NCBI GenBank assembly: GCA_944324845.1
Contig: CALUXX010000005.1
Span: 62,001-126,000 of the forward strand
DNA: 64,000 nt
Direction of reading: 5' to 3'
Source: Candidatus Gastranaerophilales bacterium
Lineage (GTDB): Bacteria; Cyanobacteriota; Vampirovibrionia; Gastranaerophilales; Gastranaerophilaceae
The position numbers and the translations under genes are program-made. Position 1 is the first letter of the stretch. Every line of letters begins with the position of its first letter. Shown one piece after another: positions 1 to 64,000 of this stretch. The notes under the pieces were generated by a model. It ran no database searches. It saw nothing but the letters and a program-made list of their open reading frames with translations, and was not told where the DNA came from.

Positions 1-726
1 GTCATATTCTACATTATAATCCGCAAGTTCTTGTTTTAGTGTTTTAAGTTCTGCGGGGCTTAAGTTTTTGATACTTTTTAGTTCTTGTGCTGTTGCTTGT
101 TTAAAATAGATACTTCTTTCAAGTTCGGCATTGTATTTTGGGTTTGTTACTGTATCTATTACTTCAGAAAATTTTTTCTGGTTAAATAATTCTTTGTTTA
201 TTCCGATTTTTCCATATTTAGCGAAGGTCTTTAATTTTGTTATTGATTTTGGTACAAAAGGTAAAGATAATGCTAAATCTACTGTGTCTTCGCCAATAGT
301 TTCTAAATTTTTTCTTGCTATATCATATTCTTCATTGCGATTATTTTTAGCAAATTCAAGACAATGTTTTGTTGTTTTTATTGTGGCAAAAGTTGCAAAT
401 CCAACAGCAAGAGCACTTCCGCCTACTGCTATTGGAATTCCTATTATTGGTAATATTGATAACCCTGCTGTAATCCCTACTAGTCCTAATAGGCATTTAG
501 GATTTTCAAACATTTCTTTGGCTGTCGATATACATTGTTGTTTTATTCCTTCCCATAATATTTGCATGCCCTCATCAAATTTAATGGGTTTGTTATTTAG
601 GTTCGTGTTGGTAGTATTACTATTGCCAAAATTAACAGAAGACTTGTTATATTGATTTGTCCTGTAATCAATATAATTTCCATTATTATTGTATCTCTGT
701 GTATTAAAATTATCTACTCGTATCAT
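1..726 (-). CDS. Lineage-specific membrane-associated protein, partial (C-terminus off the left edge)
   Basis: A minus-strand frame is open from an ATG at 726-724 to the window edge without a stop, giving 242 residues of an incomplete protein. The first ~45 residues are Asn/Tyr rich and look disordered. They contain SVNFGNSN around residues 30-37, an FG motif shared with other orphan proteins here. A long hydrophobic stretch follows (about residues 70-105, with LPIIGIPIAVGG), which would form one or two membrane segments. The rest is charged and helical. No domain is recognised. Upstream on this strand is only the AT-rich gap to the divergent thioredoxin gene. The plus-strand frame at 131-655 is its shadow. 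Confidence 0.75.
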   Translation of the reverse strand, partial: MIRVDNFNTQRYNNNGNYIDYRTNQYNKSSVNFGNSNTTNTNLNNKPIKFDEGMQILWEGIKQQCISTAKEMFENPKCLLGLVGITAGLSILPIIGIPIAVGGSALAVGFATFATIKTTKHCLEFAKNNRNEEYDIARKNLETIGEDTVDLALSLPFVPKSITKLKTFAKYGKIGINKELFNQKKFSEVIDTVTNPKYNAELERSIYFKQATAQELKSIKNLSPAELKTLKQELADYNVEYD

Positions 727-863
727 GGTAATCAATTTTTATTTTTTTATTATAAAACATGTAATAAATTTTTTTGCTACATTTATAAGATAAATTTACA
801 CTAAATGTCTATTTATTTTTTTGTTATCTGATATTATAATGAAGTCTTAAAGGGAGGGCAAAT

Positions 864-1169
864 ATGTTAGTTGAATTAAATAGTCAAAATTTTGACGAAG
901 AAACTAAATCCGGTTTGAAGTTGATTGAATTTTATACAACTTGGTGTGGATATTGCAGAAATCAAAGAATAGAATTACAGGATTTTGAAGATTCAAAAAT
1001 ATGGATTGGGCTTGTGGATGCCGATGAGTCTCCTGAAATTGCGCAAAAATATAATATTAATGGATTTCCAACTTTTGTATTGCTAAAAGATGGAAACCCC
1101 GTAACAAAGATTGTAGGTTTCCATCAAAAATCACAATTATTAAACGAGCTTATGGGGCATTTAAACTAA
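864..1169 (+). CDS. Thioredoxin-family protein
   Basis: The 101-residue protein has the thioredoxin fold signature: WCGYC with redox cysteines C28 and C31, and the cis-proline in GFPTF (P69). It lacks a signal peptide, so it probably acts in the cytoplasm as a dithiol-disulfide reductase. The start is supported by AGGGAGGG seven to ten bases upstream. It is shorter than E. coli TrxA (about 108 residues), having lost part of the N-terminal helix. GY between the cysteines differs from the classical GP, which normally changes the redox potential. It overlaps the convergent gene by four bases. The substrate is unknown. Confidence 0.9.
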   Translation: MLVELNSQNFDEETKSGLKLIEFYTTWCGYCRNQRIELQDFEDSKIWIGLVDADESPEIAQKYNINGFPTFVLLKDGNPVTKIVGFHQKSQLLNELMGHLN

Positions 1170-2101
1170 GCTTTAGTATTAGTGGTTGTTGCTTGTTCTT
1201 CTTTTACGTTCGGATCCCAAAAGCTACTAAATGTATATTTATTGAAATCAATTTTCTTAATCTGTGGTTCAACTATTTTCTTAAGAAGAACTTTTTCAGT
1301 AAATTCATCTATAAATTTCATAGTTAAAATTAATGCTGCAAATGAACCTGCTGATTTCCAAGCTTTTAATTTGAAAATTTCTTTATCAAAAGTTTTGTTT
1401 AGTGAATCTAAATTAGGAGCTGTTTCAATAATATCTTTAAATCTATTATTTGCAAATTCTGTTAGACGTTTTTTGTCAGCAGTTGCTATTGCTCCGCGTT
1501 TTGAATTGCCAAGAATTTTATCATATAATTTCACAAATATATTTTTGTCTTGATAACTTTTTGAACTGTTATTGTAGAAGTTGTCAAAACTTTTTTCAAA
1601 ATCTTTTGAAATTTTTTCTTTGTTTTGATAAGGTTCAAAAATTCTTTCAGATGCCGCGAAGTTTTTGATATATCTTAGCGTTTGTTCTTTTGCGTTAGTT
1701 GTAAGCTTTGAACCTCTGTACTGATCGATATGCGAAAATGCACTTGCTCCCATATGTCCAAAAATCATTGGCATAAATATACTTGCATTTGCCTGAAAGA
1801 CTGCTTGCGAAAATGCTCTTTCTGCATTTGGATCATATACATTTCCTTTGTTTTTGTATTTGTCATAAACATCTGCTCCAAAATACATTAATGCAGGAAC
1901 CCAGCATAATGTTGCAAATGTTGGAAATAATTCGTTAATCGCTACACCTACATCATTTGTGTAACCTAAAAGTCTTAAGGGGTAATTTTGTAATGGATCT
2001 TTGTAATTTCGTTCTCTTTTTGTTCTTTTTGCATCAAAATTAACATCTTGAGGGTTGTTGTTGCCAAATCTCAGAGTATTTCCTATCGGGGTAATCTTCA
2101 T
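1166..2101 (-). CDS. Lineage-specific membrane protein with N-terminal FG motif
   Basis: This 311-residue protein is not recognised. The chosen ATG at 2101 has GGGAG just upstream; an in-frame TTG four codons earlier falls on the ribosome binding site and is unlikely. The N-terminus MKITPIGNTLRFG closely matches the pattern of the GH77-like protein at 5976 (FG at residues 12-13 in both). Hydrophobic stretches lie near residues 55-80 (with FATLCWVPALMYFG), 95-120 and 255-275, separated by a long charged region. It shares this style (short FG/FKG motif, hydrophobic blocks, no known domain) with the protein at 61708-63297. The 3' end overlaps the thioredoxin gene by four bases. Function unknown. 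Confidence 0.75.
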   Translation of the reverse strand: MKITPIGNTLRFGNNNPQDVNFDAKRTKRERNYKDPLQNYPLRLLGYTNDVGVAINELFPTFATLCWVPALMYFGADVYDKYKNKGNVYDPNAERAFSQAVFQANASIFMPMIFGHMGASAFSHIDQYRGSKLTTNAKEQTLRYIKNFAASERIFEPYQNKEKISKDFEKSFDNFYNNSSKSYQDKNIFVKLYDKILGNSKRGAIATADKKRLTEFANNRFKDIIETAPNLDSLNKTFDKEIFKLKAWKSAGSFAALILTMKFIDEFTEKVLLKKIVEPQIKKIDFNKYTFSSFWDPNVKEEQATTTNTKA

Positions 2102-2219
2102 ATTTTCTCCCAAGCCAAACTATTCACACACTCACTCATAGATTATTATAAAATCAAGTCTTTTTCAATATTTATAAAAATTTTGTGATATATCTTTACA
2201 TATATACTTTTGGATTGTT

Positions 2220-2696
2220 TTATGGAGTAAAGCCTTCATCATCTAAAAGATTTTCACTATTAGATGATTGTACTGCCATTTCATCACAGCGTTCATTATA
2301 TTCGTGACCGTTGTGACCTTTTATCCATATAAATTTTACGTTATGGTCTTTTTTTGCTTCTAATAACCTTTTCCATAAATCTTGGTTTTTGACCGGTTGT
2401 TTGTTTGCGCTTTTCCAACCTTTTTTCACCCAACCGTCAATCCATTTTTGATTAAAGGCATCTACAAGGTATTTTGAATCTGATGTAAGTTCAACGTCAC
2501 AAGGTTTTTTCAATGCTTCTAGTCCTACGATTGCAGCCAAAAGTTCCATTCTGTTATTTGTTGTTACTTTATAACCTTGAGTTAATTCTTTTTTATGAAT
2601 TTTTCCGTTATCATCTTCGGCAATTAAAATTGTTCCGTATCCGCCTTTGCCGGGATTTCCGCTACAGGCTCCGTCTGTATATATTTTGATTAACAT
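2220..2696 (-). CDS. rnhA: Ribonuclease HI
   Basis: RNase HI cleaves the RNA strand of RNA-DNA hybrids, removing R-loops and primer RNA. The 158-residue length is typical of the family. The active-site carboxylates are all visible: D8 in YTDGACSGNPGKGG, E51 in NRMELLAA, D73 in TSDSKYLVDA and D138 in NERCDEMA, with H128 in KGHNGH. It lies 13 bases downstream of the helicase gene on the same strand, so the two are probably cotranscribed, a sensible pairing for nucleic-acid maintenance. Confidence 0.96.
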   Translation of the reverse strand: MLIKIYTDGACSGNPGKGGYGTILIAEDDNGKIHKKELTQGYKVTTNNRMELLAAIVGLEALKKPCDVELTSDSKYLVDAFNQKWIDGWVKKGWKSANKQPVKNQDLWKRLLEAKKDHNVKFIWIKGHNGHEYNERCDEMAVQSSNSENLLDDEGFTP

Positions 2697-2709
2697 ATTT
2701 TTATTTCCT

Positions 2710-4713
2710 TTACTCTTCTGTTATATCCCAAACTTCCAAAATATCATCAGGTATATTATCCAAAAACCTTGATGGTTTTGATAATACCATATTCATTGAA
2801 TAATCATACATATCAACAGGATATGTAATATATAAATTATTTTTTGCACGAGTTGTGGCGACATACATTAGTCTTAATTCTTCGTCCATTTCTTCTTCAG
2901 AATTAAATGAATATGCACTTGGAAATCTTCCATCAACTGCACCTATTATAAATACACTATCCCATTCAAGTCCTTTTGCAGAATGTATTGTTGAAATTGT
3001 TAGTGCTTCATCATCGCTATTATGTTTATACATGCCTTCAACACTGGCATCAGGCGGTTCTAATGCCAAATCGCTTATGAAATCTTCTAAGTTTGAATAT
3101 TGTGTTGCTAAATATTCGAAATGATCTAAATCTTTTTCTCGTTTATTAAAATCATCATATTTATCTTTTAGTATCGGGCGATAGTAGGCTATAACTTTTT
3201 CTACAATTTCTGATGGTTTTTCTGTCGGCATAGAATGTCTTATTTTATCAAGTGTTTGAAGCATCGGTGCTATACTTGAAACTTTGTTTGACGGCAGAAG
3301 TTTTATATCAGGGTTTAGTTGACCTTTTATAATAGGAATTACATTGTTTACTGTTGATGCGCCAACACCTTTTAATAACAGTAATATTCTTGTTAAACTG
3401 ATGATATCATCAGGATTAATTATTACTCTTAAATGAGCGACAATATCTTTTATGTGTGCTGTTTCCATAAACTTTGGACCGCCAAATTTTTGATATGGAA
3501 TTGCTCGTTTTGATAATTCTATTTCCAAAGCGTATGACATTCTTGCATTTCTTGCAAGAACACATATATCTGATAAGCTTATGTCTTCATCTAACAGTTC
3601 CAAAATTCTCTGACATATAAAATCAGCTTCCATTTGTGTATCTTTTGCACAAATCAATGCCGGTACTACAGGTGAATCTATGTTAGAAAATAATGTTTTG
3701 TCATATTTTTCTTTTGCTTTTGAGATAAGTGCATTTGTGAATTTTAGAATATTTTTGGTGCTTCTGTAGTTTTGTTCAAGTTTAATAATTGTTGTGTTTG
3801 GAAAGATTTTTGGAAAATCCAAAATGTTTCGATAATTTGCACCTCTAAAAGAATAAATACTTTGAGCATCATCGCCTACTGCCATAATGTTGTTATGTTC
3901 TGAGGCTAAAAGTTTTATTACATCAGCTTGTAATGTATTGGTATCTTGGTATTCATCAACCATAATATATTGATATTGGTTTGATAATTTTTTGCGTAGA
4001 TTTTCGTTATTTTCTAACAGTAATTTTACATATAACAATAAATCGTCATAATCCAGAACTGAATTTTCTCTTTTGTAGGCAACATAGGCTTTGTGAATTT
4101 CTATTATACTGTCTTCGCAGTGTGAAAATTGAGGAAATTCCTCTGATATTATTTGTTTTGTCGGGGTTTCTTTGTTTACGCTTTTTGAATAAATTTCAAG
4201 TATTGTACTTTTTTTAGGAAATCTTTTTTCTTTTTTAGGAAATAATTGACCTGTGATATGCGAAATTATATCTTCACAATCAGATTTGTCTAAAATTGTG
4301 AAATTGTTTTTTAGTTTTAAGTATTTAGAGTATTTTCTCAAAATAATATTCGCAAAAGAATGAAAAGTTCCGCCTGCAACTTTTTCACATCTGTCATCTA
4401 ATACCATTGCGGCTCTGGAAAGCATTTCTGCTGCAGCTTTTTTTGTGAAGGTCAAAAGCAAAATGTTTTCAGGTTGTGTGCCATCTTCAATTAGTCTTGC
4501 TACTCTGTAAGTTAATGTTTTTGTTTTTCCTGAGCCAGCCCCTGCGATAACAAGTATTGACCCCTTTTTTGTCACAACAGCTGATAATTGTGCAGGATTA
4601 AGATCATTTTCATAATTAACCTTGTAGTCGGTTTTTAATGGCTCTTTTTTTTTCAGCACATATTTTTTGCGTATTGTTTTTTTCTCTTCTATTGCTACAA
4701 TATTATCTGTCAT
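2710..4713 (-). CDS. UvrD/PcrA/Rep-type SF1A DNA helicase
   Basis: This 667-residue ATP-dependent 3'-5' DNA helicase belongs to the UvrD/Rep family, which acts in repair and replication restart. Motifs run in canonical order: Walker A AGAGSGKT (57-64), GTFHSFA, Walker B VDEYQDTN, GDDAQSIYSFRGA, LEQNYRST, then ISTIHSAKGLEWDSVF and MYVATTRAK near the C-terminus. The first ~35 residues are Lys rich and unusual for the family. The C-terminus stops soon after motif VI, so the extra tail of true UvrD/PcrA (an RNA polymerase contact) seems absent. Which paralogue it is cannot be fixed from sequence alone. Followed by rnhA. Confidence 0.93.
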   Translation of the reverse strand: MTDNIVAIEEKKTIRKKYVLKKKEPLKTDYKVNYENDLNPAQLSAVVTKKGSILVIAGAGSGKTKTLTYRVARLIEDGTQPENILLLTFTKKAAAEMLSRAAMVLDDRCEKVAGGTFHSFANIILRKYSKYLKLKNNFTILDKSDCEDIISHITGQLFPKKEKRFPKKSTILEIYSKSVNKETPTKQIISEEFPQFSHCEDSIIEIHKAYVAYKRENSVLDYDDLLLYVKLLLENNENLRKKLSNQYQYIMVDEYQDTNTLQADVIKLLASEHNNIMAVGDDAQSIYSFRGANYRNILDFPKIFPNTTIIKLEQNYRSTKNILKFTNALISKAKEKYDKTLFSNIDSPVVPALICAKDTQMEADFICQRILELLDEDISLSDICVLARNARMSYALEIELSKRAIPYQKFGGPKFMETAHIKDIVAHLRVIINPDDIISLTRILLLLKGVGASTVNNVIPIIKGQLNPDIKLLPSNKVSSIAPMLQTLDKIRHSMPTEKPSEIVEKVIAYYRPILKDKYDDFNKREKDLDHFEYLATQYSNLEDFISDLALEPPDASVEGMYKHNSDDEALTISTIHSAKGLEWDSVFIIGAVDGRFPSAYSFNSEEEMDEELRLMYVATTRAKNNLYITYPVDMYDYSMNMVLSKPSRFLDNIPDDILEVWDITEE

Positions 4714-4797
4714 ATCTAGTTTATTATAATGCAGTATTTATCTGTTTTTCAATCAGAATTTGTAAAGTTTTAATAAGATAAAACCTATTATTAATTT

Positions 4798-4853
4798 TGT
4801 AACAAATTTTTTGAATTTTGAAAATCTCTCCTTTTTAAAAACTTAAATATAAT
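4798..4853 (+). promoter_or_regulatory. Shared bipartite promoter element, copy 1
   Basis: TGTAACAAA at 4798-4806, twelve bases, TGAAA at 4819-4823, 24 bases, then TATAAT at 4848-4853, directly upstream of the 66-residue orphan gene. The same blocks at nearly the same spacing occur at 12643 and 28389, also before small orphan genes. The -10 fits a sigma-70 promoter with no good TTGACA, as expected for an activator-dependent promoter. The binding protein is unknown. Confidence 0.6.
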
Positions 4854-4869
4854 AAGAGAGATTGTTATT

Positions 4870-5070
4870 ATGTTAAATAAAATTGAAGAAGTACAACGCC
4901 AATATACATACGCTGTACAGCCTGTAAAATTTTTTGAAACACAAAATAATCAGGCTGCACAAAAAAGTATGTTCGATTTTACTAATAAAATTAAACAATC
5001 CGGAAACAATCCGTTTCATCCGGATATATCAAATACAAACAAAGGAGGTAAACTCGACATTTTAGGTTAA
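4870..5070 (+). CDS. Small orphan protein (66 residues)
   Basis: A short hydrophilic protein without a recognised domain, signal peptide or membrane segment. It is rich in Gln, Asn and Lys and ends GGKLDILG. Residues 15-22 (AVQPVKFF) and the following Asn/Gln-rich stretch recall the disordered N-termini of other orphan proteins here. It sits behind the conserved bipartite promoter, which is the strongest evidence that it is a real gene. A weak AAGAGAG stands upstream of the start. The convergent neighbour ends at 5071, immediately after this stop codon. Confidence 0.6.
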   Translation: MLNKIEEVQRQYTYAVQPVKFFETQNNQAAQKSMFDFTNKIKQSGNNPFHPDISNTNKGGKLDILG

Positions 5071-5316
5071 TTATGCAAGACAGTCGTATTTAAGACCACT
5101 TGGCATATAACCGATTAAAAGCGGATTACCGTTTTTATCTGTAACAGGAACTGTTGCTCCATGTTCAGGTGCACGTTCATATTTAATAGCTGCAATATTA
5201 GCATTTTGAGATGGGTTGGTAACTCCAAGAAATGGCACTCTAGTCCGTTGCGCTCTTTGAACGCTTGTCGGATTTAAAAATGATACTAATAAACTTTGTC
5301 CTGTAATCGGTGCCAT
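5071..5316 (-). CDS. Small orphan protein (81 residues)
   Basis: No family is recognised. The start is set at the ATG at 5316, preceded by GGGG at suitable spacing; an in-frame upstream extension lies in the promoter. The protein starts MAPITGQSLL, contains a basic stretch (QRAQRTRVPF) and ends near PSGLKYDCLA. A plausible promoter reads TTGACA then about 17 bases then TAATAT on the minus strand near 5335-5365. It is head-to-head with the 53-residue orphan side and tail-to-tail with the gene at 4870. No membrane segment. Confidence 0.55.
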   Translation of the reverse strand: MAPITGQSLLVSFLNPTSVQRAQRTRVPFLGVTNPSQNANIAAIKYERAPEHGATVPVTDKNGNPLLIGYMPSGLKYDCLA

Positions 5317-5411
5317 AATACAACCCCATTTTTCCCTTATATTATAATAAAGAAAAAATGTTGTCAAAAATTGCTTAATTTTTGCGCAATATTAAGAATT
5401 GTTAATTTGCA

Positions 5412-5573
5412 TTATATTAGAAAGGCATTATTCTTATAATTCGCTCTAAATGTCGGTCTGTTCAAATTTAATCTTTGAGGAATTTGATAAGATTTTTCTT
5501 CTCTTCTTTCCTTAAATTTTTTCAATCCTATTGCAGGAACTTCATCCTTAATAAAAATTTTCAACAATTCCAT
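5412..5573 (-). CDS. Very small orphan protein (53 residues)
   Basis: An ATG at 5573 preceded by AAGGAT opens a 53-codon frame ending TAA at 5412-5414. The product starts MELLKIFIKDEVPAIG, has a basic middle (KKFKERREEK) and ends NRPTFRANYKNNAFLI. Nothing is recognised. Support is limited to a ribosome binding site, an uninterrupted frame and amino-acid composition like the neighbouring orphan genes. It could also be a non-coding spacer. Confidence 0.4.
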   Translation of the reverse strand: MELLKIFIKDEVPAIGLKKFKERREEKSYQIPQRLNLNRPTFRANYKNNAFLI

Positions 5574-5652
5574 ACTATACCAATCCTTCTTTTTTTCATG
5601 TATAATATATTTTAATGACGTTTATGGAAAAGTCAAAAAGGAGATTATAATT

Positions 5653-5862
5653 ATGGCAGAAAAAGTTACTAAGGATATGAATATTTTAGAAATTGCACAA
5701 AAACACCCTGTAAGTATTGAAGTATTCCATAAATACGGTTTAGGTTGTCTTGGTTGTGCAGCTGCTAGATTTGAAAATCTTGAAGCTGGTGCTAAAGTTC
5801 ACGGCTACAATGTTGATGATATGGTTGCTGATATCAATGCGCTTATCGAAGCTGTTGAATAG
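5653..5862 (+). CDS. DUF1858 (hybrid-cluster-protein-associated redox disulfide) protein
   Basis: This 69-residue protein matches the small DUF1858 / redox-disulfide family: TKDMNILEIAQKHP at the start, then a helix-loop with YGLGCLGCAAA carrying the conserved Cys-X2-Cys pair around residues 33-36. In the family this domain occurs alone or fused to redox proteins of anaerobes. A role in thiol or metal redox chemistry is generally assumed, not proven. A strong AAAAAGGAG lies upstream. It is followed by a clear terminator, so it is a single-gene transcript. Confidence 0.85.
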   Translation: MAEKVTKDMNILEIAQKHPVSIEVFHKYGLGCLGCAAARFENLEAGAKVHGYNVDDMVADINALIEAVE

Positions 5863-5880
5863 TTTTAATAATTTTCATAA

Positions 5881-5927
5881 AAAATCCTAAAATGTTTAAT
5901 TCGGTTAAATGTTTTAGGATTTTTTTT
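5881..5927 (+). terminator. Rho-independent terminator after the DUF1858 gene
   Basis: AAAATCCTAAAA (5881-5892) pairs perfectly with TTTTAGGATTTT, and an inner TTTAA/TTAAA pair extends the stem, with a T-run at 5920-5927. It lies inside the longest open frame of the next gene, which argues that that gene starts downstream of it. Confidence 0.85.
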
Positions 5928-5975
5928 GTGTTATTATTATATAGGTCTAATAGTTTAGGAGTTAGTAATTTAGTT

Positions 5976-9602
<3,627 letters not shown>

Positions 9603-9685
9603 AATAATCTCCTCTTAATACGTTATGGGGCAATTATAGCATAAAAGTTTATTTTAGGCTATTGTTTATTTTTCGGGACTGTTTT

Positions 9686-11128
9686 TTAGACATCTATATA
9701 TTTAAAACTTGGATAGGTATATGGTTTATCTGTTGTTTTGGCAGCTTCGATTAAAGATTTTTCAAAAAGTTCATTGATTGGAACTTCTTTTCCATATTGA
9801 AGAACTTTAGTTTTTGGTATATTTTTTAGAACTGAAAATTCTTGTTCCCCTGAACCTATATAGGGGTCTATTGTACAGGTGAATTTTCTGTTCGGATTAA
9901 TTGGGGTTTGGTTTTTATCAAGAAGATCTTCTCCATTGATTGTAATTTGGAGAATTTTATATTCACCGGTTTGAGGATTTCCGTGTCCTGTTATTTTCAT
10001 GTTTTGTGAACATTGTAGAAATTTTGCGTTGCCTCTATCTTTTAACATTCTGTTTTTGGCAGTATTTTCAAAGGTTTCTTTTAGTTGTGCTGTAGTTATT
10101 TCGATTTTTTCGATTGTTGATGAGGCACACATTACTTTTAACAGGTCATATTTTGTAATAATGTCGCTATCTTCAAGTTTTAGCGGGTACATTGAAAACC
10201 CTGTTGAGTGAAATGCAATATCTGTATTGCCTGCTTTTTTCATACAGTCTGATATAAATGTTCCAAGCGGGCAGGCTTCTGAATATTTTTTGGGTAAATC
10301 TATAACTCTTTTTGTTATAGGTTCTTTTAATTTTGTTATTTGTTCATATTTTTTTATTGGTGCTTCTAATTCGGGTATAAAGTCGAATTTTTCTGTTGGA
10401 ATTTCTTCAACGAAATCTATTTTTTCATTCATTTCAATTTTGTACATTGAGCGGGCAAATGAATATGGATAATAGATGTTATTTTCATAATCAGGTTGAA
10501 TTTTTGAATGCTCATGACCGCCTATAATTAGGGTTGGTGGGTTTCCTTTTTCTTTTGCCCAATCATATAATGTTTTACTTTCAGGATACCAGTGGTGGTT
10601 TAGGATTATTAGTTTGTCGTAGGGTTCTTTTACACTTTCTAAAACTTTTTCTAAACCATCTGTTAGGTTAAGCATGTGACAGTTGAATTTTTTTGCACAT
10701 GAATTGTTTAGGCAAAATCCTGTTATTAAGATTTTTTGGGTATTAATTGTAATGATTTTATATTTGTCTATCCAATCTATATTGTTGTTTGTTTTATCAT
10801 CAATAATATTGGCACAAACTACATTGATCCCTGCTGAAGAAAAATTTTTGACTGTTGTTTTTAAATATTCAAAATCGGCTTTTTTAAATCCAAAATCGTT
10901 ATTTCCGATTGTTATAAAAATTTGTGCCTGTGGTAGAAGTTCTTTTATTTTTATATAAGCATTTACTGATAAATTTTTATCATATATTCCTTTAAATAAA
11001 TCTCCGGCATCAAGTATTAAAAATGGATTTTGATTTGTTTTTTCAAAATTGTATATGCCACTTAGAAGTTGGCTTAAATTACGGCTTTCTTGGTGTGAAT
11101 CAGTAATTGCATAAATATTTGTACCCAC
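9686..11128 (-). CDS. 5'-nucleotidase/UshA-like metallophosphoesterase, no signal peptide
   Basis: The 480-residue protein has the two-domain architecture of the 5'-nucleotidase family. The N-terminal metallophosphoesterase domain shows ITDSHQE (1), DAGDLFKG (about 60), GNNDFG (about 97), LNHHWYP (about 176) and GGHEHS (about 204), the metal ligands. The C-terminal domain spans roughly 265-475, with PLGTFISDCMKKAGNTDIA. The family is usually exported, yet the protein begins MGTNIYAITDSH with no signal peptide, so it is predicted cytoplasmic. The start is GTG with AGGAC eight bases upstream. The substrate may be a nucleotide or another phosphate ester. It follows dnaB by 23 bases. Confidence 0.8.
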   Translation of the reverse strand: MGTNIYAITDSHQESRNLSQLLSGIYNFEKTNQNPFLILDAGDLFKGIYDKNLSVNAYIKIKELLPQAQIFITIGNNDFGFKKADFEYLKTTVKNFSSAGINVVCANIIDDKTNNNIDWIDKYKIITINTQKILITGFCLNNSCAKKFNCHMLNLTDGLEKVLESVKEPYDKLIILNHHWYPESKTLYDWAKEKGNPPTLIIGGHEHSKIQPDYENNIYYPYSFARSMYKIEMNEKIDFVEEIPTEKFDFIPELEAPIKKYEQITKLKEPITKRVIDLPKKYSEACPLGTFISDCMKKAGNTDIAFHSTGFSMYPLKLEDSDIITKYDLLKVMCASSTIEKIEITTAQLKETFENTAKNRMLKDRGNAKFLQCSQNMKITGHGNPQTGEYKILQITINGEDLLDKNQTPINPNRKFTCTIDPYIGSGEQEFSVLKNIPKTKVLQYGKEVPINELFEKSLIEAAKTTDKPYTYPSFKYIDV

Positions 11129-11151
11129 GTGTTTTGTCCTTTTTATTTATA

Positions 11152-12540
11152 TTAGAACGCATCAAAAGCCTGATCAATAGGGTTTTTGAATTTTGTAATA
11201 TTGTTTTGGAACAATAATTTAACAGTTCCGACAGGACCGTTTCTGTGTTTTGCGATTATTACTTCAGAAAGTCCTTTTGAGGCTGCTTTAATATTTTCTT
11301 CTTCTTCATTTTCGCCTTTATTGTAGTAATCTTCACGATATATAAACATTACGATATCGGCGTCTTGTTCGATTGAACCTGATTCTCTTAAGTCTGACAG
11401 CATTGGACGTTTATCGTTTCTGCTTTCTACTGCACGTGATAATTGTGATAGTGTAATTATTGGTACATCAAGTTCTTTTGCTAATATTTTTAATCCTCTT
11501 GATATTGCCGAAATCTGTTGTAAACGGTCATCTTTTCCGCCGCCTTCCATCAACTGCAAATAGTCGATTACGATTAAACCTAAGTCTTTTTGTTGGGTTT
11601 TTAATCTGCGACATTTTGTTCTTATATCTGTTAAGGTACAACCGCTTGTATCATCAATGTAAATCGGTGCTTGACTAAATTCGTTCATTGCTGTTGATAA
11701 TTTTTCCCAGTCTTGCGGAAGCATATTCCCTGTTTTTAGTCTTTGGGAATCTACTTCTGCGTATGAACATAACATTCTCTGTACTAATTGTGAGGCTGAC
11801 ATTTCAAGAGAAAATATACATACAGGAACTTTTTCTTTGATTGCAACGTTTTGGGCAATGTTCAGTGCAAATGCTGTTTTTCCCATTGCCGGACGTGCTG
11901 CTAATATGATTAGGTCGGATTTGTGTAATCCGTTCATCATCGCATCAAGTTCTGTGAAATCTGTTCTTAATCCTGATAATTCGTCTTTGTGTTCGTAACG
12001 GTATTCAATATTTTCCCAGGTATCTAAAACCAGATCTTTTACGTGTTTTAAATCTGCTGTAGCTTTGCTTGATCCTATTTCAAATATTAATCTTTCTGCT
12101 TCTTCTAATGATCTGTCACTTGGTTCTAAGTCATATCCTTTTGATACAATTTCTGAACCGGCATTAATTAGTTTTCTTTTTACCGCTTTTTCTTGAATTA
12201 TTTTTGCATAATATGCAATATTTGTTGTGGTAATTGTGTTTTCTACTAAGTCGTTAATGTATGCACGACCGCCTGAAGTTTCCAATTTCCCGCTATAATT
12301 TAGTACATCAGATACTGATACGATATCTATTACATCATTGTTATTGAATAGTTGAAGCATTGCTTCAAAAATATGTCTGTGCGCAGGTTTATAGAAACTT
12401 GAAGGTAACAATGTATCAGAAATTTTTGCCAAAGTTTCAGGATTAACTAAAATCGCTCCTAGAACCGCTTGTTCTGCTTCTATGTTCTGTGGAATTAAAT
12501 TTTCATCAATCTTTTTCTTTGTGTCTGATACTGCAGGCAT
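11152..12540 (-). CDS. dnaB: Replicative DNA helicase
   Basis: DnaB is the hexameric 5'-3' helicase of the replication fork. The 462-residue protein has the N-terminal helical domain (IPQNIEAEQAVLGA), Walker A ARPAMGKT (215-222), Walker B region LIVIDYLQLM, the SRAVESRNDKRP segment, and LRESGSIEQDADIVMF near the end. No intein interrupts it. A very strong AAAGGAGGG lies in front of the ATG. It is divergent from the orphan gene at 12738. Confidence 0.97.
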   Translation of the reverse strand: MPAVSDTKKKIDENLIPQNIEAEQAVLGAILVNPETLAKISDTLLPSSFYKPAHRHIFEAMLQLFNNNDVIDIVSVSDVLNYSGKLETSGGRAYINDLVENTITTTNIAYYAKIIQEKAVKRKLINAGSEIVSKGYDLEPSDRSLEEAERLIFEIGSSKATADLKHVKDLVLDTWENIEYRYEHKDELSGLRTDFTELDAMMNGLHKSDLIILAARPAMGKTAFALNIAQNVAIKEKVPVCIFSLEMSASQLVQRMLCSYAEVDSQRLKTGNMLPQDWEKLSTAMNEFSQAPIYIDDTSGCTLTDIRTKCRRLKTQQKDLGLIVIDYLQLMEGGGKDDRLQQISAISRGLKILAKELDVPIITLSQLSRAVESRNDKRPMLSDLRESGSIEQDADIVMFIYREDYYNKGENEEEENIKAASKGLSEVIIAKHRNGPVGTVKLLFQNNITKFKNPIDQAFDAF

Positions 12541-12642
12541 GTTTATCCCTCCTTTCTTTTATCGTAATACATAAAATCGTTTAGGACATAAAATATTTGA
12601 TTACTTGTTACAAACAGATACACAAAAAATTTTGTTAAGTAT

Positions 12643-12697
12643 TGTAACAAAAATCCCAATTTGTGAAATTTTCAAAATAAATATTACTTTATATAAG
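12643..12697 (+). promoter_or_regulatory. Shared bipartite promoter element, copy 2
   Basis: TGTAACAAA at 12643-12651, twelve bases, TGAAA at 12664-12668, 23 bases, then TATAAG at 12692-12697, upstream of the gene at 12738. A second, inverted copy of the first block (TTGTTACAA) stands at 12606-12614 and faces dnaB. Confidence 0.6.
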
Positions 12698-12737
12698 TAG
12701 TTAAAGGTTAAGGTTAGTTATTTTTGGGGTAAATATT

Positions 12738-13484
12738 ATGTCAGATTCATTAAGTGTTAACACAAATTTTCAAAACGGATTTAAGTTTCCGTTGGGTAAT
12801 AATTTTAATTTTACGTCTAATTTCAACAATCCGTTAGCTTCAGGAACAAAAAATAATAATTCTTTATTTGGACCATTACAGTCAAGTAATACTTACAGTA
12901 ATGATTTTATGATGTCAGGTTTTGATTTTAATTCGCTTTCTTATGATGAAAAAACAGGAACAATTTTCCAACAAAAACCTGTTCAGGATAACAAAGTTCA
13001 AACATCTACAGCTCAGAAAAATAATGCAGGAGTTTTGAATTTTTCATCTGAACCTTTGCAACAAACAGGTACAAGTTCATTGACGGGAAATGTTTCTTCT
13101 CAAGAACCTAATTTTAGTGAATTGAATAATTATTTAACAAAGCAAGAAAATGCCCAACAACCTACCCCATCTAATATTGGTAAGATAGCAGGTGCGGCAG
13201 TCGGTTTTAGTGCTCCTATTGCAGAAAGAGTTGTTGCAGGGTTGAAAAACGGTTCTGTTATTAAGGCGCTTAATTGGAAACAACTTGCGGTAACTTGTCC
13301 GATTATCGCACTTGCCGGTTATGGTGTAGGATTTTTGGCTGATAAGATTATAAATTCTGTTAAAGGTGTTAAGCCTCAAGTTCAAACAACTGATACGCAG
13401 CAAACAAATACTCAAGTTCAAAATACACAAACTCAGCAAGTTCCTTTACAAACACAATATAAGCCGTTGCAAATTGCTGCATAG
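12738..13484 (+). CDS. Orphan protein with Asn-rich N-terminus and Gln/Thr-rich C-terminus
   Basis: A 248-residue protein with three parts. About 140 N-terminal residues are Asn/Ser/Phe rich and probably disordered. A central segment (about 147-210) has two moderately hydrophobic helices (IGKIAGAAVGFSAPIAERV and TCPIIALAGYGVGFLADKI) that could associate with or cross a membrane. The C-terminal tail is made of repeated TQ/VQ units. There is no signal peptide and no recognised domain. It has its own copy of the bipartite promoter, and GGGG precedes the start. The layout resembles other orphan membrane proteins here. Function unknown. Confidence 0.7.
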   Translation: MSDSLSVNTNFQNGFKFPLGNNFNFTSNFNNPLASGTKNNNSLFGPLQSSNTYSNDFMMSGFDFNSLSYDEKTGTIFQQKPVQDNKVQTSTAQKNNAGVLNFSSEPLQQTGTSSLTGNVSSQEPNFSELNNYLTKQENAQQPTPSNIGKIAGAAVGFSAPIAERVVAGLKNGSVIKALNWKQLAVTCPIIALAGYGVGFLADKIINSVKGVKPQVQTTDTQQTNTQVQNTQTQQVPLQTQYKPLQIAA

Positions 13485-13494
13485 TTTTTAGGAG

Positions 13495-15117
13495 TTAATA
13501 TTCAAGATATTCATCTGTTTCAATACGTTCGATGAGTTCTTGGTATTTTGGATTTGTTGAATTTCCTGCATATCTTAGTAATCTGCGTTTTGCGATTGTT
13601 TTTAAGTAATCTGTTTTTTCAGGGTTGCCTTTTTCTACAAAAAACATCATTGCTTGTTTTCTGTGTTCAAATAATTCATCTTCCGGCATTTTGGCAAGTA
13701 CATCCCCAAATGTTTGTTCTCTTAATTTTCTGTCCCACTCATATAATGGGGTATCTAAGTAACAGAAGGTTTTTGCATAAGATAAAATACAAGGTGTCCA
13801 AGATACATCTTCGTATTTTAATATTCCAAGCGGATGTTCTTTTACTATGGATGCTTTATAAAGTTTATTCCATATTGCGCAGTTATATAGATTTGGGGTG
13901 TATAGAATAGATAAATATTTATCTATATCGATTGGAGTATCTGTTTCAAAAGGCAAAATGCAATGTGTTGTATAGCCATTGTCAACAAGTCTGTATAGTG
14001 GTGCGATTGCTATATCACAGTTGTTTTTGGTGATTGTTTCGTATAATTTGTCAAGCATATCAGGACGAATCATATCGTCATTATCCATAAATGCTATATA
14101 TTCACCATTTGCCATTTTTATTCCTGTATTTCTGGTATCTGCAACACCACCATTGATTTTTTGTAAAGATTTAACGTTATCGTATTCTGATTCGTACCAA
14201 TCTATAATTTTTTGTGTTGAATCCGTACTTCCATCATTTACAATTATTATTTCAAAATCATCAAAATTTGAGGCAAGTGCTGTGTCTATACTTCTGGCAA
14301 TATAATCTTGAGCATTGTATGCAGGTATAATCAAAGATATTTCTATTGTGCCAAATTCTTTTGGTGTTGCGGTTACATAATCAGATGTTTTTACAAAGAT
14401 TTTTCCGTTTGGTGAATTGATGTATGCTTTTACATAAAATTTTGTGTTTATGTCGTAATTTTTCAGATAAGCATAATGTCTTAGACCATCTGAGGTTTCA
14501 AATATCGGATAATCAGAACCTTCTTGATAGACTACAAATCCATCAGCTCTGCCTTTATATAACCAAGATAAAAATAGTTTTTCTCCATAAGATTTGTGAA
14601 TTGTCAGTTCTTCAAATTTATCTTTTGAACAGCTGAAAATATCTGAAGAATTTAAAATTTCTCTGGAATTATCAGGTTTTATATTGAAGGGTTTTATTTT
14701 GTATGAAATATTTTCTTTATTTTCAATTAGTAGGGATGTTTTTTCGCAGTTTTGTTTCCCGCCAAAATTTTTATCGCCGTTGTCACAGTACAATCGGTAA
14801 CTTTTGGCTTGCGGATATTCGCTGAAAAATATTTGAAGTTTTCCGTTATCTTTTGGGATTGCGATTGCGTCTATTTTTTCATTGTCAAAGGTTATTTTTA
14901 TTGATTCATCAACAACGGTTCCTTCTTTTATTGCTTGAACAAAACAGGTATTTTGTCCAAATGGCAGCAGCGAAAGTGTGATAAAATTTGTATCGAAAAC
15001 TTTTGCGTATTCTACAAAATTATCTTTTATCTTGCAAAAAACGCGAAAATAATCTGCCTCTATTTTGTTCCAAGATGCAATAATTTGGGAATTTTTTGTG
15101 CTTATATTAAATTTCAT
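13495..15117 (-). CDS. Family 2 glycosyltransferase with N-terminal beta-sandwich (FN3-like) region
   Basis: The C-terminal part (about 255-480) is a GT-A glycosyltransferase family 2 domain: SLIIPAYNAQDYI, VNDGSTDSTQ, GGVADTRNTG, and the metal-binding DNDD in AFMDNDDM. It would transfer a sugar from a nucleotide-sugar, probably for a surface glycan. The N-terminal ~250 residues are unusual: three consecutive ~80-residue segments of alternating beta pattern (each with a W or F near the start and a YxVxA-type end), suggestive of FN3-like modules. There is no membrane segment. This arrangement resembles glycosyltransferases that read a preceding oligosaccharide or protein, but that is inference. 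Confidence 0.8.
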   Translation of the reverse strand: MKFNISTKNSQIIASWNKIEADYFRVFCKIKDNFVEYAKVFDTNFITLSLLPFGQNTCFVQAIKEGTVVDESIKITFDNEKIDAIAIPKDNGKLQIFFSEYPQAKSYRLYCDNGDKNFGGKQNCEKTSLLIENKENISYKIKPFNIKPDNSREILNSSDIFSCSKDKFEELTIHKSYGEKLFLSWLYKGRADGFVVYQEGSDYPIFETSDGLRHYAYLKNYDINTKFYVKAYINSPNGKIFVKTSDYVTATPKEFGTIEISLIIPAYNAQDYIARSIDTALASNFDDFEIIIVNDGSTDSTQKIIDWYESEYDNVKSLQKINGGVADTRNTGIKMANGEYIAFMDNDDMIRPDMLDKLYETITKNNCDIAIAPLYRLVDNGYTTHCILPFETDTPIDIDKYLSILYTPNLYNCAIWNKLYKASIVKEHPLGILKYEDVSWTPCILSYAKTFCYLDTPLYEWDRKLREQTFGDVLAKMPEDELFEHRKQAMMFFVEKGNPEKTDYLKTIAKRRLLRYAGNSTNPKYQELIERIETDEYLEY

Positions 15118-15170
15118 ACAATAACCTCTTTTTGCTGATTATATCAAATTTTTGTCAAAAAGTTCAAATC

Positions 15171-15485
15171 TTAAGATTTGTGGAATGTTTTTTCTGTCAT
15201 TTCCATCCATTTTGAATGGGTATAATTTTCATAACTTTTGGCAAATTTTATTAATGCACTGACAAGTGTTCTGCCGCTTTCGGATTTGCCTACAATTAAA
15301 TAATCTCCATTTTCATTTTCGCAATAGAGAATTTCTTTATGCACAATTTTATCGATATGGTTTTTAGGATTTTTTGTGATAACTTTTTTCAACCAGGTGT
15401 GGAGTAGTTTTAATGGGGTTGTTTTTTTAGTTAGTAATTCTTCGTTATGTTCTTGTAAGAATTTTGCATATTCACTTATTATCAT
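15171..15485 (-). CDS. Orphan protein downstream of comF
   Basis: A 104-residue basic, helical protein starting MIISEYAKFLQEHNEE. The start at 15485 has GAGGA upstream and begins one base after the comF stop codon, implying translational coupling. No domain, signal peptide or membrane segment is recognised. The phrase YLIVGKSESGRTLVSALIKF lies near residues 65-85. A role together with the ComF-like phosphoribosyltransferase is possible but only from position. Confidence 0.65.
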   Translation of the reverse strand: MIISEYAKFLQEHNEELLTKKTTPLKLLHTWLKKVITKNPKNHIDKIVHKEILYCENENGDYLIVGKSESGRTLVSALIKFAKSYENYTHSKWMEMTEKTFHKS

Positions 15486-15486
15486 T

Positions 15487-16137
15487 TTAGTCCTCAAATG
15501 GTGTCGTTGCTGCAAAACATGTTATATCATATATTTGATATTTGTGTAATTCTGTTATCATTTCTTCAAATGTTGAACCTGTTGTGCAAATATCGTCAAT
15601 TATCAGAATTTTTTTGTTTGGAATAAGTTCTTGTTTGTTTACTGAAAAACAGCTTTTCAGATTGGATAATCGTTCGGTTTTATTGAGTTTATATTGTGGT
15701 TTTGTATCTTTTATTCTTTCAATAAGTTTTGTATTAACGCTGTAGCCTGAAAATTTTGCAAATTCTTCTGCAACAAGTTCCATATGATTATATTTTCGTT
15801 GTTTTTTGCGCTTGAAATATATTGGTACAGGTACAATTTGAAAATCTCCTTCAATATCAAGTTTTTGCCAATATTCCCACATATATTTTGCAAGGTAATA
15901 TGCTAAATCTTTTTGTCGATGGTATTTTAAACCTCTAATCATTTTCTGTAAAATTTTTGAATATACACCTGCACAATATACACAAGTTTCAAAAATGGTG
16001 CGATTAATTTTAATCGGTAAAAATTCCAGTTCGTCATAACAAGTTGAGCACATTTTTACGGATTCTTTTGATTTTGCGCAAAAATAACATTTCTTTTTGT
16101 ATATCCAGTCTAGTAAGCCGATTAAAAAACTTTTCAT
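15487..16137 (-). CDS. comF: ComF-family amidophosphoribosyltransferase-like protein
   Basis: The 216-residue protein has the ComF layout: an N-terminal zinc finger (CYFCAKSKESVKMCSTC, about 18-34, then CVYC), a central VPVP/YNH region (QIVPVPIYFKRKKQRKYNHM) and the PRPP-binding loop LIIDDICTTGSTFEEM (about 175-190). ComF supports DNA uptake in transformable bacteria; its exact reaction is not settled. A dprA gene at 40863 is a second competence-type gene in the window. Confidence 0.92.
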   Translation of the reverse strand: MKSFLIGLLDWIYKKKCYFCAKSKESVKMCSTCYDELEFLPIKINRTIFETCVYCAGVYSKILQKMIRGLKYHRQKDLAYYLAKYMWEYWQKLDIEGDFQIVPVPIYFKRKKQRKYNHMELVAEEFAKFSGYSVNTKLIERIKDTKPQYKLNKTERLSNLKSCFSVNKQELIPNKKILIIDDICTTGSTFEEMITELHKYQIYDITCFAATTPFED

Positions 16138-16214
16138 AAATTTATGCTAGCATATAATTTTTCTATTGTAAAAATTATGATTAAATAAAATTTGCTTGTG
16201 ATAAACTTTTAAAT

Positions 16215-17396
16215 ATGAAAAAGATTTTGATATTTTTAGCGGTAATTTTATTTTCTACAATTCCATCTTTTGCGGTGGAAGAAAATTTAACATTTTTGTA
16301 TATTAACGGTTCAAATAATAACGATACAAAAATGAAAGATTGGTATATAAATGGGGTGAATAAATTACATCCTGTTTTGAAGAAAAAATTTGAACAAAAC
16401 AGTTCCATAAAAAAATGGGCTCAAGACAATAAGTTGACTATTGATGATGATCCACAGATATTTTTCTGGGGGTATGACAGTAAAGATGATTTGGATTTTG
16501 TAAAAGACAGATTAAATCTTTCAAAAGCATTTAGTTCAACTTTGGCTTATGGAATAAGAAGTTTGCTTACTCAATATATGCACGATGCTATTTGGGTTCA
16601 GAAAACTCATAATATGTTACCTTTGTTGGATTCTTTAAATGAAAGGGTTAAAGAACAATATGCACAAGGAAAACATGTTATTCTTTACGGTTATTCTGCC
16701 GGTACTTTTATAAATTATCAATATATGATTTATAAACTTCCTTATATAAATCTTGAAAAATTGTTTACTTCTTTGGGGATGGATGAAGATTTTATTGGTT
16801 TTGTCAAAGAAAATCCTATGAAAAATACTTGCTTGTCTGCCCTTTCTGATTCAAAGGGAAATATTGGTGTAATTTCAAATACAGGTCATTTAGTTTTAAA
16901 TCAGAATGTTGATCAATTAAAAGATAATTATCTAAAACTTGATAAAGCAACAGAACAATATTGTGCGCCTGATGGTGCAGTTAAGGGTTTTGTGAATTTC
17001 GCAAGTCCAATACCTTTATTTTATTCTGATATTACTGACAAAGATTATCAGATTACATTTTTCACTAAGTATGCAATAAAATATGTTCTTGAAAATGGTT
17101 TATATTTTTTAACTGTTAATTTTAGAGAAGATCCATTAGGATTTCCGTCAGGCAGAAATTTAACTGCTAAACAATATGAGCAAGTTCTCAATGTAACTTT
17201 GGATAATCCGACAGGCGTTATTTATGATAATTCAAGTGTTTGGTCAAAGCGTTCTGCTTTTATTGCACACACTTCATATTGGTCAGCGAGAAATGTTTTT
17301 GCTAAAGCTGTTGTTAAAAGTTTTGTTGACGGTACAAAATTTCAATATAATGAAGAATATCAGCAACAGGTTTTAAATAAGGAAAAGAAAAATTAG
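16215..17396 (+). CDS. Secreted alpha/beta-hydrolase-like protein
   Basis: The protein (393 residues) begins with a signal peptide (MKKILIFLAVILFSTIPSFA, cleaved near residue 20). The nucleophile-elbow sequence LYGYSAGTF (GxSxG) near residue 158 suggests a serine hydrolase of the lipase/esterase fold. A candidate late Asp/His pair is not obvious; FIAHTSYW near 355 may supply the histidine. A central stretch (about 70-110) is predicted helical. It is followed 12 bases later by an orphan gene and then nagZ, so the three are probably one transcript linked to envelope turnover. The substrate is unknown. Confidence 0.65.
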   Translation: MKKILIFLAVILFSTIPSFAVEENLTFLYINGSNNNDTKMKDWYINGVNKLHPVLKKKFEQNSSIKKWAQDNKLTIDDDPQIFFWGYDSKDDLDFVKDRLNLSKAFSSTLAYGIRSLLTQYMHDAIWVQKTHNMLPLLDSLNERVKEQYAQGKHVILYGYSAGTFINYQYMIYKLPYINLEKLFTSLGMDEDFIGFVKENPMKNTCLSALSDSKGNIGVISNTGHLVLNQNVDQLKDNYLKLDKATEQYCAPDGAVKGFVNFASPIPLFYSDITDKDYQITFFTKYAIKYVLENGLYFLTVNFREDPLGFPSGRNLTAKQYEQVLNVTLDNPTGVIYDNSSVWSKRSAFIAHTSYWSARNVFAKAVVKSFVDGTKFQYNEEYQQQVLNKEKKN

Positions 17397-17408
17397 AGGT
17401 ATTTTATA

Positions 17409-18005
17409 ATGGAAAATATTAAAGAAAAAACAGTTTTGTTTGATCCTGGGTATGCCCAACATACAACTATACTTTCTATAAGTGCGGAATATATTTATAA
17501 TTCTATTAATCAGTTTAAAAATTTTGGGCAAAAGAAAATGAAATTTAAAATGCTTTACCCGCAAATTTTGAGAATGGTTGATAATAATGTCGGATTTTGT
17601 TTAGGCTGTTTATTATGGGCTGTTTATATCAAGGGTTTGGGTGATGTGAAAATCGAAGGAAATCCTTGCTTGGGTGATACTTATAATAAAGAAGAAGCGG
17701 TTGAAGAAGTTGATTATTCTATTGAATTTTTTAATAGATTGAAAAAAGACGTAAAATATTATCTTGGCTCTGATTATGAAATCAATCCTTTACATATTAA
17801 AATCTTAGAATTATATAAAGATTTTCTTGTTTTAAATTGCAGTTTTGTAAATACAAAAACATCTTCAGATGTTATTTTGCCAGAAGGGTTTGAAATTCCG
17901 CCAGAAGAAAATCTTGAAAAAATTCATTCCAAAATTCAAGAAGTTATCACATCAGGCAACTTGCTTGATTTAGTTGAAGTTTTTGAACTTACTTATAGGG
18001 GATAA
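17409..18005 (+). CDS. Orphan cytoplasmic protein between hydrolase and nagZ
   Basis: The product (198 residues) is not recognised. It has no signal peptide. The middle has NVGFCLGCLLWAVYIKGLG, a short hydrophobic, Cys-containing helix, and the rest is acidic and helical. GAGG stands ten bases before the ATG. It lies 12 bases after the secreted hydrolase and 7 bases before the nagZ start, so it is almost certainly cotranscribed with them. Confidence 0.7.
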   Translation: MENIKEKTVLFDPGYAQHTTILSISAEYIYNSINQFKNFGQKKMKFKMLYPQILRMVDNNVGFCLGCLLWAVYIKGLGDVKIEGNPCLGDTYNKEEAVEEVDYSIEFFNRLKKDVKYYLGSDYEINPLHIKILELYKDFLVLNCSFVNTKTSSDVILPEGFEIPPEENLEKIHSKIQEVITSGNLLDLVEVFELTYRG

Positions 18006-18012
18006 ATCAAAA

Positions 18013-18987
18013 TTGGCAAATTTAAAAGAAAAGTTATACCAGATGTTTATTTTGGGGCTTGATGGCGGGAATTGCCAAAAGGCTTTGGAATGTGGTTTGG
18101 GTGGAGTTATATTTTTTACAAAAGATATTCATTCAGAGAACCAATTTAAAAATTTGGTTAGCAATTTGAAAAATAAAAGCCTAATTCCGCCTTTTATGTC
18201 TATCGATCAAGAAGGTGGAAGGGTAGAAAGAACAGAAAATATTCACAATGGTAAAAAATATTTATCTGCTAAATTTGCGTTTGAAAAAGGGCTTGATTAT
18301 CTTGAAAAACAAACAAATGAGATTGCTCAAGAACTTAATTTATGTGGAATAAATTTAAACTTTGCTCCTTGTATTGATACAAATACTAATCCTAATAACC
18401 CCATAATAGGTGAGCGTGCATTTTCGTCTATTCCTGATGAGGTTATATCAGGAGAAAAAATTGTTTCAAAATGTTATAAAAACCATGGTATTGTTCCTTG
18501 TGTTAAACATTTCCCCGGACATGGCGATGCTAATGCTGATAGTCATCTTACACTTCCAGTGATTGATTTACCTTTATCAGAAATGGAAAAAACTCATATA
18601 AAACCGTTTGATTTTGCGATAAAAAATGGTGCAGATATGGTTATGGCAGCACATCTTCATTGTACTTGTTTTGATAAAGATGTTATTCCGACTTCATTAA
18701 GTAAAAATGCTTTAGGGTACTTGAGAAATGTTTTAAATTATGATGGGGTGATAATATCCGATGATATGATAATGAAAGGTGTTGCTGATTTTGGGGATGT
18801 TGAGGCCTGCGAAATGGGTATAAGAGCCGGATTAAATATGTTTATTTATAGAAATTCTGATGAAAAAACGATTAATATAATTGAACAAATTTATAAAAAA
18901 ATCGTTAATAATAGTGAGTTGCAAAAATGTGTGGAAAGTTCTTATCATAAAATAATTATGTTAAAATCGAAGTATAATATATTATAA
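18013..18987 (+). CDS. nagZ: GH3 beta-N-acetylhexosaminidase (NagZ-like)
   Basis: NagZ-type GH3 enzymes release N-acetylglucosamine from muropeptides during cell-wall recycling. The signature loop KHFPGHGDANADSH, with the catalytic His-Asp pair, is near residues 165-178, and the nucleophile Asp is in IISDDMIMKG near 249. At about 324 residues it is a single-domain enzyme. The start is set at TTG 18013 with AGGGGAT upstream and just after the previous stop; the open frame extends further upstream into that gene. No signal peptide, consistent with cytoplasmic recycling. Confidence 0.92.
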   Translation: MANLKEKLYQMFILGLDGGNCQKALECGLGGVIFFTKDIHSENQFKNLVSNLKNKSLIPPFMSIDQEGGRVERTENIHNGKKYLSAKFAFEKGLDYLEKQTNEIAQELNLCGINLNFAPCIDTNTNPNNPIIGERAFSSIPDEVISGEKIVSKCYKNHGIVPCVKHFPGHGDANADSHLTLPVIDLPLSEMEKTHIKPFDFAIKNGADMVMAAHLHCTCFDKDVIPTSLSKNALGYLRNVLNYDGVIISDDMIMKGVADFGDVEACEMGIRAGLNMFIYRNSDEKTINIIEQIYKKIVNNSELQKCVESSYHKIIMLKSKYNIL

Positions 18988-19024
18988 GTAAATGATTAGG
19001 AAATGGTTACAGGCAGGTTCTAAG

Positions 19025-19432
19025 ATGAAAAAGATTATATTATTAGTTTTATTTATTTTAATTACATCTTTTAATGCGAGGGTTATTGCTGCCAAACCAT
19101 TGAATTATTGTCCTACATTTGATGAACTTCAGGCTAAGAATTCATATTTTCAATCAATACGTTTACGCTATGGAATGAATACAGGTTTATCCCCAACACT
19201 TGAAGAAAGTTCATTTTACAAGAGTGTTGTAAATGCTTGTTTAGCATATTTTGAAGATGAACCAAAAGATGTTGATTGTTCAAAATTAAAAACATTATCT
19301 TCTGCATATGCATATCGTAATTTTAGAAATACAACAATGAAAAATAAAATAAAAAAGACTATTGCAAATTATTCAGGACAATGTAAAGCAGAGTCAGATG
19401 CAGCAACAATGTTGTTGCCAAGATTTCGTTAA
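19025..19432 (+). CDS. Small secreted cysteine-containing protein
   Basis: A 135-residue protein with a signal peptide (MKKIILLVLFILITSF, cleaved near AKP). The mature part has four cysteines (YCP, NAC, DCS, QCK), suggesting two disulfides in the periplasm or outside. No domain is recognised. The ATG at 19025 is preferred over an in-frame ATG at 18992, because the signal peptide begins there and CAGG precedes it. It stands alone between nagZ and the thrS leader. Confidence 0.7.
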   Translation: MKKIILLVLFILITSFNARVIAAKPLNYCPTFDELQAKNSYFQSIRLRYGMNTGLSPTLEESSFYKSVVNACLAYFEDEPKDVDCSKLKTLSSAYAYRNFRNTTMKNKIKKTIANYSGQCKAESDAATMLLPRFR

Positions 19433-19468
19433 TAAATAAAATAATATAGAAAATTTGTATGTCTGTAA

Positions 19469-19593
19469 TATAATAGTTTCGTAGTTAGTTAGAGGGGTCC
19501 ACCTCGGGAGTAAATCATTCTTTCAAGTGTTTTTGACTGAAGCGGTTATATCCGAAAAGATTTACATACTTTAAAAGGACAGAAAGAAGAAAA
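19469..19593 (+). promoter_or_regulatory. Promoter and structured 5' leader of thrS
   Basis: TATAAT at 19469-19474 is a good -10. The ~110-base leader can fold into a hairpin GAGG/CCTC (19492-19505) and then a three-way junction closed by GTAAATC/GATTTAC (19510-19516 with 19559-19565). The junction holds TTCA(A)GT/ACTGAA (19522-19541) and CGG/CCG (19543-19554). It is not a T-box: no specifier stem or AGGGTGGNACCGCG was found. AAAAGGA follows as ribosome binding site. Regulation of ThrS through its own leader is known in E. coli; here it is a hypothesis. Confidence 0.5.
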
Positions 19594-21390
19594 ATGGAAA
19601 AAAACAACGAAACTTTGTCTATTCTTAGACACTCAACATCACACATTATGGCTCAAGCAGTACAAAGCCTTTTCCCGTCTGCAAAGTTAGCAATAGGACC
19701 GGCAACTGCTGAGGGGTTTTATTATGACTTTGATTTAACAGATGGTCATGCTTTCACAGAAGAAGATCTTGTAAAAATCGAAGAAAAAATGAAAGAAATA
19801 ATAAAACAAAATTTAACTTTTGAAAGATATGAAATTCCTGATGTTGAAGCTCAAATTAAAGCATTCAAAGATGAAGGCGAGATTTACAAAGCAGAATTAT
19901 TGGAAGAACACAAAAACGACAATCCAACTTTATACATTACAAAAGATAAAGATGGAAATGCTTTATTTAATGACCTTTGTGCAGGTCCTCACCTTCCAAA
20001 TACTTCATATATAAAGGCAAATGCAATAAAATTATTAAAAGTAGCAGGTGCTTATTGGCGTGGCAACGAAAATAATAAAATGCTTCAAAGAATTTATGCA
20101 ACTGCATACTGGACAAAAGAAGATTTACAAGATTATTTAACATTTTTAGAAGAAGCAGAAAAACGTGATCACAGAAAATTAGGTACAAAACTTGATTTGT
20201 TCTCAACAAGAGAAGAATTAGGCGGCGGACTTGTTTTGTGGCATCCAAATCTGGCAATAGTAAGAGAGCAAATTGAAAACTATTGGAGAGAAGAACACAG
20301 AAAACGCGGTTATGTAATTGTAAATACTCCACATATTGCAAAATCAAAACTTTGGGAAATTTCAGGTCACGCAGACCATTATAGAGAAAATATGTTCTTT
20401 ATTCAAAAGGATGAAGATTCAGATGATCAATTCATTTTAAAACCAATGAATTGCCCATTCCATATTTTGATTTACCAAGCAAACAGATATTCATATCGTT
20501 CATTACCGTTGAGAATGGCTGAATTGGGTACTGTTTATCGTAAAGAAAAATCAGGTGCATTATCAGGTTTAACTCGTGTTCAAGGATTTACTCAAGATGA
20601 TGCTCACATTTTCTGTACACCGGAACAGCTTGTTGATGAAATTAACAGAGTAATCGATTTTGTTGCAGATACAATGAAAATTTTCAATATGGAATTTGAA
20701 GTGGAATTATCTACTCGTCCTGAAAGTTTTGTTGGTGAAATCGAAAATTGGGATAAAGCAGAGGCCGGTTTGAAAGAAGCAATGGACAGACGTGGAATGA
20801 AGTACGATATCAATGAAGGTGACGGTGCTTTCTATGGTCCGAAAATTGACTTCAAAATAAAAGATGCTATTGGAAGAACTTGGCAGTGTGCAACTATTCA
20901 GTTAGATTTTAATTTACCTGCAAGATTTGATATCAAATATCAAGATAAAGACGGCCAGTTGAAGACTCCGTTGATGCTTCACCGTGTAATATTTGGTTCA
21001 ATGGAAAGATTCCACGGCATTTTGATTGAACATTACGCAGGATGTTTCCCGGCATGGCTTGCTCCAACTCAAGTTAATATTGTACCAATTTCAAATGAAA
21101 AACACGTGGACTTTGCGGAAAAAGTTTATAACAAGATGCGTGAAGCAGGTATAAGAGTAAACTTGGATGATCGTTCAGAAAGTATGAACTATAAAATTAG
21201 AGAAAGTTTACAGGATAAGAAAATACCTTATGTTTGTGTAATCGGAGATAAGGAAGTTGAATCAAATTCTGTAGCTGTTCGTGCAAGAGGTATCGGTCAA
21301 GTTGGAACATTTACAGTAGATGAATTTATTGAAAAAGTTTTAGAAGAAATAGAAACTAAATCAAATAATTCATTTGCAAAAGCACAATAG
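19594..21390 (+). CDS. thrS: Threonyl-tRNA synthetase lacking the N-terminal TGS domain
   Basis: ThrS charges tRNA-Thr. The 598-residue protein has the editing domain from its very start (HSTSHIMAQAV near 11-21, then the second zinc/editing region CAGPHLP), the class II core with MNCPFH and the motif 2 region (YRKEKSGALSGLTRVQGF), motif 3 (MLHRVIFGSMERF) and a C-terminal anticodon-binding domain. Family members are usually about 640 residues and start with a ~60-residue TGS domain, which is missing here. A structured leader precedes it and a strong terminator follows. Confidence 0.96.
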   Translation: MEKNNETLSILRHSTSHIMAQAVQSLFPSAKLAIGPATAEGFYYDFDLTDGHAFTEEDLVKIEEKMKEIIKQNLTFERYEIPDVEAQIKAFKDEGEIYKAELLEEHKNDNPTLYITKDKDGNALFNDLCAGPHLPNTSYIKANAIKLLKVAGAYWRGNENNKMLQRIYATAYWTKEDLQDYLTFLEEAEKRDHRKLGTKLDLFSTREELGGGLVLWHPNLAIVREQIENYWREEHRKRGYVIVNTPHIAKSKLWEISGHADHYRENMFFIQKDEDSDDQFILKPMNCPFHILIYQANRYSYRSLPLRMAELGTVYRKEKSGALSGLTRVQGFTQDDAHIFCTPEQLVDEINRVIDFVADTMKIFNMEFEVELSTRPESFVGEIENWDKAEAGLKEAMDRRGMKYDINEGDGAFYGPKIDFKIKDAIGRTWQCATIQLDFNLPARFDIKYQDKDGQLKTPLMLHRVIFGSMERFHGILIEHYAGCFPAWLAPTQVNIVPISNEKHVDFAEKVYNKMREAGIRVNLDDRSESMNYKIRESLQDKKIPYVCVIGDKEVESNSVAVRARGIGQVGTFTVDEFIEKVLEEIETKSNNSFAKAQ

Positions 21391-21406
21391 TAATTGTATA
21401 AATCGA

Positions 21407-21445
21407 GGGGCGAGGTCAAATTTGACCTCGCCCCTTTATTTTTTC
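21407..21445 (+). terminator. Strong terminator after thrS
   Basis: Two 14-base arms, GGGGCGAGGTCAAA and TTTGACCTCGCCCC (21407-21434), form a perfect inverted repeat, followed by TTTATTTTTTC. It is much more GC rich than its surroundings and separates thrS from the next gene. Confidence 0.92.
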
Positions 21446-21537
21446 TTGAGTGAATTGTTACTATTATTTATAAAATACTTGCTAATATAAAAGAAATTGT
21501 GTAAAATGTAATTAAATTTGGGGAGGAAACAGTTCTA

Positions 21538-22737
21538 ATGCCGAAATTAGCAAGAACTTATAATAGCAGTTATGATTTTGAGTATTATGAAAGAAGCAGT
21601 TATTATCGCAGAGATTACCAATACCAAAATCAGACAAGTCTTGGTAGTGCATACGCTGAGTTAAGAGAATTAAATCGTCCGATTAAGAAGAAATCGAAAA
21701 AAAAGAAATTAGTTCAGTTTTTTGTTGCTTTATTTTTCTTCTCAATACTTTCAATGTTTGTTTTGCCTTATGCATTTTGTCATATTACGAAGGCTTTTGT
21801 AGAACCGACACCATATAAATCGGTGAAGGCAGATTTGTTGGATATAAGTTTTCCGACTAATAAATATTTATCTAATTCTTGGGTGTTTGGGAATAGAATT
21901 TTCAGTTATTCTGCTGATGAAAAAAATGCCGCAATGGTTCCTTTAAAAGAAAATGTTAATATGCCTGTATTAAAACAGGAATTGATGAGTTTGATGGAAT
22001 TGTATCCATCTATTCAGCCTGCGATATATGTTTGGGATTATGAAACTCAAAATTATGTTGATATAAATGCTGATAAAAGTTATGCAACAGCAAGTATAAT
22101 TAAAATTCCTGTATTGATAGATGTTTTTAAATCTATTGAAGCAGGTCAAATGTCATTAGAAGATAAAATTCCGTTAACAGAGTATTATAGAACAGAGGGT
22201 TCGGGTAGTTTGCAATTTAGGGCAAGAGATTCTGAATATACAATAGATGAACTTGCGAATAGAATGATTACTGAATCTGATAATTCAGCAACAAATATGT
22301 TAATGGCAAAAGTTGGTTCTATGACTGATGTAAATCAAGCCATAAGAGATTGGGGTTTGAAAAATACATTTGTTCAAACTTGGTTGCCTGATTTGGGTGG
22401 AACAAATAGAACAACTGCTTATGAAATGGCGACAATGCTTTATAATATTGATGAAAATGATTCATTTTTATCAGAAGAATCAAGACAAAGAATTTTAAAT
22501 TATATGGGGCATGTACATAACAATAGATTAATCCAAGCCGGATTGGGAGCTGGTGCTGTATTTTTACATAAGACCGGTGATATAGGAACAATGTTGGGTG
22601 ATGCGGGTATTGTTATTGCGCCGAATGGTAAAAAATATTTGGTAGTAATTCTTGCAAATCGTCCTCATAATTCTCCTGCGGGCAAGGAATTTATTGTGAA
22701 TGCTTCTCAAATTATTTATAATTATATGGTGAAATAA
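21538..22737 (+). CDS. Class A beta-lactamase-fold protein with N-terminal membrane anchor
   Basis: The 399-residue protein has a basic, Tyr-rich cytoplasmic N-terminus, one membrane segment (about 58-80) and an extracytoplasmic serine-hydrolase domain. Catalytic motifs are S186-x-x-K189 (ASIIK), S247-D-N249 and K345-T-G347. The omega-loop glutamate (E166 in the ABL scheme) that drives deacylation is not in the expected place: the segment after WGL reads NTFVQTWLPDLGGTNRTT. It may therefore be a penicillin-binding or peptidase-like enzyme, not a true beta-lactamase. GGGGAGG precedes the ATG. The stop is two bases before ldpA, implying one transcript. Confidence 0.8.
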   Translation: MPKLARTYNSSYDFEYYERSSYYRRDYQYQNQTSLGSAYAELRELNRPIKKKSKKKKLVQFFVALFFFSILSMFVLPYAFCHITKAFVEPTPYKSVKADLLDISFPTNKYLSNSWVFGNRIFSYSADEKNAAMVPLKENVNMPVLKQELMSLMELYPSIQPAIYVWDYETQNYVDINADKSYATASIIKIPVLIDVFKSIEAGQMSLEDKIPLTEYYRTEGSGSLQFRARDSEYTIDELANRMITESDNSATNMLMAKVGSMTDVNQAIRDWGLKNTFVQTWLPDLGGTNRTTAYEMATMLYNIDENDSFLSEESRQRILNYMGHVHNNRLIQAGLGAGAVFLHKTGDIGTMLGDAGIVIAPNGKKYLVVILANRPHNSPAGKEFIVNASQIIYNYMVK

Positions 22738-22739
22738 GA

Positions 22740-23684
22740 ATGCTAAAAGATTTATTGGATTCAAAACATTGTTTTAAACTTGTATGCGGAGCTGGAAATG
22801 AAGATGTAGAAGAGATAAAACGTTTAGTTTATCTTTATGCACTTGCAGGATGTCGATTTTTTGATTTATCAGCTTCTGAAGAGGTTGTTGATGCTGCAAA
22901 AGAAGCATTAGAAATGGCAAGAGTTTATGATGCTTATATTTGTGTAAGTGTAGGGATTAAAAATGATCCGCATGTTAAAAAAGCTGTTATTGATTATTCC
23001 AGATGTGTAAATTGTGGAGCTTGCGAGGCTGTATGTTTACAGGGTGCCATTCGTGATGCTAAGGTTAAGAAAAACAAATGTATAGGTTGTGGCAGGTGCT
23101 GGAAAGTTTGTTCAAGAACTGCGATTTCTTATATATCAGAAGAAAAGAATTTGAGTGAAGTTTTGCCTGCTATTGTTGAGAAAAATATCGATTGTATAGA
23201 ACTTCATGCAATGGGTTTAGATGAAGAGGAAATCTTTTCTAAGTGGAAATATATTAATGATAATTATGAAGGAATGCTTAGTATTTGTTCAAGTCGTGGG
23301 AAATTGAGTGATGAAGGGCTTGTAAATCGTATAAAAGAAATGATAAAAGATAGACAACCTTATACGACAATAATTCAGGCAGACGGTTTTCCGATGAGTG
23401 GTGGGGATGACAATTATAAATCAACTTTACAGGCTGTCGCAACTGCTGAGATTGTTCAAAATGAAAAACTTCCTGTTTATTTGGTTTTATCTGGTGGAAC
23501 TAATGGAAAAACTTCAGAACTTGCCAGAATGTGTGAGATAAACTATTCTGGAATTGCTATTGGTTCTTATGCTCGTATGATTGTCAAAAAATATGTAGAT
23601 GATCCGGATTTTTGGATTGATACTAATATTGTTAATGAAGCGCTTGAATATGCAAAACCTTTAGTTGATTCTGTGCTTTTATAG
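22740..23684 (+). CDS. ldpA: LdpA-like [4Fe-4S] protein
   Basis: The protein (314 residues) matches cyanobacterial LdpA (light-dependent period protein), an iron-sulfur protein that feeds redox state into the circadian clock. The N-terminus resembles the LdpA start (FKLVCGAGNEDVEEIKRL, YALAGCRFFDLSA). Two ferredoxin-type clusters are clear: C89, C92, C95, C99 and C114, C117, C120, C124. The C-terminal ~180 residues form the LdpA C-terminal barrel-like region (IIQADGFPMSGGDDNYKSTL). In a non-photosynthetic organism it more likely has a redox or dihydro-oxidoreductase-like role. It lies between the beta-lactamase-fold gene and an Sfp-type gene. Confidence 0.85.
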   Translation: MLKDLLDSKHCFKLVCGAGNEDVEEIKRLVYLYALAGCRFFDLSASEEVVDAAKEALEMARVYDAYICVSVGIKNDPHVKKAVIDYSRCVNCGACEAVCLQGAIRDAKVKKNKCIGCGRCWKVCSRTAISYISEEKNLSEVLPAIVEKNIDCIELHAMGLDEEEIFSKWKYINDNYEGMLSICSSRGKLSDEGLVNRIKEMIKDRQPYTTIIQADGFPMSGGDDNYKSTLQAVATAEIVQNEKLPVYLVLSGGTNGKTSELARMCEINYSGIAIGSYARMIVKKYVDDPDFWIDTNIVNEALEYAKPLVDSVLL

Positions 23685-23693
23685 GATATGTTT

Positions 23694-24221
23694 ATGAAAA
23701 TTTTTTATATCGAAAAGGATAAATTTTTAGAAAATATCAAAATTGAGGATTTAGAAAAATTTTCTGACGGTAAGGTTTATAAATCTAATAATAAATATAT
23801 TGAACATCTTTGCGGTTTGTATCTGGTGAAAAATGTTGCAAAAAAGTTTTATGGAATTGAAAATACTGAAATTGAGATAAGAAATTTTAAACCTTTTTTT
23901 AAAAACAGCAATTTGTATTTTAGTATTTCGCATAGTGCAAATATTGTTGCAGTGGCATTTCATAATGAAAATATCGGTTTTGATGTTGAATATTGTCGAA
24001 AAACCAGAAATTTTAAAGAAATAATGGAAAGGTTTGATATTAAAAAGGAAAATCCGACAAAAGAAGATTTTTATAAATTTTGGACATTATACGAGGCAAA
24101 AATAAAATTGGGAAAAGATTTTGTTTCTGTTTATACTGCAAACTTGGGAAGTGATTATATTTTGTCTTGTGTGTCAGATGTAGTAATGACATCAGAATTT
24201 GAAATTATAAAATGTTGTTAA
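23694..24221 (+). CDS. 4'-phosphopantetheinyl transferase (Sfp type)
   Basis: Sfp-type enzymes attach the phosphopantetheine arm to carrier proteins. The motifs IGFDVEY (GxDxE) and FWTLYEAKIKLGK (W-x2/3-E-A-x3-K) are both present, with an upstream ISHSAN. It is 175 residues from the ATG at 23694, which is preferred because AGGA (23683-23686) is seven bases away; an ATG at 23688 overlaps that site. The C-terminal half is short for Sfp. It may serve the acyl carrier protein, since no polyketide gene is seen nearby. Confidence 0.82.
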   Translation: MKIFYIEKDKFLENIKIEDLEKFSDGKVYKSNNKYIEHLCGLYLVKNVAKKFYGIENTEIEIRNFKPFFKNSNLYFSISHSANIVAVAFHNENIGFDVEYCRKTRNFKEIMERFDIKKENPTKEDFYKFWTLYEAKIKLGKDFVSVYTANLGSDYILSCVSDVVMTSEFEIIKCC

Positions 24222-24268
24222 ATTTTATGTGATATAATTACGTTATAAAAATTTTTAAGGAGAGAAAA

Positions 24269-25552
24269 ATGGATATAAAAGCGGTAATTTTAGCAGCAGG
24301 AAAAGGTACAAGAATGAAATCGGAAACAACACCGAAAGTTTTGCATGAAATAATGGGAAAATCATTGCTTGGATATGTTCTTGATAATGTTAAAAATTTT
24401 GTATCTGAAGAATTTGTAATTGTAGGTCATCAGGCGCAAGCTGTAGAAGAATTTGTAAAAAGCAATTATCAAAATGCTCATACAGTCCTTCAAACTCCTC
24501 AATTAGGTACCGGTCATGCTGTATCTATGGTTTGTCCTGCTCTTGAAAATTATGATGGTTTAGTTTTAATTTTATGTGGCGATACTCCGCTTATAAAAGA
24601 AGATACATTACGTGCTTTTATTGATTTTCATACTTCTCATAATTCAGATTTGACTGTTATGAGTACAATTTTTGATAATCCTACCAATTATGGCAGAATT
24701 GTTCGTGAAAATGACAATTCTTTAAAATGTATAGTTGAGGAAAAAGATGCAACTGCTGAACAAAAAGCAATAAAAGAGGTTAATGCAGGAATTTATTGTT
24801 TAAATTGGGGCAAAATTAAATCTGCATTTTCTCAACTTAAAACAAATAATGCTCAGGGGGAATATTATCTAACGGATATTATATCTTGGGGAAAAGAACA
24901 AAATTTGAATGTTAATGCTTATATTCTTGAAGATAGTGATGAAATTTATGGTATAAATTCACGATTAAATTTGGCACACGCAACAAAGATAATGAATAGA
25001 CGCAATCTTGAAAGATATATGATAAACGGTGTTACTATTGTTGATCCTGATAGCACTTGGATTAGTGAAGATACAGAGATTGGTCAAGATACAATTATTT
25101 ATCCTGCAACATATATTGAAGGTACAAATAAAATAGGTAAAAATTGTAAAATAGGACCTTGTGCACATATTCGAGGTGGTGCTGATATTGCTGATAATAT
25201 TAAGATTGGTAATTTTGTAGAAGTTAAAAAAGCTAAAATTGCATCTAATACGAATATTGGACATTTATCATATATTGGAGATTCAGAGTTAGGTTCACAT
25301 ATAAATATTGGAGCAGGTACAATTACTGCAAATTACAATCCTTTAACTGAGGTAAAATCAAGAACTGTATTAAAAGATCATGTAAAAATCGGTTCTAATT
25401 CAGTATTAGTTGCGCCTGTAACTCTTGAAGAAGGGGCAAATGTCGGAGCAGGTAGTATCATTACAAAAAATATTCCGGCTTGGTCACTTGCAATAACCCG
25501 TTCCCCATTACAAGTTCTTGCGGATTGGGTTAAGATGCATATTTCAAGATAG
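24269..25552 (+). CDS. glmU: Bifunctional GlcNAc-1-phosphate uridyltransferase / GlcN-1-P acetyltransferase
   Basis: GlmU makes UDP-GlcNAc for peptidoglycan and lipopolysaccharide. The N-terminal uridyltransferase domain starts VILAAGKGTRMKSE and shows QLGTGHAV and LCGDTPL. The C-terminal left-handed beta-helix has hexapeptide repeats (IGKNCKIGPCAHIRGG, IGNFVEVKKA, IGAGTITANYN). At 427 residues it is shorter than E. coli GlmU (456), mainly at the C-terminus. AAGGAGAG lies before the ATG. Confidence 0.94.
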   Translation: MDIKAVILAAGKGTRMKSETTPKVLHEIMGKSLLGYVLDNVKNFVSEEFVIVGHQAQAVEEFVKSNYQNAHTVLQTPQLGTGHAVSMVCPALENYDGLVLILCGDTPLIKEDTLRAFIDFHTSHNSDLTVMSTIFDNPTNYGRIVRENDNSLKCIVEEKDATAEQKAIKEVNAGIYCLNWGKIKSAFSQLKTNNAQGEYYLTDIISWGKEQNLNVNAYILEDSDEIYGINSRLNLAHATKIMNRRNLERYMINGVTIVDPDSTWISEDTEIGQDTIIYPATYIEGTNKIGKNCKIGPCAHIRGGADIADNIKIGNFVEVKKAKIASNTNIGHLSYIGDSELGSHINIGAGTITANYNPLTEVKSRTVLKDHVKIGSNSVLVAPVTLEEGANVGAGSIITKNIPAWSLAITRSPLQVLADWVKMHISR

Positions 25553-25579
25553 TTTAATAAAAAATAGGATGGGTAAATC

Positions 25580-27007
25580 GTGTATAATCCAAAATCAACA
25601 AAAGCAGAAGAATTTATAGATAATGAAGAAGTCTTAGCGACATTAGAATATGCCCAAAAGAATAAGGATAATCTAAGTCTTGTTGATGAAATTTTGCAAA
25701 AAGCAAAGCTAGGTAAAGGTTTAACTCATCGCGAAGCATCTGTGCTTTTGGCTTGTGAAGATGAAGCAAAAAATCAAGAGATTTTTTCTTTAGCTAAAAA
25801 GATTAAACAGGAATATTACGGGAATAGGATTGTTTTATTTGCTCCGTTATATTTATCCAATTATTGTATAAACGGTTGTGTATATTGCCCGTATCATGCT
25901 AAAAACAAACATATTCCTCGAAAAAAAATGACGCAAGAAGAAATAAAAAAAGAAGTTATAGCACTTCAAGATATGGGACATAAGCGTCTTGCGATAGAAA
26001 CAGGAGAGGATCCTATTAACAATCCTATAGAGTATATTTTGGAATCGTTAAAAACAATTTATTCAATTCATCATAAAAACGGAGCGATAAGAAGGGCAAA
26101 TGTAAATATTGCAGCGACAACTGTTGAGAATTATCGTAAATTAAAAGAAGCCGGAATTGGAACATATATTCTGTTTCAAGAAACTTATAATAAAGAATCA
26201 TACGAAAAACTTCATCCGACCGGTCCAAAACATAATTACGCCTACCATACTGAAGCAATGGATAGAGCAATGCAAGGCGGAATTGATGATGTGGGTTTGG
26301 GGGTTTTATTTGGTTTAGAATCATACAAGTATGAATTTGCAGCACTTCTTATGCATGCACAGCATTTAGAAGCTGTTTATGGTGTAGGACCTCATACTAT
26401 TTCTGTTCCAAGAATTAAACATGCGGATGATATTAATCCTGATGAATTTGACAATGGAATTGATGATGATACTTTTGCTAAAATTGTTGCTTGTATAAGA
26501 ATTTCTGTTCCATATACAGGAATGATAATTTCAACAAGAGAATCTGAAGCGTGTAGAAAAAGGGTTTTGGAACTTGGGATTTCGCAAATAAGCGGAGGTT
26601 CAAAAACAAGTGTTGGTGGTTATGCTAATCAAAATGATGCCCAAGAAAATCCTGAAGATACTGCGCAATTTGATGTTTCTGACAGAAGAACATTGGATGA
26701 AGTTATCAAATGGTTAATTGAATTAGGGTATGTTCCTAGTTTTTGTACTGCTTGTTATCGTGAGGGACGTGTCGGAGATAGATTTATGGCAATTTGTAAG
26801 CAACAGCAAATTCACAAATTCTGTCATCCAAACGCAATTATGACCTTGATGGAATATTTACAGGATTATGCTCAAGATGATACTAAGGCTGTTGGGTATA
26901 AATTGATAGAAAAAGAGTTGAATTCAATTCAAGATGAGAAAATCAGAACTCTTACGAAAGAGTATCTTGAGAAAATAAAGCAAGGAGAACGAGATTTTCG
27001 TTTTTAA
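25580..27007 (+). CDS. hydG: [FeFe]-hydrogenase H-cluster maturase HydG (radical SAM)
   Basis: HydG cleaves tyrosine to supply CO and cyanide for the [FeFe]-hydrogenase cofactor. The radical-SAM CX3CX2C is C96, C100, C103 (NYCINGCVYC), and the auxiliary-cluster region FCTACYREGRVGDRFM near the C-terminus distinguishes HydG from ThiH. The 475-residue length is typical. The start is GTG behind AGGATGGG. HydE and HydF are not in this window, so the maturation genes are dispersed. It implies hydrogen metabolism in an anaerobe. Confidence 0.93.
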   Translation: MYNPKSTKAEEFIDNEEVLATLEYAQKNKDNLSLVDEILQKAKLGKGLTHREASVLLACEDEAKNQEIFSLAKKIKQEYYGNRIVLFAPLYLSNYCINGCVYCPYHAKNKHIPRKKMTQEEIKKEVIALQDMGHKRLAIETGEDPINNPIEYILESLKTIYSIHHKNGAIRRANVNIAATTVENYRKLKEAGIGTYILFQETYNKESYEKLHPTGPKHNYAYHTEAMDRAMQGGIDDVGLGVLFGLESYKYEFAALLMHAQHLEAVYGVGPHTISVPRIKHADDINPDEFDNGIDDDTFAKIVACIRISVPYTGMIISTRESEACRKRVLELGISQISGGSKTSVGGYANQNDAQENPEDTAQFDVSDRRTLDEVIKWLIELGYVPSFCTACYREGRVGDRFMAICKQQQIHKFCHPNAIMTLMEYLQDYAQDDTKAVGYKLIEKELNSIQDEKIRTLTKEYLEKIKQGERDFRF

Positions 27008-27028
27008 TTAAGTATAGGATTTGTATTT

Positions 27029-27568
27029 ATGAATTTTGAAGAGAAAACGTTAAATTCAAAAGTTGTATATGAAGGAAAAGTTGTTACTGTTTTAAAAGAT
27101 GATGTTGTTGTTTCTGATGGGCATAAGTCTTTTCGGGAAGTTGTTCTTCATAGCGGCGGAGTTGTAATTGTTGCATTGAAAGATGATAATACAATTTTGC
27201 TGGTTAAGCAGTATAGATATCCTTTGAAAAGTGTTAATATAGAACTTCCGGCAGGCAAATTAGAGTATGGCGAAAATCCTGATGATGCATCTAAACGTGA
27301 ATTGGAAGAAGAAACCGGCTACTGTGCTAAGGTATGGAAATCCTTGGGGTATATCAATACGACTCCCGGAATTTGTACTGAAAAATTGTATTTATATTTA
27401 GCAAAAGATTTAGAATTTATTGGTGAGCACCCTGACGAAGGTGAAATAATCAAATGTTATGAATACAAGATTTCTGAAGTATTCGAAATGATAAAATCAG
27501 GCGAAATAAATGATGCCAAAACGATTTGTGCACTTACTCGAGCTTTTTGCAAGGAGTTTTCTATATGA
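27029..27568 (+). CDS. Nudix hydrolase, ADP-ribose pyrophosphatase-like
   Basis: The 179-residue protein carries a full Nudix box, GKLEYGENPDDASKRELEEE followed by TGY (about residues 77-99), preceded by IELPA, which fits the ADP-ribose/ADP-sugar pyrophosphatase subgroup. It would hydrolyse a nucleoside diphosphate sugar to a monophosphate. Its stop codon overlaps the start of the next gene in ATGA, so the two are translationally coupled. Confidence 0.9.
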   Translation: MNFEEKTLNSKVVYEGKVVTVLKDDVVVSDGHKSFREVVLHSGGVVIVALKDDNTILLVKQYRYPLKSVNIELPAGKLEYGENPDDASKRELEEETGYCAKVWKSLGYINTTPGICTEKLYLYLAKDLEFIGEHPDEGEIIKCYEYKISEVFEMIKSGEINDAKTICALTRAFCKEFSI

Positions 27569-28368
27569 TAAAAATGATAGCAACCGATATTGACGGGACA
27601 ATATACAGTTTGAAGGGTGGTTTCAGCCCTAAAGTTAGAGAGTGTATAAATAAATTAACTCAAAATGATATAAAAGTTGTACTTGTTACAGGTAGAATGC
27701 ATTCTTCTGCAATTCATGTTGCAAACGAATTAGGGCTGGATACTCCGGTTATTTCGTATCAGGGCGGATTGATTAAAGATTGTAATAATAAAACCCTTTA
27801 TCAACGTAATTTACCTTGTGATTATGCAAAAAAAATTATCAAATGGGCAAGGAAAAACAAAGTTCATATTAATTTGTATATTGATGACAAGTTGTATGTT
27901 GAAGAAGATAACGAAACCATAAAGTATTATACTCATGATAAGTTTATAGATTATACGGTTTGTTCTTTTGACTCAATGAAGATAGAGAATGTAAATAAAG
28001 TTCTTGCAATAGATATAAATGATGCTGATAGGGTAACTTCTTGGGTAAATGAACTTAAAAAGCAATATCCTGAATTGTATATAGTAAAATCCACTCCGTA
28101 TTTTTGTGAAATAGGAAGTCCAGAAGCTAAAAAATCATGCGGTGTAGAATTTTTGTGTAATTTATGGAATATAAAAAAAGAAGAAGTTTTAACAATAGGC
28201 GATCAAAATAATGATATTGATTTAATCCAAGCAGGTGGTATTGGGGTTGCGATGGGTAATGCGACTGATGAATTAAAGGCTTGTGCGGATTTTATAACAG
28301 ATACTGTTGAAAACGATGGATTTGTAAAGGCTGTTGATAAATTTGTGTTTAGTGAGTGCTTGTCATAA
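27565..28368 (+). CDS. Cof-type HAD-superfamily phosphatase
   Basis: The start at 27565 overlaps the Nudix stop (ATGA), with AAGGAG upstream. The 267-residue product begins MIKMIATDIDGTIY, giving the DxD nucleophile pair D8/D10; LVTGR is motif II, and GDQNNDIDLI near 212-221 holds the Mg-binding aspartates. It is a Cof-like (type IIB cap) phosphatase of sugar phosphates or cofactor intermediates. The substrate cannot be read from sequence. Confidence 0.9.
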   Translation: MIKMIATDIDGTIYSLKGGFSPKVRECINKLTQNDIKVVLVTGRMHSSAIHVANELGLDTPVISYQGGLIKDCNNKTLYQRNLPCDYAKKIIKWARKNKVHINLYIDDKLYVEEDNETIKYYTHDKFIDYTVCSFDSMKIENVNKVLAIDINDADRVTSWVNELKKQYPELYIVKSTPYFCEIGSPEAKKSCGVEFLCNLWNIKKEEVLTIGDQNNDIDLIQAGGIGVAMGNATDELKACADFITDTVENDGFVKAVDKFVFSECLS

Positions 28369-28388
28369 TTTTCTAAAATATTAACAAA

Positions 28389-28443
28389 TGTAACAAACTT
28401 TTCTAATGTTGAAATTCACCATATTTAAAATCCTTTATATATT
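28389..28443 (+). promoter_or_regulatory. Shared bipartite promoter element, copy 3
   Basis: TGTAACAAA at 28389-28397, twelve bases, TGAAA at 28410-28414, 23 bases, TATATT at 28438-28443. It drives the orphan gene at 28480. Confidence 0.6.
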
Positions 28444-28479
28444 AGAGAGCAATATAATTTATAAATAAGGAGACGAGAT

Positions 28480-28809
28480 ATGGCATTTTTAGCATTAGCA
28501 AGTCAAAAAAGTTTAATGATGCTGCAAAAAAACTTTTTGCAATTCCAGTACACATCAATTATGAACCAAACACAAGCAGCTACAGCAGCGATGACTGCGA
28601 TTGAAAGACAATATGCAAATCAAGATGGAGCAGATTATACTGAAGATGCTTCTTACATTTATTATCAAGATTTGAGTGACCAGTTAGAAACAGAAAAAGA
28701 TTCACTTGATTCACAATTAACTGCGATTGAAAACGAAATTTCAAGCTTGAAGACACTTGTTCAAAACAATATCAAATCAAGTTGTACATTGAACTTGATA
28801 AGTCAATAG
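28480..28809 (+). CDS. Small orphan coiled-coil protein (109 residues)
   Basis: The protein begins MAFLALASQKSLMMLQKNFL, a helical, mildly amphipathic start. It continues with a region rich in Ala, Gln and Thr. Residues about 65-95 (DLSDQLETEKDSLDSQLTAI) show a heptad pattern typical of a coiled coil. No signal peptide or known domain is seen. It has a strong AAGGAG and its own copy of the bipartite promoter, suggesting high or coordinated expression. It ends eight bases before the convergent folD. Filament- or appendage-like small coiled-coil proteins look similar, but no assignment is possible. Confidence 0.7.
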   Translation: MAFLALASQKSLMMLQKNFLQFQYTSIMNQTQAATAAMTAIERQYANQDGADYTEDASYIYYQDLSDQLETEKDSLDSQLTAIENEISSLKTLVQNNIKSSCTLNLISQ

Positions 28810-28816
28810 CATTAAT

Positions 28817-29653
28817 TTATAAAGATTTTTCAAAAAGTTCTATGGTGTTGAGCATCAATGATGTTATTGTCATTGGTCCAACTCCACCGGGAACAGGTGA
28901 GATGTATGATGCAATTTGGGAGGCACTTTCAAAGTCTACGTCTCCGCGGGTTTTCCCGTTCTCATCTTTGAATATCCCAACATCTACTATCACGCAATCG
29001 TTTTTTAACATTTCCCCTTTTATAATATTTTTCCCCACTGCAGAAATCACAACGTCTGCAGTTTTTATTATGTCTGTCAAATTTTGGGTGTGGCTGTGAC
29101 ATACTGTTACTGTTGCATTTTCATTTAAAATCATTTGTGATAATGGGCGACCTACAATGTTTGATCTGCCTATTATTACTACATGTTTTCCTTCTAACTT
29201 TATATTATATTCGTTAAGTAATAACAAAATTCCTTTTGGTGTACAAGGATATACTGTTGGAGTTTCTCCTGAAAATAATTTGCCAAAATTGTATGGCGTA
29301 AATCCATCAACATCTTTTTCAGGAGTAATAGTATTCATTACGTTTTCTTTCGAAATATGTTTCGGTAATGGTAATTGAACTAAGATTGCCGTTACACTTT
29401 TATCATTGTTTAATTCTTTTATTTTATTTAAAAGCTCAGTTTCTGTGATGTTTTCAGGATATTCAAGAACTTCAGATATTATTCCTAATTTTTCTGCTGT
29501 TTTTTTCTTGTTATTTACATATATTTTGCTTGCAGGATTTTCACCAACCAAAATTACAACAAGTTTTGGTTTTGTTTCATACTTATCTATTTTTAATTTT
29601 AATTCCGATAATATTTTATCTCTAAGTTTTTTACCGTCTAATATTATTGCCAT
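28817..29653 (-). CDS. folD: Bifunctional methylene-THF dehydrogenase / methenyl-THF cyclohydrolase
   Basis: FolD interconverts methylene-, methenyl- and formyl-tetrahydrofolate. The 278-residue protein shows IYVNNKKKTAEKLGI with the catalytic lysine, VQLPLP, the dinucleotide-binding GRSNIVGRPLSQMI and the C-terminal PGGVGPMT. AGAGGACA precedes the ATG. It is downstream of, and seven bases from, the CooC-type gene, so the two form an operon. Confidence 0.96.
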   Translation of the reverse strand: MAIILDGKKLRDKILSELKLKIDKYETKPKLVVILVGENPASKIYVNNKKKTAEKLGIISEVLEYPENITETELLNKIKELNNDKSVTAILVQLPLPKHISKENVMNTITPEKDVDGFTPYNFGKLFSGETPTVYPCTPKGILLLLNEYNIKLEGKHVVIIGRSNIVGRPLSQMILNENATVTVCHSHTQNLTDIIKTADVVISAVGKNIIKGEMLKNDCVIVDVGIFKDENGKTRGDVDFESASQIASYISPVPGGVGPMTITSLMLNTIELFEKSL

Positions 29654-29660
29654 TTGTCCT

Positions 29661-30413
29661 CTATTGTTTTATTTGCGGTAAGTTCAGTCTGAAGTAAAAT
29701 TCCTTAATCGCTTGTTGAACAATTTCAGAATCTTTTGATATTGAATTTTCTTTTAATTTTTCATCAAATGGAATTACTCCAAGCACTTCTAAGTCGTTTT
29801 TATTTAAAAATTCATATACTGATGAAAGATTTTTATTATCAACTTTGTTTAGTACAACTCCTAATTGATTTCCTGCTGCATATTTTGCACTGAATTCTTC
29901 AATTCGCTTTGCCAAATGTACAGATTCTTCTGTTGGCTTTGCTACAATAATTGTTGTATCTATTTCGGTATCTACAAGTTGATTAAGATATTTTAAATCA
30001 AATTCGCAGTCAAAAATAACTATGTCATATCGGTTTATAATCTTGCTGACTGCATCATTGATTAATTTTGTTACAGGACATCTGCAATCTTTAGAACCAA
30101 CCAGCCAAGAAACAATAATATCAACATTTTCTTCTAATGATACTATAATATCTTCCATTGCCCATTCAATATATTCCTGTTTTGTCATATCATCAGGTAT
30201 TCCGGTTTTGTATTCGTGTTTTCCACTTCTTATTCCATATATTGTGTTTCTGATGTCTAAACCAAAACTGTGACCTAATTCTCCGGCTAAGTCATTATCA
30301 AGCAATAGGATAGATTTTTCAGGAAACATTTCTCTGAATATTCGCATAAATGCCTTAACTATTGTCGTTTTCCCGCTTCCGCTTTTTCCTGTGATTGCCA
30401 GTTTTACTGTCAA
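29661..30413 (-). CDS. cooC: CooC-type nickel-insertion ATPase (MinD/ParA superfamily)
   Basis: The 250-residue protein starts MTVKLAITGKSGSGKTT, a deviant Walker A with the MinD-family lysine K10. A Cys-x-Cys pair (C110-R-C112 in SKDCRCPVT) matches the metal-binding CXC of CooC, which loads nickel into carbon monoxide dehydrogenase. VIFDCEF and VVLNKVD complete the fold. The TTG at 30413 is chosen because GAGGA lies just upstream and the N-terminus then aligns with CooC; the open frame runs 21 codons further, from a TTG without a good site. No CODH gene is in the window, so the target enzyme is unknown. Cotranscribed with folD. Confidence 0.8.
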   Translation of the reverse strand: MTVKLAITGKSGSGKTTIVKAFMRIFREMFPEKSILLLDNDLAGELGHSFGLDIRNTIYGIRSGKHEYKTGIPDDMTKQEYIEWAMEDIIVSLEENVDIIVSWLVGSKDCRCPVTKLINDAVSKIINRYDIVIFDCEFDLKYLNQLVDTEIDTTIIVAKPTEESVHLAKRIEEFSAKYAAGNQLGVVLNKVDNKNLSSVYEFLNKNDLEVLGVIPFDEKLKENSISKDSEIVQQAIKEFYFRLNLPQIKQ

Positions 30414-30492
30414 ATTTCTGTCCTCTTGTATTGTGTTTTCTATATCTAGTTTCTCATCAATGTACTTTTTAGTCAACTTCTATCTATAATTA

Positions 30493-30523
30493 AAAAACGA
30501 AGACATTTAATGTCTTCGTTTTT
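30493..30523 (-). terminator. Bidirectional-looking terminator after rplI
   Basis: AAAAACGAAGACATT pairs with AATGTCTTCGTTTTT around a single central base. On the minus strand it is followed by further Ts (TTTTTTAATT), so it ends the rplI transcript. Confidence 0.85.
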
Positions 30524-30545
30524 ATGTATTTTTGAATTCCTTTGA

Positions 30546-31037
30546 CTATTGTGCAACTTCTTCTTCTTCGATTGCTTCTTTTACAACTTCTGATGCTGTA
30601 ACTGTAATAGCCAATTCACATTTAACTTTTGAAGTTAATTTGATTAACATTGTGTAGTTACCAATTTTATTGATTGGTGCATTTAGTGAAACTGTTTTTC
30701 TATCAACTTCAATACCTGCTTGAGCTGCAAGTTCTTCAGTGATTTTCTTAGTTGTAATTGTTCCGAATAATTTACCAGATTCACCAGCTTTTGCAGATAA
30801 TGCAAGTGTTCCGAATTTTTCGATAGCTTCTGCTTTTTCTAATGCTTCTTTGTGTAATTTTTCTTGTTTTGCTTTAATTCTTGCAATATTCTTTTCTCTG
30901 TTTTCTAATGCTCCAGGTGTAGCAATTTCAACAGCGCCTTGTGGAATTAAAAAGTTTCTTGCATATCCGTCTTTTACGTTAACAATGTCGCCAACTTCGC
31001 CTAGGTTTTGTACTTCCTTTTTTAATATAACTTGCAT
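30546..31037 (-). CDS. rplI: Ribosomal protein bL9
   Basis: The protein (163 residues) begins MQVILKKEVQNLGEVGDIVN, the L9 N-terminal domain, with VKDGYARNFLIPQG, then the long connecting helix and a C-terminal domain. The ATG at 31037 is chosen because AAGGAG is eight bases upstream; an ATG two codons earlier is too close to that site. The Glu-rich tail (EAIEEEEVAQ) is longer than in E. coli (149 residues). The usual neighbours rpsF/rpsR are absent here. Confidence 0.95.
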   Translation of the reverse strand: MQVILKKEVQNLGEVGDIVNVKDGYARNFLIPQGAVEIATPGALENREKNIARIKAKQEKLHKEALEKAEAIEKFGTLALSAKAGESGKLFGTITTKKITEELAAQAGIEVDRKTVSLNAPINKIGNYTMLIKLTSKVKCELAITVTASEVVKEAIEEEEVAQ

Positions 31038-31139
31038 AGTCATTTCTCCTTTTGTATTTATATTTCTGCATGTAGTATCAGGCTACTACAAAAATGCCTG
31101 TTTGTCGATAGTTTTTATAATTTTGTTAAGCAGTTTCTT

Positions 31140-31946
31140 TTATTGAAGCATAATTAAGCTAATCCAAATGAATATAATTCCTGAAATAATACCCATAATG
31201 GACAAATGCCAATCTCCATATTCTTTTGCAAGAGGTAATAAAGTATCAAATGCTATATAAGTCATAATTCCTGCAACTGCTGCCATCAAAAATCCTACCA
31301 GAATTTGAGGTACAAACAAGCCGAATATAAAGATTCCAAATAATGCTCCAATAGGTTCGGTTATCCCGGATAGAGTTGCGTATAGCATTGCATATCTTTT
31401 TTTGCCGGTTACGTGGTAAATAGGAAGCGCAACAGATATTCCTTCCGGAATGTTGTGAATAGCTATTGCAAAAGCAACTGAAACCCCAAGTGTAATGTCT
31501 TGAGTTGTCGTTAAAAATGTTGCCATACCTTCAGGAAAATTGTGAATACATATAGCGATTGCTGTTAATAAGCCTGCTCTTTTAAGTTTTGAATGGCTGT
31601 TAGCAGCTACATTCATATCATCAGGATTTAACAATTCTTCAGTATCTACGTGATCCGGTAAAAAGTAGTCAATCAACATAGATGTACAAATTCCAAGTAT
31701 AAAACCTGCAAATACCATCCATTTGTACATATGCGGATAATTTGCTTTTAGTAAAGTTTCTGCCCCCGGTATTATGTCCACAAATGAGATAAATATCATA
31801 ACACCAGCTGAAAAACCTAGTCCGAAAGACAATGCTTTTAGGTTGTCCTTTTTGGTAATAAATGCAATAGCTCCACCTATTGTAGTTGTTAGTCCTGCAA
31901 ATAGGGTAAGTCCAAATGCTAATCCAAAATTACTCTGTGTAATCAT
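31140..31946 (-). CDS. ZIP-family zinc/metal transporter (ZupT-like)
   Basis: The 268-residue membrane protein has about eight hydrophobic segments. It contains the two metal-site motifs of ZIP transporters, HNFPEGMATF and HNIPEGISVAL, in TM4 and TM5, and SLGFSAGVM-like GLGFSAGVMIFIS in TM2. It should import zinc or another divalent metal across the inner membrane. The promoter region at 32009-32037 contains a palindrome overlapping the -10/spacer, suggesting metal-dependent repression. Confidence 0.92.
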   Translation of the reverse strand: MITQSNFGLAFGLTLFAGLTTTIGGAIAFITKKDNLKALSFGLGFSAGVMIFISFVDIIPGAETLLKANYPHMYKWMVFAGFILGICTSMLIDYFLPDHVDTEELLNPDDMNVAANSHSKLKRAGLLTAIAICIHNFPEGMATFLTTTQDITLGVSVAFAIAIHNIPEGISVALPIYHVTGKKRYAMLYATLSGITEPIGALFGIFIFGLFVPQILVGFLMAAVAGIMTYIAFDTLLPLAKEYGDWHLSIMGIISGIIFIWISLIMLQ

Positions 31947-32008
31947 AAAAATATGTGTCCTTCTGAACTAATACTATCACAAAAATATTTTTCGAAGCTA
32001 TTTTGTGC

Positions 32009-32037
32009 ATAAAAGGCATGCCTTTTTGTATTTGCAA
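32009..32037 (-). promoter_or_regulatory. Candidate promoter and operator of the ZIP transporter gene
   Basis: On the minus strand TTGCAA (32037-32032), 17 bases and TTTTAT (32014-32009) form a fair sigma-70 promoter. The spacer and -10 contain the perfect 16-base palindrome AAAAGGCATGCCTTTT (32011-32026). A second AAGGCATG occurs at 32044-32051. Position over the promoter suggests a repressor site. Confidence 0.45.
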
Positions 32038-32103
32038 GTGTTTAAGGCATGGTTTATTGGGTTTTTGTAAAGTTATGTAAACAAAAATAAAGCAATACCT
32101 ATG

Positions 32104-32160
32104 GTGGCTGAAACCATGTCAACGACATGGTTTCAGCCACTTTGTTAATTGATTTTTTTT
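32104..32160 (+). terminator. Long perfect hairpin with T-run between divergent genes
   Basis: GTGGCTGAAACCATGTC (32104-32120) pairs with GACATGGTTTCAGCCAC (32124-32140) over 17 bases with a three-base loop, followed by TTTG and then eight Ts at 32153-32160. It looks like a plus-strand intrinsic terminator, yet no plus-strand gene precedes it: the ZIP gene runs the other way. The 31947-32247 gap holds this hairpin, the operator and the yggS promoter; no coding frame was found. Confidence 0.55.
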
Positions 32161-32247
32161 AACAGAAATAAATATTTTGGACATGCCCGAAAAACAAGGT
32201 ACAATTAAATTATGCTCAAGTTTTGAGAGATTTCTTGTAGAGGTTAA

Positions 32248-32913
32248 ATGATGTTTGATACAGTAAGTAAAAATCTTTTGCAGATACAAGAAGAAATCGC
32301 ACCTTGTAAACCAAGAATAATCGCAGTTACAAAGTATTTTGATGGTGATGCTATGGTTGCTGTGTATGAGGCTGGATTGAGAGATTTTGGGGAATCCAGA
32401 GTTATTGAGGCTTCTGAAAAAATCGCCGCTTTGCCTGATGAAGTCAGAGAAAATTCGACATTTCATCTTATTGGTCATTTGCAGACTAATAAAGTGAAAC
32501 AAGCTATAAAAGTCTTTGATTATATTCATTCGGTTGATTCGGTTAAACTTGCTCAATGTATTTCTCAGCACGCAGTTGAATATGGCAAAACACAAAAAAT
32601 ACTTATTCAAATAAATAATGCCAATGAAGAACAAAAGTTCGGGTTTTCTAAAGAAAACGTATTTGAAGCATTATCCCAAATTTTGCAATTACCGGCTGTT
32701 GAGGTTGTAGGGGTTATGAATATGGCTCCTTTAGGGCTTGCAGAAGACAAAATTGGGGCATTATTTGCTGAAATTGTTCAGTTAAGAGACAAGCTTGAAC
32801 AGAATTGTAACTGTCATTTACCGGAGATTTCTATGGGGATGAGTCAGGATTACAGGGTTGCAGCTCGTTGCGGGGCAACTATGTTGAGGATAGGTAGAAA
32901 ATTATTTAAATAA
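32248..32913 (+). CDS. yggS: YggS/PLPBP-family pyridoxal phosphate homeostasis protein
   Basis: The 221-residue protein binds PLP through K29 in IIAVTKYFD, with FHLIGHLQTNK and the C-terminal MGMSQDYRVAARCGATMLRIG motif region of the family. It acts in vitamin B6 homeostasis, with no known catalytic reaction. It stands 18 bases before sepF; this pair is conserved in Cyanobacteria and Firmicutes. The first of two adjacent ATGs is used, with AGAGG upstream. Confidence 0.94.
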   Translation: MMFDTVSKNLLQIQEEIAPCKPRIIAVTKYFDGDAMVAVYEAGLRDFGESRVIEASEKIAALPDEVRENSTFHLIGHLQTNKVKQAIKVFDYIHSVDSVKLAQCISQHAVEYGKTQKILIQINNANEEQKFGFSKENVFEALSQILQLPAVEVVGVMNMAPLGLAEDKIGALFAEIVQLRDKLEQNCNCHLPEISMGMSQDYRVAARCGATMLRIGRKLFK

Positions 32914-32931
32914 ATTACGGAGGAAAAAGCG

Positions 32932-33447
32932 GTGGCAGCAATAGTAGATAATTTCAAGAAAGTTGTAAATTTCGTTGTAGATAGTATAAGTGGTGAAGAT
33001 AGTCCATTCGGTATGATGAATGAACCTGAAGAAGATGATGTATATGATTATATTGAAGATGGCAATGCAGTAAGAGAAGTTGCGCCTTCATCCTATCAAC
33101 CTGTTGTTGAAAAACGTGAATCTAAAGTTGTTAGCCATCCTAGTATAAATAGAGGCGGTAATGAAGTTGTTGTTGTTGAACCTCGTTCTTTTGACGATGC
33201 TGCCACAATCGTTCAACACTTGAAAGACAGAAAAATTGTTATGCTTAACCTTCATTTACTTGATAAAGAACAATCTCAAAGAACTATTGATTTTGTTTGC
33301 GGTGCCTCTCAAGCACTAAATGGTAATCCTAAAAAAGTTGGGGATTTAGTTTTTGTTTTTGCGCCAAGTAATGTTACTTTGACTGCTGATATGAATCCTC
33401 AACACAGCAAGTTTGACGATTCTTTGTGGAGAACATCTCTACAATAG
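32932..33447 (+). CDS. sepF: Cell division protein SepF
   Basis: SepF links FtsZ filaments to the membrane. The 171-residue protein has an N-terminal amphipathic helix (VDNFKKVVNFVVDSI), an acidic linker and the C-terminal SepF domain: VVVEPRSFDDAATIVQHLK, IVMLNLHLLDKEQSQRTIDF and GNPKKVGDLVFVFAP. The start is GTG behind GGAGGAAAAAG. In Cyanobacteria this protein is called Cdv2. A terminator follows. Confidence 0.95.
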   Translation: MAAIVDNFKKVVNFVVDSISGEDSPFGMMNEPEEDDVYDYIEDGNAVREVAPSSYQPVVEKRESKVVSHPSINRGGNEVVVVEPRSFDDAATIVQHLKDRKIVMLNLHLLDKEQSQRTIDFVCGASQALNGNPKKVGDLVFVFAPSNVTLTADMNPQHSKFDDSLWRTSLQ

Positions 33448-33488
33448 AATAATTTTGGTATGAGAAGAGAGATAGTTTAGACATTTAT

Positions 33489-33515
33489 AGGATAGTCATT
33501 TGGCTATCCTTTTTA
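33489..33515 (+). terminator. Terminator after sepF
   Basis: AGGATAG pairs with CTATCCT (33489-33510, eight-base loop), followed by TTTTATT. Confidence 0.8.
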
Positions 33516-33527
33516 TTAGGTTTATAA

Positions 33528-33575
33528 AATAAATTTGCAAAAGAGTTTGTATTCCTTTGCAAATTTATTTTTTTG
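33528..33575. terminator. Bidirectional terminator between sepF and ffh
   Basis: AATAAATTTGCAAA (33528-33541) pairs with TTTGCAAATTTATT (33556-33569). T-runs follow on both strands, so it can end transcripts from both sepF and ffh. Confidence 0.75.
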
Positions 33576-33602
33576 TTTATGTAATTTTAGAATAATTTTG
33601 AA

Positions 33603-34988
33603 TTAAAATTTCCTTTTCATTTTGTTCATCATTTTCATTGCTTGGACCATTGCTTTTTGCTCGTTCTTTTTGCCAAAGCCGCCAAACATTTTTTGCATTT
33701 TGTTCATTCCGCTCATCATTTGACGCATTTGTTCAAATTGTTTTACATAAATATTTATTGTATGCATATCCATCCCGCAGCCTTTTGAAATACGTTTTTT
33801 TCTTGCTGTATTCATAAGTTCAGGATGTTCACGTTCTTCAGGTGTCATACTTTGGATAAATACTTCTATCTTTTTAAATTCTGTTTCGCTTGCGTGAGAG
33901 ATTTTTTCTCTGTCTTCTTGTTTTAGATTTACGCCTGGCAGCATCCCAAGTATTTGATCCATTGAGCCAAACATTTTCATTTGTTTTTGCATATTCAAAA
34001 AGTCATTATATGAGAATTGTTCTTTTTGAATTTTTTCTTGCATTTTTAATGCTTCTTTTTCATCAAAAACTTCTTGCGCTCTTTCAACAAGAGAAACAAT
34101 ATCACCCATACCAAGAATTCTTGTTGCCATACGTTCAGGATAAAAATCTTCCAAAGCGTTAAGTTTTTCGCCTGTACCTGTCAATTTAATAGGTTTGCCT
34201 GTACAGTGAACTACTGACAGCGCTGAACCGCCTCTTGAATCTCCGTCTAATTTTGTTAATACTAAACCGGTTAATCCTATTTGAGCGTCAAAATTTTCTG
34301 CAACATTAACGGCTTCTTGTCCTGTCATTGCATCAATTACAAGAAGTTTTTCGTGTGGTCTGAATACTCTGTCTATGATTAATAATTCAGCCATCATATC
34401 TGTATCAATTTGTAATCTGCCTGCGGTATCAAGTATTAGGACATTAAATCCTTTTTCTTTTGCGTAATCTATTGCTTTTTGGACTATATCTTGAACGTCT
34501 TGACTATCAGGAATTGTAAATACTTCACATTCAATTTCTTTTCCTAGTGTTTGTAATTGTGTTATTGCTGCCGGTCTATATACGTCACAGGCAACAAGCA
34601 GCGGATTTTTCCCTTCTTTTTTTAGTTTTACGGCAAGTTTTGCTGATGAAGTTGTTTTTCCTGAACCTTGAAGTCCTAACATCATTATCAAAGACGGATG
34701 TCCGTCAAGTTTCAGGGGTTGTAATTCTTTTCCTAACAGCTCAACTAATTCATCATTTACTATTTTTACTAATTGTTGTGACGGATCTACACCTTGTAAG
34801 ATATTTTCACCTTCGGCTTTATCTTTTATTGATGATATAAAAGATTTTACTACCCTCAAGTTAACATCTGCTTCAAGCAAGGCTCTTCTGATTTCTCGTA
34901 GAGCTTCTTGCATATTATCTTGAGTTAATTCTTGTGTGCGTGTTTTTGAAATTATATTTTGTAATTTTTCACTTAAATTGTCAAACAT
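33603..34988 (-). CDS. ffh: Signal recognition particle protein Ffh
   Basis: Ffh binds signal peptides and SRP RNA and delivers nascent membrane proteins to the translocon. The 461-residue protein has the N domain, the G domain with GLQGSGKTT (about 105-113), DVYRPAAITQL, LDTAGRLQ, TKLDGDSRGGSAL, and a Met-rich M domain to the C-terminus (MQKQMKMFG, MMSGMNKMQKMFGG). It is not next to ftsY. SRP RNA was not found in the window. Confidence 0.97.
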   Translation of the reverse strand: MFDNLSEKLQNIISKTRTQELTQDNMQEALREIRRALLEADVNLRVVKSFISSIKDKAEGENILQGVDPSQQLVKIVNDELVELLGKELQPLKLDGHPSLIMMLGLQGSGKTTSSAKLAVKLKKEGKNPLLVACDVYRPAAITQLQTLGKEIECEVFTIPDSQDVQDIVQKAIDYAKEKGFNVLILDTAGRLQIDTDMMAELLIIDRVFRPHEKLLVIDAMTGQEAVNVAENFDAQIGLTGLVLTKLDGDSRGGSALSVVHCTGKPIKLTGTGEKLNALEDFYPERMATRILGMGDIVSLVERAQEVFDEKEALKMQEKIQKEQFSYNDFLNMQKQMKMFGSMDQILGMLPGVNLKQEDREKISHASETEFKKIEVFIQSMTPEEREHPELMNTARKKRISKGCGMDMHTINIYVKQFEQMRQMMSGMNKMQKMFGGFGKKNEQKAMVQAMKMMNKMKRKF

Positions 34989-35033
34989 GTGTAATCCCTT
35001 TTCAACTAAGTTTCTTATGTTAATCTTATCATA

Positions 35034-35071
35034 AAAAATACCTTATAGAAAATTTTCTATAAGGTATTTTT
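35034..35071 (-). terminator. Terminator after secF
   Basis: The perfect palindrome with arms AAAAATACCTTATAGAAAA and its complement (35034-35071) lies 25 bases after the secF stop. A-rich and T-rich flanks let it act in both directions; it separates secDF from ffh. Confidence 0.8.
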
Positions 35072-35095
35072 GAAATGTATTTATCAGTTTGAGTT

Positions 35096-36085
35096 CTATG
35101 CTTCTTGAGGTTGTTCTTTAGCCTTTTTATTGGCCTTTTTTTCTTCCCAAAAATCAACAAGCATACTGCAGAAGAATATACTTGAATATGTACCAACTAC
35201 TACACCTAGCATTATCGCAAATACGAAGTCTTTTGTTGTTGAACCGCCGAATAAGTATAATGCAAGTAGAGTTAAGAATGTTGTTAATGATGTATTGATA
35301 CTTCTTGCGATTGTTTGGTTTACTGAAGCGTCAACAATTTCACCAAATGACATTTTTTTGCTGTAATATCTTAAGTTTTCTCTTATTCTATCGAAGGTTA
35401 CGATTGTGTCGTTTATTGAGAAACCCAGAATAGTAAGTATTGCTGTCATAAACAGGTTGTCAATCTGGACATTACAGAAGATACCGAGAAGTGAAAATAC
35501 ACCAATAACGAATAAAATATCATGCACCAGACCGAGTATTGCTGCGATTGCATATTCTAACTTAAATCTGAAAGAAATGTATGCAATCATTGCTATTATG
35601 GCCAAGCCTAATGCAATCATTGATTTGTTGAGCAATTCTTTTCCTAATGTTGCACCAACTGATGTGAATTGAAGCAGTGAAGAATTCTTGTAATTATCTT
35701 TCATAATATCAGTGATATTTCTTGATAAGTCAGAACCTTCTTTAATGAAATGAGTTCTTATAGATACGATTGAGTTAATTCCGTTATCCGCTTTTGTAAC
35801 TGCGTTTTCTCTAAGAACTTGAATATATGGATTATCAACTCCAATTTTTTCCAGTGCTTCACGAGTTTTTGCAATTTGTTTTGTAGAAACATTATCTGAT
35901 GTTCCATATTGTAATATTGTACCGCCGGTGTAATCGATACCAACTTTTACCGGAGTATGTGTAGGATATGTTATTGTTGAATATATCATTGCTCCAATGC
36001 CGGGTAATAGCAATAATGCTGATAAACACATCCATAGAATTCTATATTTTACAACGTGTACTGTCTTTTTTCCTATATCAAACAT
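35096..36085 (-). CDS. secF: Protein translocase subunit SecF
   Basis: SecF with SecD uses the proton gradient to complete export. The protein (329 residues) has six predicted membrane segments and the SecF motifs GIDYTGGTILQY, SFRFKLEYAIAAILGLVHDI, GFSINDTIVTFDRIREN and the SINTSLTTF loop. The ATG at 36085 is chosen, with AGGTTAGG upstream; an in-frame TTG fifteen bases earlier lies on a poor site. Next to secD, as usual. Confidence 0.95.
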   Translation of the reverse strand: MFDIGKKTVHVVKYRILWMCLSALLLLPGIGAMIYSTITYPTHTPVKVGIDYTGGTILQYGTSDNVSTKQIAKTREALEKIGVDNPYIQVLRENAVTKADNGINSIVSIRTHFIKEGSDLSRNITDIMKDNYKNSSLLQFTSVGATLGKELLNKSMIALGLAIIAMIAYISFRFKLEYAIAAILGLVHDILFVIGVFSLLGIFCNVQIDNLFMTAILTILGFSINDTIVTFDRIRENLRYYSKKMSFGEIVDASVNQTIARSINTSLTTFLTLLALYLFGGSTTKDFVFAIMLGVVVGTYSSIFFCSMLVDFWEEKKANKKAKEQPQEA

Positions 36086-36105
36086 TTTACCTAACCTCAA
36101 CTTTC

Positions 36106-37440
36106 CTAATCTAAAATACCAAAACGGGCTTTTTCACGTTTTGTTTCTGTTGCTTCATATCCCTTTCCGATTTCATCTTTAGATAGACCGAATAAGGCTG
36201 GATATTTTAATTCTCCCGTACCAAATACTATGTGCATAAAGTTTCTTGTAACTGTTATTGCTGTGAACATTGAAACAAGAATACCGATACCAAGTGTTAA
36301 TGCAAATCCCTGAACAACACCTGAACCGAGATAATACAAAATAACACATGAAATAATTGTTGTCATATTTGAATCGAAAATACTTGTCCAGGCTCTGTCA
36401 AAACCTGCTGAAATAGCAGTGAACAGATTTCTTCCGGCACGCAGTTCTTCTTTGGTTCTTTCAAATATCAGGATATTGGCATCAACCGCCATACCGATTG
36501 AAAGAATAAATGCTGCAATACCGGCAAGAGTCAATGTTACAGGAACTATCTTGAATATTGCAAATACAATTAAACCGTAAACAACAAGAGCAAGGTTCGC
36601 AATCAAACCAGGCAACCTGTAATAGAAAAGCATAAACAGCATTACAAGAGCAACACCGACAATACCTGCAACTTTTGATTTTGCAATACTGTCAGCACCG
36701 AGTGTCGGCCCGACCTGACTTTCTTCGATTATATCAGATGGAACAGGTAATGCTCCGGCATTCAAGTAATCTACCATTTCTTGAGCTTCTTTACTGTCAA
36801 AGCCGCCGTCTCCTCCTGAAATTTGAGCTTTACCACCTAAAATTGGTTCGTTGATGTTAGGGGCTGTTCTCATTTCTCCTTCGTAGAAGATTGCCATTGG
36901 TTTGCCTACAAGTTTTTGAGTTAGTTGTGCAAATTTTGTTGCACCTTTTGCGTTAAATTCAAGTGATACGACAAACTGTCCGCTCGGATCTGAACCGATG
37001 GATGCTGATTTTAAATCTTCACCTGTGATTTGCGGTTGTTCCCAAATTATTTGTCCGGTTGTTTTATCTCTTACTATTTCACCATTTTCATCTAATTTTG
37101 GTGCTCTGAAATCTAATTGGGCTGTTTTTCCTAAAATTTCTTCTGCTTTTTTAGTGTCTGTTTCACCTGGAATTTCTACAAGTAAACGCTTGTCGCCAAC
37201 TTGTGCTACACTGATTTCTTCAACACCCATATTATTTACACGGTGTTCTATTGCATATTTTAAATTGCTCATTACAGATGGCGTAATTTCTGTTACGGTA
37301 TCTGTTGTTTTGGCTTCAAGTAAAATTCTTGAGCCTCCGACTAAGTCTAGTCCAAGTTTTGTAGGTTTTTTGTATATTACAAATATACTTGCAATAACAA
37401 GGCATATAATAACCCAAAACCAAATAATCTTGTTTTTCAA
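36106..37440 (-). CDS. secD: Protein translocase subunit SecD
   Basis: The 444-residue protein has the first membrane helix, LGLDLVGGSRILLE near residue 28, a periplasmic P1 domain and the C-terminal five-helix unit with VDANILIFERTKEEL and GFALTLGIGILVSMFTA. The start is TTG behind GAGGG, an uncommon but well-supported start. The periplasmic part is shorter than in E. coli SecD (615 residues). It lies 20 bases before secF. Confidence 0.95.
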   Translation of the reverse strand: MKNKIIWFWVIICLVIASIFVIYKKPTKLGLDLVGGSRILLEAKTTDTVTEITPSVMSNLKYAIEHRVNNMGVEEISVAQVGDKRLLVEIPGETDTKKAEEILGKTAQLDFRAPKLDENGEIVRDKTTGQIIWEQPQITGEDLKSASIGSDPSGQFVVSLEFNAKGATKFAQLTQKLVGKPMAIFYEGEMRTAPNINEPILGGKAQISGGDGGFDSKEAQEMVDYLNAGALPVPSDIIEESQVGPTLGADSIAKSKVAGIVGVALVMLFMLFYYRLPGLIANLALVVYGLIVFAIFKIVPVTLTLAGIAAFILSIGMAVDANILIFERTKEELRAGRNLFTAISAGFDRAWTSIFDSNMTTIISCVILYYLGSGVVQGFALTLGIGILVSMFTAITVTRNFMHIVFGTGELKYPALFGLSKDEIGKGYEATETKREKARFGILD

Positions 37441-37479
37441 TTTTTTACCCTCTTATATCTATTACTACTAATTTTCATT

Positions 37480-38382
37480 TTAATTGTTTAGTTCAGCTTT
37501 TACGCTGTCTAAAACTTTAAATAATTCTTCCTTTTCTGCTTCTGTTAATAAGGCTAATGGTTTTCTTACATATTCCTCAATAATCCCTTCGTGAGCTAAT
37601 GCTGCTTTTACAGGAATAGGATTTGGAGCCATAAATAATTTCTTGAAAATAGGATATAATGTTTGGTGCATGTTTTTAGCTGCAATAAACTGTCCTGTTT
37701 TGAAATTTCTTATCATTGACTTTAATTCTGTTCCAAATATATGAGATGCAACTGAAATTACACCATGTGCACCCAATGAAAGCATTGGTAATGTTAAACT
37801 GTCATCTCCTGAATATATTGCAAAATCATTCGGACATAATAATTTTAGTTCTGTAATTTTGTCCATATCACCTAAACTTTGTTTTAAAGCAACAATATTA
37901 TTGTACTTATTTGCTAAGAATGCAACTGTCTCAGGTAATATATTAATTCCTGTTCTGGATGGTATGTTGTATAGTATGATTGGTAAATCAGTTGATTCCG
38001 CTATGGTTGAAAAATGTTCAATCAATCCCTTTTGGTTTGGTTTGTTATAGTAAGGTACTACAGATAAAATAGCGTCAACTTCTTCTTTTTGAGCGAATTT
38101 TGAATATTCAACCGCTGATGCTGTTGAATTTGAACCTGCTCCAAGTATTATTTTGGCGCGGTTTTTTACAGCTCTTTTTACTGTGTTAACAAGTTCAATT
38201 TCTTCTTCATTTGTTAATGTTGGAGATTCTCCGGTTGTTCCTGCAACTAAAATTGCATCACTTCCTGATGTTACAAGGTGTTCTGCAAGTTGTTCTACTT
38301 TGTCATAATCAATCGCTCCGCTTTTTTCCATTGGCGTAACCATTGCAGTTACAACTTCTCCGCAATCATATCTCAATGCCAT
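37480..38382 (-). CDS. dapA: 4-hydroxy-tetrahydrodipicolinate synthase
   Basis: DapA condenses pyruvate with aspartate semialdehyde in lysine/diaminopimelate synthesis, supplying peptidoglycan. The 300-residue protein shows VAGTTGESPTL (47-57), VVPYYNKPNQKG, Y138 in YNIPSRTG and the Schiff-base lysine K167 in VALKQS. AGAGG precedes the ATG. It stands upstream of secD on the same strand, 39 bases apart, possibly one transcript. Confidence 0.96.
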   Translation of the reverse strand: MALRYDCGEVVTAMVTPMEKSGAIDYDKVEQLAEHLVTSGSDAILVAGTTGESPTLTNEEEIELVNTVKRAVKNRAKIILGAGSNSTASAVEYSKFAQKEEVDAILSVVPYYNKPNQKGLIEHFSTIAESTDLPIILYNIPSRTGINILPETVAFLANKYNNIVALKQSLGDMDKITELKLLCPNDFAIYSGDDSLTLPMLSLGAHGVISVASHIFGTELKSMIRNFKTGQFIAAKNMHQTLYPIFKKLFMAPNPIPVKAALAHEGIIEEYVRKPLALLTEAEKEELFKVLDSVKAELNN

Positions 38383-38521
38383 ATATCAAACCTCTTCTTT
38401 CCCTCGTCTGTTATACTTCTTAATTATATTACAAACTTAATAATATTGTTAAAATATTAAGATATTTAATTAATGCGATTAAGAATTTTAATTTATATTC
38501 TTTTGTGATAAAATTTCTGTT

Positions 38522-39100
38522 ATGAAAGGGATAAAATTACCGAAAAAGAATAGACTGTATTTTGCTGCAATATTAGCTATCGTTGGAGTTTTAGCGTGGG
38601 CTTTTATTACTGCCGGTATGATTACAAGAGATTTTAACAGGCAGCAAAGAAATGCTCAAGGCGAAAGTCAAGAAGCTGTTGTTAGCGGGATTATTTTGAC
38701 TGAAACTAAAGATGCTAAAAAATATTGGGAAATTTACGGTGATACCGGTGAATGGAACAGCAATAAAAGCGTTGCTCAATTAGATGGTGTTATTGGAAAT
38801 TTTTATAAAGATAACGAAGTTTCAATGAGCTTCAAGTCTTCTAAAGGTACTTACAATTCTGAAGTTGGCGATATTACGCTTTATAAAGATACGGTTGTTG
38901 CTTTGAAAGATGGTATTACCTTAAAAGCTGATAAACTTCATTGGATAAATTCTCAATCTCCAATTATTGCGGAAGGGCATGTTGAAATTCAAAAAGATGA
39001 TAAATTTGTTTCTAATGCTGATAAAATTGAAATAAGTCCGACTTATGACAGTTTTAAGATTATGGGTAATACTGTATCAAAAGTTTATGAGGGCAAATAA
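38522..39100 (+). CDS. lptC: LptC-like LPS-export periplasmic/membrane protein
   Basis: LptC passes lipopolysaccharide from the inner-membrane LptBFG to LptA. The 192-residue protein has one N-terminal membrane helix (about 12-34, AAILAIVGVLAWAFIT), then a beta-jellyroll with the OstA/LptC-like repeats GNFYKDNEVSMSF and GDITLYKDTVVALKDG. The stop overlaps the next start by one base (TAATG), so it is coupled to lptA. It shows the organism has an LPS-type outer membrane. Confidence 0.85.
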   Translation: MKGIKLPKKNRLYFAAILAIVGVLAWAFITAGMITRDFNRQQRNAQGESQEAVVSGIILTETKDAKKYWEIYGDTGEWNSNKSVAQLDGVIGNFYKDNEVSMSFKSSKGTYNSEVGDITLYKDTVVALKDGITLKADKLHWINSQSPIIAEGHVEIQKDDKFVSNADKIEISPTYDSFKIMGNTVSKVYEGK

Positions 39101-40074
39101 TGAAAAAGATATTAACGAGTATATTAGCGATTTTGATGTTAACAGGTGCCGGAGTTTATGCTTCTGATCTTGTTATTGAATCTAAAAATCAGACTTTTAA
39201 TGAAAGCGATAATAAAATTAAATTCAATGGAAATGTAAAGGTTTCTATTGATGATTTGAAAGTTGTTGGTGAAAGTGCAGATGTTAACGTTACTAATGAC
39301 CAAAAACTTGATACTGCAACTTTTTACGATAAACCTTATGCTTATGAAATAAAGAAAAATAAAAAAAGAGAAGTTAAGGCAAATATCTTGAAGGTTTCAC
39401 TTTTATCAAAAGTAATCAGAGCCGAAGGTGATACTCAATCAATAGTTTTTGAAGGTAAAACTCCTGTTGTTGTTATTAATGCTGATGTTCAAGAATATGA
39501 TACAAAAACAGGCATAATGACAGCAAAAGGTGCGGTTACGATGCGTTATAAAGAAATTGAAACTTTTTCTAATAATGCAGAGATTACAACAGATAAAAAT
39601 GGTGATTTGAAAAAACTTGTACTAATCGGTAATGCAAGAGTTAAACAAGAAAAATCAGAGTCTTTAGCAGATAAGTTTATTTATGAAGCAAGTACCGGTA
39701 AATTGAGTGCATTTGGTAACACTACATCAAAATCTTCTATGGAAGACGGTTCTGTTTTAACTTTGAAATCATCTTATCAAGAGTATAATCAAAAAAGTTC
39801 AGTGTTTAATGCAAGTGGTAATGTTAGAATTTGGTATCAAGATTATTATGCAGTTGGTCCAAAAGTTACTCTTTATTCAACTGAAGGTTCTACAAAACCG
39901 AATGAGGCATATTTTACCGGTCGTTCAAGTATAACACAAGGTGTTAGAACAATTTATGCTGATAAAATTAAGATGACTATGCAGCCAAAAAGCTTTGATG
40001 CTCAAGGTAATACAAGAACTGTTATCAAAAATGTCGGTTCCGGTTCAGATGAAAATATGACGTTAGGATTATAA
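39100..40074 (+). CDS. lptA: LptA/OstA-family periplasmic protein
   Basis: A signal peptide (MKKILTSILAILMLTGAGVYA) precedes two to three OstA beta-jellyroll units: LVIESKNQTFNES with IKFNGNVKVSIDDLKVVGESADV, then VVVINADVQEYDTKTGIMTA and SVFNASGNVRIWYQDYYAVG. LptA bridges LPS through the periplasm. At 324 residues it is almost twice the length of E. coli LptA (185), suggesting a fused or tandem OstA arrangement seen in some lineages. It is directly coupled to lptC. Confidence 0.85.
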   Translation: MKKILTSILAILMLTGAGVYASDLVIESKNQTFNESDNKIKFNGNVKVSIDDLKVVGESADVNVTNDQKLDTATFYDKPYAYEIKKNKKREVKANILKVSLLSKVIRAEGDTQSIVFEGKTPVVVINADVQEYDTKTGIMTAKGAVTMRYKEIETFSNNAEITTDKNGDLKKLVLIGNARVKQEKSESLADKFIYEASTGKLSAFGNTTSKSSMEDGSVLTLKSSYQEYNQKSSVFNASGNVRIWYQDYYAVGPKVTLYSTEGSTKPNEAYFTGRSSITQGVRTIYADKIKMTMQPKSFDAQGNTRTVIKNVGSGSDENMTLGL

Positions 40075-40078
40075 GATA

Positions 40079-40855
40079 ATGAAAGAAAAATTAGATAAGG
40101 CTTTAGAGTGTTTTAAAAAGAAAGATTGGAATGGTGCGATTGATTTGTTTACTTCTATATTGGAAGTAGATACAGAAAATGCTGAAATATACAATAATTT
40201 AGGTTTGTGCTATGCCAATGTTGGTAATGATGAAAAAGCTGAGAAAAATTATTTGAAGTGTATTGAATTGAACCCAAAAATTCCGCAATGTTATATAAAT
40301 TTGGTTGATATATATTACAAGCAAAAAAGAATGGGTGAAGGTATAAATATTTTATCTTATGCAATAGATATGCTTGATGATAATTTAGTTTTTCGTCATT
40401 ATTTAGCAAGATTTTATATGGAAGATGCAAAACAAGATTTGGCTATAGATGAACTTGTTTATATTCTTGAACAACAACCTGATAATTATGATGCGTATTA
40501 TGATTTAGCCAAAATATATTTTGAATTTGGGAATTATGATTCTGCTATCGAAAACCTTGAAAATGTTTTGGAATATAAAACTGATAACGAATTAATTTAT
40601 TATTATTTGGCAGAAGCATATCAGGCAAATGATGAAATTGATAAGGCGATTTCTAATTTCTTAAAGGCTATTGCAACTAATAACAGATTTCCGCTGCCGT
40701 ATAAAAAGGTTGCTATATTATTTATGGCAAGAGGAGATTATGAAGATGCTGCTGAATATTTAGAAGATTATTTGAATTTTGATATTCCTCAAGAAGAAAA
40801 AGACAGTATCGAAAAACTTTTAGCAAATGTAAAGTCTAAAATTGAAGGAAATTAG
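40079..40855 (+). CDS. TPR-repeat protein
   Basis: The 258-residue protein is made of about six tetratricopeptide repeats (examples: AEIYNNLGLCYANVGNDEKA, YDAYYDLAKIYFEFGNYDSA). No signal peptide is seen, so it is a cytoplasmic scaffold. It starts four bases after lptA and sits in the same operon before dprA. TPR proteins mediate protein-protein contacts; the partner is unknown. Confidence 0.9.
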   Translation: MKEKLDKALECFKKKDWNGAIDLFTSILEVDTENAEIYNNLGLCYANVGNDEKAEKNYLKCIELNPKIPQCYINLVDIYYKQKRMGEGINILSYAIDMLDDNLVFRHYLARFYMEDAKQDLAIDELVYILEQQPDNYDAYYDLAKIYFEFGNYDSAIENLENVLEYKTDNELIYYYLAEAYQANDEIDKAISNFLKAIATNNRFPLPYKKVAILFMARGDYEDAAEYLEDYLNFDIPQEEKDSIEKLLANVKSKIEGN

Positions 40856-40862
40856 TATCCTG

Positions 40863-41951
40863 ATGAAAAGTAAATTTTGGATTGCATTTTCTTCTATAGA
40901 ACAAATTGATAGCAGCTTTATTTTAAAACTGTATAATCATTTTGGCGATATTGAAACTGCATACAACACGTCAGGTGCGATGCTAAAAAATGTTGAAAAT
41001 TTAAGTGTTAAAAAAGCAGAACATTTTTTGCGTTTAAGAGATAAAGTTAATGTTGATAAGGTGTTTTCTGATGTTGAAGTTAGGGGGATAAATTTTCTTA
41101 CTTTTGAGGATGAAAATTATCCGCAAATGCTTAAACAAATATCAAATCCGCCTGCTGTTTTATATTACAAGGGTAAACTTTTTGATTGTAATTTAGATAA
41201 AACTCTTGCAGTTGTCGGCTCAAGAAAGGCAAGTTCAAATGGTAGAGAAGATTTGAGAAAGATTATTTCCGGGCTTAAAAACACTGATATATGTATAGTT
41301 TCCGGGTTAGCATCAGGAATTGATACGGTCGCTCATACTTCTGCTATTGAGAATAATCTTAAAACTATCGGTGTTATTGCAAGCGGTTTTGATTATACGT
41401 ATCCTGCGAGTAATAAAAACCTTTATCAAAATATTGAAAATGGTTGTGGGGCGGTTTTAACTGAATATTATCCGACATTTGAACCTGTAAAATATAGATT
41501 TCCTCAAAGAAACAGAATTGTATCAGGATTATCTTATGGAACACTTGTTTGCGAAGCATCTTTAAAAAGCGGTGCTTTAATTACTGCAAATTTAACGCTT
41601 GAGCAAGGTCGAGAATTGATGTGTGTTCCGGGATTAATTTCAAACCCTAATACTCAGGGAATTTATAAGTTATTAAAAAATGGTGCAACTTTAGTTACTG
41701 AAAGTGATGATATTTTAAATGCTTTAAATTGGGAAGTTCAGGGTATTGTTCCTGTGGAACAATTAGCACTTCCTATGTTAACACCTGAAGAAGAACAGAT
41801 TTATAAATGTTTGGAAGTTGAAGAAAAAGGTATTGATGAATTGTTGGTTCAGACTAAAATGGAATTGGATGATTTATTGATGAACTTGACAATGATGGAG
41901 CTTAAGGGCATAATAAAACAGTGTGACGGGGATAGATATAAAAAGGTATAA
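40863..41951 (+). CDS. dprA: DNA-processing protein DprA
   Basis: DprA loads RecA onto incoming single-stranded DNA in natural transformation. The 362-residue protein has an N-terminal SAM-like domain and the Rossmann-like core: AVVGSRKASSNGRED, IVSGLASGIDTVAH, GVIASGFDYTYPASN, FPQRNRIVSGLS and GALITANLTLEQGRELM. The ATG at 40863 is used, since the longer frame starts from a TTG inside the TPR gene. With comF it hints at competence. topA follows two bases later, a common pairing. Confidence 0.95.
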   Translation: MKSKFWIAFSSIEQIDSSFILKLYNHFGDIETAYNTSGAMLKNVENLSVKKAEHFLRLRDKVNVDKVFSDVEVRGINFLTFEDENYPQMLKQISNPPAVLYYKGKLFDCNLDKTLAVVGSRKASSNGREDLRKIISGLKNTDICIVSGLASGIDTVAHTSAIENNLKTIGVIASGFDYTYPASNKNLYQNIENGCGAVLTEYYPTFEPVKYRFPQRNRIVSGLSYGTLVCEASLKSGALITANLTLEQGRELMCVPGLISNPNTQGIYKLLKNGATLVTESDDILNALNWEVQGIVPVEQLALPMLTPEEEQIYKCLEVEEKGIDELLVQTKMELDDLLMNLTMMELKGIIKQCDGDRYKKV

Positions 41952-41953
41952 AA

Positions 41954-44281
41954 ATGGCAGAAGCGAAGAGTAAAACTAAAGAAAAGTCATTAGTAATAGT
42001 CGAGTCACCGGCTAAATCTAAAACTATAAAAAAGATATTAGGAAATGAATTTCAGATAGAGGCAAGTTACGGACATATAAGAAATTTGCCGACAAAAGAT
42101 TCTGCTACACAAAATTTGGGATTTGATGTTAATAACAATTTTGAACCAAAATTTGAAATCATCCCAGGAAAACAACAGGTTGTAAAAAAGTTAAATGATT
42201 TAGCAAAAAAAGTTGACAAAATATACCTTGCATCCGACCCCGACCGTGAAGGAGAAGCGATTGCTTGGCATGTTCGTCAAGTATTAAAAGTTCCTGATGA
42301 AAAAATTTGCCGTATTGTGTTTAACGAAATTACACCAAAGGCTGTAAAATATTCCGTAGAAAATCCTCGTTCGATTGATATGGATATGGTTCAAGCTCAA
42401 CAAACAAGACAAATTCTTGATAAACTTGTAGGGTTTAAGTTGAGCCCTGTTTTGTGGAAGCAAATTGGGAACAGAAATTTGTCAGCAGGAAGAGTTCAGT
42501 CAGTTGCGCTTAGAATGATTTGCGAAAGAGAAGATGAAATTGAGGCTTTTGTTCCCCAAGAATATTGGTCTATTCATGCAAACCTTGATAAAGACGGCAA
42601 AGTTTTTGAGGCTGAACTATCCAAAATTAAAAATAAAGCTGTTGAAAAAAATATTAAAAATAAAGAAGAAGCTCAGAAAATTGTTGATTATTTAACCAAT
42701 CCGCAAACTGAATATGAAGTTTCCAAGGTTACAAAAAAATCAACAAAGCGTAAACCGACTGCTCCTTTTATAACTTCTACAATGCAACGTGCAGCAAGTT
42801 CAAAGTTGGGTTTTGGTGTTTCTAAAACAATGCAGGTTGCTCAAAAACTTTATGAAGGTATCGAAATTGACGGTACTCCTGTCGGTTTGATTACTTATAT
42901 GAGAACCGATAGTGTGAGGGTTTCTGATGATGCTCAGAATATGGCTCATGATTTTATTTTGCAAAATTATGGCGAAAAATATTATCCTGAAAAACCTAAT
43001 ATTTATGCAAAAGGAAAACAAAATGTTCAAGATGCTCACGAAGCAATTCGTCCATCTTACCCTGAAAGAACTCCTGAAAGTATTAAAAAATATTTGGATA
43101 ATGACCAATATAAATTATATAAATTGATTTGGGAAAAATTTATGTCGTCCCAAATGGCACCTGCTGAAATTGCTAATAAAACAATCGAAATTTCATCAGG
43201 CGATTACACGCTTAGAGCAGGTACAAGTAAAATTACTTTTGATGGATTTTTAACTCTATATAATGATTCAGAAGATGATGAAAATAAAGATTCTGATGCA
43301 AAAATTCCTGATTTAGAAAAAGGTGACAAGGTTGTTTGTAAGAAAATTGAACCTAAACAACATTTCACACAACCGCCTCCAAGATATAATGAAGCTTCTT
43401 TGGTTAAGGCTTTAGAAGAATACGGAATTGGACGTCCATCTACTTACGCAACTATTATTACTGTTATTCAAACAAGAAAGTATGTAGAGAAAAAAGATAA
43501 AGCTCTTCATCCTACTTTGCTTGGAAGAACTGTTTCTAAACAGTTAGTAAGCCAATTTGCAGACATTATGGATTATAAATTTACTGCAGGTATGGAAGAA
43601 AAACTTGATAAAATTGCTGATAAAGAAGTTGCTTGGGTAAAAGTTTTGCAAGATTTTTATAAGCCATTTATGGACGAAGTAAACTCTGTAATGCAGACAG
43701 TTCAAAGAGTTACTATCGAAACAAAAATAAAATGCCCTAATTGCGGAAAACCTATGGTGCTTAGAACAAGCAAAACCGGTTCTCAGTTTTTAGGATGCTC
43801 AGGTTATCCTGAATGTAAAACCGCTATGTCGTTAAATGTTATGCAAGAAATGAGTGAAGAACAAAATGGTGAAGAAGGTTCTCAATCAAATGCTCCTGAA
43901 GTTTATGACGGTAAGTGTGAAAAATGCGGTTCAGAAATGATTTTTAAAACAGGTCCATACGGAAAGTATATAGAATGTACCAACGAAGAATGTAAATTCC
44001 GTAAACCATACAGAAAATCAACAGGTGTAACTTGTCCAAAATGTGGTAAAGGAACTATTGTAGAACGTAAATCCAAAAGCGGAAAAATATTTTACGGCTG
44101 TGATCAGTATCCTGAATGTGATTTTGTATTGTGGAATGAGCCAACAGGGGAAAAATGTCCTGATTGTGGCAGCCTTCTAGTTAAAAAAGTATTGAAAAAA
44201 GGAACTGTAATATCTTGTTCTAATATAAAATGTTCTTATAAAAAAGAACTTGAACCAACTGAAGCTACTCAAGAAGTATAG
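41954..44281 (+). CDS. topA: DNA topoisomerase I
   Basis: TopA relaxes negative supercoils. The 775-residue protein begins with a Toprim domain (LVIVESPAKSKTIKKIL, SDPDREGEAIAWH), the catalytic tyrosine is Y315 in LITYMRTDS, and GRPSTYATII follows. Four C-terminal zinc-ribbon repeats follow, each with two CxxC-type pairs: CPNCGKPM, CEKCGSEM, CPKCGKGT and CPDCGSLL. It is in the dprA-topA order. Confidence 0.97.
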   Translation: MAEAKSKTKEKSLVIVESPAKSKTIKKILGNEFQIEASYGHIRNLPTKDSATQNLGFDVNNNFEPKFEIIPGKQQVVKKLNDLAKKVDKIYLASDPDREGEAIAWHVRQVLKVPDEKICRIVFNEITPKAVKYSVENPRSIDMDMVQAQQTRQILDKLVGFKLSPVLWKQIGNRNLSAGRVQSVALRMICEREDEIEAFVPQEYWSIHANLDKDGKVFEAELSKIKNKAVEKNIKNKEEAQKIVDYLTNPQTEYEVSKVTKKSTKRKPTAPFITSTMQRAASSKLGFGVSKTMQVAQKLYEGIEIDGTPVGLITYMRTDSVRVSDDAQNMAHDFILQNYGEKYYPEKPNIYAKGKQNVQDAHEAIRPSYPERTPESIKKYLDNDQYKLYKLIWEKFMSSQMAPAEIANKTIEISSGDYTLRAGTSKITFDGFLTLYNDSEDDENKDSDAKIPDLEKGDKVVCKKIEPKQHFTQPPPRYNEASLVKALEEYGIGRPSTYATIITVIQTRKYVEKKDKALHPTLLGRTVSKQLVSQFADIMDYKFTAGMEEKLDKIADKEVAWVKVLQDFYKPFMDEVNSVMQTVQRVTIETKIKCPNCGKPMVLRTSKTGSQFLGCSGYPECKTAMSLNVMQEMSEEQNGEEGSQSNAPEVYDGKCEKCGSEMIFKTGPYGKYIECTNEECKFRKPYRKSTGVTCPKCGKGTIVERKSKSGKIFYGCDQYPECDFVLWNEPTGEKCPDCGSLLVKKVLKKGTVISCSNIKCSYKKELEPTEATQEV

Positions 44282-44397
44282 TGGAGCTTTCTTTTTGTTT
44301 GAAATTCTCTGAAATATTAATTTCGGGGAATTGTGAAATTTGCAAAAATTTTGTATAATAAAATAAGAGAGAGGATTCAAAGAAAAAAGGTTGTTTT

Positions 44398-45795
44398 ATG
44401 GCTGTAAGTAAAGAAGAATTGTTTGCAAAATATAAAAAATTAAAATCCGAGGGTGTTAATATTACCTTGATGGAATTGAAAAAACAAATGGAAGCAGAAG
44501 AGCAGCAATCTCAACCTCAACAATCTCAAAAGCCCCAACAACCTCAAGCTATTGAAGTTGAGCAGTCAAAACCAAGCGGTTTTAGTGCTTTATCGCAGAC
44601 ATCTTCGATGAGTTCTGTTTCATATAATCATAATGAAACTGTACAACAACAGCCTTTACCTACAACCATTCAGCCTTCTGATTATAGCAATCCTCAGCCT
44701 GTGACAAATAATTGGTCAACTACATATTCTTCAATGTCTTCATCTCAAACTGAAAAACCTGTTGAAGTTCAGCCATTACCTAGATATGAAGTTAATGAGG
44801 CTATGCAAAATAGTTATTCTAATAATTTTGCATCTAATTTTGATTATAATAGTATTTCGCCTTCTCAGGTTGGAAATTCTATCAATAAATCAACAATATT
44901 TCAGCCTGTTGTGACAAATGAACCAAATAAATTTGAAATACCTAAGAATGTTGAACGTACAAAATATTGTGTGATAGGTTATCCTTTGGGACATTCTTTG
45001 TCTGTTTGTATTCATGAAGCAGGTTTTAGAAGTTTGGGGTTAAATTATACTTATGAAATTTTAGAAACTCCGCCTGAAACTCTTGTGGATAGGATTAAAT
45101 ATTTAAAATATAACGATTTTGCAGGGTTTAATGTTACTATTCCATTGAAACTTCCTGTAACAATGTTTTTGGATGAGATAGATACTTCTGCTGATTTGAT
45201 AGGGGCGGTTAATACTGTCGTTATAAATCCTGATAGAACCATGAAGGGTTATAATACAGATGTTTTAGGGTTTAGAAATGCAATTCCAAAAGAGGTTACT
45301 TTGGCCGGTAAGACAATAGGTGTTTTAGGCACAGGCGGTGCTGCAAGGGCTGCTATTACTGCGTTTGCATTGGAACAAGTTAAGCAGATTAAAATTTTTA
45401 CAAGAAATATTCCTAATTCTATGGAGCTTTTGAATTATTTACGCACAAAATTTCCTATGATTGAATTTAATGCTTTTCAAATTGAAAGAATCAGGGATTT
45501 GTCGGATGTGAATATCCTTGTTAATACTACTCCTATTGGTATGCAAGGTAGGGCTGCTGATTTGACTCCTGTTGAAGAAAATGAATTAAGAACTTTACCG
45601 CAAGGTGCGATTGTTTATGATGTTATTTATAACCCTAAAAAAACTGTTTTATTGAAATTGGCACAGAAAAACGGATACAAAACGATTAATGGTGTTGATA
45701 TGTTTATTCATCAGGCAGTTGCAGCAGAAGAAATTTGGACAGGTAGGACCCCTGATTTCAAAGATATGAAGATTGCTGCGTTAGAAAATTTATAA
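44398..45795 (+). CDS. aroE: Shikimate dehydrogenase with long Gln/Ser-rich N-terminal extension
   Basis: AroE reduces dehydroshikimate with NADPH. The catalytic part occupies about residues 187-465: CVIGYPLGHSLS, GFNVTIPLKLPV with the catalytic lysine, GAVNTVV, the NADP loop VLGTGGAARAAI and NTTPIGMQG. The first ~186 residues are not part of the enzyme: a short helical start (EELFAKYKKLKSEGVNITLM) then low-complexity Gln/Ser/Pro/Asn sequence. Normal AroE is about 270-280 residues. The whole frame is open from an ATG with AAAGG, with no internal start-like site needed. The extension may tether or localise the enzyme. Confidence 0.9.
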   Translation: MAVSKEELFAKYKKLKSEGVNITLMELKKQMEAEEQQSQPQQSQKPQQPQAIEVEQSKPSGFSALSQTSSMSSVSYNHNETVQQQPLPTTIQPSDYSNPQPVTNNWSTTYSSMSSSQTEKPVEVQPLPRYEVNEAMQNSYSNNFASNFDYNSISPSQVGNSINKSTIFQPVVTNEPNKFEIPKNVERTKYCVIGYPLGHSLSVCIHEAGFRSLGLNYTYEILETPPETLVDRIKYLKYNDFAGFNVTIPLKLPVTMFLDEIDTSADLIGAVNTVVINPDRTMKGYNTDVLGFRNAIPKEVTLAGKTIGVLGTGGAARAAITAFALEQVKQIKIFTRNIPNSMELLNYLRTKFPMIEFNAFQIERIRDLSDVNILVNTTPIGMQGRAADLTPVEENELRTLPQGAIVYDVIYNPKKTVLLKLAQKNGYKTINGVDMFIHQAVAAEEIWTGRTPDFKDMKIAALENL

Positions 45796-45799
45796 TTGT

Positions 45800-46477
45800 T
45801 TAATATCGTGACATAATTTCTTTTGAAATTTCACCCATTGTATTTTTTATTTTTGTTGCCCATTTTTCATTCCCCGGAGCATATATTGATTGAATTTGGG
45901 CGATTGTAGTTTTGTTTCTTTTTATATAATATTTGTGTAGATTTTTACATAATGATTCAATACATGCTTCATAACTTGCATTGTCCTGATATTTATGTCC
46001 CGGAGTTTTTTTCCCGGTAGTTAGTCCTGCAATATTATATTTATGAACTTTTCCATTTCTTTCCTTTGCAGGAGCTGCGCCATAGGCTGATTCTTCTTTT
46101 ACTATACTCATTAGAAATATAGCGTTAATTCCGTATTTTTCTTGTGCATCTAAAAACATTTGACCTTTGCCTGCAAGTTTTGTACCTTCCAGACATTTAT
46201 TCAGGTCTTCAACTGAACCTTTATACATATTTTCTGTTACGTCAAAGTTTTTTGTATATGTAGTTGGTATATTTGGTGTTTTAGTTTCTTGGATTTTCGG
46301 CTGCCCCTCAAGATTTATGGGTGCTTCTATTTTCGGGGTTGGTACTTTGAAACTAAAATCAATGGGTGATTTTAATGCTTTTTCCCAATCAACTTTGTAT
46401 ATTGGTTGTTGATTTGGTTGTTTCATTATATATGGGTATTTGATAGGATTGTTTGTTATACTATCATTATTTGGCAT
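45800..46477 (-). CDS. GH73-type N-acetylglucosaminidase domain protein, no signal peptide
   Basis: The 225-residue protein has a Pro/Asn-rich N-terminal ~85 residues and a C-terminal glucosaminidase (FlgJ/LytG-like) domain: GKGQMFLDAQEKYGINAIFL, IVKEESAYG with the catalytic Glu near residue 137, and KYNIAGLT. This family cleaves peptidoglycan glycan strands. No signal peptide is visible, which is odd for a wall hydrolase; export may use another route or the protein may act in a phage- or machine-linked way. GAGGTGAGAAG precedes the start. Confidence 0.82.
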   Translation of the reverse strand: MPNNDSITNNPIKYPYIMKQPNQQPIYKVDWEKALKSPIDFSFKVPTPKIEAPINLEGQPKIQETKTPNIPTTYTKNFDVTENMYKGSVEDLNKCLEGTKLAGKGQMFLDAQEKYGINAIFLMSIVKEESAYGAAPAKERNGKVHKYNIAGLTTGKKTPGHKYQDNASYEACIESLCKNLHKYYIKRNKTTIAQIQSIYAPGNEKWATKIKNTMGEISKEIMSRY

Positions 46478-46618
46478 AATCTTCTCACCTCTAATATTCC
46501 TTTTATATATAAAATAAATATTGCTCTGAAAATTGCGTTAATGTTAATAAATATTGCAAAATTTATTAATTGTGGTTCGTGTTAATATTATGATAAAATC
46601 TTAAAAAAGGGGATAAAT

Positions 46619-47431
46619 ATGACCGGAATATTAAATATACAAGTTAATCCGACATTTGGCAAATTAGAGGTAAATTTAAAAAAAGCTGAACATTTTATAA
46701 AAAAATATTCTGATAAAAATTTGGATTTGGTTGTGTTGCCTGAATTTTTTGCAACAGGGAATGATTATGAAAATTATGATAAAGTTGCTGTTGATGAAGA
46801 CGGTGGAGTGATTATTGAATTTATAAAAGATTTGTCTAAAAAATATAATACAAATATTGTAGCTGGATCTGTTATTGAAAAATCGGGAATAAATTTTTAT
46901 AATACAGCTTTTATAGTTAGTCGAAAAGGCGAAATTATCGGTAAATATCGCAAAATTCATTTGTTTGATTATATGGGAGGAAATGAGAGAGAAATTTTTA
47001 CACCAGGTGAAGATATTGCGGTTATGGATTTAGATATTGGTAAGATTGGAATTGCAATAAGTCATGATGTGAGATTTCCGCTTTTGTATAAAAATCTTTC
47101 CAAAGCTGGGGCTGATATTGTTGTTCAACCTTCTTCTTGGGTTATTCCTAATGAAATATATAATGATGCTAACTTTCTAAAATATGCACAAGAAATGTGG
47201 ATTGCTATAAATCGTACTCGCGCATATGATAATCAGGTTTATCTTGTAACAGCAAATCAAACAAAAACTTCAGGTAAAGGAGGAAGTGCGATTGGAAATT
47301 CTTTAATTATTGCTCCTACATCTGAAGTTCTTGTTAATGCTAAAAATGATCAGTGTGCTGTTTATGCTGAAGTTGATATTCAGTTAGTTAAATATTACAA
47401 ATCACTTTGTCCTATTGCTCAAATTGACTAA
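46619..47431 (+). CDS. Carbon-nitrogen hydrolase-fold protein with Cys-to-Ser at the nucleophile
   Basis: The 270-residue protein has the nitrilase-superfamily fold: LPEFFATGNDY with catalytic Glu E42, KYRKIHLFDY with Lys K112, and the nucleophile-elbow strand GIAISHDVRFPLL. At this elbow family members read like IxCYDxRFP; here the codon is AGT, giving S148 instead of the catalytic cysteine. It may be an inactive or binding homologue, or a serine variant. Closest overall to the omega-amidase/Nit2-type group. No signal peptide; GGGG precedes the ATG. Confidence 0.85.
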   Translation: MTGILNIQVNPTFGKLEVNLKKAEHFIKKYSDKNLDLVVLPEFFATGNDYENYDKVAVDEDGGVIIEFIKDLSKKYNTNIVAGSVIEKSGINFYNTAFIVSRKGEIIGKYRKIHLFDYMGGNEREIFTPGEDIAVMDLDIGKIGIAISHDVRFPLLYKNLSKAGADIVVQPSSWVIPNEIYNDANFLKYAQEMWIAINRTRAYDNQVYLVTANQTKTSGKGGSAIGNSLIIAPTSEVLVNAKNDQCAVYAEVDIQLVKYYKSLCPIAQID

Positions 47432-47436
47432 TATTG

Positions 47437-48501
47437 TTATAGTCCTGTTTTTGATTCAAGTTTTAATTTTGTTATCATATCAAGAATTACTTTTGCTTGG
47501 AATATTATTTCAAAGTAATTGTTCGGATTATCAAGCGGTTTATAGATATCCGGTTCAAACATATCTTCTTCAGCATGGATTATTAAGTTTATTTTATTTC
47601 CGTTAATATAACTGCTTGTTTTTTGTCCTGCATTATTTAAGTCTATAAGATTTTGAATTGTTGTTGTATTTAAGAAATATCTTGATTCTACTTGGTCGTT
47701 ACTGTATGTTTCAAAGATTTTTTCAAATTCATTTGATTCGAGAGTTACTTTTTCCAATCCGCGTGGACATTTTAAATTTGAACCCTTTAACTTTATAAAT
47801 ACATTTGTATTAATTTGTTTTTCCATTGTTGTTTGGAAAAGAACACCGTGGAATGTTTCAATAAATTTTATTTTTATTTTGTTTTCGGAGGTGTGATATA
47901 CTTGTCGTTCTATTAAACTAAATTCAATGATTTTAATATCTCGGCCTTCATAATTCCCCAGTATTACGTCATCTATTCTTATATGGTCATAGCGTGGTAA
48001 TAGCATTGATAAATTACTAATCTGTGCTTCTAGCATTGAAATTTCGTCGATGTTTTTATTGATCATTTTTATTATCCACTCAAAGACATAGTATTTGATT
48101 GGTAATTTAAATCCTCCCGGGATGTATTTTAAATTTTTGTCTAGTGCTTGATATAGTTTGCATAAAAGTTTTTCTTTTACCAATTTTGTATAATAAATTA
48201 TAAGTCCTACTTTTAGTACACCGCATATTGTGCTTATTGGAACGTTTATAAAGAGAATAAATATGCAAAGCATGGTTAATATAGTTTGAGTTGCTTCGTC
48301 ACTTATAAAAAAATTGGTTATAAAGAATCCTATTATTCCAAGTACAACAAAAGTTGTTGAAGCGTAAAATAGAATATTAGAAATCTTATGAACGGATGCT
48401 AAGAATTTTCTTTTCTTTTCAATTTCTTCAGCTGTACTTTTTAGACTTGTTTGATATAGTTTTGCAATATAATTGTATATTTCTGCTGTTTTGTTAGACA
48501 T
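47437..48501 (-). CDS. DUF3137-like membrane protein, copy A
   Basis: The 354-residue protein begins with a helical segment (KTAEIYNYIAKLYQ), has two membrane helices (about 42-67 and 76-105) and a C-terminal cytoplasmic domain resembling DUF3137: VILGNYEGRDIKIIEF, ETFHGVLFQTTMEKQINTNV, LESNEFEKIFETYSNDQVES and RYFLNTTTIQNLI. The function of this family is unknown. It is a tandem paralogue of the next gene, sharing both ends (KTAEIYNYIA and KLESKTGL). GGAGAAAT precedes the start. Confidence 0.82.
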   Translation of the reverse strand: MSNKTAEIYNYIAKLYQTSLKSTAEEIEKKRKFLASVHKISNILFYASTTFVVLGIIGFFITNFFISDEATQTILTMLCIFILFINVPISTICGVLKVGLIIYYTKLVKEKLLCKLYQALDKNLKYIPGGFKLPIKYYVFEWIIKMINKNIDEISMLEAQISNLSMLLPRYDHIRIDDVILGNYEGRDIKIIEFSLIERQVYHTSENKIKIKFIETFHGVLFQTTMEKQINTNVFIKLKGSNLKCPRGLEKVTLESNEFEKIFETYSNDQVESRYFLNTTTIQNLIDLNNAGQKTSSYINGNKINLIIHAEEDMFEPDIYKPLDNPNNYFEIIFQAKVILDMITKLKLESKTGL

Positions 48502-48530
48502 ATATTTCTCCTATGATTTTGTAGATGAAC

Positions 48531-49583
48531 TTATAATCCTGTTTTTGATTCGAGTTTTAAATCTGTTATTATATCAAGAATCATTTTGGCTTGGAAAATT
48601 ATATCAAAATAATTATTCGGATTATTTACTGGTTTATTTATATCCGGTTCAAACATATCTTTTGATGCGTGAATTAAAAGATTAACACTCTTTCCGTTAA
48701 TGTAACCGCTAATTCTTTGTCCTGCTTGTTTGAATTTTATAAAATTATCCATTGTTGTTGTTGTTAAAAAATATCGTGATTCAATTTGGTCATTGCTATA
48801 AACACTATAGATTTTTTCGAATTCATTTGATTCTAGTTTTACTTCTTGTAATCCATTTGGACATACAAGATTTGAGTTTTTTTGTTTGATAAATATATTT
48901 GTTTTTATTTTTTTCTCCATTGAGGTTTGGAATAGTGCACCATGAAATACTTCAACGTATTTTTCGCGTCTATTTCCTTTGGAATCTCTATATACTTGTT
49001 TATCGATTAGGTTAAATTCTATTATTTGAACTTCTCTGCCATTGTAATTTCCTAAAATGACATCATCAATTTTTATATAGTCATAATTAGGAAATACATG
49101 AAGTTTTCTTATAGTTTGTTCTAATAAGAATGTGGTACTTGTCTTGTTAGGAAATAAATCAAATAATTGTTCAATTCCAAAGAAGCATACTGGTAATTTG
49201 AATTTGCCCGGAATGTAGGTTAAATTTTTATCTAATGCTTGATAAAGTTTTTTAAACAGTTTCTTTTTTACTTCTTGTGCATAATGATTAAATATTACAG
49301 TTCTAATTCCCCAAATAATTGAAATTGCTGAAATCACAATTCCGCCAATAAATATTATGATATTGTAATCTGACATAATTATTTGGTAGTTAGGATTATC
49401 GTATGGAATGTTAAGTAGTCCTATAATTATTCCGGTTGTTGCTAGAATTGCAAATATTGTGAAAAATTTGTATGCAAATGAATATATTTTACGCTTTTTT
49501 TCTAATTTTTCAGCCGTATATTTTAATTCATTTTGGTATAAATTTGCAATATAATTATATATTTCTGCGGTTTTATTAGCCAT
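48531..49583 (-). CDS. DUF3137-like membrane protein, copy B
   Basis: A 350-residue paralogue of the gene 29 bases downstream of it. The ATG at 49583 has AGGA eight bases upstream; a longer frame exists but lacks a better site. It has two membrane helices in the N-terminal third and the same C-terminal domain with EVFHGALFQTSMEKKIKTNI and LESNEFEKIYSVYSNDQIES. The pair is probably one transcript. Duplication looks old enough for clear divergence in the membrane part. Confidence 0.82.
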   Translation of the reverse strand: MANKTAEIYNYIANLYQNELKYTAEKLEKKRKIYSFAYKFFTIFAILATTGIIIGLLNIPYDNPNYQIIMSDYNIIIFIGGIVISAISIIWGIRTVIFNHYAQEVKKKLFKKLYQALDKNLTYIPGKFKLPVCFFGIEQLFDLFPNKTSTTFLLEQTIRKLHVFPNYDYIKIDDVILGNYNGREVQIIEFNLIDKQVYRDSKGNRREKYVEVFHGALFQTSMEKKIKTNIFIKQKNSNLVCPNGLQEVKLESNEFEKIYSVYSNDQIESRYFLTTTTMDNFIKFKQAGQRISGYINGKSVNLLIHASKDMFEPDINKPVNNPNNYFDIIFQAKMILDIITDLKLESKTGL

Positions 49584-49655
49584 ATAAATATCCTTTTTTA
49601 GAATGATATCATATTTCAATAAAAAGGGCATAATCTAATAATATGAGAAATAAGA

Positions 49656-49690
49656 AGCGACCGTCTTTTGTGTAACAAAAGACGGTCGCT
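49656..49690 (-). terminator. Terminator after fba
   Basis: AGCGACCGTCTTTTGT pairs with ACAAAAGACGGTCGCT (16 bases, three-base loop). On the minus strand TTCTTATTTCTC follows. It lies between fba and the DUF3137-like pair. Confidence 0.88.
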
Positions 49691-49715
49691 ATTAAGTTTT
49701 ATTTAAAAGATATAA

Positions 49716-50675
49716 TTAGTCTTTAGCGTGACCAGCTGTTCCTAATACATCTCTCATTTTGTGCATAACCATTTCTTTAACGGCTGTTCTACCAGGTCCC
49801 ATATATTCTCTTGGGTCGAATTTTTCAGGATGTTCAATGAAGAATTCTCTGATAGTTGAAGTCATTGCAAGTCTTAAATCTGTATCGATATTAATTTTTG
49901 CAACACCGTGTTGAGAAGCGTATTTAAGCATTTCTTCAGGGACACCTTGTGCATCAGGTAAGTTTCCGCCATATTTATTACATTTAGCAACAAATTCTTT
50001 TGGAACTGATGATGAACCGTGAAGAACGATTGGATAATCTCCAAATCCTGCTTCTTTTAATGCATCTTTAATTTCTTTTAGTCTTTCGAAGTCTAATTTT
50101 GCTTCGCCTTTGAATTTGTATGCACCGTGTGATGTTCCGATTGCGATTGCTAATGAATCACAACCTGTTTGTTTTACAAATTCAACTGCTTCTTTAACGT
50201 TTGTATATTTAGCATCTTTTGCATCAACGTTAACGTCATCTTCTACACCTGCAAGTTTTCCAAGTTCAGCTTCTACTGATACTCCTCTTTCGTGTGCGTA
50301 TTCTACAACTTTTTTAGTTAATGCAACGTTTTCTTCAAATGGGAATCTTGAACCGTCTATCATAACTGAAGAGAAACCACCATCGATACATGCTTTACAA
50401 ATTTCAAAATCAGCACCGTGGTCTAAGTGTAGAGCGATAGGTACTGTTGTTGTTGCTAATGCAGCTTCTACCAATTTTAATAAATATGTTTGGTTTGCAT
50501 ATTTTCTTGCTCCTGCAGAAACTTGCAAGATAATTGGAGATTGAGTTTCTTCTGCTGCTTCAGCAATACCTTGTAAAATTTCCATGTTGTTTACATTGTA
50601 AGCACCAATAGCATAGCCGCCAGCTAGTGCTTTTCTGAACATTTCTCCTGTTCCAACTAATTTTCTTTCACTCAT
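49716..50675 (-). CDS. fba: Class II fructose-bisphosphate aldolase
   Basis: The 319-residue zinc-dependent aldolase splits fructose-1,6-bisphosphate in glycolysis. Zinc and catalytic motifs are clear: VPIALHLDHGADFE, SVMIDGSRFPFEENV, YPIVLHGSSSVP and the NIDTDLRLAMT segment. GAGAACTC-type AAGGAGAA precedes the ATG. A strong terminator follows, and 112 bases separate it from the upstream ligase gene, so it probably has its own promoter. Confidence 0.96.
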   Translation of the reverse strand: MSERKLVGTGEMFRKALAGGYAIGAYNVNNMEILQGIAEAAEETQSPIILQVSAGARKYANQTYLLKLVEAALATTTVPIALHLDHGADFEICKACIDGGFSSVMIDGSRFPFEENVALTKKVVEYAHERGVSVEAELGKLAGVEDDVNVDAKDAKYTNVKEAVEFVKQTGCDSLAIAIGTSHGAYKFKGEAKLDFERLKEIKDALKEAGFGDYPIVLHGSSSVPKEFVAKCNKYGGNLPDAQGVPEEMLKYASQHGVAKINIDTDLRLAMTSTIREFFIEHPEKFDPREYMGPGRTAVKEMVMHKMRDVLGTAGHAKD

Positions 50676-50787
50676 TTGAGTTCTCCTTCTTTTACGTATA
50701 AAATATTACACACATGTAATCTATAACAAACAAAAATAAACTTCAATATTGAGAAATTCCTTTATTTGTTGGTTGTTTTTTAGATAT

Positions 50788-52107
50788 TTACATCGCTAAA
50801 TATTTAATAAGTTTTCTTAAATCTTTATCCCAACAACTGTTCCAGTTTTGGAGTATTATATCCGCAGGAGTTTTTCGGTTAAAAGTTAATTCTTTTATTG
50901 GTTCTAAGAATTTTTCTTCACCTGTGTTTAGTTTTTTTAATCCTTTTTCTGCAATTTTAATTATTTCTATTGCATAATCTCCTGCGCTGTGGTTTTTGAT
51001 ATTAGCATTTAGTGTGTTTTTCGCAACATTGTATCTTAATTCCGAAAAATCCTTATACTGCAGATGTTTGAACAATTCTTCGCATTCATTCATCGCATTG
51101 TTTTCGTACATAATTCCTTTGTATATTGCAAGAATTGAATATTTTAAATCTTGATTTACACAATCGTGATTTCTGATTTCTATGAAATTTCTCATCCTAA
51201 CTTCCGGGAAACAAAGATTTGCTTGAAGTTCATAGTCTTCTAATGTGGCATAATAATTTTCCCATCCTTTGTTTATGTATTCTTCAAAGGTTATATCTCC
51301 GTTTACATAAATCGGATTGTTTTCTTTATTTATAAATATCATAGGTACTTTGAGGATGTAATCAATGTATTCTTCAAATGAAAATTCTTCACTGATTTTT
51401 CCTGCAAATCCGCATCTGTCATTATCGGTGTTAAGCCAACTTAGTGCCCTAAATGATTTATACCCTGTATCAACTCCGCCTCGTATTGGTGAATTGGCAA
51501 ACATCGCTGTCATAAATGGTGATAATTTATTGGCGAGTTTATATTTTCTCATCGCATCTTCTTCTGATGAAAAATCAATACAACATTGAATTCCTGCTGT
51601 TTCTCTCATCATTACATCTGCTAATATTCCCCATAGATATCGTGCCATTAGTTTATATCTTCGTTTTGGTATTAGGTGGATGCTTTTGTAGGTTGAATAT
51701 GGGGAAACTCCATAATCCAATAGAATAATTCCTCTTTTGTTTGTAAGATATTTAAGCCCTTCGTTAATTTTATCTATTTTGTCTTTTAATTCGAAAATTG
51801 TTTTTTCAGGTTTTGCACTTATTTCCATTTGGCAGCCGGGTTCAAGTGTTAGTGTGTCATGTTCTCTTTTTAGTCCGATAATATTATTTTCATCTGTTAT
51901 GTAGTCCCAAGTTTCTTCTTGTGCGTATTTTTCCAGTAAATTTTTTATCCCATATTCTTCCCAATATCCGACAGAACATATTGAACCTGAGTGGATAGGA
52001 ATTCTTTCATATTCTATTCCTATTTTGAAATCTTCAGGTTTTGTATAGCCCTTTGTGTATAATTCAATTAGGTCTTTTTTTTCAATTTTTTGTTCTGTTT
52101 TTAGCAT
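50788..52107 (-). CDS. gshA: Glutamate-cysteine ligase (GCS2/plant-type)
   Basis: The 439-residue protein belongs to the GCS2 group (plant/cyanobacterial type): FKIGIEYERIPIH, LEPGCQMEISAKP, RETAGIQCCIDFSSEEDAM and FMTAMFANSPIRGG. It would form gamma-glutamylcysteine, the first step of glutathione synthesis. A gshB gene is not in the window, so the end product is uncertain. Thiol buffering fits an anaerobe facing oxygen bursts. It is divergent from rsmA. Confidence 0.88.
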   Translation of the reverse strand: MLKTEQKIEKKDLIELYTKGYTKPEDFKIGIEYERIPIHSGSICSVGYWEEYGIKNLLEKYAQEETWDYITDENNIIGLKREHDTLTLEPGCQMEISAKPEKTIFELKDKIDKINEGLKYLTNKRGIILLDYGVSPYSTYKSIHLIPKRRYKLMARYLWGILADVMMRETAGIQCCIDFSSEEDAMRKYKLANKLSPFMTAMFANSPIRGGVDTGYKSFRALSWLNTDNDRCGFAGKISEEFSFEEYIDYILKVPMIFINKENNPIYVNGDITFEEYINKGWENYYATLEDYELQANLCFPEVRMRNFIEIRNHDCVNQDLKYSILAIYKGIMYENNAMNECEELFKHLQYKDFSELRYNVAKNTLNANIKNHSAGDYAIEIIKIAEKGLKKLNTGEEKFLEPIKELTFNRKTPADIILQNWNSCWDKDLRKLIKYLAM

Positions 52108-52203
52108 GTTCCGCCCCTTTATTTTTAATTATTATAACATTATTTAAAATATCAAATAAAATTTTGTAAACATTTCCCCAAGTGTGTTATTATATTTAGT
52201 AAG

Positions 52204-53055
52204 ATGAATTATTACGAACGAGCAAAATTTTTTAGAACTAAAAAACGCCTGGGGCAAAATTTCTTGATTGACGGTGAAGTTATTCAGGATATTATTGATT
52301 ATGCTAATATTTCTCCTGAAGATACCGTTTTAGAAATTGGTCCGGGGGTTGGGTTTGTTACCGAACAACTTATTAAATATGCAAAAAAAGTTATTGCAGT
52401 AGAACTTGATGAAGAAGCAGTTAAAGAATTGCAAAAACTTAACGCGCCTAATTTGGAAATTATTCACAGAGATATTTTAAAAACAGATTTATCTACTCTA
52501 ACAGATGGTGAGTTTAAAGTTGTTGCAAATATTCCATACTATATTACAAGTCCGATTATTGCTCATCTTTTAGGTGAAATTGATGATTTGGCAAATAAAA
52601 ATCGAGCAAAAATCAGCGATATTCTTCTTATGGTTCAGGAAGAAGTTGCTAATCGTATGGTTGCCAATGAAAATTCTCCTGCAAAGCAATATGGCTTATT
52701 AACAATGTTATCTCAATTTTGGGCAGATGTTGAGATTGTGCGTTTGGTGGGTAGAAAATCATTCTTCCCTGCTCCAAAAGTAAATTCTGCAATAGTAAAA
52801 CTTGTTGTTCGCAAACAACCAAGACTTAATTTGACCGATTACTCGCACTTTAAAAGAACTGTTAAGGCAGGGTTTGCTCAACGCAGAAAAAATCTTAAAA
52901 ATTGTTTGTTAAACGGTGGATTTTTACGTGAAAATATTATGGATGCGTTTAAAAAGTTGCATATAGATGAAAATATTCGTGGTGAAAAATTATCTATCGA
53001 AAGTTTTGGTCAATTATCAGAAGCTCTTTTGGAGGCTGAAAAATGCAATCCATAA
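52204..53055 (+). CDS. rsmA: 16S rRNA dimethyladenosine transferase
   Basis: RsmA (KsgA) dimethylates A1518/A1519 of 16S rRNA. The 283-residue protein shows KRLGQNFLID, VLEIGPGVGFVTEQL (SAM loop), VIAVELDEEAV and NIPYYITSPII (motif IV). It starts with a weak site and overlaps ispE by 13 bases, implying coupling. Confidence 0.96.
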   Translation: MNYYERAKFFRTKKRLGQNFLIDGEVIQDIIDYANISPEDTVLEIGPGVGFVTEQLIKYAKKVIAVELDEEAVKELQKLNAPNLEIIHRDILKTDLSTLTDGEFKVVANIPYYITSPIIAHLLGEIDDLANKNRAKISDILLMVQEEVANRMVANENSPAKQYGLLTMLSQFWADVEIVRLVGRKSFFPAPKVNSAIVKLVVRKQPRLNLTDYSHFKRTVKAGFAQRRKNLKNCLLNGGFLRENIMDAFKKLHIDENIRGEKLSIESFGQLSEALLEAEKCNP

Positions 53056-53882
53056 AAGTTCAATGTCCGGCTAAAATAAATTTGACTCTTAAAGTTGTTA
53101 ATAAACGTCCTGACGGGTATCATAATATTGATAGTATTATGCAAACTATAGATTTGTATGATTATCTTTCAATATCTGTTGAAAAATCAGAAAATTTTGA
53201 GATAATTTTAAGCGGTAATAATCCTGAAATCCCTTATGATAGCAGAAATTTAGTATATAAAGCCGTTGAATTATTTTTCAGTAATACCAAACTTTCACCA
53301 CAAAAAGTTTGTATTGATATAGAAAAAAATATTCCGATTGCAGCAGGATTAGCAGGTGGAAGTACAGATGCGGCAGGTACTTTGTACGGATTAAATAAAT
53401 TGTTTGATGAAATTTTTTCAGAAAAAGAATTGCATAATTTGTGTGCAAAATTAGGTTCTGATTTGAATGTTTGCTTAGCAGGAGGTTGTTTAAGAACAAG
53501 TGGCAGAGGCGAAATCATTGTTCCTGAAGAATATAAAAGTTACAATGTTCGCTTAATCAAACCGATTGGTTTAGGTATTTCGGCAAAAGAAGCATATACA
53601 AAGTTCTCTTCAAAAATGGAAAAAAATGTTGATGTAAATTCAAGAGATTTTTATGCAAATGACCTTGAATGGGCAATAATAGACGATTATGAGAAGTTGA
53701 AATATATAAAACAAAAATATAAATCATCAATGATGACAGGTTCAGGTTCAACATATTTTTCTTTGGAAGAAGATTTTCACCCTGAAGATGGTTATTGGGT
53801 TAATAATAATCTTAAAACTGTTGATTGTGGTGTTAGTGTTTGTGAACAAGGTGCTGTTTTGACTTCTGCATTGCCTGTTTAA
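53043..53882 (+). CDS. ispE: 4-diphosphocytidyl-2-C-methyl-D-erythritol kinase
   Basis: IspE phosphorylates CDP-ME in the non-mevalonate isoprenoid pathway. The 279-residue GHMP kinase shows CPAKINLTLKV, NKRPDGYH, the ATP loop PIAAGLAGGSTDAA (about 96-109) and MTGSGSTYF. GGAGG lies in front of the ATG, inside rsmA. rsmA-ispE is a widespread pair. Confidence 0.95.
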   Translation: MQSIKVQCPAKINLTLKVVNKRPDGYHNIDSIMQTIDLYDYLSISVEKSENFEIILSGNNPEIPYDSRNLVYKAVELFFSNTKLSPQKVCIDIEKNIPIAAGLAGGSTDAAGTLYGLNKLFDEIFSEKELHNLCAKLGSDLNVCLAGGCLRTSGRGEIIVPEEYKSYNVRLIKPIGLGISAKEAYTKFSSKMEKNVDVNSRDFYANDLEWAIIDDYEKLKYIKQKYKSSMMTGSGSTYFSLEEDFHPEDGYWVNNNLKTVDCGVSVCEQGAVLTSALPV

Positions 53883-53904
53883 ATTGTAACGAAGATAAAT
53901 TTAT

Positions 53905-53934
53905 TTGCCACTATAAGCCGTTTTGTGCTATATT
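53905..53934 (+). promoter_or_regulatory. Candidate promoter of map
   Basis: TTGCCA at 53905-53910, 18 bases, TATATT at 53929-53934, close upstream of the map ribosome binding site, so the leader would be very short. Confidence 0.45.
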
Positions 53935-53953
53935 TTAATTGAGGATATGTACT

Positions 53954-54706
53954 ATGATAAATAAAAAATCAAGGGATGAAATCAAGAGAATGCGTCATGC
54001 AGGACATATTGTTGCTCTTGTTCATCAAAAAATGAAAGAGGTTGTAGAACCTGGAATTTCTACAAAAGAATTAGATAATATTGCAATGAAAATAATTAAA
54101 GAAAATCGTGCAATTCCGACATTTTTAGGATATGCAGGATTTCCGGCAAGTATTTGCACTTCAATAAATGAAGAGGTTGTCCATGGTATTCCTTCTGAAG
54201 ATAGAATCTTAAAAGAAGGTGATATTATTGCGATAGATGTTGGTGCAACTTATGGCGGTATGGTTGGTGATAGTGCTTGGTCTTATCGAGTAGGCAAGGT
54301 ATCACCTGAAGTTGAAGCTTTGATGAAAACAACAGAAGAATCACTTTATGCCGGAATTGAGCAAATGCGTCCGGGTAATGTTTTGGATGATATATCTAAA
54401 GCGATTGAAGCAGTTGCTGTTAAAGGCGGTTATGGTATTGTTCGTCAATATGGCGGGCACGGTGTCGGATATGAAATGCATGAAGATCCGTTCCTTTTTA
54501 ATTACAGTGTAGGGGATAATACTTTGATTAAACCAAATATTGCAATCGCTATTGAGCCAATGCTTAATTTGGGTTGTGATGATGTTGTTGTTGGGGAAGA
54601 TGGTTGGACTGTCAGCACAAAAGACGGTAAGCCTTCTGCTCACTTTGAACATACTGTAATTGCAACTGAAGATGGACCATTGATTACTACCCAATTAATG
54701 AATTAG
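53954..54706 (+). CDS. map: Methionine aminopeptidase, type I
   Basis: Map removes the initiator methionine. The 250-residue protein has ICTSINEEVVHGIPSEDR, the metal-binding residues in IAIDVGATYGGMVGDSAW, the histidine in GGHGVGYEMHEDP, and AIAIEPML. The ATG at 53954 is used, with GAGGAT upstream; an in-frame TTG lies on that site. Not in the usual rpl/secY/adk/map cluster. Confidence 0.95.
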   Translation: MINKKSRDEIKRMRHAGHIVALVHQKMKEVVEPGISTKELDNIAMKIIKENRAIPTFLGYAGFPASICTSINEEVVHGIPSEDRILKEGDIIAIDVGATYGGMVGDSAWSYRVGKVSPEVEALMKTTEESLYAGIEQMRPGNVLDDISKAIEAVAVKGGYGIVRQYGGHGVGYEMHEDPFLFNYSVGDNTLIKPNIAIAIEPMLNLGCDDVVVGEDGWTVSTKDGKPSAHFEHTVIATEDGPLITTQLMN

Positions 54707-54715
54707 GAGAATTAA

Positions 54716-55384
54716 ATGAATTATTATATCGGTTTATCTTTAGCTTCCGGTTCAAGTATGGATTCCGGGGTTGCCGTGATTGATGAGAATAATGAAATTA
54801 TTCTCATTGATAAATTGTATAAAATGAATGATATAATTTTCTTTTTTGAGAATTTTTCATCTTTGAAAAATTCAAAAATTTGTGTTTCTGTTCCTTCTGA
54901 TAGAACGATGTTGGAAGGTAAATGGAGAATTTTATCAAAGCCTTATCAATTAGTTGCAACTAATCAAAATATGCCTAATCGTGATAATTGGACTCAAAGA
55001 CATGCTACAAGAGGTTCTGAATATTTGAAAGAACTTGTTGCTCGTGGAATTACTGTTAATAGATTTGATATTTATTTAACAAGGCAAAGCCTGCATTTGA
55101 ATTCTTGTTATAAAGACAGATCGCCTGCGGATTGTAAGTTTTTGCAACAGGCTCTGAAGTATGAATGGGGGTTTGATAATTTGCCGGTTAATATGATGCC
55201 TATGTCACATTTGGAGGCAATTTTGGGGGCTATTCTTGCTAAAGAATACGCTAATAATCCTGATAAAATAAATGTTATTTATAACTTTAAAGGCTTAGAT
55301 GTTATTGATATTAAGGAAAATCTCAATATTTCTACTGATGTATATAGATTTGAAAAGAATTTAGAAAAACAGGTTGGTGTGTAG
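54716..55384 (+). CDS. Unknown protein, possibly RNase H-like fold
   Basis: The 222-residue product is not firmly recognised. Its start, YYIGLSLASGSSMDSGVAVI, has the beta-hairpin with an early acidic position seen in RNase H-like folds (for example DUF429 proteins), and EAILGAILAKEYA near 180 could be a late helix. A basic middle (NRDNWTQRHATRG) may bind nucleic acid. This is a weak fold guess. It follows map by nine bases and overlaps no gene; GGAGAA precedes the start. Confidence 0.6.
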   Translation: MNYYIGLSLASGSSMDSGVAVIDENNEIILIDKLYKMNDIIFFFENFSSLKNSKICVSVPSDRTMLEGKWRILSKPYQLVATNQNMPNRDNWTQRHATRGSEYLKELVARGITVNRFDIYLTRQSLHLNSCYKDRSPADCKFLQQALKYEWGFDNLPVNMMPMSHLEAILGAILAKEYANNPDKINVIYNFKGLDVIDIKENLNISTDVYRFEKNLEKQVGV

Positions 55385-55388
55385 GTTT

Positions 55389-56597
55389 ATGTTTAAGAAA
55401 TATATTGAAATTTTAAGTAATCCTTTGCTATATTATTCTGATAAATCGGGTACTTCGGTTTTTAGAAATTTTTGTTTATTTAATAATACAGGATGTATTT
55501 TTAATAATGTTTTTACTAAGCAAAATGTTGGCAAGGCGCTTGAATTTCGATTTGCTCTTGATAAACGTTTAAAATGGGTTACGTTCTTAACTCCTGTTAT
55601 TTTGTATCTTATTTTTATTCATTTGAATTGCTCTATATACAAGTTATTGTTTTTTGAATTACTTGGCTTGGGTATTATTTTTGGGACTAGAATTTATTTT
55701 TCTTATATTTACAGTCAGTATTTAGTTAAAAATTTTGGTCATTATGAGTTAGGAGAATTTACTCCGCCTGTTCCAAAACATAAAATTGCTGAATATGTTT
55801 CTGTTTTCAAGGCGAATATTTTAGTTATTTTGATTATTTTGGGATTGTATTTTTTACCGGCTCTGTTATTGCAGGGAACTATAAGACTTACTTTGTCTCC
55901 AAAACATTTACATTGTAAAACAGCTTTAATATTGTCTAATATTTATACAACTTTTTATCCGAAAAGTGAGCATATTTATGATATGAGAGCGTTTAGTAAA
56001 TTTATGGAAAAAGATTATGAAGGAGCTTTAGAAGATTATAAAGCTGTTATTGAACTTTCTGGTAGTAGATTTACTAAAAAAGATTGTACCAGATTTGCTA
56101 ATATTCTTCTTCTTCAAAAGAAAATCGGTACAACTCGTGAAGCGCTTGAATTATTTGATACTTATATTGAAAAGAAAAAATTGTCTGTTTTACAAAAATC
56201 TCAAATGCTTTGGATTAAATCAATTTTTAAAATTGAAAACCATATAACAGATAATATTATTCAAGATTATGAAGATTTGATTGCATCTTTGGATGAAGAT
56301 GATGTTAAAAATCAGTTTTATATTTCAAGTGATTTGGCATATATTTTATATCTAATGCAAGATTATCCGCTTGCTGTAAATAATTATGATGCATTGATTT
56401 TGTTTGCTAATGAAAATAAAGATATGTTTTCAAAAGAATTGAAAGCTGTATATGCTGAAAGAGGTTGGGCAAAAAGACATATGGGCGATGAAGCCGGTGC
56501 AAATCAAGATTTTGTTACATCCGGTATTGCTTACGATGAATTGGCTAAATATGAACCTTCTTTTGAAAAACAAAAATTTGTGGTTGATCACTTTTAA
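55389..56597 (+). CDS. Membrane protein with C-terminal TPR repeats
   Basis: The product of about 402 residues starts at the ATG at 55389, preceded by GTAGG. Three membrane segments lie between residues about 60 and 175 (VTFLTPVILYLIFIHL, LLFFELLGLGIIFGT, ILVILIILGLYFLPALL). The C-terminal half is TPR-like (DYEGALEDYKAVIELSG, DYPLAVNNYDALILFANEN). It is probably a membrane-bound scaffold. Five bases separate it from the preceding orphan, so they are likely cotranscribed. Confidence 0.75.
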   Translation: MFKKYIEILSNPLLYYSDKSGTSVFRNFCLFNNTGCIFNNVFTKQNVGKALEFRFALDKRLKWVTFLTPVILYLIFIHLNCSIYKLLFFELLGLGIIFGTRIYFSYIYSQYLVKNFGHYELGEFTPPVPKHKIAEYVSVFKANILVILIILGLYFLPALLLQGTIRLTLSPKHLHCKTALILSNIYTTFYPKSEHIYDMRAFSKFMEKDYEGALEDYKAVIELSGSRFTKKDCTRFANILLLQKKIGTTREALELFDTYIEKKKLSVLQKSQMLWIKSIFKIENHITDNIIQDYEDLIASLDEDDVKNQFYISSDLAYILYLMQDYPLAVNNYDALILFANENKDMFSKELKAVYAERGWAKRHMGDEAGANQDFVTSGIAYDELAKYEPSFEKQKFVVDHF

Positions 56598-56722
56598 CGA
56601 TAAAATTTATAAGATATTTGCTATAAATTTATAGTAATATGATTATCTCCGTTTGTCTTATTCCTAAATTTTATGATTAAAGTTAGTATATTTTTAATCA
56701 GAAAAGAAAGGATTGACAGATT

Positions 56723-57184
56723 ATGAAAAACAATTTTTGGTTTATCGTAGCGTGCGTACTTGTATTTTTGGTTGGTTACAATATGAATAATGTTGCTATT
56801 TCTTTCCCAAAATATAAGGTTGCGGTTGTGGATATTCCCACTGTGCTTTCAAATTCAGATGAAATTCAGTCGCTGAAAAAAGAGCAAGATAAAGAAAACA
56901 AAGAATTGGATCTTTTGATTTCCAAAGCTCAGAATGATATTTTGAATGAACCAGATAGAAATAAATTAATTCAAAAAGAAGCAGATTATAGACAAAAAAT
57001 TGAAACTAAAAAGAAAAGTATTGATAAAAAATATAATGCAAAATTAGCAAAAATTAATCAAGATATTCAGGCTCTTATATCTAAAGAAGCCCAAAAATCA
57101 AATTATAACTTAGTTCTACCGGCTGGTATGGTAATTTCCGGCGGGGATGATATTACTAATAATGTTGTAAAAAGTATGAAGTAA
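56723..57184 (+). CDS. Skp/OmpH-family periplasmic chaperone-like protein
   Basis: A signal anchor (FWFIVACVLVFLVGYNM) is followed by VAVVDIPTVLSNSDEIQSLK, the OmpH start pattern, and a long charged coiled coil (about 50-120). It ends with SNYNLVLPAGMVISGGDDIT, also typical. Skp holds outer-membrane proteins in the periplasm. It supports a diderm envelope. AGAAAGGA is present upstream. It is convergent with lipA, two bases apart. Confidence 0.82.
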   Translation: MKNNFWFIVACVLVFLVGYNMNNVAISFPKYKVAVVDIPTVLSNSDEIQSLKKEQDKENKELDLLISKAQNDILNEPDRNKLIQKEADYRQKIETKKKSIDKKYNAKLAKINQDIQALISKEAQKSNYNLVLPAGMVISGGDDITNNVVKSMK

Positions 57185-57186
57185 CT

Positions 57187-58029
57187 CTACACTAAACTTG
57201 CTGCATTATAGGAACTTCTTACAAGTGGTCCGATTTGGTATTTTGTAAATCCTATTGATGCTGCAAGTTTTTTTAGTTCTTCATATTCCTCTAATTCGTA
57301 ATACTTTGCAACTTCCAGGTGTTGTTTTGATGGTTGAATGTATTGTCCTATTGTCACAATATCGCAGTTCACATTATGCAAATCTTCAAGTGTTGATTTG
57401 ATTTGGTCAAATGTTTCCCCAAGTCCAATCATTAAACCTGATTTTGTTTCAATATTACTGTTTTCTTTTATATATTTCAAAACTTCTAATGAATTTTGAT
57501 AATTCCCTTGTGGACGGGCTGTTGGGAATATGTCTTTTACTGTTTCAATATTATGATTAAATACATCAGGTTTTGCTTCGATAATTATATCAAGAGCTGA
57601 TTTATTATTTTTGAAATCAGGTGTTAAGATTTCAATTTTGGTTTCAGGCATTAATGCTCGAATTTCATAAATACATTGTGCAAAATGTTGTGCTCCGCCA
57701 TCAGGTAAATCATCTCTTGTTACTGATGTTATTACTGTGTATTTTAAACCTAAATCCCTTACCGCTTGTGCTACATTTTTAGGTTCATTTGCATCTAATG
57801 CCTCTGGTTTTTGACATAGTATGTTACAATATTTACAATTTCTGGTACATACATTACCCATTATAAGAAAGGTTGCGGTATTTTTTGTATAACACTCGTT
57901 TTTATTAGGGCATCTTGCGTTTTCGCATACCGTATTTAAGCAGTTTTTCTTTAATATTCTGCGTACGTTCCTTGTTGTGTCAGTATCTATTATTGGTCTT
58001 TTTAAAAATTCAGGTAACTTTGTGCGCAC
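57187..58029 (-). CDS. lipA: Lipoyl synthase (radical SAM)
   Basis: LipA inserts sulfur into octanoyl chains of lipoyl domains. The 280-residue protein shows the auxiliary cluster CENARCPNKNECY and the radical-SAM CTRNCKYC, plus ITPD and DVFNHNIETV. The start is placed at GTG 58029, with AAGGA seven bases upstream; the longer frame from TTG has no site. The C-terminal RSSYNA motif is intact. No lipB is nearby. Confidence 0.95.
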   Translation of the reverse strand: MRTKLPEFLKRPIIDTDTTRNVRRILKKNCLNTVCENARCPNKNECYTKNTATFLIMGNVCTRNCKYCNILCQKPEALDANEPKNVAQAVRDLGLKYTVITSVTRDDLPDGGAQHFAQCIYEIRALMPETKIEILTPDFKNNKSALDIIIEAKPDVFNHNIETVKDIFPTARPQGNYQNSLEVLKYIKENSNIETKSGLMIGLGETFDQIKSTLEDLHNVNCDIVTIGQYIQPSKQHLEVAKYYELEEYEELKKLAASIGFTKYQIGPLVRSSYNAASLV

Positions 58030-58139
58030 TTTTTGTTCCTTTCTGGGTTTAATATATATAGGCAAAAATTTTTTATTTGCTTTTTATAATATAGTATTAT
58101 ATAAATATATTATAAAACAAATTATATAGGAGATGAAAT

Positions 58140-58496
58140 ATGAAAAATATCTTATTAACTTTAATTGTATTATCATTCAGTGCAATTTCTACGTACGCAC
58201 TTGAACCATTAATAATTGAACCGCTTTATGGTAATGGAAATACTCAAGTGACAGCTCCTGTAAATAATAATGTTCAAAATACTCAAACTGTCGAAGTTCC
58301 TGCAGCAACAGAAGTTTCTGCAACTCCTAAAACTCCTCAGTATCCGCCTAATATGGTTCCTCAAAATGCTGCGGCTGAAGGTTTGCCTGTTACAAGAAAA
58401 ACACCTTCAACAAGAGTTAGAATTGAAACTAAGCAAGGCAGCAGAACTAATACACAATGGAATCCTGGTGGTAAAGGTACAAGATCTTATTTTTAA
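58140..58496 (+). CDS. Small secreted Pro/Thr-rich orphan protein
   Basis: A signal peptide (MKNILLTLIVLSFSAISTYA) and a low-complexity mature part rich in Thr, Pro, Val and Asn, ending with a basic Ser/Thr stretch (TRVRIETKQGSRTNTQ). No domain is recognised. TAGGAGATG precedes the start. A terminator lies just downstream and overlaps the convergent nrdG end. Confidence 0.7.
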   Translation: MKNILLTLIVLSFSAISTYALEPLIIEPLYGNGNTQVTAPVNNNVQNTQTVEVPAATEVSATPKTPQYPPNMVPQNAAAEGLPVTRKTPSTRVRIETKQGSRTNTQWNPGGKGTRSYF

Positions 58497-58521
58497 TCGA
58501 TAGTTTTATAAATATTTTTAT

Positions 58522-58555
58522 AGAAAAAGCACCTTGTTAATAAGGTGCTTTTTCT
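58522..58555. terminator. Bidirectional terminator overlapping the end of nrdG
   Basis: AGAAAAAGCACCTT (58522-58535) pairs with AAGGTGCTTTTTCT (58542-58555). The right arm encodes the last residues of NrdG (EKAPY region), so coding and termination are shared. Confidence 0.82.
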
Positions 58556-59058
58556 ATTGTTTTTGTTATATCTTCATAAAGAACAACTTGCCCTGATTTT
58601 AGTGATTTTTGGACATCTATTATTCTTTGATTTGAACTTCCTACCCAATGTAAATTATTATCATTCAATTCTTTTACAAATCTGCCATCCAGAAGTACAT
58701 CAATGTATTTCATTAAAGGTTCATTTTGAACATCTTCCCAGTGAAAACCCGTATATGACCATACTGTTTTTTCAGGATATTCTTCTTTGATTTTTTTAGC
58801 TAATCTGCAAATTTCTTCTCTATTAAATGGATGAAGCGGATCCCCGCCACTAAAAGTTATTCCTGCTATATGCGGTTTATCTAATGCTTCAAAAAGTTCT
58901 TTTTCTGCATCTTCATCAAAAGGTATTCCGCCTGCCAAATCCCAAGTTATTGGATTTTGACAGCCTTCGCAGTGATGGGTACATCCGGATACCCATAACA
59001 CTACTCGTAAACCTTCGCCATTTAACATATCATCTTTTGTTATATTGTGATAATTCAT
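58537..59058 (-). CDS. nrdG: Anaerobic ribonucleotide reductase activating protein
   Basis: NrdG is the radical-SAM enzyme that makes the glycyl radical of NrdD. The 173-residue protein carries C26, C30, C33 (GCTHHCEGCQNP) and the GGDPLHPFN motif. It starts three bases after nrdD, so both are on one transcript. Confidence 0.95.
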   Translation of the reverse strand: MNYHNITKDDMLNGEGLRVVLWVSGCTHHCEGCQNPITWDLAGGIPFDEDAEKELFEALDKPHIAGITFSGGDPLHPFNREEICRLAKKIKEEYPEKTVWSYTGFHWEDVQNEPLMKYIDVLLDGRFVKELNDNNLHWVGSSNQRIIDVQKSLKSGQVVLYEDITKTIEKAPY

Positions 59059-59061
59059 AAA

Positions 59062-61326
59062 CTACATGCTCACTCTGTCTTTGATTTCTTCCATTTTGTG
59101 ATCTGCCAGTCTTGAATCACCTTTTACTCTTGAATATGCAAGATATCCATTCATACGATCTATTTTGGTTAAGTTCTTAGAACCGCATTTTGGACATACA
59201 TCCATATTTAATTCTTGGTGTCCGCAATCATCACAATATGATAATGATAAGTTTACTCCTTCATAAAATCCTTTATCCATAGCTCGTCTTAGTAATGTTT
59301 CAACGGCTTTTGTATTATATGATATTGGATATTTTACGTATTGAATTTTTCCACCGTTAAATAAATCCCAGAATCTACCTTCAATATCTTGTTTTTGAAT
59401 AGGGCTTATTTGTTCTGAAACGTGACAATGGAATGAATTTGATACATAAGGTTTATCTGATACATTTGCTACAATTCCAAATTTGTTTCTGAATTGTTTA
59501 ACTTGTAATCCACAAAGATTTTCTGCCGGTGTTCCGTATATTGCATACAAAATGCCGTCTTTTTCTTTGAATTCTTGTGTTTTCTTGTTAATGTATTCCA
59601 TAACTTCAAGTGCAAATTCACCATCTTCTACAAGTGATTTTCCGTTATATACTTGTTGTAATTCGTTTAATGCTGTAATACCAAATGATGCTGTAGATGA
59701 TTTTAATACAGGCTTAATTTTGTCGTGTATTCCTAAATGTCCGCCTAAAAATCCTCCTTCACAGAATCCTAATGGATTTATACTTGCTTTCATTTCGCCA
59801 AGATAGTTATATGTTCTAATGTGTATTTTTCTTATTATTTCAAGATAATAATCTAATACTTCATAGAAATCTTTACTTTCTTGCTGTGCTTTTGAATAAA
59901 TCATTGGTAAGTGTAAGCTGATTGCTCCAATATTAAATCTGCCTACAAAAACCGGTTTATCGTTTTCATCTGCAGGTTTCATTCCACCTTTTTCAAACCA
60001 TGGTGATAAGAATGCTCTACATCCCATTGGTGAAATTACTCGTTTATATTTTTTGTAGATTGATGCTACATATCCATCACCTGTTAAACTTAGCCAATCT
60101 GGATACATTGTCTTTTTAGAGCATTCAACACCTGCGTGGAATAATTTTTCTAATGGTTTTCCTTCTCCGTGTAATTCTTCATCATATAAGAATACAATTT
60201 TAGGGAATAATACTGGTTTTTTACATTCTTTTTTACCTTGACCGTTTTGACGTGTTTTTAAACAAGCTAATGTTGCCATTACTTCAAATTCGTCTTGACC
60301 AAGACCTGTTGTTACTGTGATGAATGGATAATCACCACGTGATGATGCCACTGTATTGAATTTGTATTCCCATCCTTGGAATCCTTGTTCAAAATCGTGT
60401 TGTACATCTTTTAATGCTTCTTCTTTTGCTTTTTCAAAGGATAAGCCTAAACAAATGTATTTTTCATATTGTCTGTCATAAGTCTTTTTAGCGTATGGTG
60501 CAAGAATTTTGTCAACTTCTGCAACTGTAAAGCCTCCATATTGTTGGCTTGCTGCTGCCATTACAATATCACCGATAACATCAAATGCTACATCCAAACT
60601 CTTTGGTTCGTTGTACCAAATGTTACCCATTTCAAAACCGCCTTCTAGTACGGATTTTACATCAAATAAACAGCAGTTCATTGTGTCTCGTCTTGCGCAC
60701 ATATCATGAATGTATATATAGCCATCTTTGATTGCTTGAATTTCTTCTACTGTTAAGAAGAATTTTTTGTATAATTCTTTGTTTAATTCATTGAATATCA
60801 ATGAACGTTTTGTTGATACTAATGTTGAATCTGCATTGGCATTTTCTTTGTCGCCAATGTACATAATTCTTTGTGATTCTTTGTAAACTTTATCTAACAT
60901 TGCAACAAAGTCTGTTTTATAATTTCTATAATTTCTATAACTTTTTGCAACTAGTGGATTTATGCTTTCTAATGCGCTTTCTACAATGTTATGAATTTCT
61001 AGTATAGAAATTTCTTTTTTGTTTAAATCAGAAACATTTTTATTTACAAAATCGCAAATTCTTTGAAGATCTTCTTCTGTGAATGTAACCATCATGCGTG
61101 TTGCAGATTTTTTTACGGCAACGACTACTTTTTGAACGTTATATTTTTCTTTTGTTCCGTCTTTTTTGATAATGCAAACATTTTCTGTAAGTTTTGATGC
61201 ACTGTCAAGAACTTGTTTTGAAAACATTACGTTTGAATCGTGTACTCTTTTTATAGCATCTGTAACGTGTGCGGATGTTATACCTACTACATTTCCTTCG
61301 TTATTTTTATTAACCGCATTTTGCAT
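59062..61326 (-). CDS. nrdD: Anaerobic ribonucleoside-triphosphate reductase
   Basis: NrdD makes deoxyribonucleotides under anaerobic conditions. The 754-residue protein has an N-terminal ATP-cone domain (VCIIKKDGTKEKYNVQKVVV), the large barrel (ICLGLSFEKAKEEALKDV), a C-terminal zinc site (CDDCGHQELNMDVCPKCG) and the glycyl-radical loop RMNGYLAYSR. The ATG at 61326 follows GAGGAGA; a longer frame to 61350 lies upstream. A structured leader precedes it. Confidence 0.96.
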   Translation of the reverse strand: MQNAVNKNNEGNVVGITSAHVTDAIKRVHDSNVMFSKQVLDSASKLTENVCIIKKDGTKEKYNVQKVVVAVKKSATRMMVTFTEEDLQRICDFVNKNVSDLNKKEISILEIHNIVESALESINPLVAKSYRNYRNYKTDFVAMLDKVYKESQRIMYIGDKENANADSTLVSTKRSLIFNELNKELYKKFFLTVEEIQAIKDGYIYIHDMCARRDTMNCCLFDVKSVLEGGFEMGNIWYNEPKSLDVAFDVIGDIVMAAASQQYGGFTVAEVDKILAPYAKKTYDRQYEKYICLGLSFEKAKEEALKDVQHDFEQGFQGWEYKFNTVASSRGDYPFITVTTGLGQDEFEVMATLACLKTRQNGQGKKECKKPVLFPKIVFLYDEELHGEGKPLEKLFHAGVECSKKTMYPDWLSLTGDGYVASIYKKYKRVISPMGCRAFLSPWFEKGGMKPADENDKPVFVGRFNIGAISLHLPMIYSKAQQESKDFYEVLDYYLEIIRKIHIRTYNYLGEMKASINPLGFCEGGFLGGHLGIHDKIKPVLKSSTASFGITALNELQQVYNGKSLVEDGEFALEVMEYINKKTQEFKEKDGILYAIYGTPAENLCGLQVKQFRNKFGIVANVSDKPYVSNSFHCHVSEQISPIQKQDIEGRFWDLFNGGKIQYVKYPISYNTKAVETLLRRAMDKGFYEGVNLSLSYCDDCGHQELNMDVCPKCGSKNLTKIDRMNGYLAYSRVKGDSRLADHKMEEIKDRVSM

Positions 61327-61410
61327 AATAAATCTCCTCTGATTTTGCAAGGCGCATGCTCCAACCTGTCTTTTCGCTAACCCTTACATTTGCCTTTTTA
61401 CAAGGCTTTC
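61327..61410 (-). promoter_or_regulatory. Candidate structured 5' leader of nrdD
   Basis: On the minus strand the leader can form GCCTT/AAGGC (61402-61406 with 61392-61396) and TGTAAGG/CCTTGCA (61388-61382 with 61352-61346). An AAATC/GATTT pair could place the GAGGA ribosome binding site in a loop. No known riboswitch consensus or NrdR box was recognised. The rest of the 61327-61707 gap is AT-rich, with only the terminator below. Confidence 0.35.
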
Positions 61411-61656
61411 TACCTTTTTACTATCCATAATCTCTTTCTTTAATTTTATCATGAATTTCAATAAAAGTTAATTGATTTGAGTCAAAAATAAATCCATTTA
61501 TCGATAAAATTTGAAATAAAATTTAACATTTTATCCCAAAAGTTTTTCTATTTAAGGGTTATGGTTTTATAAATAAAAATTACCAAATATTAAAACATGA
61601 TAAGAAGGATTAACATTTGTAAAAAATACACTAAATATTTGTTATTGCATGGGTAA

Positions 61657-61681
61657 AAAGCATGTCAAAAAGACATGCTTT
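61657..61681 (-). terminator. Terminator of the 529-residue orphan gene
   Basis: AAAGCATGTC and GACATGCTTT pair around a five-base loop; on the minus strand a T-run (TTTTTACCC) follows, just after the stop of the gene at 61708. Confidence 0.85.
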
Positions 61682-61707
61682 AGTAGTAGTGTGGTAAATG
61701 AATTATG

Positions 61708-63297
61708 TTATGCAGCGATTTTATTTTCTTGTTTTTTAGCTTTTGCTTTTGTTAGTTTGGCGTTTACCATAGGTAATAAATAACCTAGTGTTATGCCTGA
61801 ATATAACAAGCCTGAAATGTGGGCAACGTTTAATTTCCATAGATTTTTCTTTGCAAAGGCTGCACCTTTTGCGGCTATTTCTGTATGTGTTTTTAGATTT
61901 ACGTAATTTAGCCAATGTTTCAAACCTTTACCCGGTTTTGAGATATTAAACAAGTTTTCTTTCTTTCTATCAAGCAAGTTTGCTACTCCTTTTGCAGCAA
62001 AGCCGCCAAATACCAGCCAGTTTAGAAATCCGAAATAATCACGTGTTACAGATTCTCTTAATTCTGTTTCGTTATCTGATGCCATAAATCGACCTACGAT
62101 ATTTGCGGCATATACGGTTTTTATTGCATTTCCGCTTGTTACTGGTCCGGTGAATTGAAGTTTTCTTACAAAGTCTTTAGGGCTTTTTACTTTCATAACT
62201 CCAATTACCATTGCTACCATACCAATACTTGCTGCAAGTTTTTTGAAGAAGAAGGATTTGTTTTTATTATTGGTTTTATCTTGTTGTTGGGTTTTAGTTT
62301 CTGCAGGTGTTTGGGTTGCTGTTTTTGTTTCGTAATCTACATCACCTACAAATCCTTTTTTACCTGTACGTTTTTCTGTTAGTTTTCTGTTGATGTATTG
62401 GTTTGTTAATCCTAAAATTGATGCTCCCGTTAGCGCTCCGAAGATTTTAATTTTATTGATTTTTGCGATTTTAGTCAGTGCTTTATCTACATCAATATTT
62501 TTATTGGTGAAAATATCTTTACCCATGTCATAGGTATCTCTTAGGATAATTTCGAGTTTTTCATTCCAAGTTTTTCCGTTTACATTTACGGTTAAATATC
62601 TGTTTGCTCCTAATGCGTTTGTTAATCTGGTTTCTGCTATTTTTAAGATGTTATTTTTGTCTTCTTTGGCAATGGTTTTATCATTAATTATTTCGGTCAT
62701 TGTTTTGATAAAACCTTCTTTTGTTTTTAGTGTTTGTGGTGTGTGTTTGTATTTCTCGTTTCTCCAAGTTATATATGTCCAAGAATTTTCATCTACCCAT
62801 TTTACGTCTTTCCAATTTATTTCTGAAAATTTATTTATTTTTGCTCCGTCTTGTCCGCTTAAATTTTCAAAAACATTTTTTACATAATTTGTTGTATTAT
62901 TATCAGAATTTTTCCAAGCATTATGTAATGTTTTTACTGCATCTTCGCTAAACCAAGTGTTTGGACGAAGTTCAACTTCCGGCATTATTTTATTGGTTAT
63001 CATACGTGATATTCCATATGCTAAAAGCCCTGCTGATAAACAGTTAATAAAGGTTCCGCAAATTTCTCTGAAAAATGTTTCAAATCCGGCATCTTTATTT
63101 CTGTGTTTTGCATCGTAATAGGTTCTTGGTCCAACCATTGCGCCTAAGTCTATTAAAACTGCATTTGCCATTTCGTTAGTATCTAAGCTTCTTAATGCTC
63201 CGGTTAATATTCCATCCATTGCACCTTTAAATTGTGGGTTAATGTTAGTTCTTTGTCTGGTTTTTGTATTTGTATAATTATTTATTGTTAAGTCCAT
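61708..63297 (-). CDS. Lineage-specific membrane protein behind an attenuator-like leader
   Basis: The 529-residue protein starts at ATG 63297 with GGAAAG upstream. It begins MDLTINNYTN, with an FKG motif (INPQFKGAM) near residues 19-27. It has several hydrophobic regions: FINCLSAGLLAYGISRMI, KIFGALTGASILGLTNQYI, AASIGMVAMVIGVMKV and VAHISGLLYSGITLGYLLPM. Between them are charged loops and a Gln/Thr-rich linker (near residue 325). The C-terminus is Lys rich. No domain is recognised. The upstream region contains a leader ORF and terminator. The style resembles the proteins at 1-726 and 1166-2101. Confidence 0.75.
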   Translation of the reverse strand: MDLTINNYTNTKTRQRTNINPQFKGAMDGILTGALRSLDTNEMANAVLIDLGAMVGPRTYYDAKHRNKDAGFETFFREICGTFINCLSAGLLAYGISRMITNKIMPEVELRPNTWFSEDAVKTLHNAWKNSDNNTTNYVKNVFENLSGQDGAKINKFSEINWKDVKWVDENSWTYITWRNEKYKHTPQTLKTKEGFIKTMTEIINDKTIAKEDKNNILKIAETRLTNALGANRYLTVNVNGKTWNEKLEIILRDTYDMGKDIFTNKNIDVDKALTKIAKINKIKIFGALTGASILGLTNQYINRKLTEKRTGKKGFVGDVDYETKTATQTPAETKTQQQDKTNNKNKSFFFKKLAASIGMVAMVIGVMKVKSPKDFVRKLQFTGPVTSGNAIKTVYAANIVGRFMASDNETELRESVTRDYFGFLNWLVFGGFAAKGVANLLDRKKENLFNISKPGKGLKHWLNYVNLKTHTEIAAKGAAFAKKNLWKLNVAHISGLLYSGITLGYLLPMVNAKLTKAKAKKQENKIAA

Positions 63298-63331
63298 TTT
63301 CTTTCCGTTCCCAATATTTCTGAATACTAAA

Positions 63332-63355
63332 AAAGTCCCGTTCATACGGGACTTT
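63332..63355 (-). terminator. Attenuator hairpin before the 529-residue gene
   Basis: On the minus strand AAAGTCCCGT pairs with ACGGGACTTT around a four-base loop, followed by Ts, in front of the coding start. Its left arm can instead pair with CGGGACTTT at 63413-63421 in the leader ORF. This is the mutually exclusive fold of an attenuator. Confidence 0.7.
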
Positions 63356-63401
63356 AAAAATCTTTATTTAGGTATAATTTAAAAGTTTATAAATTCACAC
63401 A

Positions 63402-63476
63402 CTAAAAACTACAAAGTCCCGATTTTGAAACTTTGGTGGAGGAGGAGCCTGTTGTTGTTAATGTGTAATTAAACAT
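63402..63476 (-). CDS. Candidate 24-residue Thr/Ser-rich leader peptide
   Basis: An ATG at 63476 with AAGGTAG upstream opens a 24-codon frame ending TAG. Thr is at positions 5, 7, 8, 9 and 14, and Ser at 11, 12, 13, 17, 19 and 23. The three serine codons at 11-13 are all TCC and Thr14 is ACC; both codons appear uncommon in this AT-rich DNA. Codons 19-22 encode the antiterminator strand. Such a frame would be translated only as a regulatory sensor. Confidence 0.55.
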   Translation of the reverse strand: MFNYTLTTTGSSSTKVSKSGLCSF

Positions 63477-63505
63477 ATCTACCTTCATTCTATTATTACA
63501 TTTGT

Positions 63506-63535
63506 AGAATATCATAATTGATTAAAATTTGTCAA
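63506..63535 (-). promoter_or_regulatory. Promoter of the attenuated transcript
   Basis: On the minus strand TTGACA (63535-63530), 18 bases, TATTCT (63511-63506). The start of transcription would fall near 63499, about 23 bases before the leader ORF. Confidence 0.6.
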
Positions 63536-63557
63536 GATACCGATTGGATTAATTATT

Positions 63558-64000
63558 TTATACGGTTTCTTCCGGTGTTTTTAAAATTGTTTCATATTTA
63601 TCCAAATTTTCAAGTATTTGGTTAACTTTTTCTTCATCTACTGCTTTTTTTGTGACTATGTCATTATCTAATTTTGCTTGAACTGCCATTTTTAATATTT
63701 CAGGCATATTTATTGCTGTTGGTTTTTTGCTTGACAAATTGTCATAATAATCTTGTTCATAGTCTTTATTTATTCTAAGTTTCCAATTATTATCATTTTC
63801 GTGTCCGCCAACATTGTAGGTTTTATCTATTCCGAAAAAGTCTGCAAATGATATTTGTACTCTTTTGTGGGTGTAAAATAATTCCGCAAATTTTGCTTTA
63901 ATTCGTTCTGAATCATCTTGTGCTATTTTTTTACAAAACTCGTCACGTTCTATTTTTCGTTCAGGATTTGAGTTTAGTAATCCCGCTAAGTATAAAGGAT
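63558..64000 (-). CDS. malQ: 4-alpha-glucanotransferase, C-terminal part (partial)
   Basis: A frame is open from the right edge to a TAA at 63558-63560, giving 146 residues of the C-terminus. VQISFADFFGIDKTYNVGG followed by NNWKLRI near the middle is the conserved MalQ/DPE end (compare ...FGI..TYN.PGT...NW.LR...). A helical tail follows (AVDEEKVNQILENLDKYETI). It is the second GH77 gene of the window and looks closer to standard MalQ than the anchored one at 5976. Confidence 0.8.
   Translation of the reverse strand, partial: PLYLAGLLNSNPERKIERDEFCKKIAQDDSERIKAKFAELFYTHKRVQISFADFFGIDKTYNVGGHENDNNWKLRINKDYEQDYYDNLSSKKPTAINMPEILKMAVQAKLDNDIVTKKAVDEEKVNQILENLDKYETILKTPEETV

Follow-up and report, generated by a model that had tools for sequence, protein, structure and literature searches.

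A putative serine- or cysteine-responsive leader-peptide attenuator ahead of an orphan membrane protein in Gastranaerophilales

The leader and its surroundings

The window, i.e., the whole stretch of 64,000 nucleotides analyzed here, is part of contig 5 of a 1.96-Mb Gastranaerophilales genome. Close to one end of it, a short leader with its own promoter precedes a gene for a predicted membrane protein (Table 1), and a gene resembling 4-alpha-glucanotransferase ends at 63558, ~200 bases upstream. A sequence-only reading of this region had proposed a leader-peptide attenuator, consisting of the promoter, a 24-codon frame, a TCC run, segments 1-3 that pair in exclusive ways, and an extra segment 0, and each of these elements lies on the minus strand where it had been placed. 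The frame, MFNYTLTTTGSSSTKVSKSGLCSF, contains five Thr and six Ser. Both hairpins, 63355-63332 (10 pairs) and 63435-63412 (9 pairs), were detected by a scan, and a T-run follows the terminator stem; shuffles of the region gave 0.2 terminator-like sites.

Table 1. Minus-strand features of the leader and of the gene behind it, in window coordinates.
Feature	Position	Strand	Support or remark
Sigma-70-type promoter, TTGACA-N18-TATTCT	63506..63535	-	-35 TTGACA in 87/90 related loci
Shine-Dalgarno-like AAGG and leader start codon, AAGGTAGATATG	63474..63485	-	AAGG from 63485
Leader peptide frame MFNYTLTTTGSSSTKVSKSGLCSF, 24 codons and stop	63402..63476 (ATG 63476)	-	Ser/Cys-run frame in 79/80 related loci
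Regulatory codons TCC TCC TCC (Ser run; Cys run in other members)	63438..63446	-	
Segment 0, 5' arm of protector hairpin 0:1 (classical segment 1)	63427..63435	-	9-pair hairpin 63435-63412 and covariation
Segment 1, CGGGACTTTG, partner of 0 or 2 (classical segment 2)	63412..63421	-	Pairing and covariation
Segment 2, AAAGTCCCGT, common to antiterminator 1:2 and terminator 2:3 (classical segment 3)	63346..63355	-	
Segment 3 and T-run, ACGGGACTTTTTT, intrinsic terminator 3' arm (classical segment 4)	63329..63341	-	
Controlled gene, 529-aa predicted membrane protein, GGAACGG ahead	61708..63297 (ATG 63297)	-	

The leader resembles the attenuators of the trp, his, thr, and leu operons in its short frame of regulatory codons and in its protector, antiterminator, and terminator, which follow in the same order and geometry. 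However, those attenuators control biosynthetic operons, whereas the leader described here carries a Ser or Cys run and precedes a predicted membrane protein. Hairpin 0:1 begins immediately after the regulatory codon run, and an AU-rich spacer lies before terminator 2:3. Because this layout is that of segments 1-2-3-4 in the trp and his leaders, segment 0 takes the place of the classical protector arm: its pairing with segment 1, as first proposed, is confirmed, but it is an integral arm of a conserved hairpin rather than the extra element for which it had been taken.

Conservation, covariation, and predicted folding

The orthologs and close paralogs that were inspected in an initial whole-genome set have the promoter, the short frame, and the downstream hairpin, and their short frames carry at least three consecutive Ser or Cys codons. 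The comparison was extended to the 80 nearest loci in named genomes, which are metagenome-assembled, largely from gut and rumen, and many of which are titled Gastranaerophilales or Melainabacteria. When these relatives were searched for a hairpin kept behind a lost frame, which the sequence-only reading had named as evidence against itself, the leader frame with its Ser or Cys cluster and the hairpins were found together at 79 of the 80 loci, most of them by automatic scan and four by inspection (L113, with TSSNCS; L140, with SSNSS; and L129 and L138, each with a run of four Cys, the latter starting with GTG). The sole locus without a leader frame, L096, retains a promoter-like TTGACA box, and its protein contains 5.4% Ser. 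The leader start codon lies only 4-9 nt past the -10 box in 35 of 90 related loci, which suggests a leaderless leader ORF in these cases. The remaining loci, including that of the window, have a 5' UTR, with a Shine-Dalgarno-like motif in 44 of the UTR-bearing relatives.

A covariance model of the leader, run against 59 genomes, gave strong matches (E 1e-11 or better) only at the controlled gene family, with at most two per genome, and the weaker matches inspected were without a Ser- or Cys-run leader frame. Upstream neighbors vary between genomes, the largest common neighbor cluster being present in 14 loci; the gene neighborhood thus gives no functional clue, and the leader and its gene form a self-contained promoter-leader-gene cassette. 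The same data bear on another explanation, namely that the hairpin terminates the upstream gene and the open frame arose by chance. The glucanotransferase-like gene does end ~200 bases upstream, but the leader stays with the downstream gene while the upstream neighbors differ, and the promoter and frame are themselves conserved, so that this explanation is already contradicted by the conservation data and has next to no chance of being correct.

It is also conceivable that the switch operates at the RNA level, through a riboswitch, a T-box, or a protein bound to the C-rich run, with translation of the frame not needed. The preference for TCC, which yields a CUCCUCC tract, would fit such a switch. 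However, UGU/UGC runs replace this tract in the Cys types, nearly all loci retain the frame, and no Rfam family reached its gathering score in the window; the best weak match (SL1) scored 23 bits where 75 are needed, and we regard the weak matches as chance and reject a T-box or known riboswitch leader. An RNA-level switch is consequently rated as very unlikely.

Compensatory changes, which the attenuator proposal had called for in segments 1-3, are present in all three helices. In a MAFFT alignment of 46 Ser-type leaders, the paired fraction is 97.8% for terminator 2:3, 87% for antiterminator 1:2, and 80% for protector hairpin 0:1, and these helices contain 29, 19, and 10 double-change cells, respectively, against shuffle means of 4.5, 7.4, and 3.1; since MAFFT misaligned a few rows, the antiterminator and protector figures are lowered rather than raised. 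Sliding the pairing partners abolishes the pairing signal of all three helices. For the segment 1:2 duplex, 90 loci were also processed mechanically to extract the terminator and the leader portion that follows the run. Cognate arms have a mean energy of -13.75 kcal/mol, whereas combining arms from different species gives -10.75 ± 0.24 kcal/mol, and none of 5000 permutations reached the cognate value. Co-varying segment pairs include CGGGACTT/AAGTCCCG, CGGAACTT/AAGTTCCG, CGGGGC/GCCTCG, CGAGACTT/AAGTCTCG, and AAGAACTT/AAGTTCTT. Covariation therefore backs the mutually exclusive antiterminator and intrinsic terminator that define an attenuator, together with a protector hairpin that covers the 5' arm of the antiterminator and adjoins the regulatory codons.

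These pairings also bear on whether the product of the short frame is a small functional peptide, rich in Ser or Cys, and the hairpin an ordinary terminator that follows it. In favor of such a peptide, the frame is conserved and is equipped with a promoter and start signals of its own. Outside the run, however, both the length and the sequence of the leader peptide vary freely, and the codons at its C-terminal end track the base pairing. In addition, a plain terminator has no need for segment 1 to follow segment 2, and a large gene of one family always lies downstream. We therefore consider a functional peptide highly improbable. As judged from the kept frame, Ser or Cys run, promoter, and pairings, the leader unit in the window and its relatives is far beyond chance, and on comparative grounds we regard the attenuator as real.

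Folding of the window leader is consistent with the switch that had been proposed, in which a ribosome at the leader stop favors termination and one stalled on the Thr/Ser codons favors readthrough. Without a ribosome, hairpin 0:1 and the terminator are predicted. Masking a ribosome at the leader stop leaves the terminator, whereas a masked ribosome holding the first TCC in its A site shifts the prediction to the 1:2 antiterminator. If the A site holds the third TCC, the terminator remains the minimum at equilibrium, and the outcome of such a stall would hinge on whether 1:2 forms before segment 3 is synthesized.

We infer that the leader is translated and that it responds to starvation, as follows. 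When charged tRNA-Ser is ample, the ribosome would reach the leader stop and cover segment 1, and 2:3 would terminate transcription. In the case of no ribosome, 0:1 would hide segment 1, and termination would be expected too. In a shortage of charged tRNA-Cys or of charged UCN-reading tRNA-Ser, the ribosome would stall on the run and cover segment 0, which would free segment 1 to form 1:2 and allow RNA polymerase to enter the gene. Overall, we give a probability of roughly 0.85 to ribosome-mediated transcription attenuation built on the classical four segments, with serine as the amino acid sensed, or cysteine in related members.

The amino acid probably sensed

Thr and Ser codons together had originally been proposed as the signal. 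The Ser run is indeed conserved, with Cys in its place in other members, but Thr is not, its positions being occupied by Asn, Lys, Ala, or Ser in relatives. Among 88 distinct leader-bearing proteins, 66 have a Ser run and 22 a Cys run, the latter including a paralog clade, and all Ser types fall in one clade of the protein tree, so that a single change divides them from the Cys types. The Ser runs consist of TCC (182), TCA (112), TCT (10), AGC (4), TCG (2), and AGT (1), i.e., AGY accounts for 5 of 311 codons, compared with a Ser codon usage in the window genes of 5% TCC, 45% TCA, 21% TCT, and 25% AGY. Cys runs mix TGT and TGC. This synonymous variation, together with the replacement of the whole run by Cys, indicates selection on the amino acid and not on the RNA letters. 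The signal sensed is thus likely to be Ser, or Cys in other members, and not Thr.

A single tRNA-Ser was detected in the genome scan for each of the anticodons GGA, UGA, and GCU. TCC is strongly favored over TCT in the runs, although the GGA-anticodon tRNA should read both and TCT is far more common in the genome.

Precedents exist for both features of the runs. During serine starvation in Bacillus subtilis, ribosome density rises at UCN but not at AGC/AGU codons, and also at Cys codons, the latter having been linked to the synthesis of Cys from serine (PMC3862929); this accounts for both the avoidance of AGY and the interchange of Ser and Cys. The serine codon sensor of sinR works on the same distinction among codons, but there the codons lie inside the regulated gene and translation is lowered, whereas in Gastranaerophilales they belong to a leader and are expected to increase transcription (PMC3862929). 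Serine starvation also elicits a response from an engineered his leader with UCA-UCA (PMC4046918), which relies on tandem UCN codons for attenuation, as proposed for the present leader, although it is a laboratory construct and not a natural leader.

Cys-codon runs are also known from the poly-Cys leaderless short ORFs of mycobacteria, first proposed in PMC4633059 and described as cysteine-responsive attenuators (Canestrari 2020, as cited in PMC9094748). The 35 of 90 Gastranaerophilales leaders that start within 9 nt of the -10 box share this leaderless character. As far as the mycobacterial ORFs are represented in that citing paper, the Gastranaerophilales leader differs in belonging to another phylum, in its clear intrinsic terminator/antiterminator pair, and in the use of Ser by most members. 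We did not assign the window leader to the type summarized there, in which a Cys-run frame ahead of sulfur genes begins with the first transcribed base, as the window leader has a UTR and a Ser run and its target is no known sulfur gene.

A full-length phosphoglycerate dehydrogenase is absent from 11 of 16 Ser-type genomes, compared with 3 of 13 (Fisher p 0.025), but this tie to the Ser type is only suggestive, since the comparison is weakened by relatedness and by incomplete genomes. In genome G000 (~99% complete), no full-length phosphoglycerate dehydrogenase (TIGR01327) scored above the cut-off, and cysK is present.

The same attenuator mechanics could also serve a different signal, such as the state of the tRNAs or a general slowing of translation, e.g., the ms2i6A37 modification or an antibiotic. 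The ms2i6A37 modification is common to tRNAs reading U-starting codons (UCN Ser, UGY Cys). Both sets of regulatory codons begin with U and AGY is nearly missing from the Ser runs, as a signal of this kind would predict. However, other U-starting codons (Phe, Tyr, Trp, and UUR Leu) form no runs, and depletion of the product in exactly Ser or Cys, as described below, is a better fit to amino-acid supply. Avoidance of AGY is also expected from selective charging (PMC1183508) and from the B. subtilis data (PMC3862929). We therefore consider such a signal unlikely and retain amino-acid shortage as the preferred cue.

The controlled protein and its composition

The controlled protein has no family in Pfam, NCBIfam, or PDB sequence searches, its gene matches no recognizable Ser or Cys gene or known sulfur gene, and a viral library and phage records likewise gave no match. 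The family averages about four hydrophobic segments. An AlphaFold2 model (pLDDT 82, pTM 0.82) gave no Foldseek match at E 0.001, and a fold search with the C-terminal half alone reached Z 4.4 at best. A likeness to membrane pyrophosphatase was rejected, as the best match (VIA, Z 5.8, rmsd 5.3 over 187 residues) is at chance level for helical proteins. Of 292 genomes sampled from the phylum, 120 carry the protein family if distant paralogs are counted, and every one of these belongs to the window's order.

Several further observations concern more distant members. On contig 1 of G000 (210643-213853; L142 and L158), superfamily paralogs of 562 and 577 aa lie in tandem without an attenuator; paralogs of this kind also occur in tandem in other genomes, and those inspected have no Ser/Cys-run leader. 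Locus L147 of genome G042, from a different family of the order, has a leader frame in which QQQQQQ is followed by FCCLRFC; a terminator and a 31%-identical member lie downstream, hinting at a more distant Cys-type variant. Separately, an F-x-G or FG motif was noticed by eye near residues 15-40 of the products of window genes 1166-2113, 5892-7997, 12738-13484, and 61708-63297. These stretches are N-terminal and poorly conserved, and are perhaps a shared N-terminal signal of the order.

The composition of the protein varies with the type of its leader. Ser-type proteins contain 4.35% Ser and 0.60% Cys, and Cys-type proteins 7.27% Ser and 0.14% Cys (0 to 2 Cys residues per protein); leaderless paralogs have 7.02% Ser and 0.59% Cys, so that depletion in each type is confined to the amino acid of its own leader run. 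For neighboring genes, the values are 5.8-6.1% Ser and ~1.4% Cys. When all twenty amino acids are contrasted between Ser and Cys types, Ser has the lowest p value and Cys the largest ratio, although p values from sequence counts overstate independence because one evolutionary change separates the types. The depletion is one evolutionary contrast, yet it is kept across 66 and 22 distinct sequences. The product is thus poor in the sensed amino acid, as expected of a protein made during its shortage. Enrichment of AGY serine codons in the gene body was dropped as evidence, as leaderless paralogs are nearly the same (0.346 vs. 0.377).

Textbook examples of natural leader-peptide attenuators exist for several amino acids; to our knowledge, none is known for serine, and our literature search for serine leader attenuators returned only the engineered example. 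A natural serine attenuator that is interchangeable with cysteine and controls an orphan membrane protein therefore appears to be new. Ser and Cys are metabolically linked amino acids. At slightly less than even odds, we propose that Gastranaerophilales have a dedicated response to Ser/Cys shortage, based on an order-specific membrane protein family that is turned on by a Ser- or Cys-run attenuator and purged of the limiting amino acid, in which the amino acid sensed was exchanged once in evolution. Candidate activities of this protein are uptake, scavenging, and envelope adaptation, and it could represent a novel type of protein for the uptake or salvage of serine/cysteine.

Homologous leaders that carry Ser in one clade and Cys in another, with matching depletion of the product, constitute a readable record of co-evolution between a regulator and its target. 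Taken together, the leaders and the composition of the proteins point to an unstudied membrane protein that would be made when serine or cysteine runs short. Assigning this physiological cue to an otherwise unreadable membrane protein makes its function testable in a group of little-studied gut bacteria.
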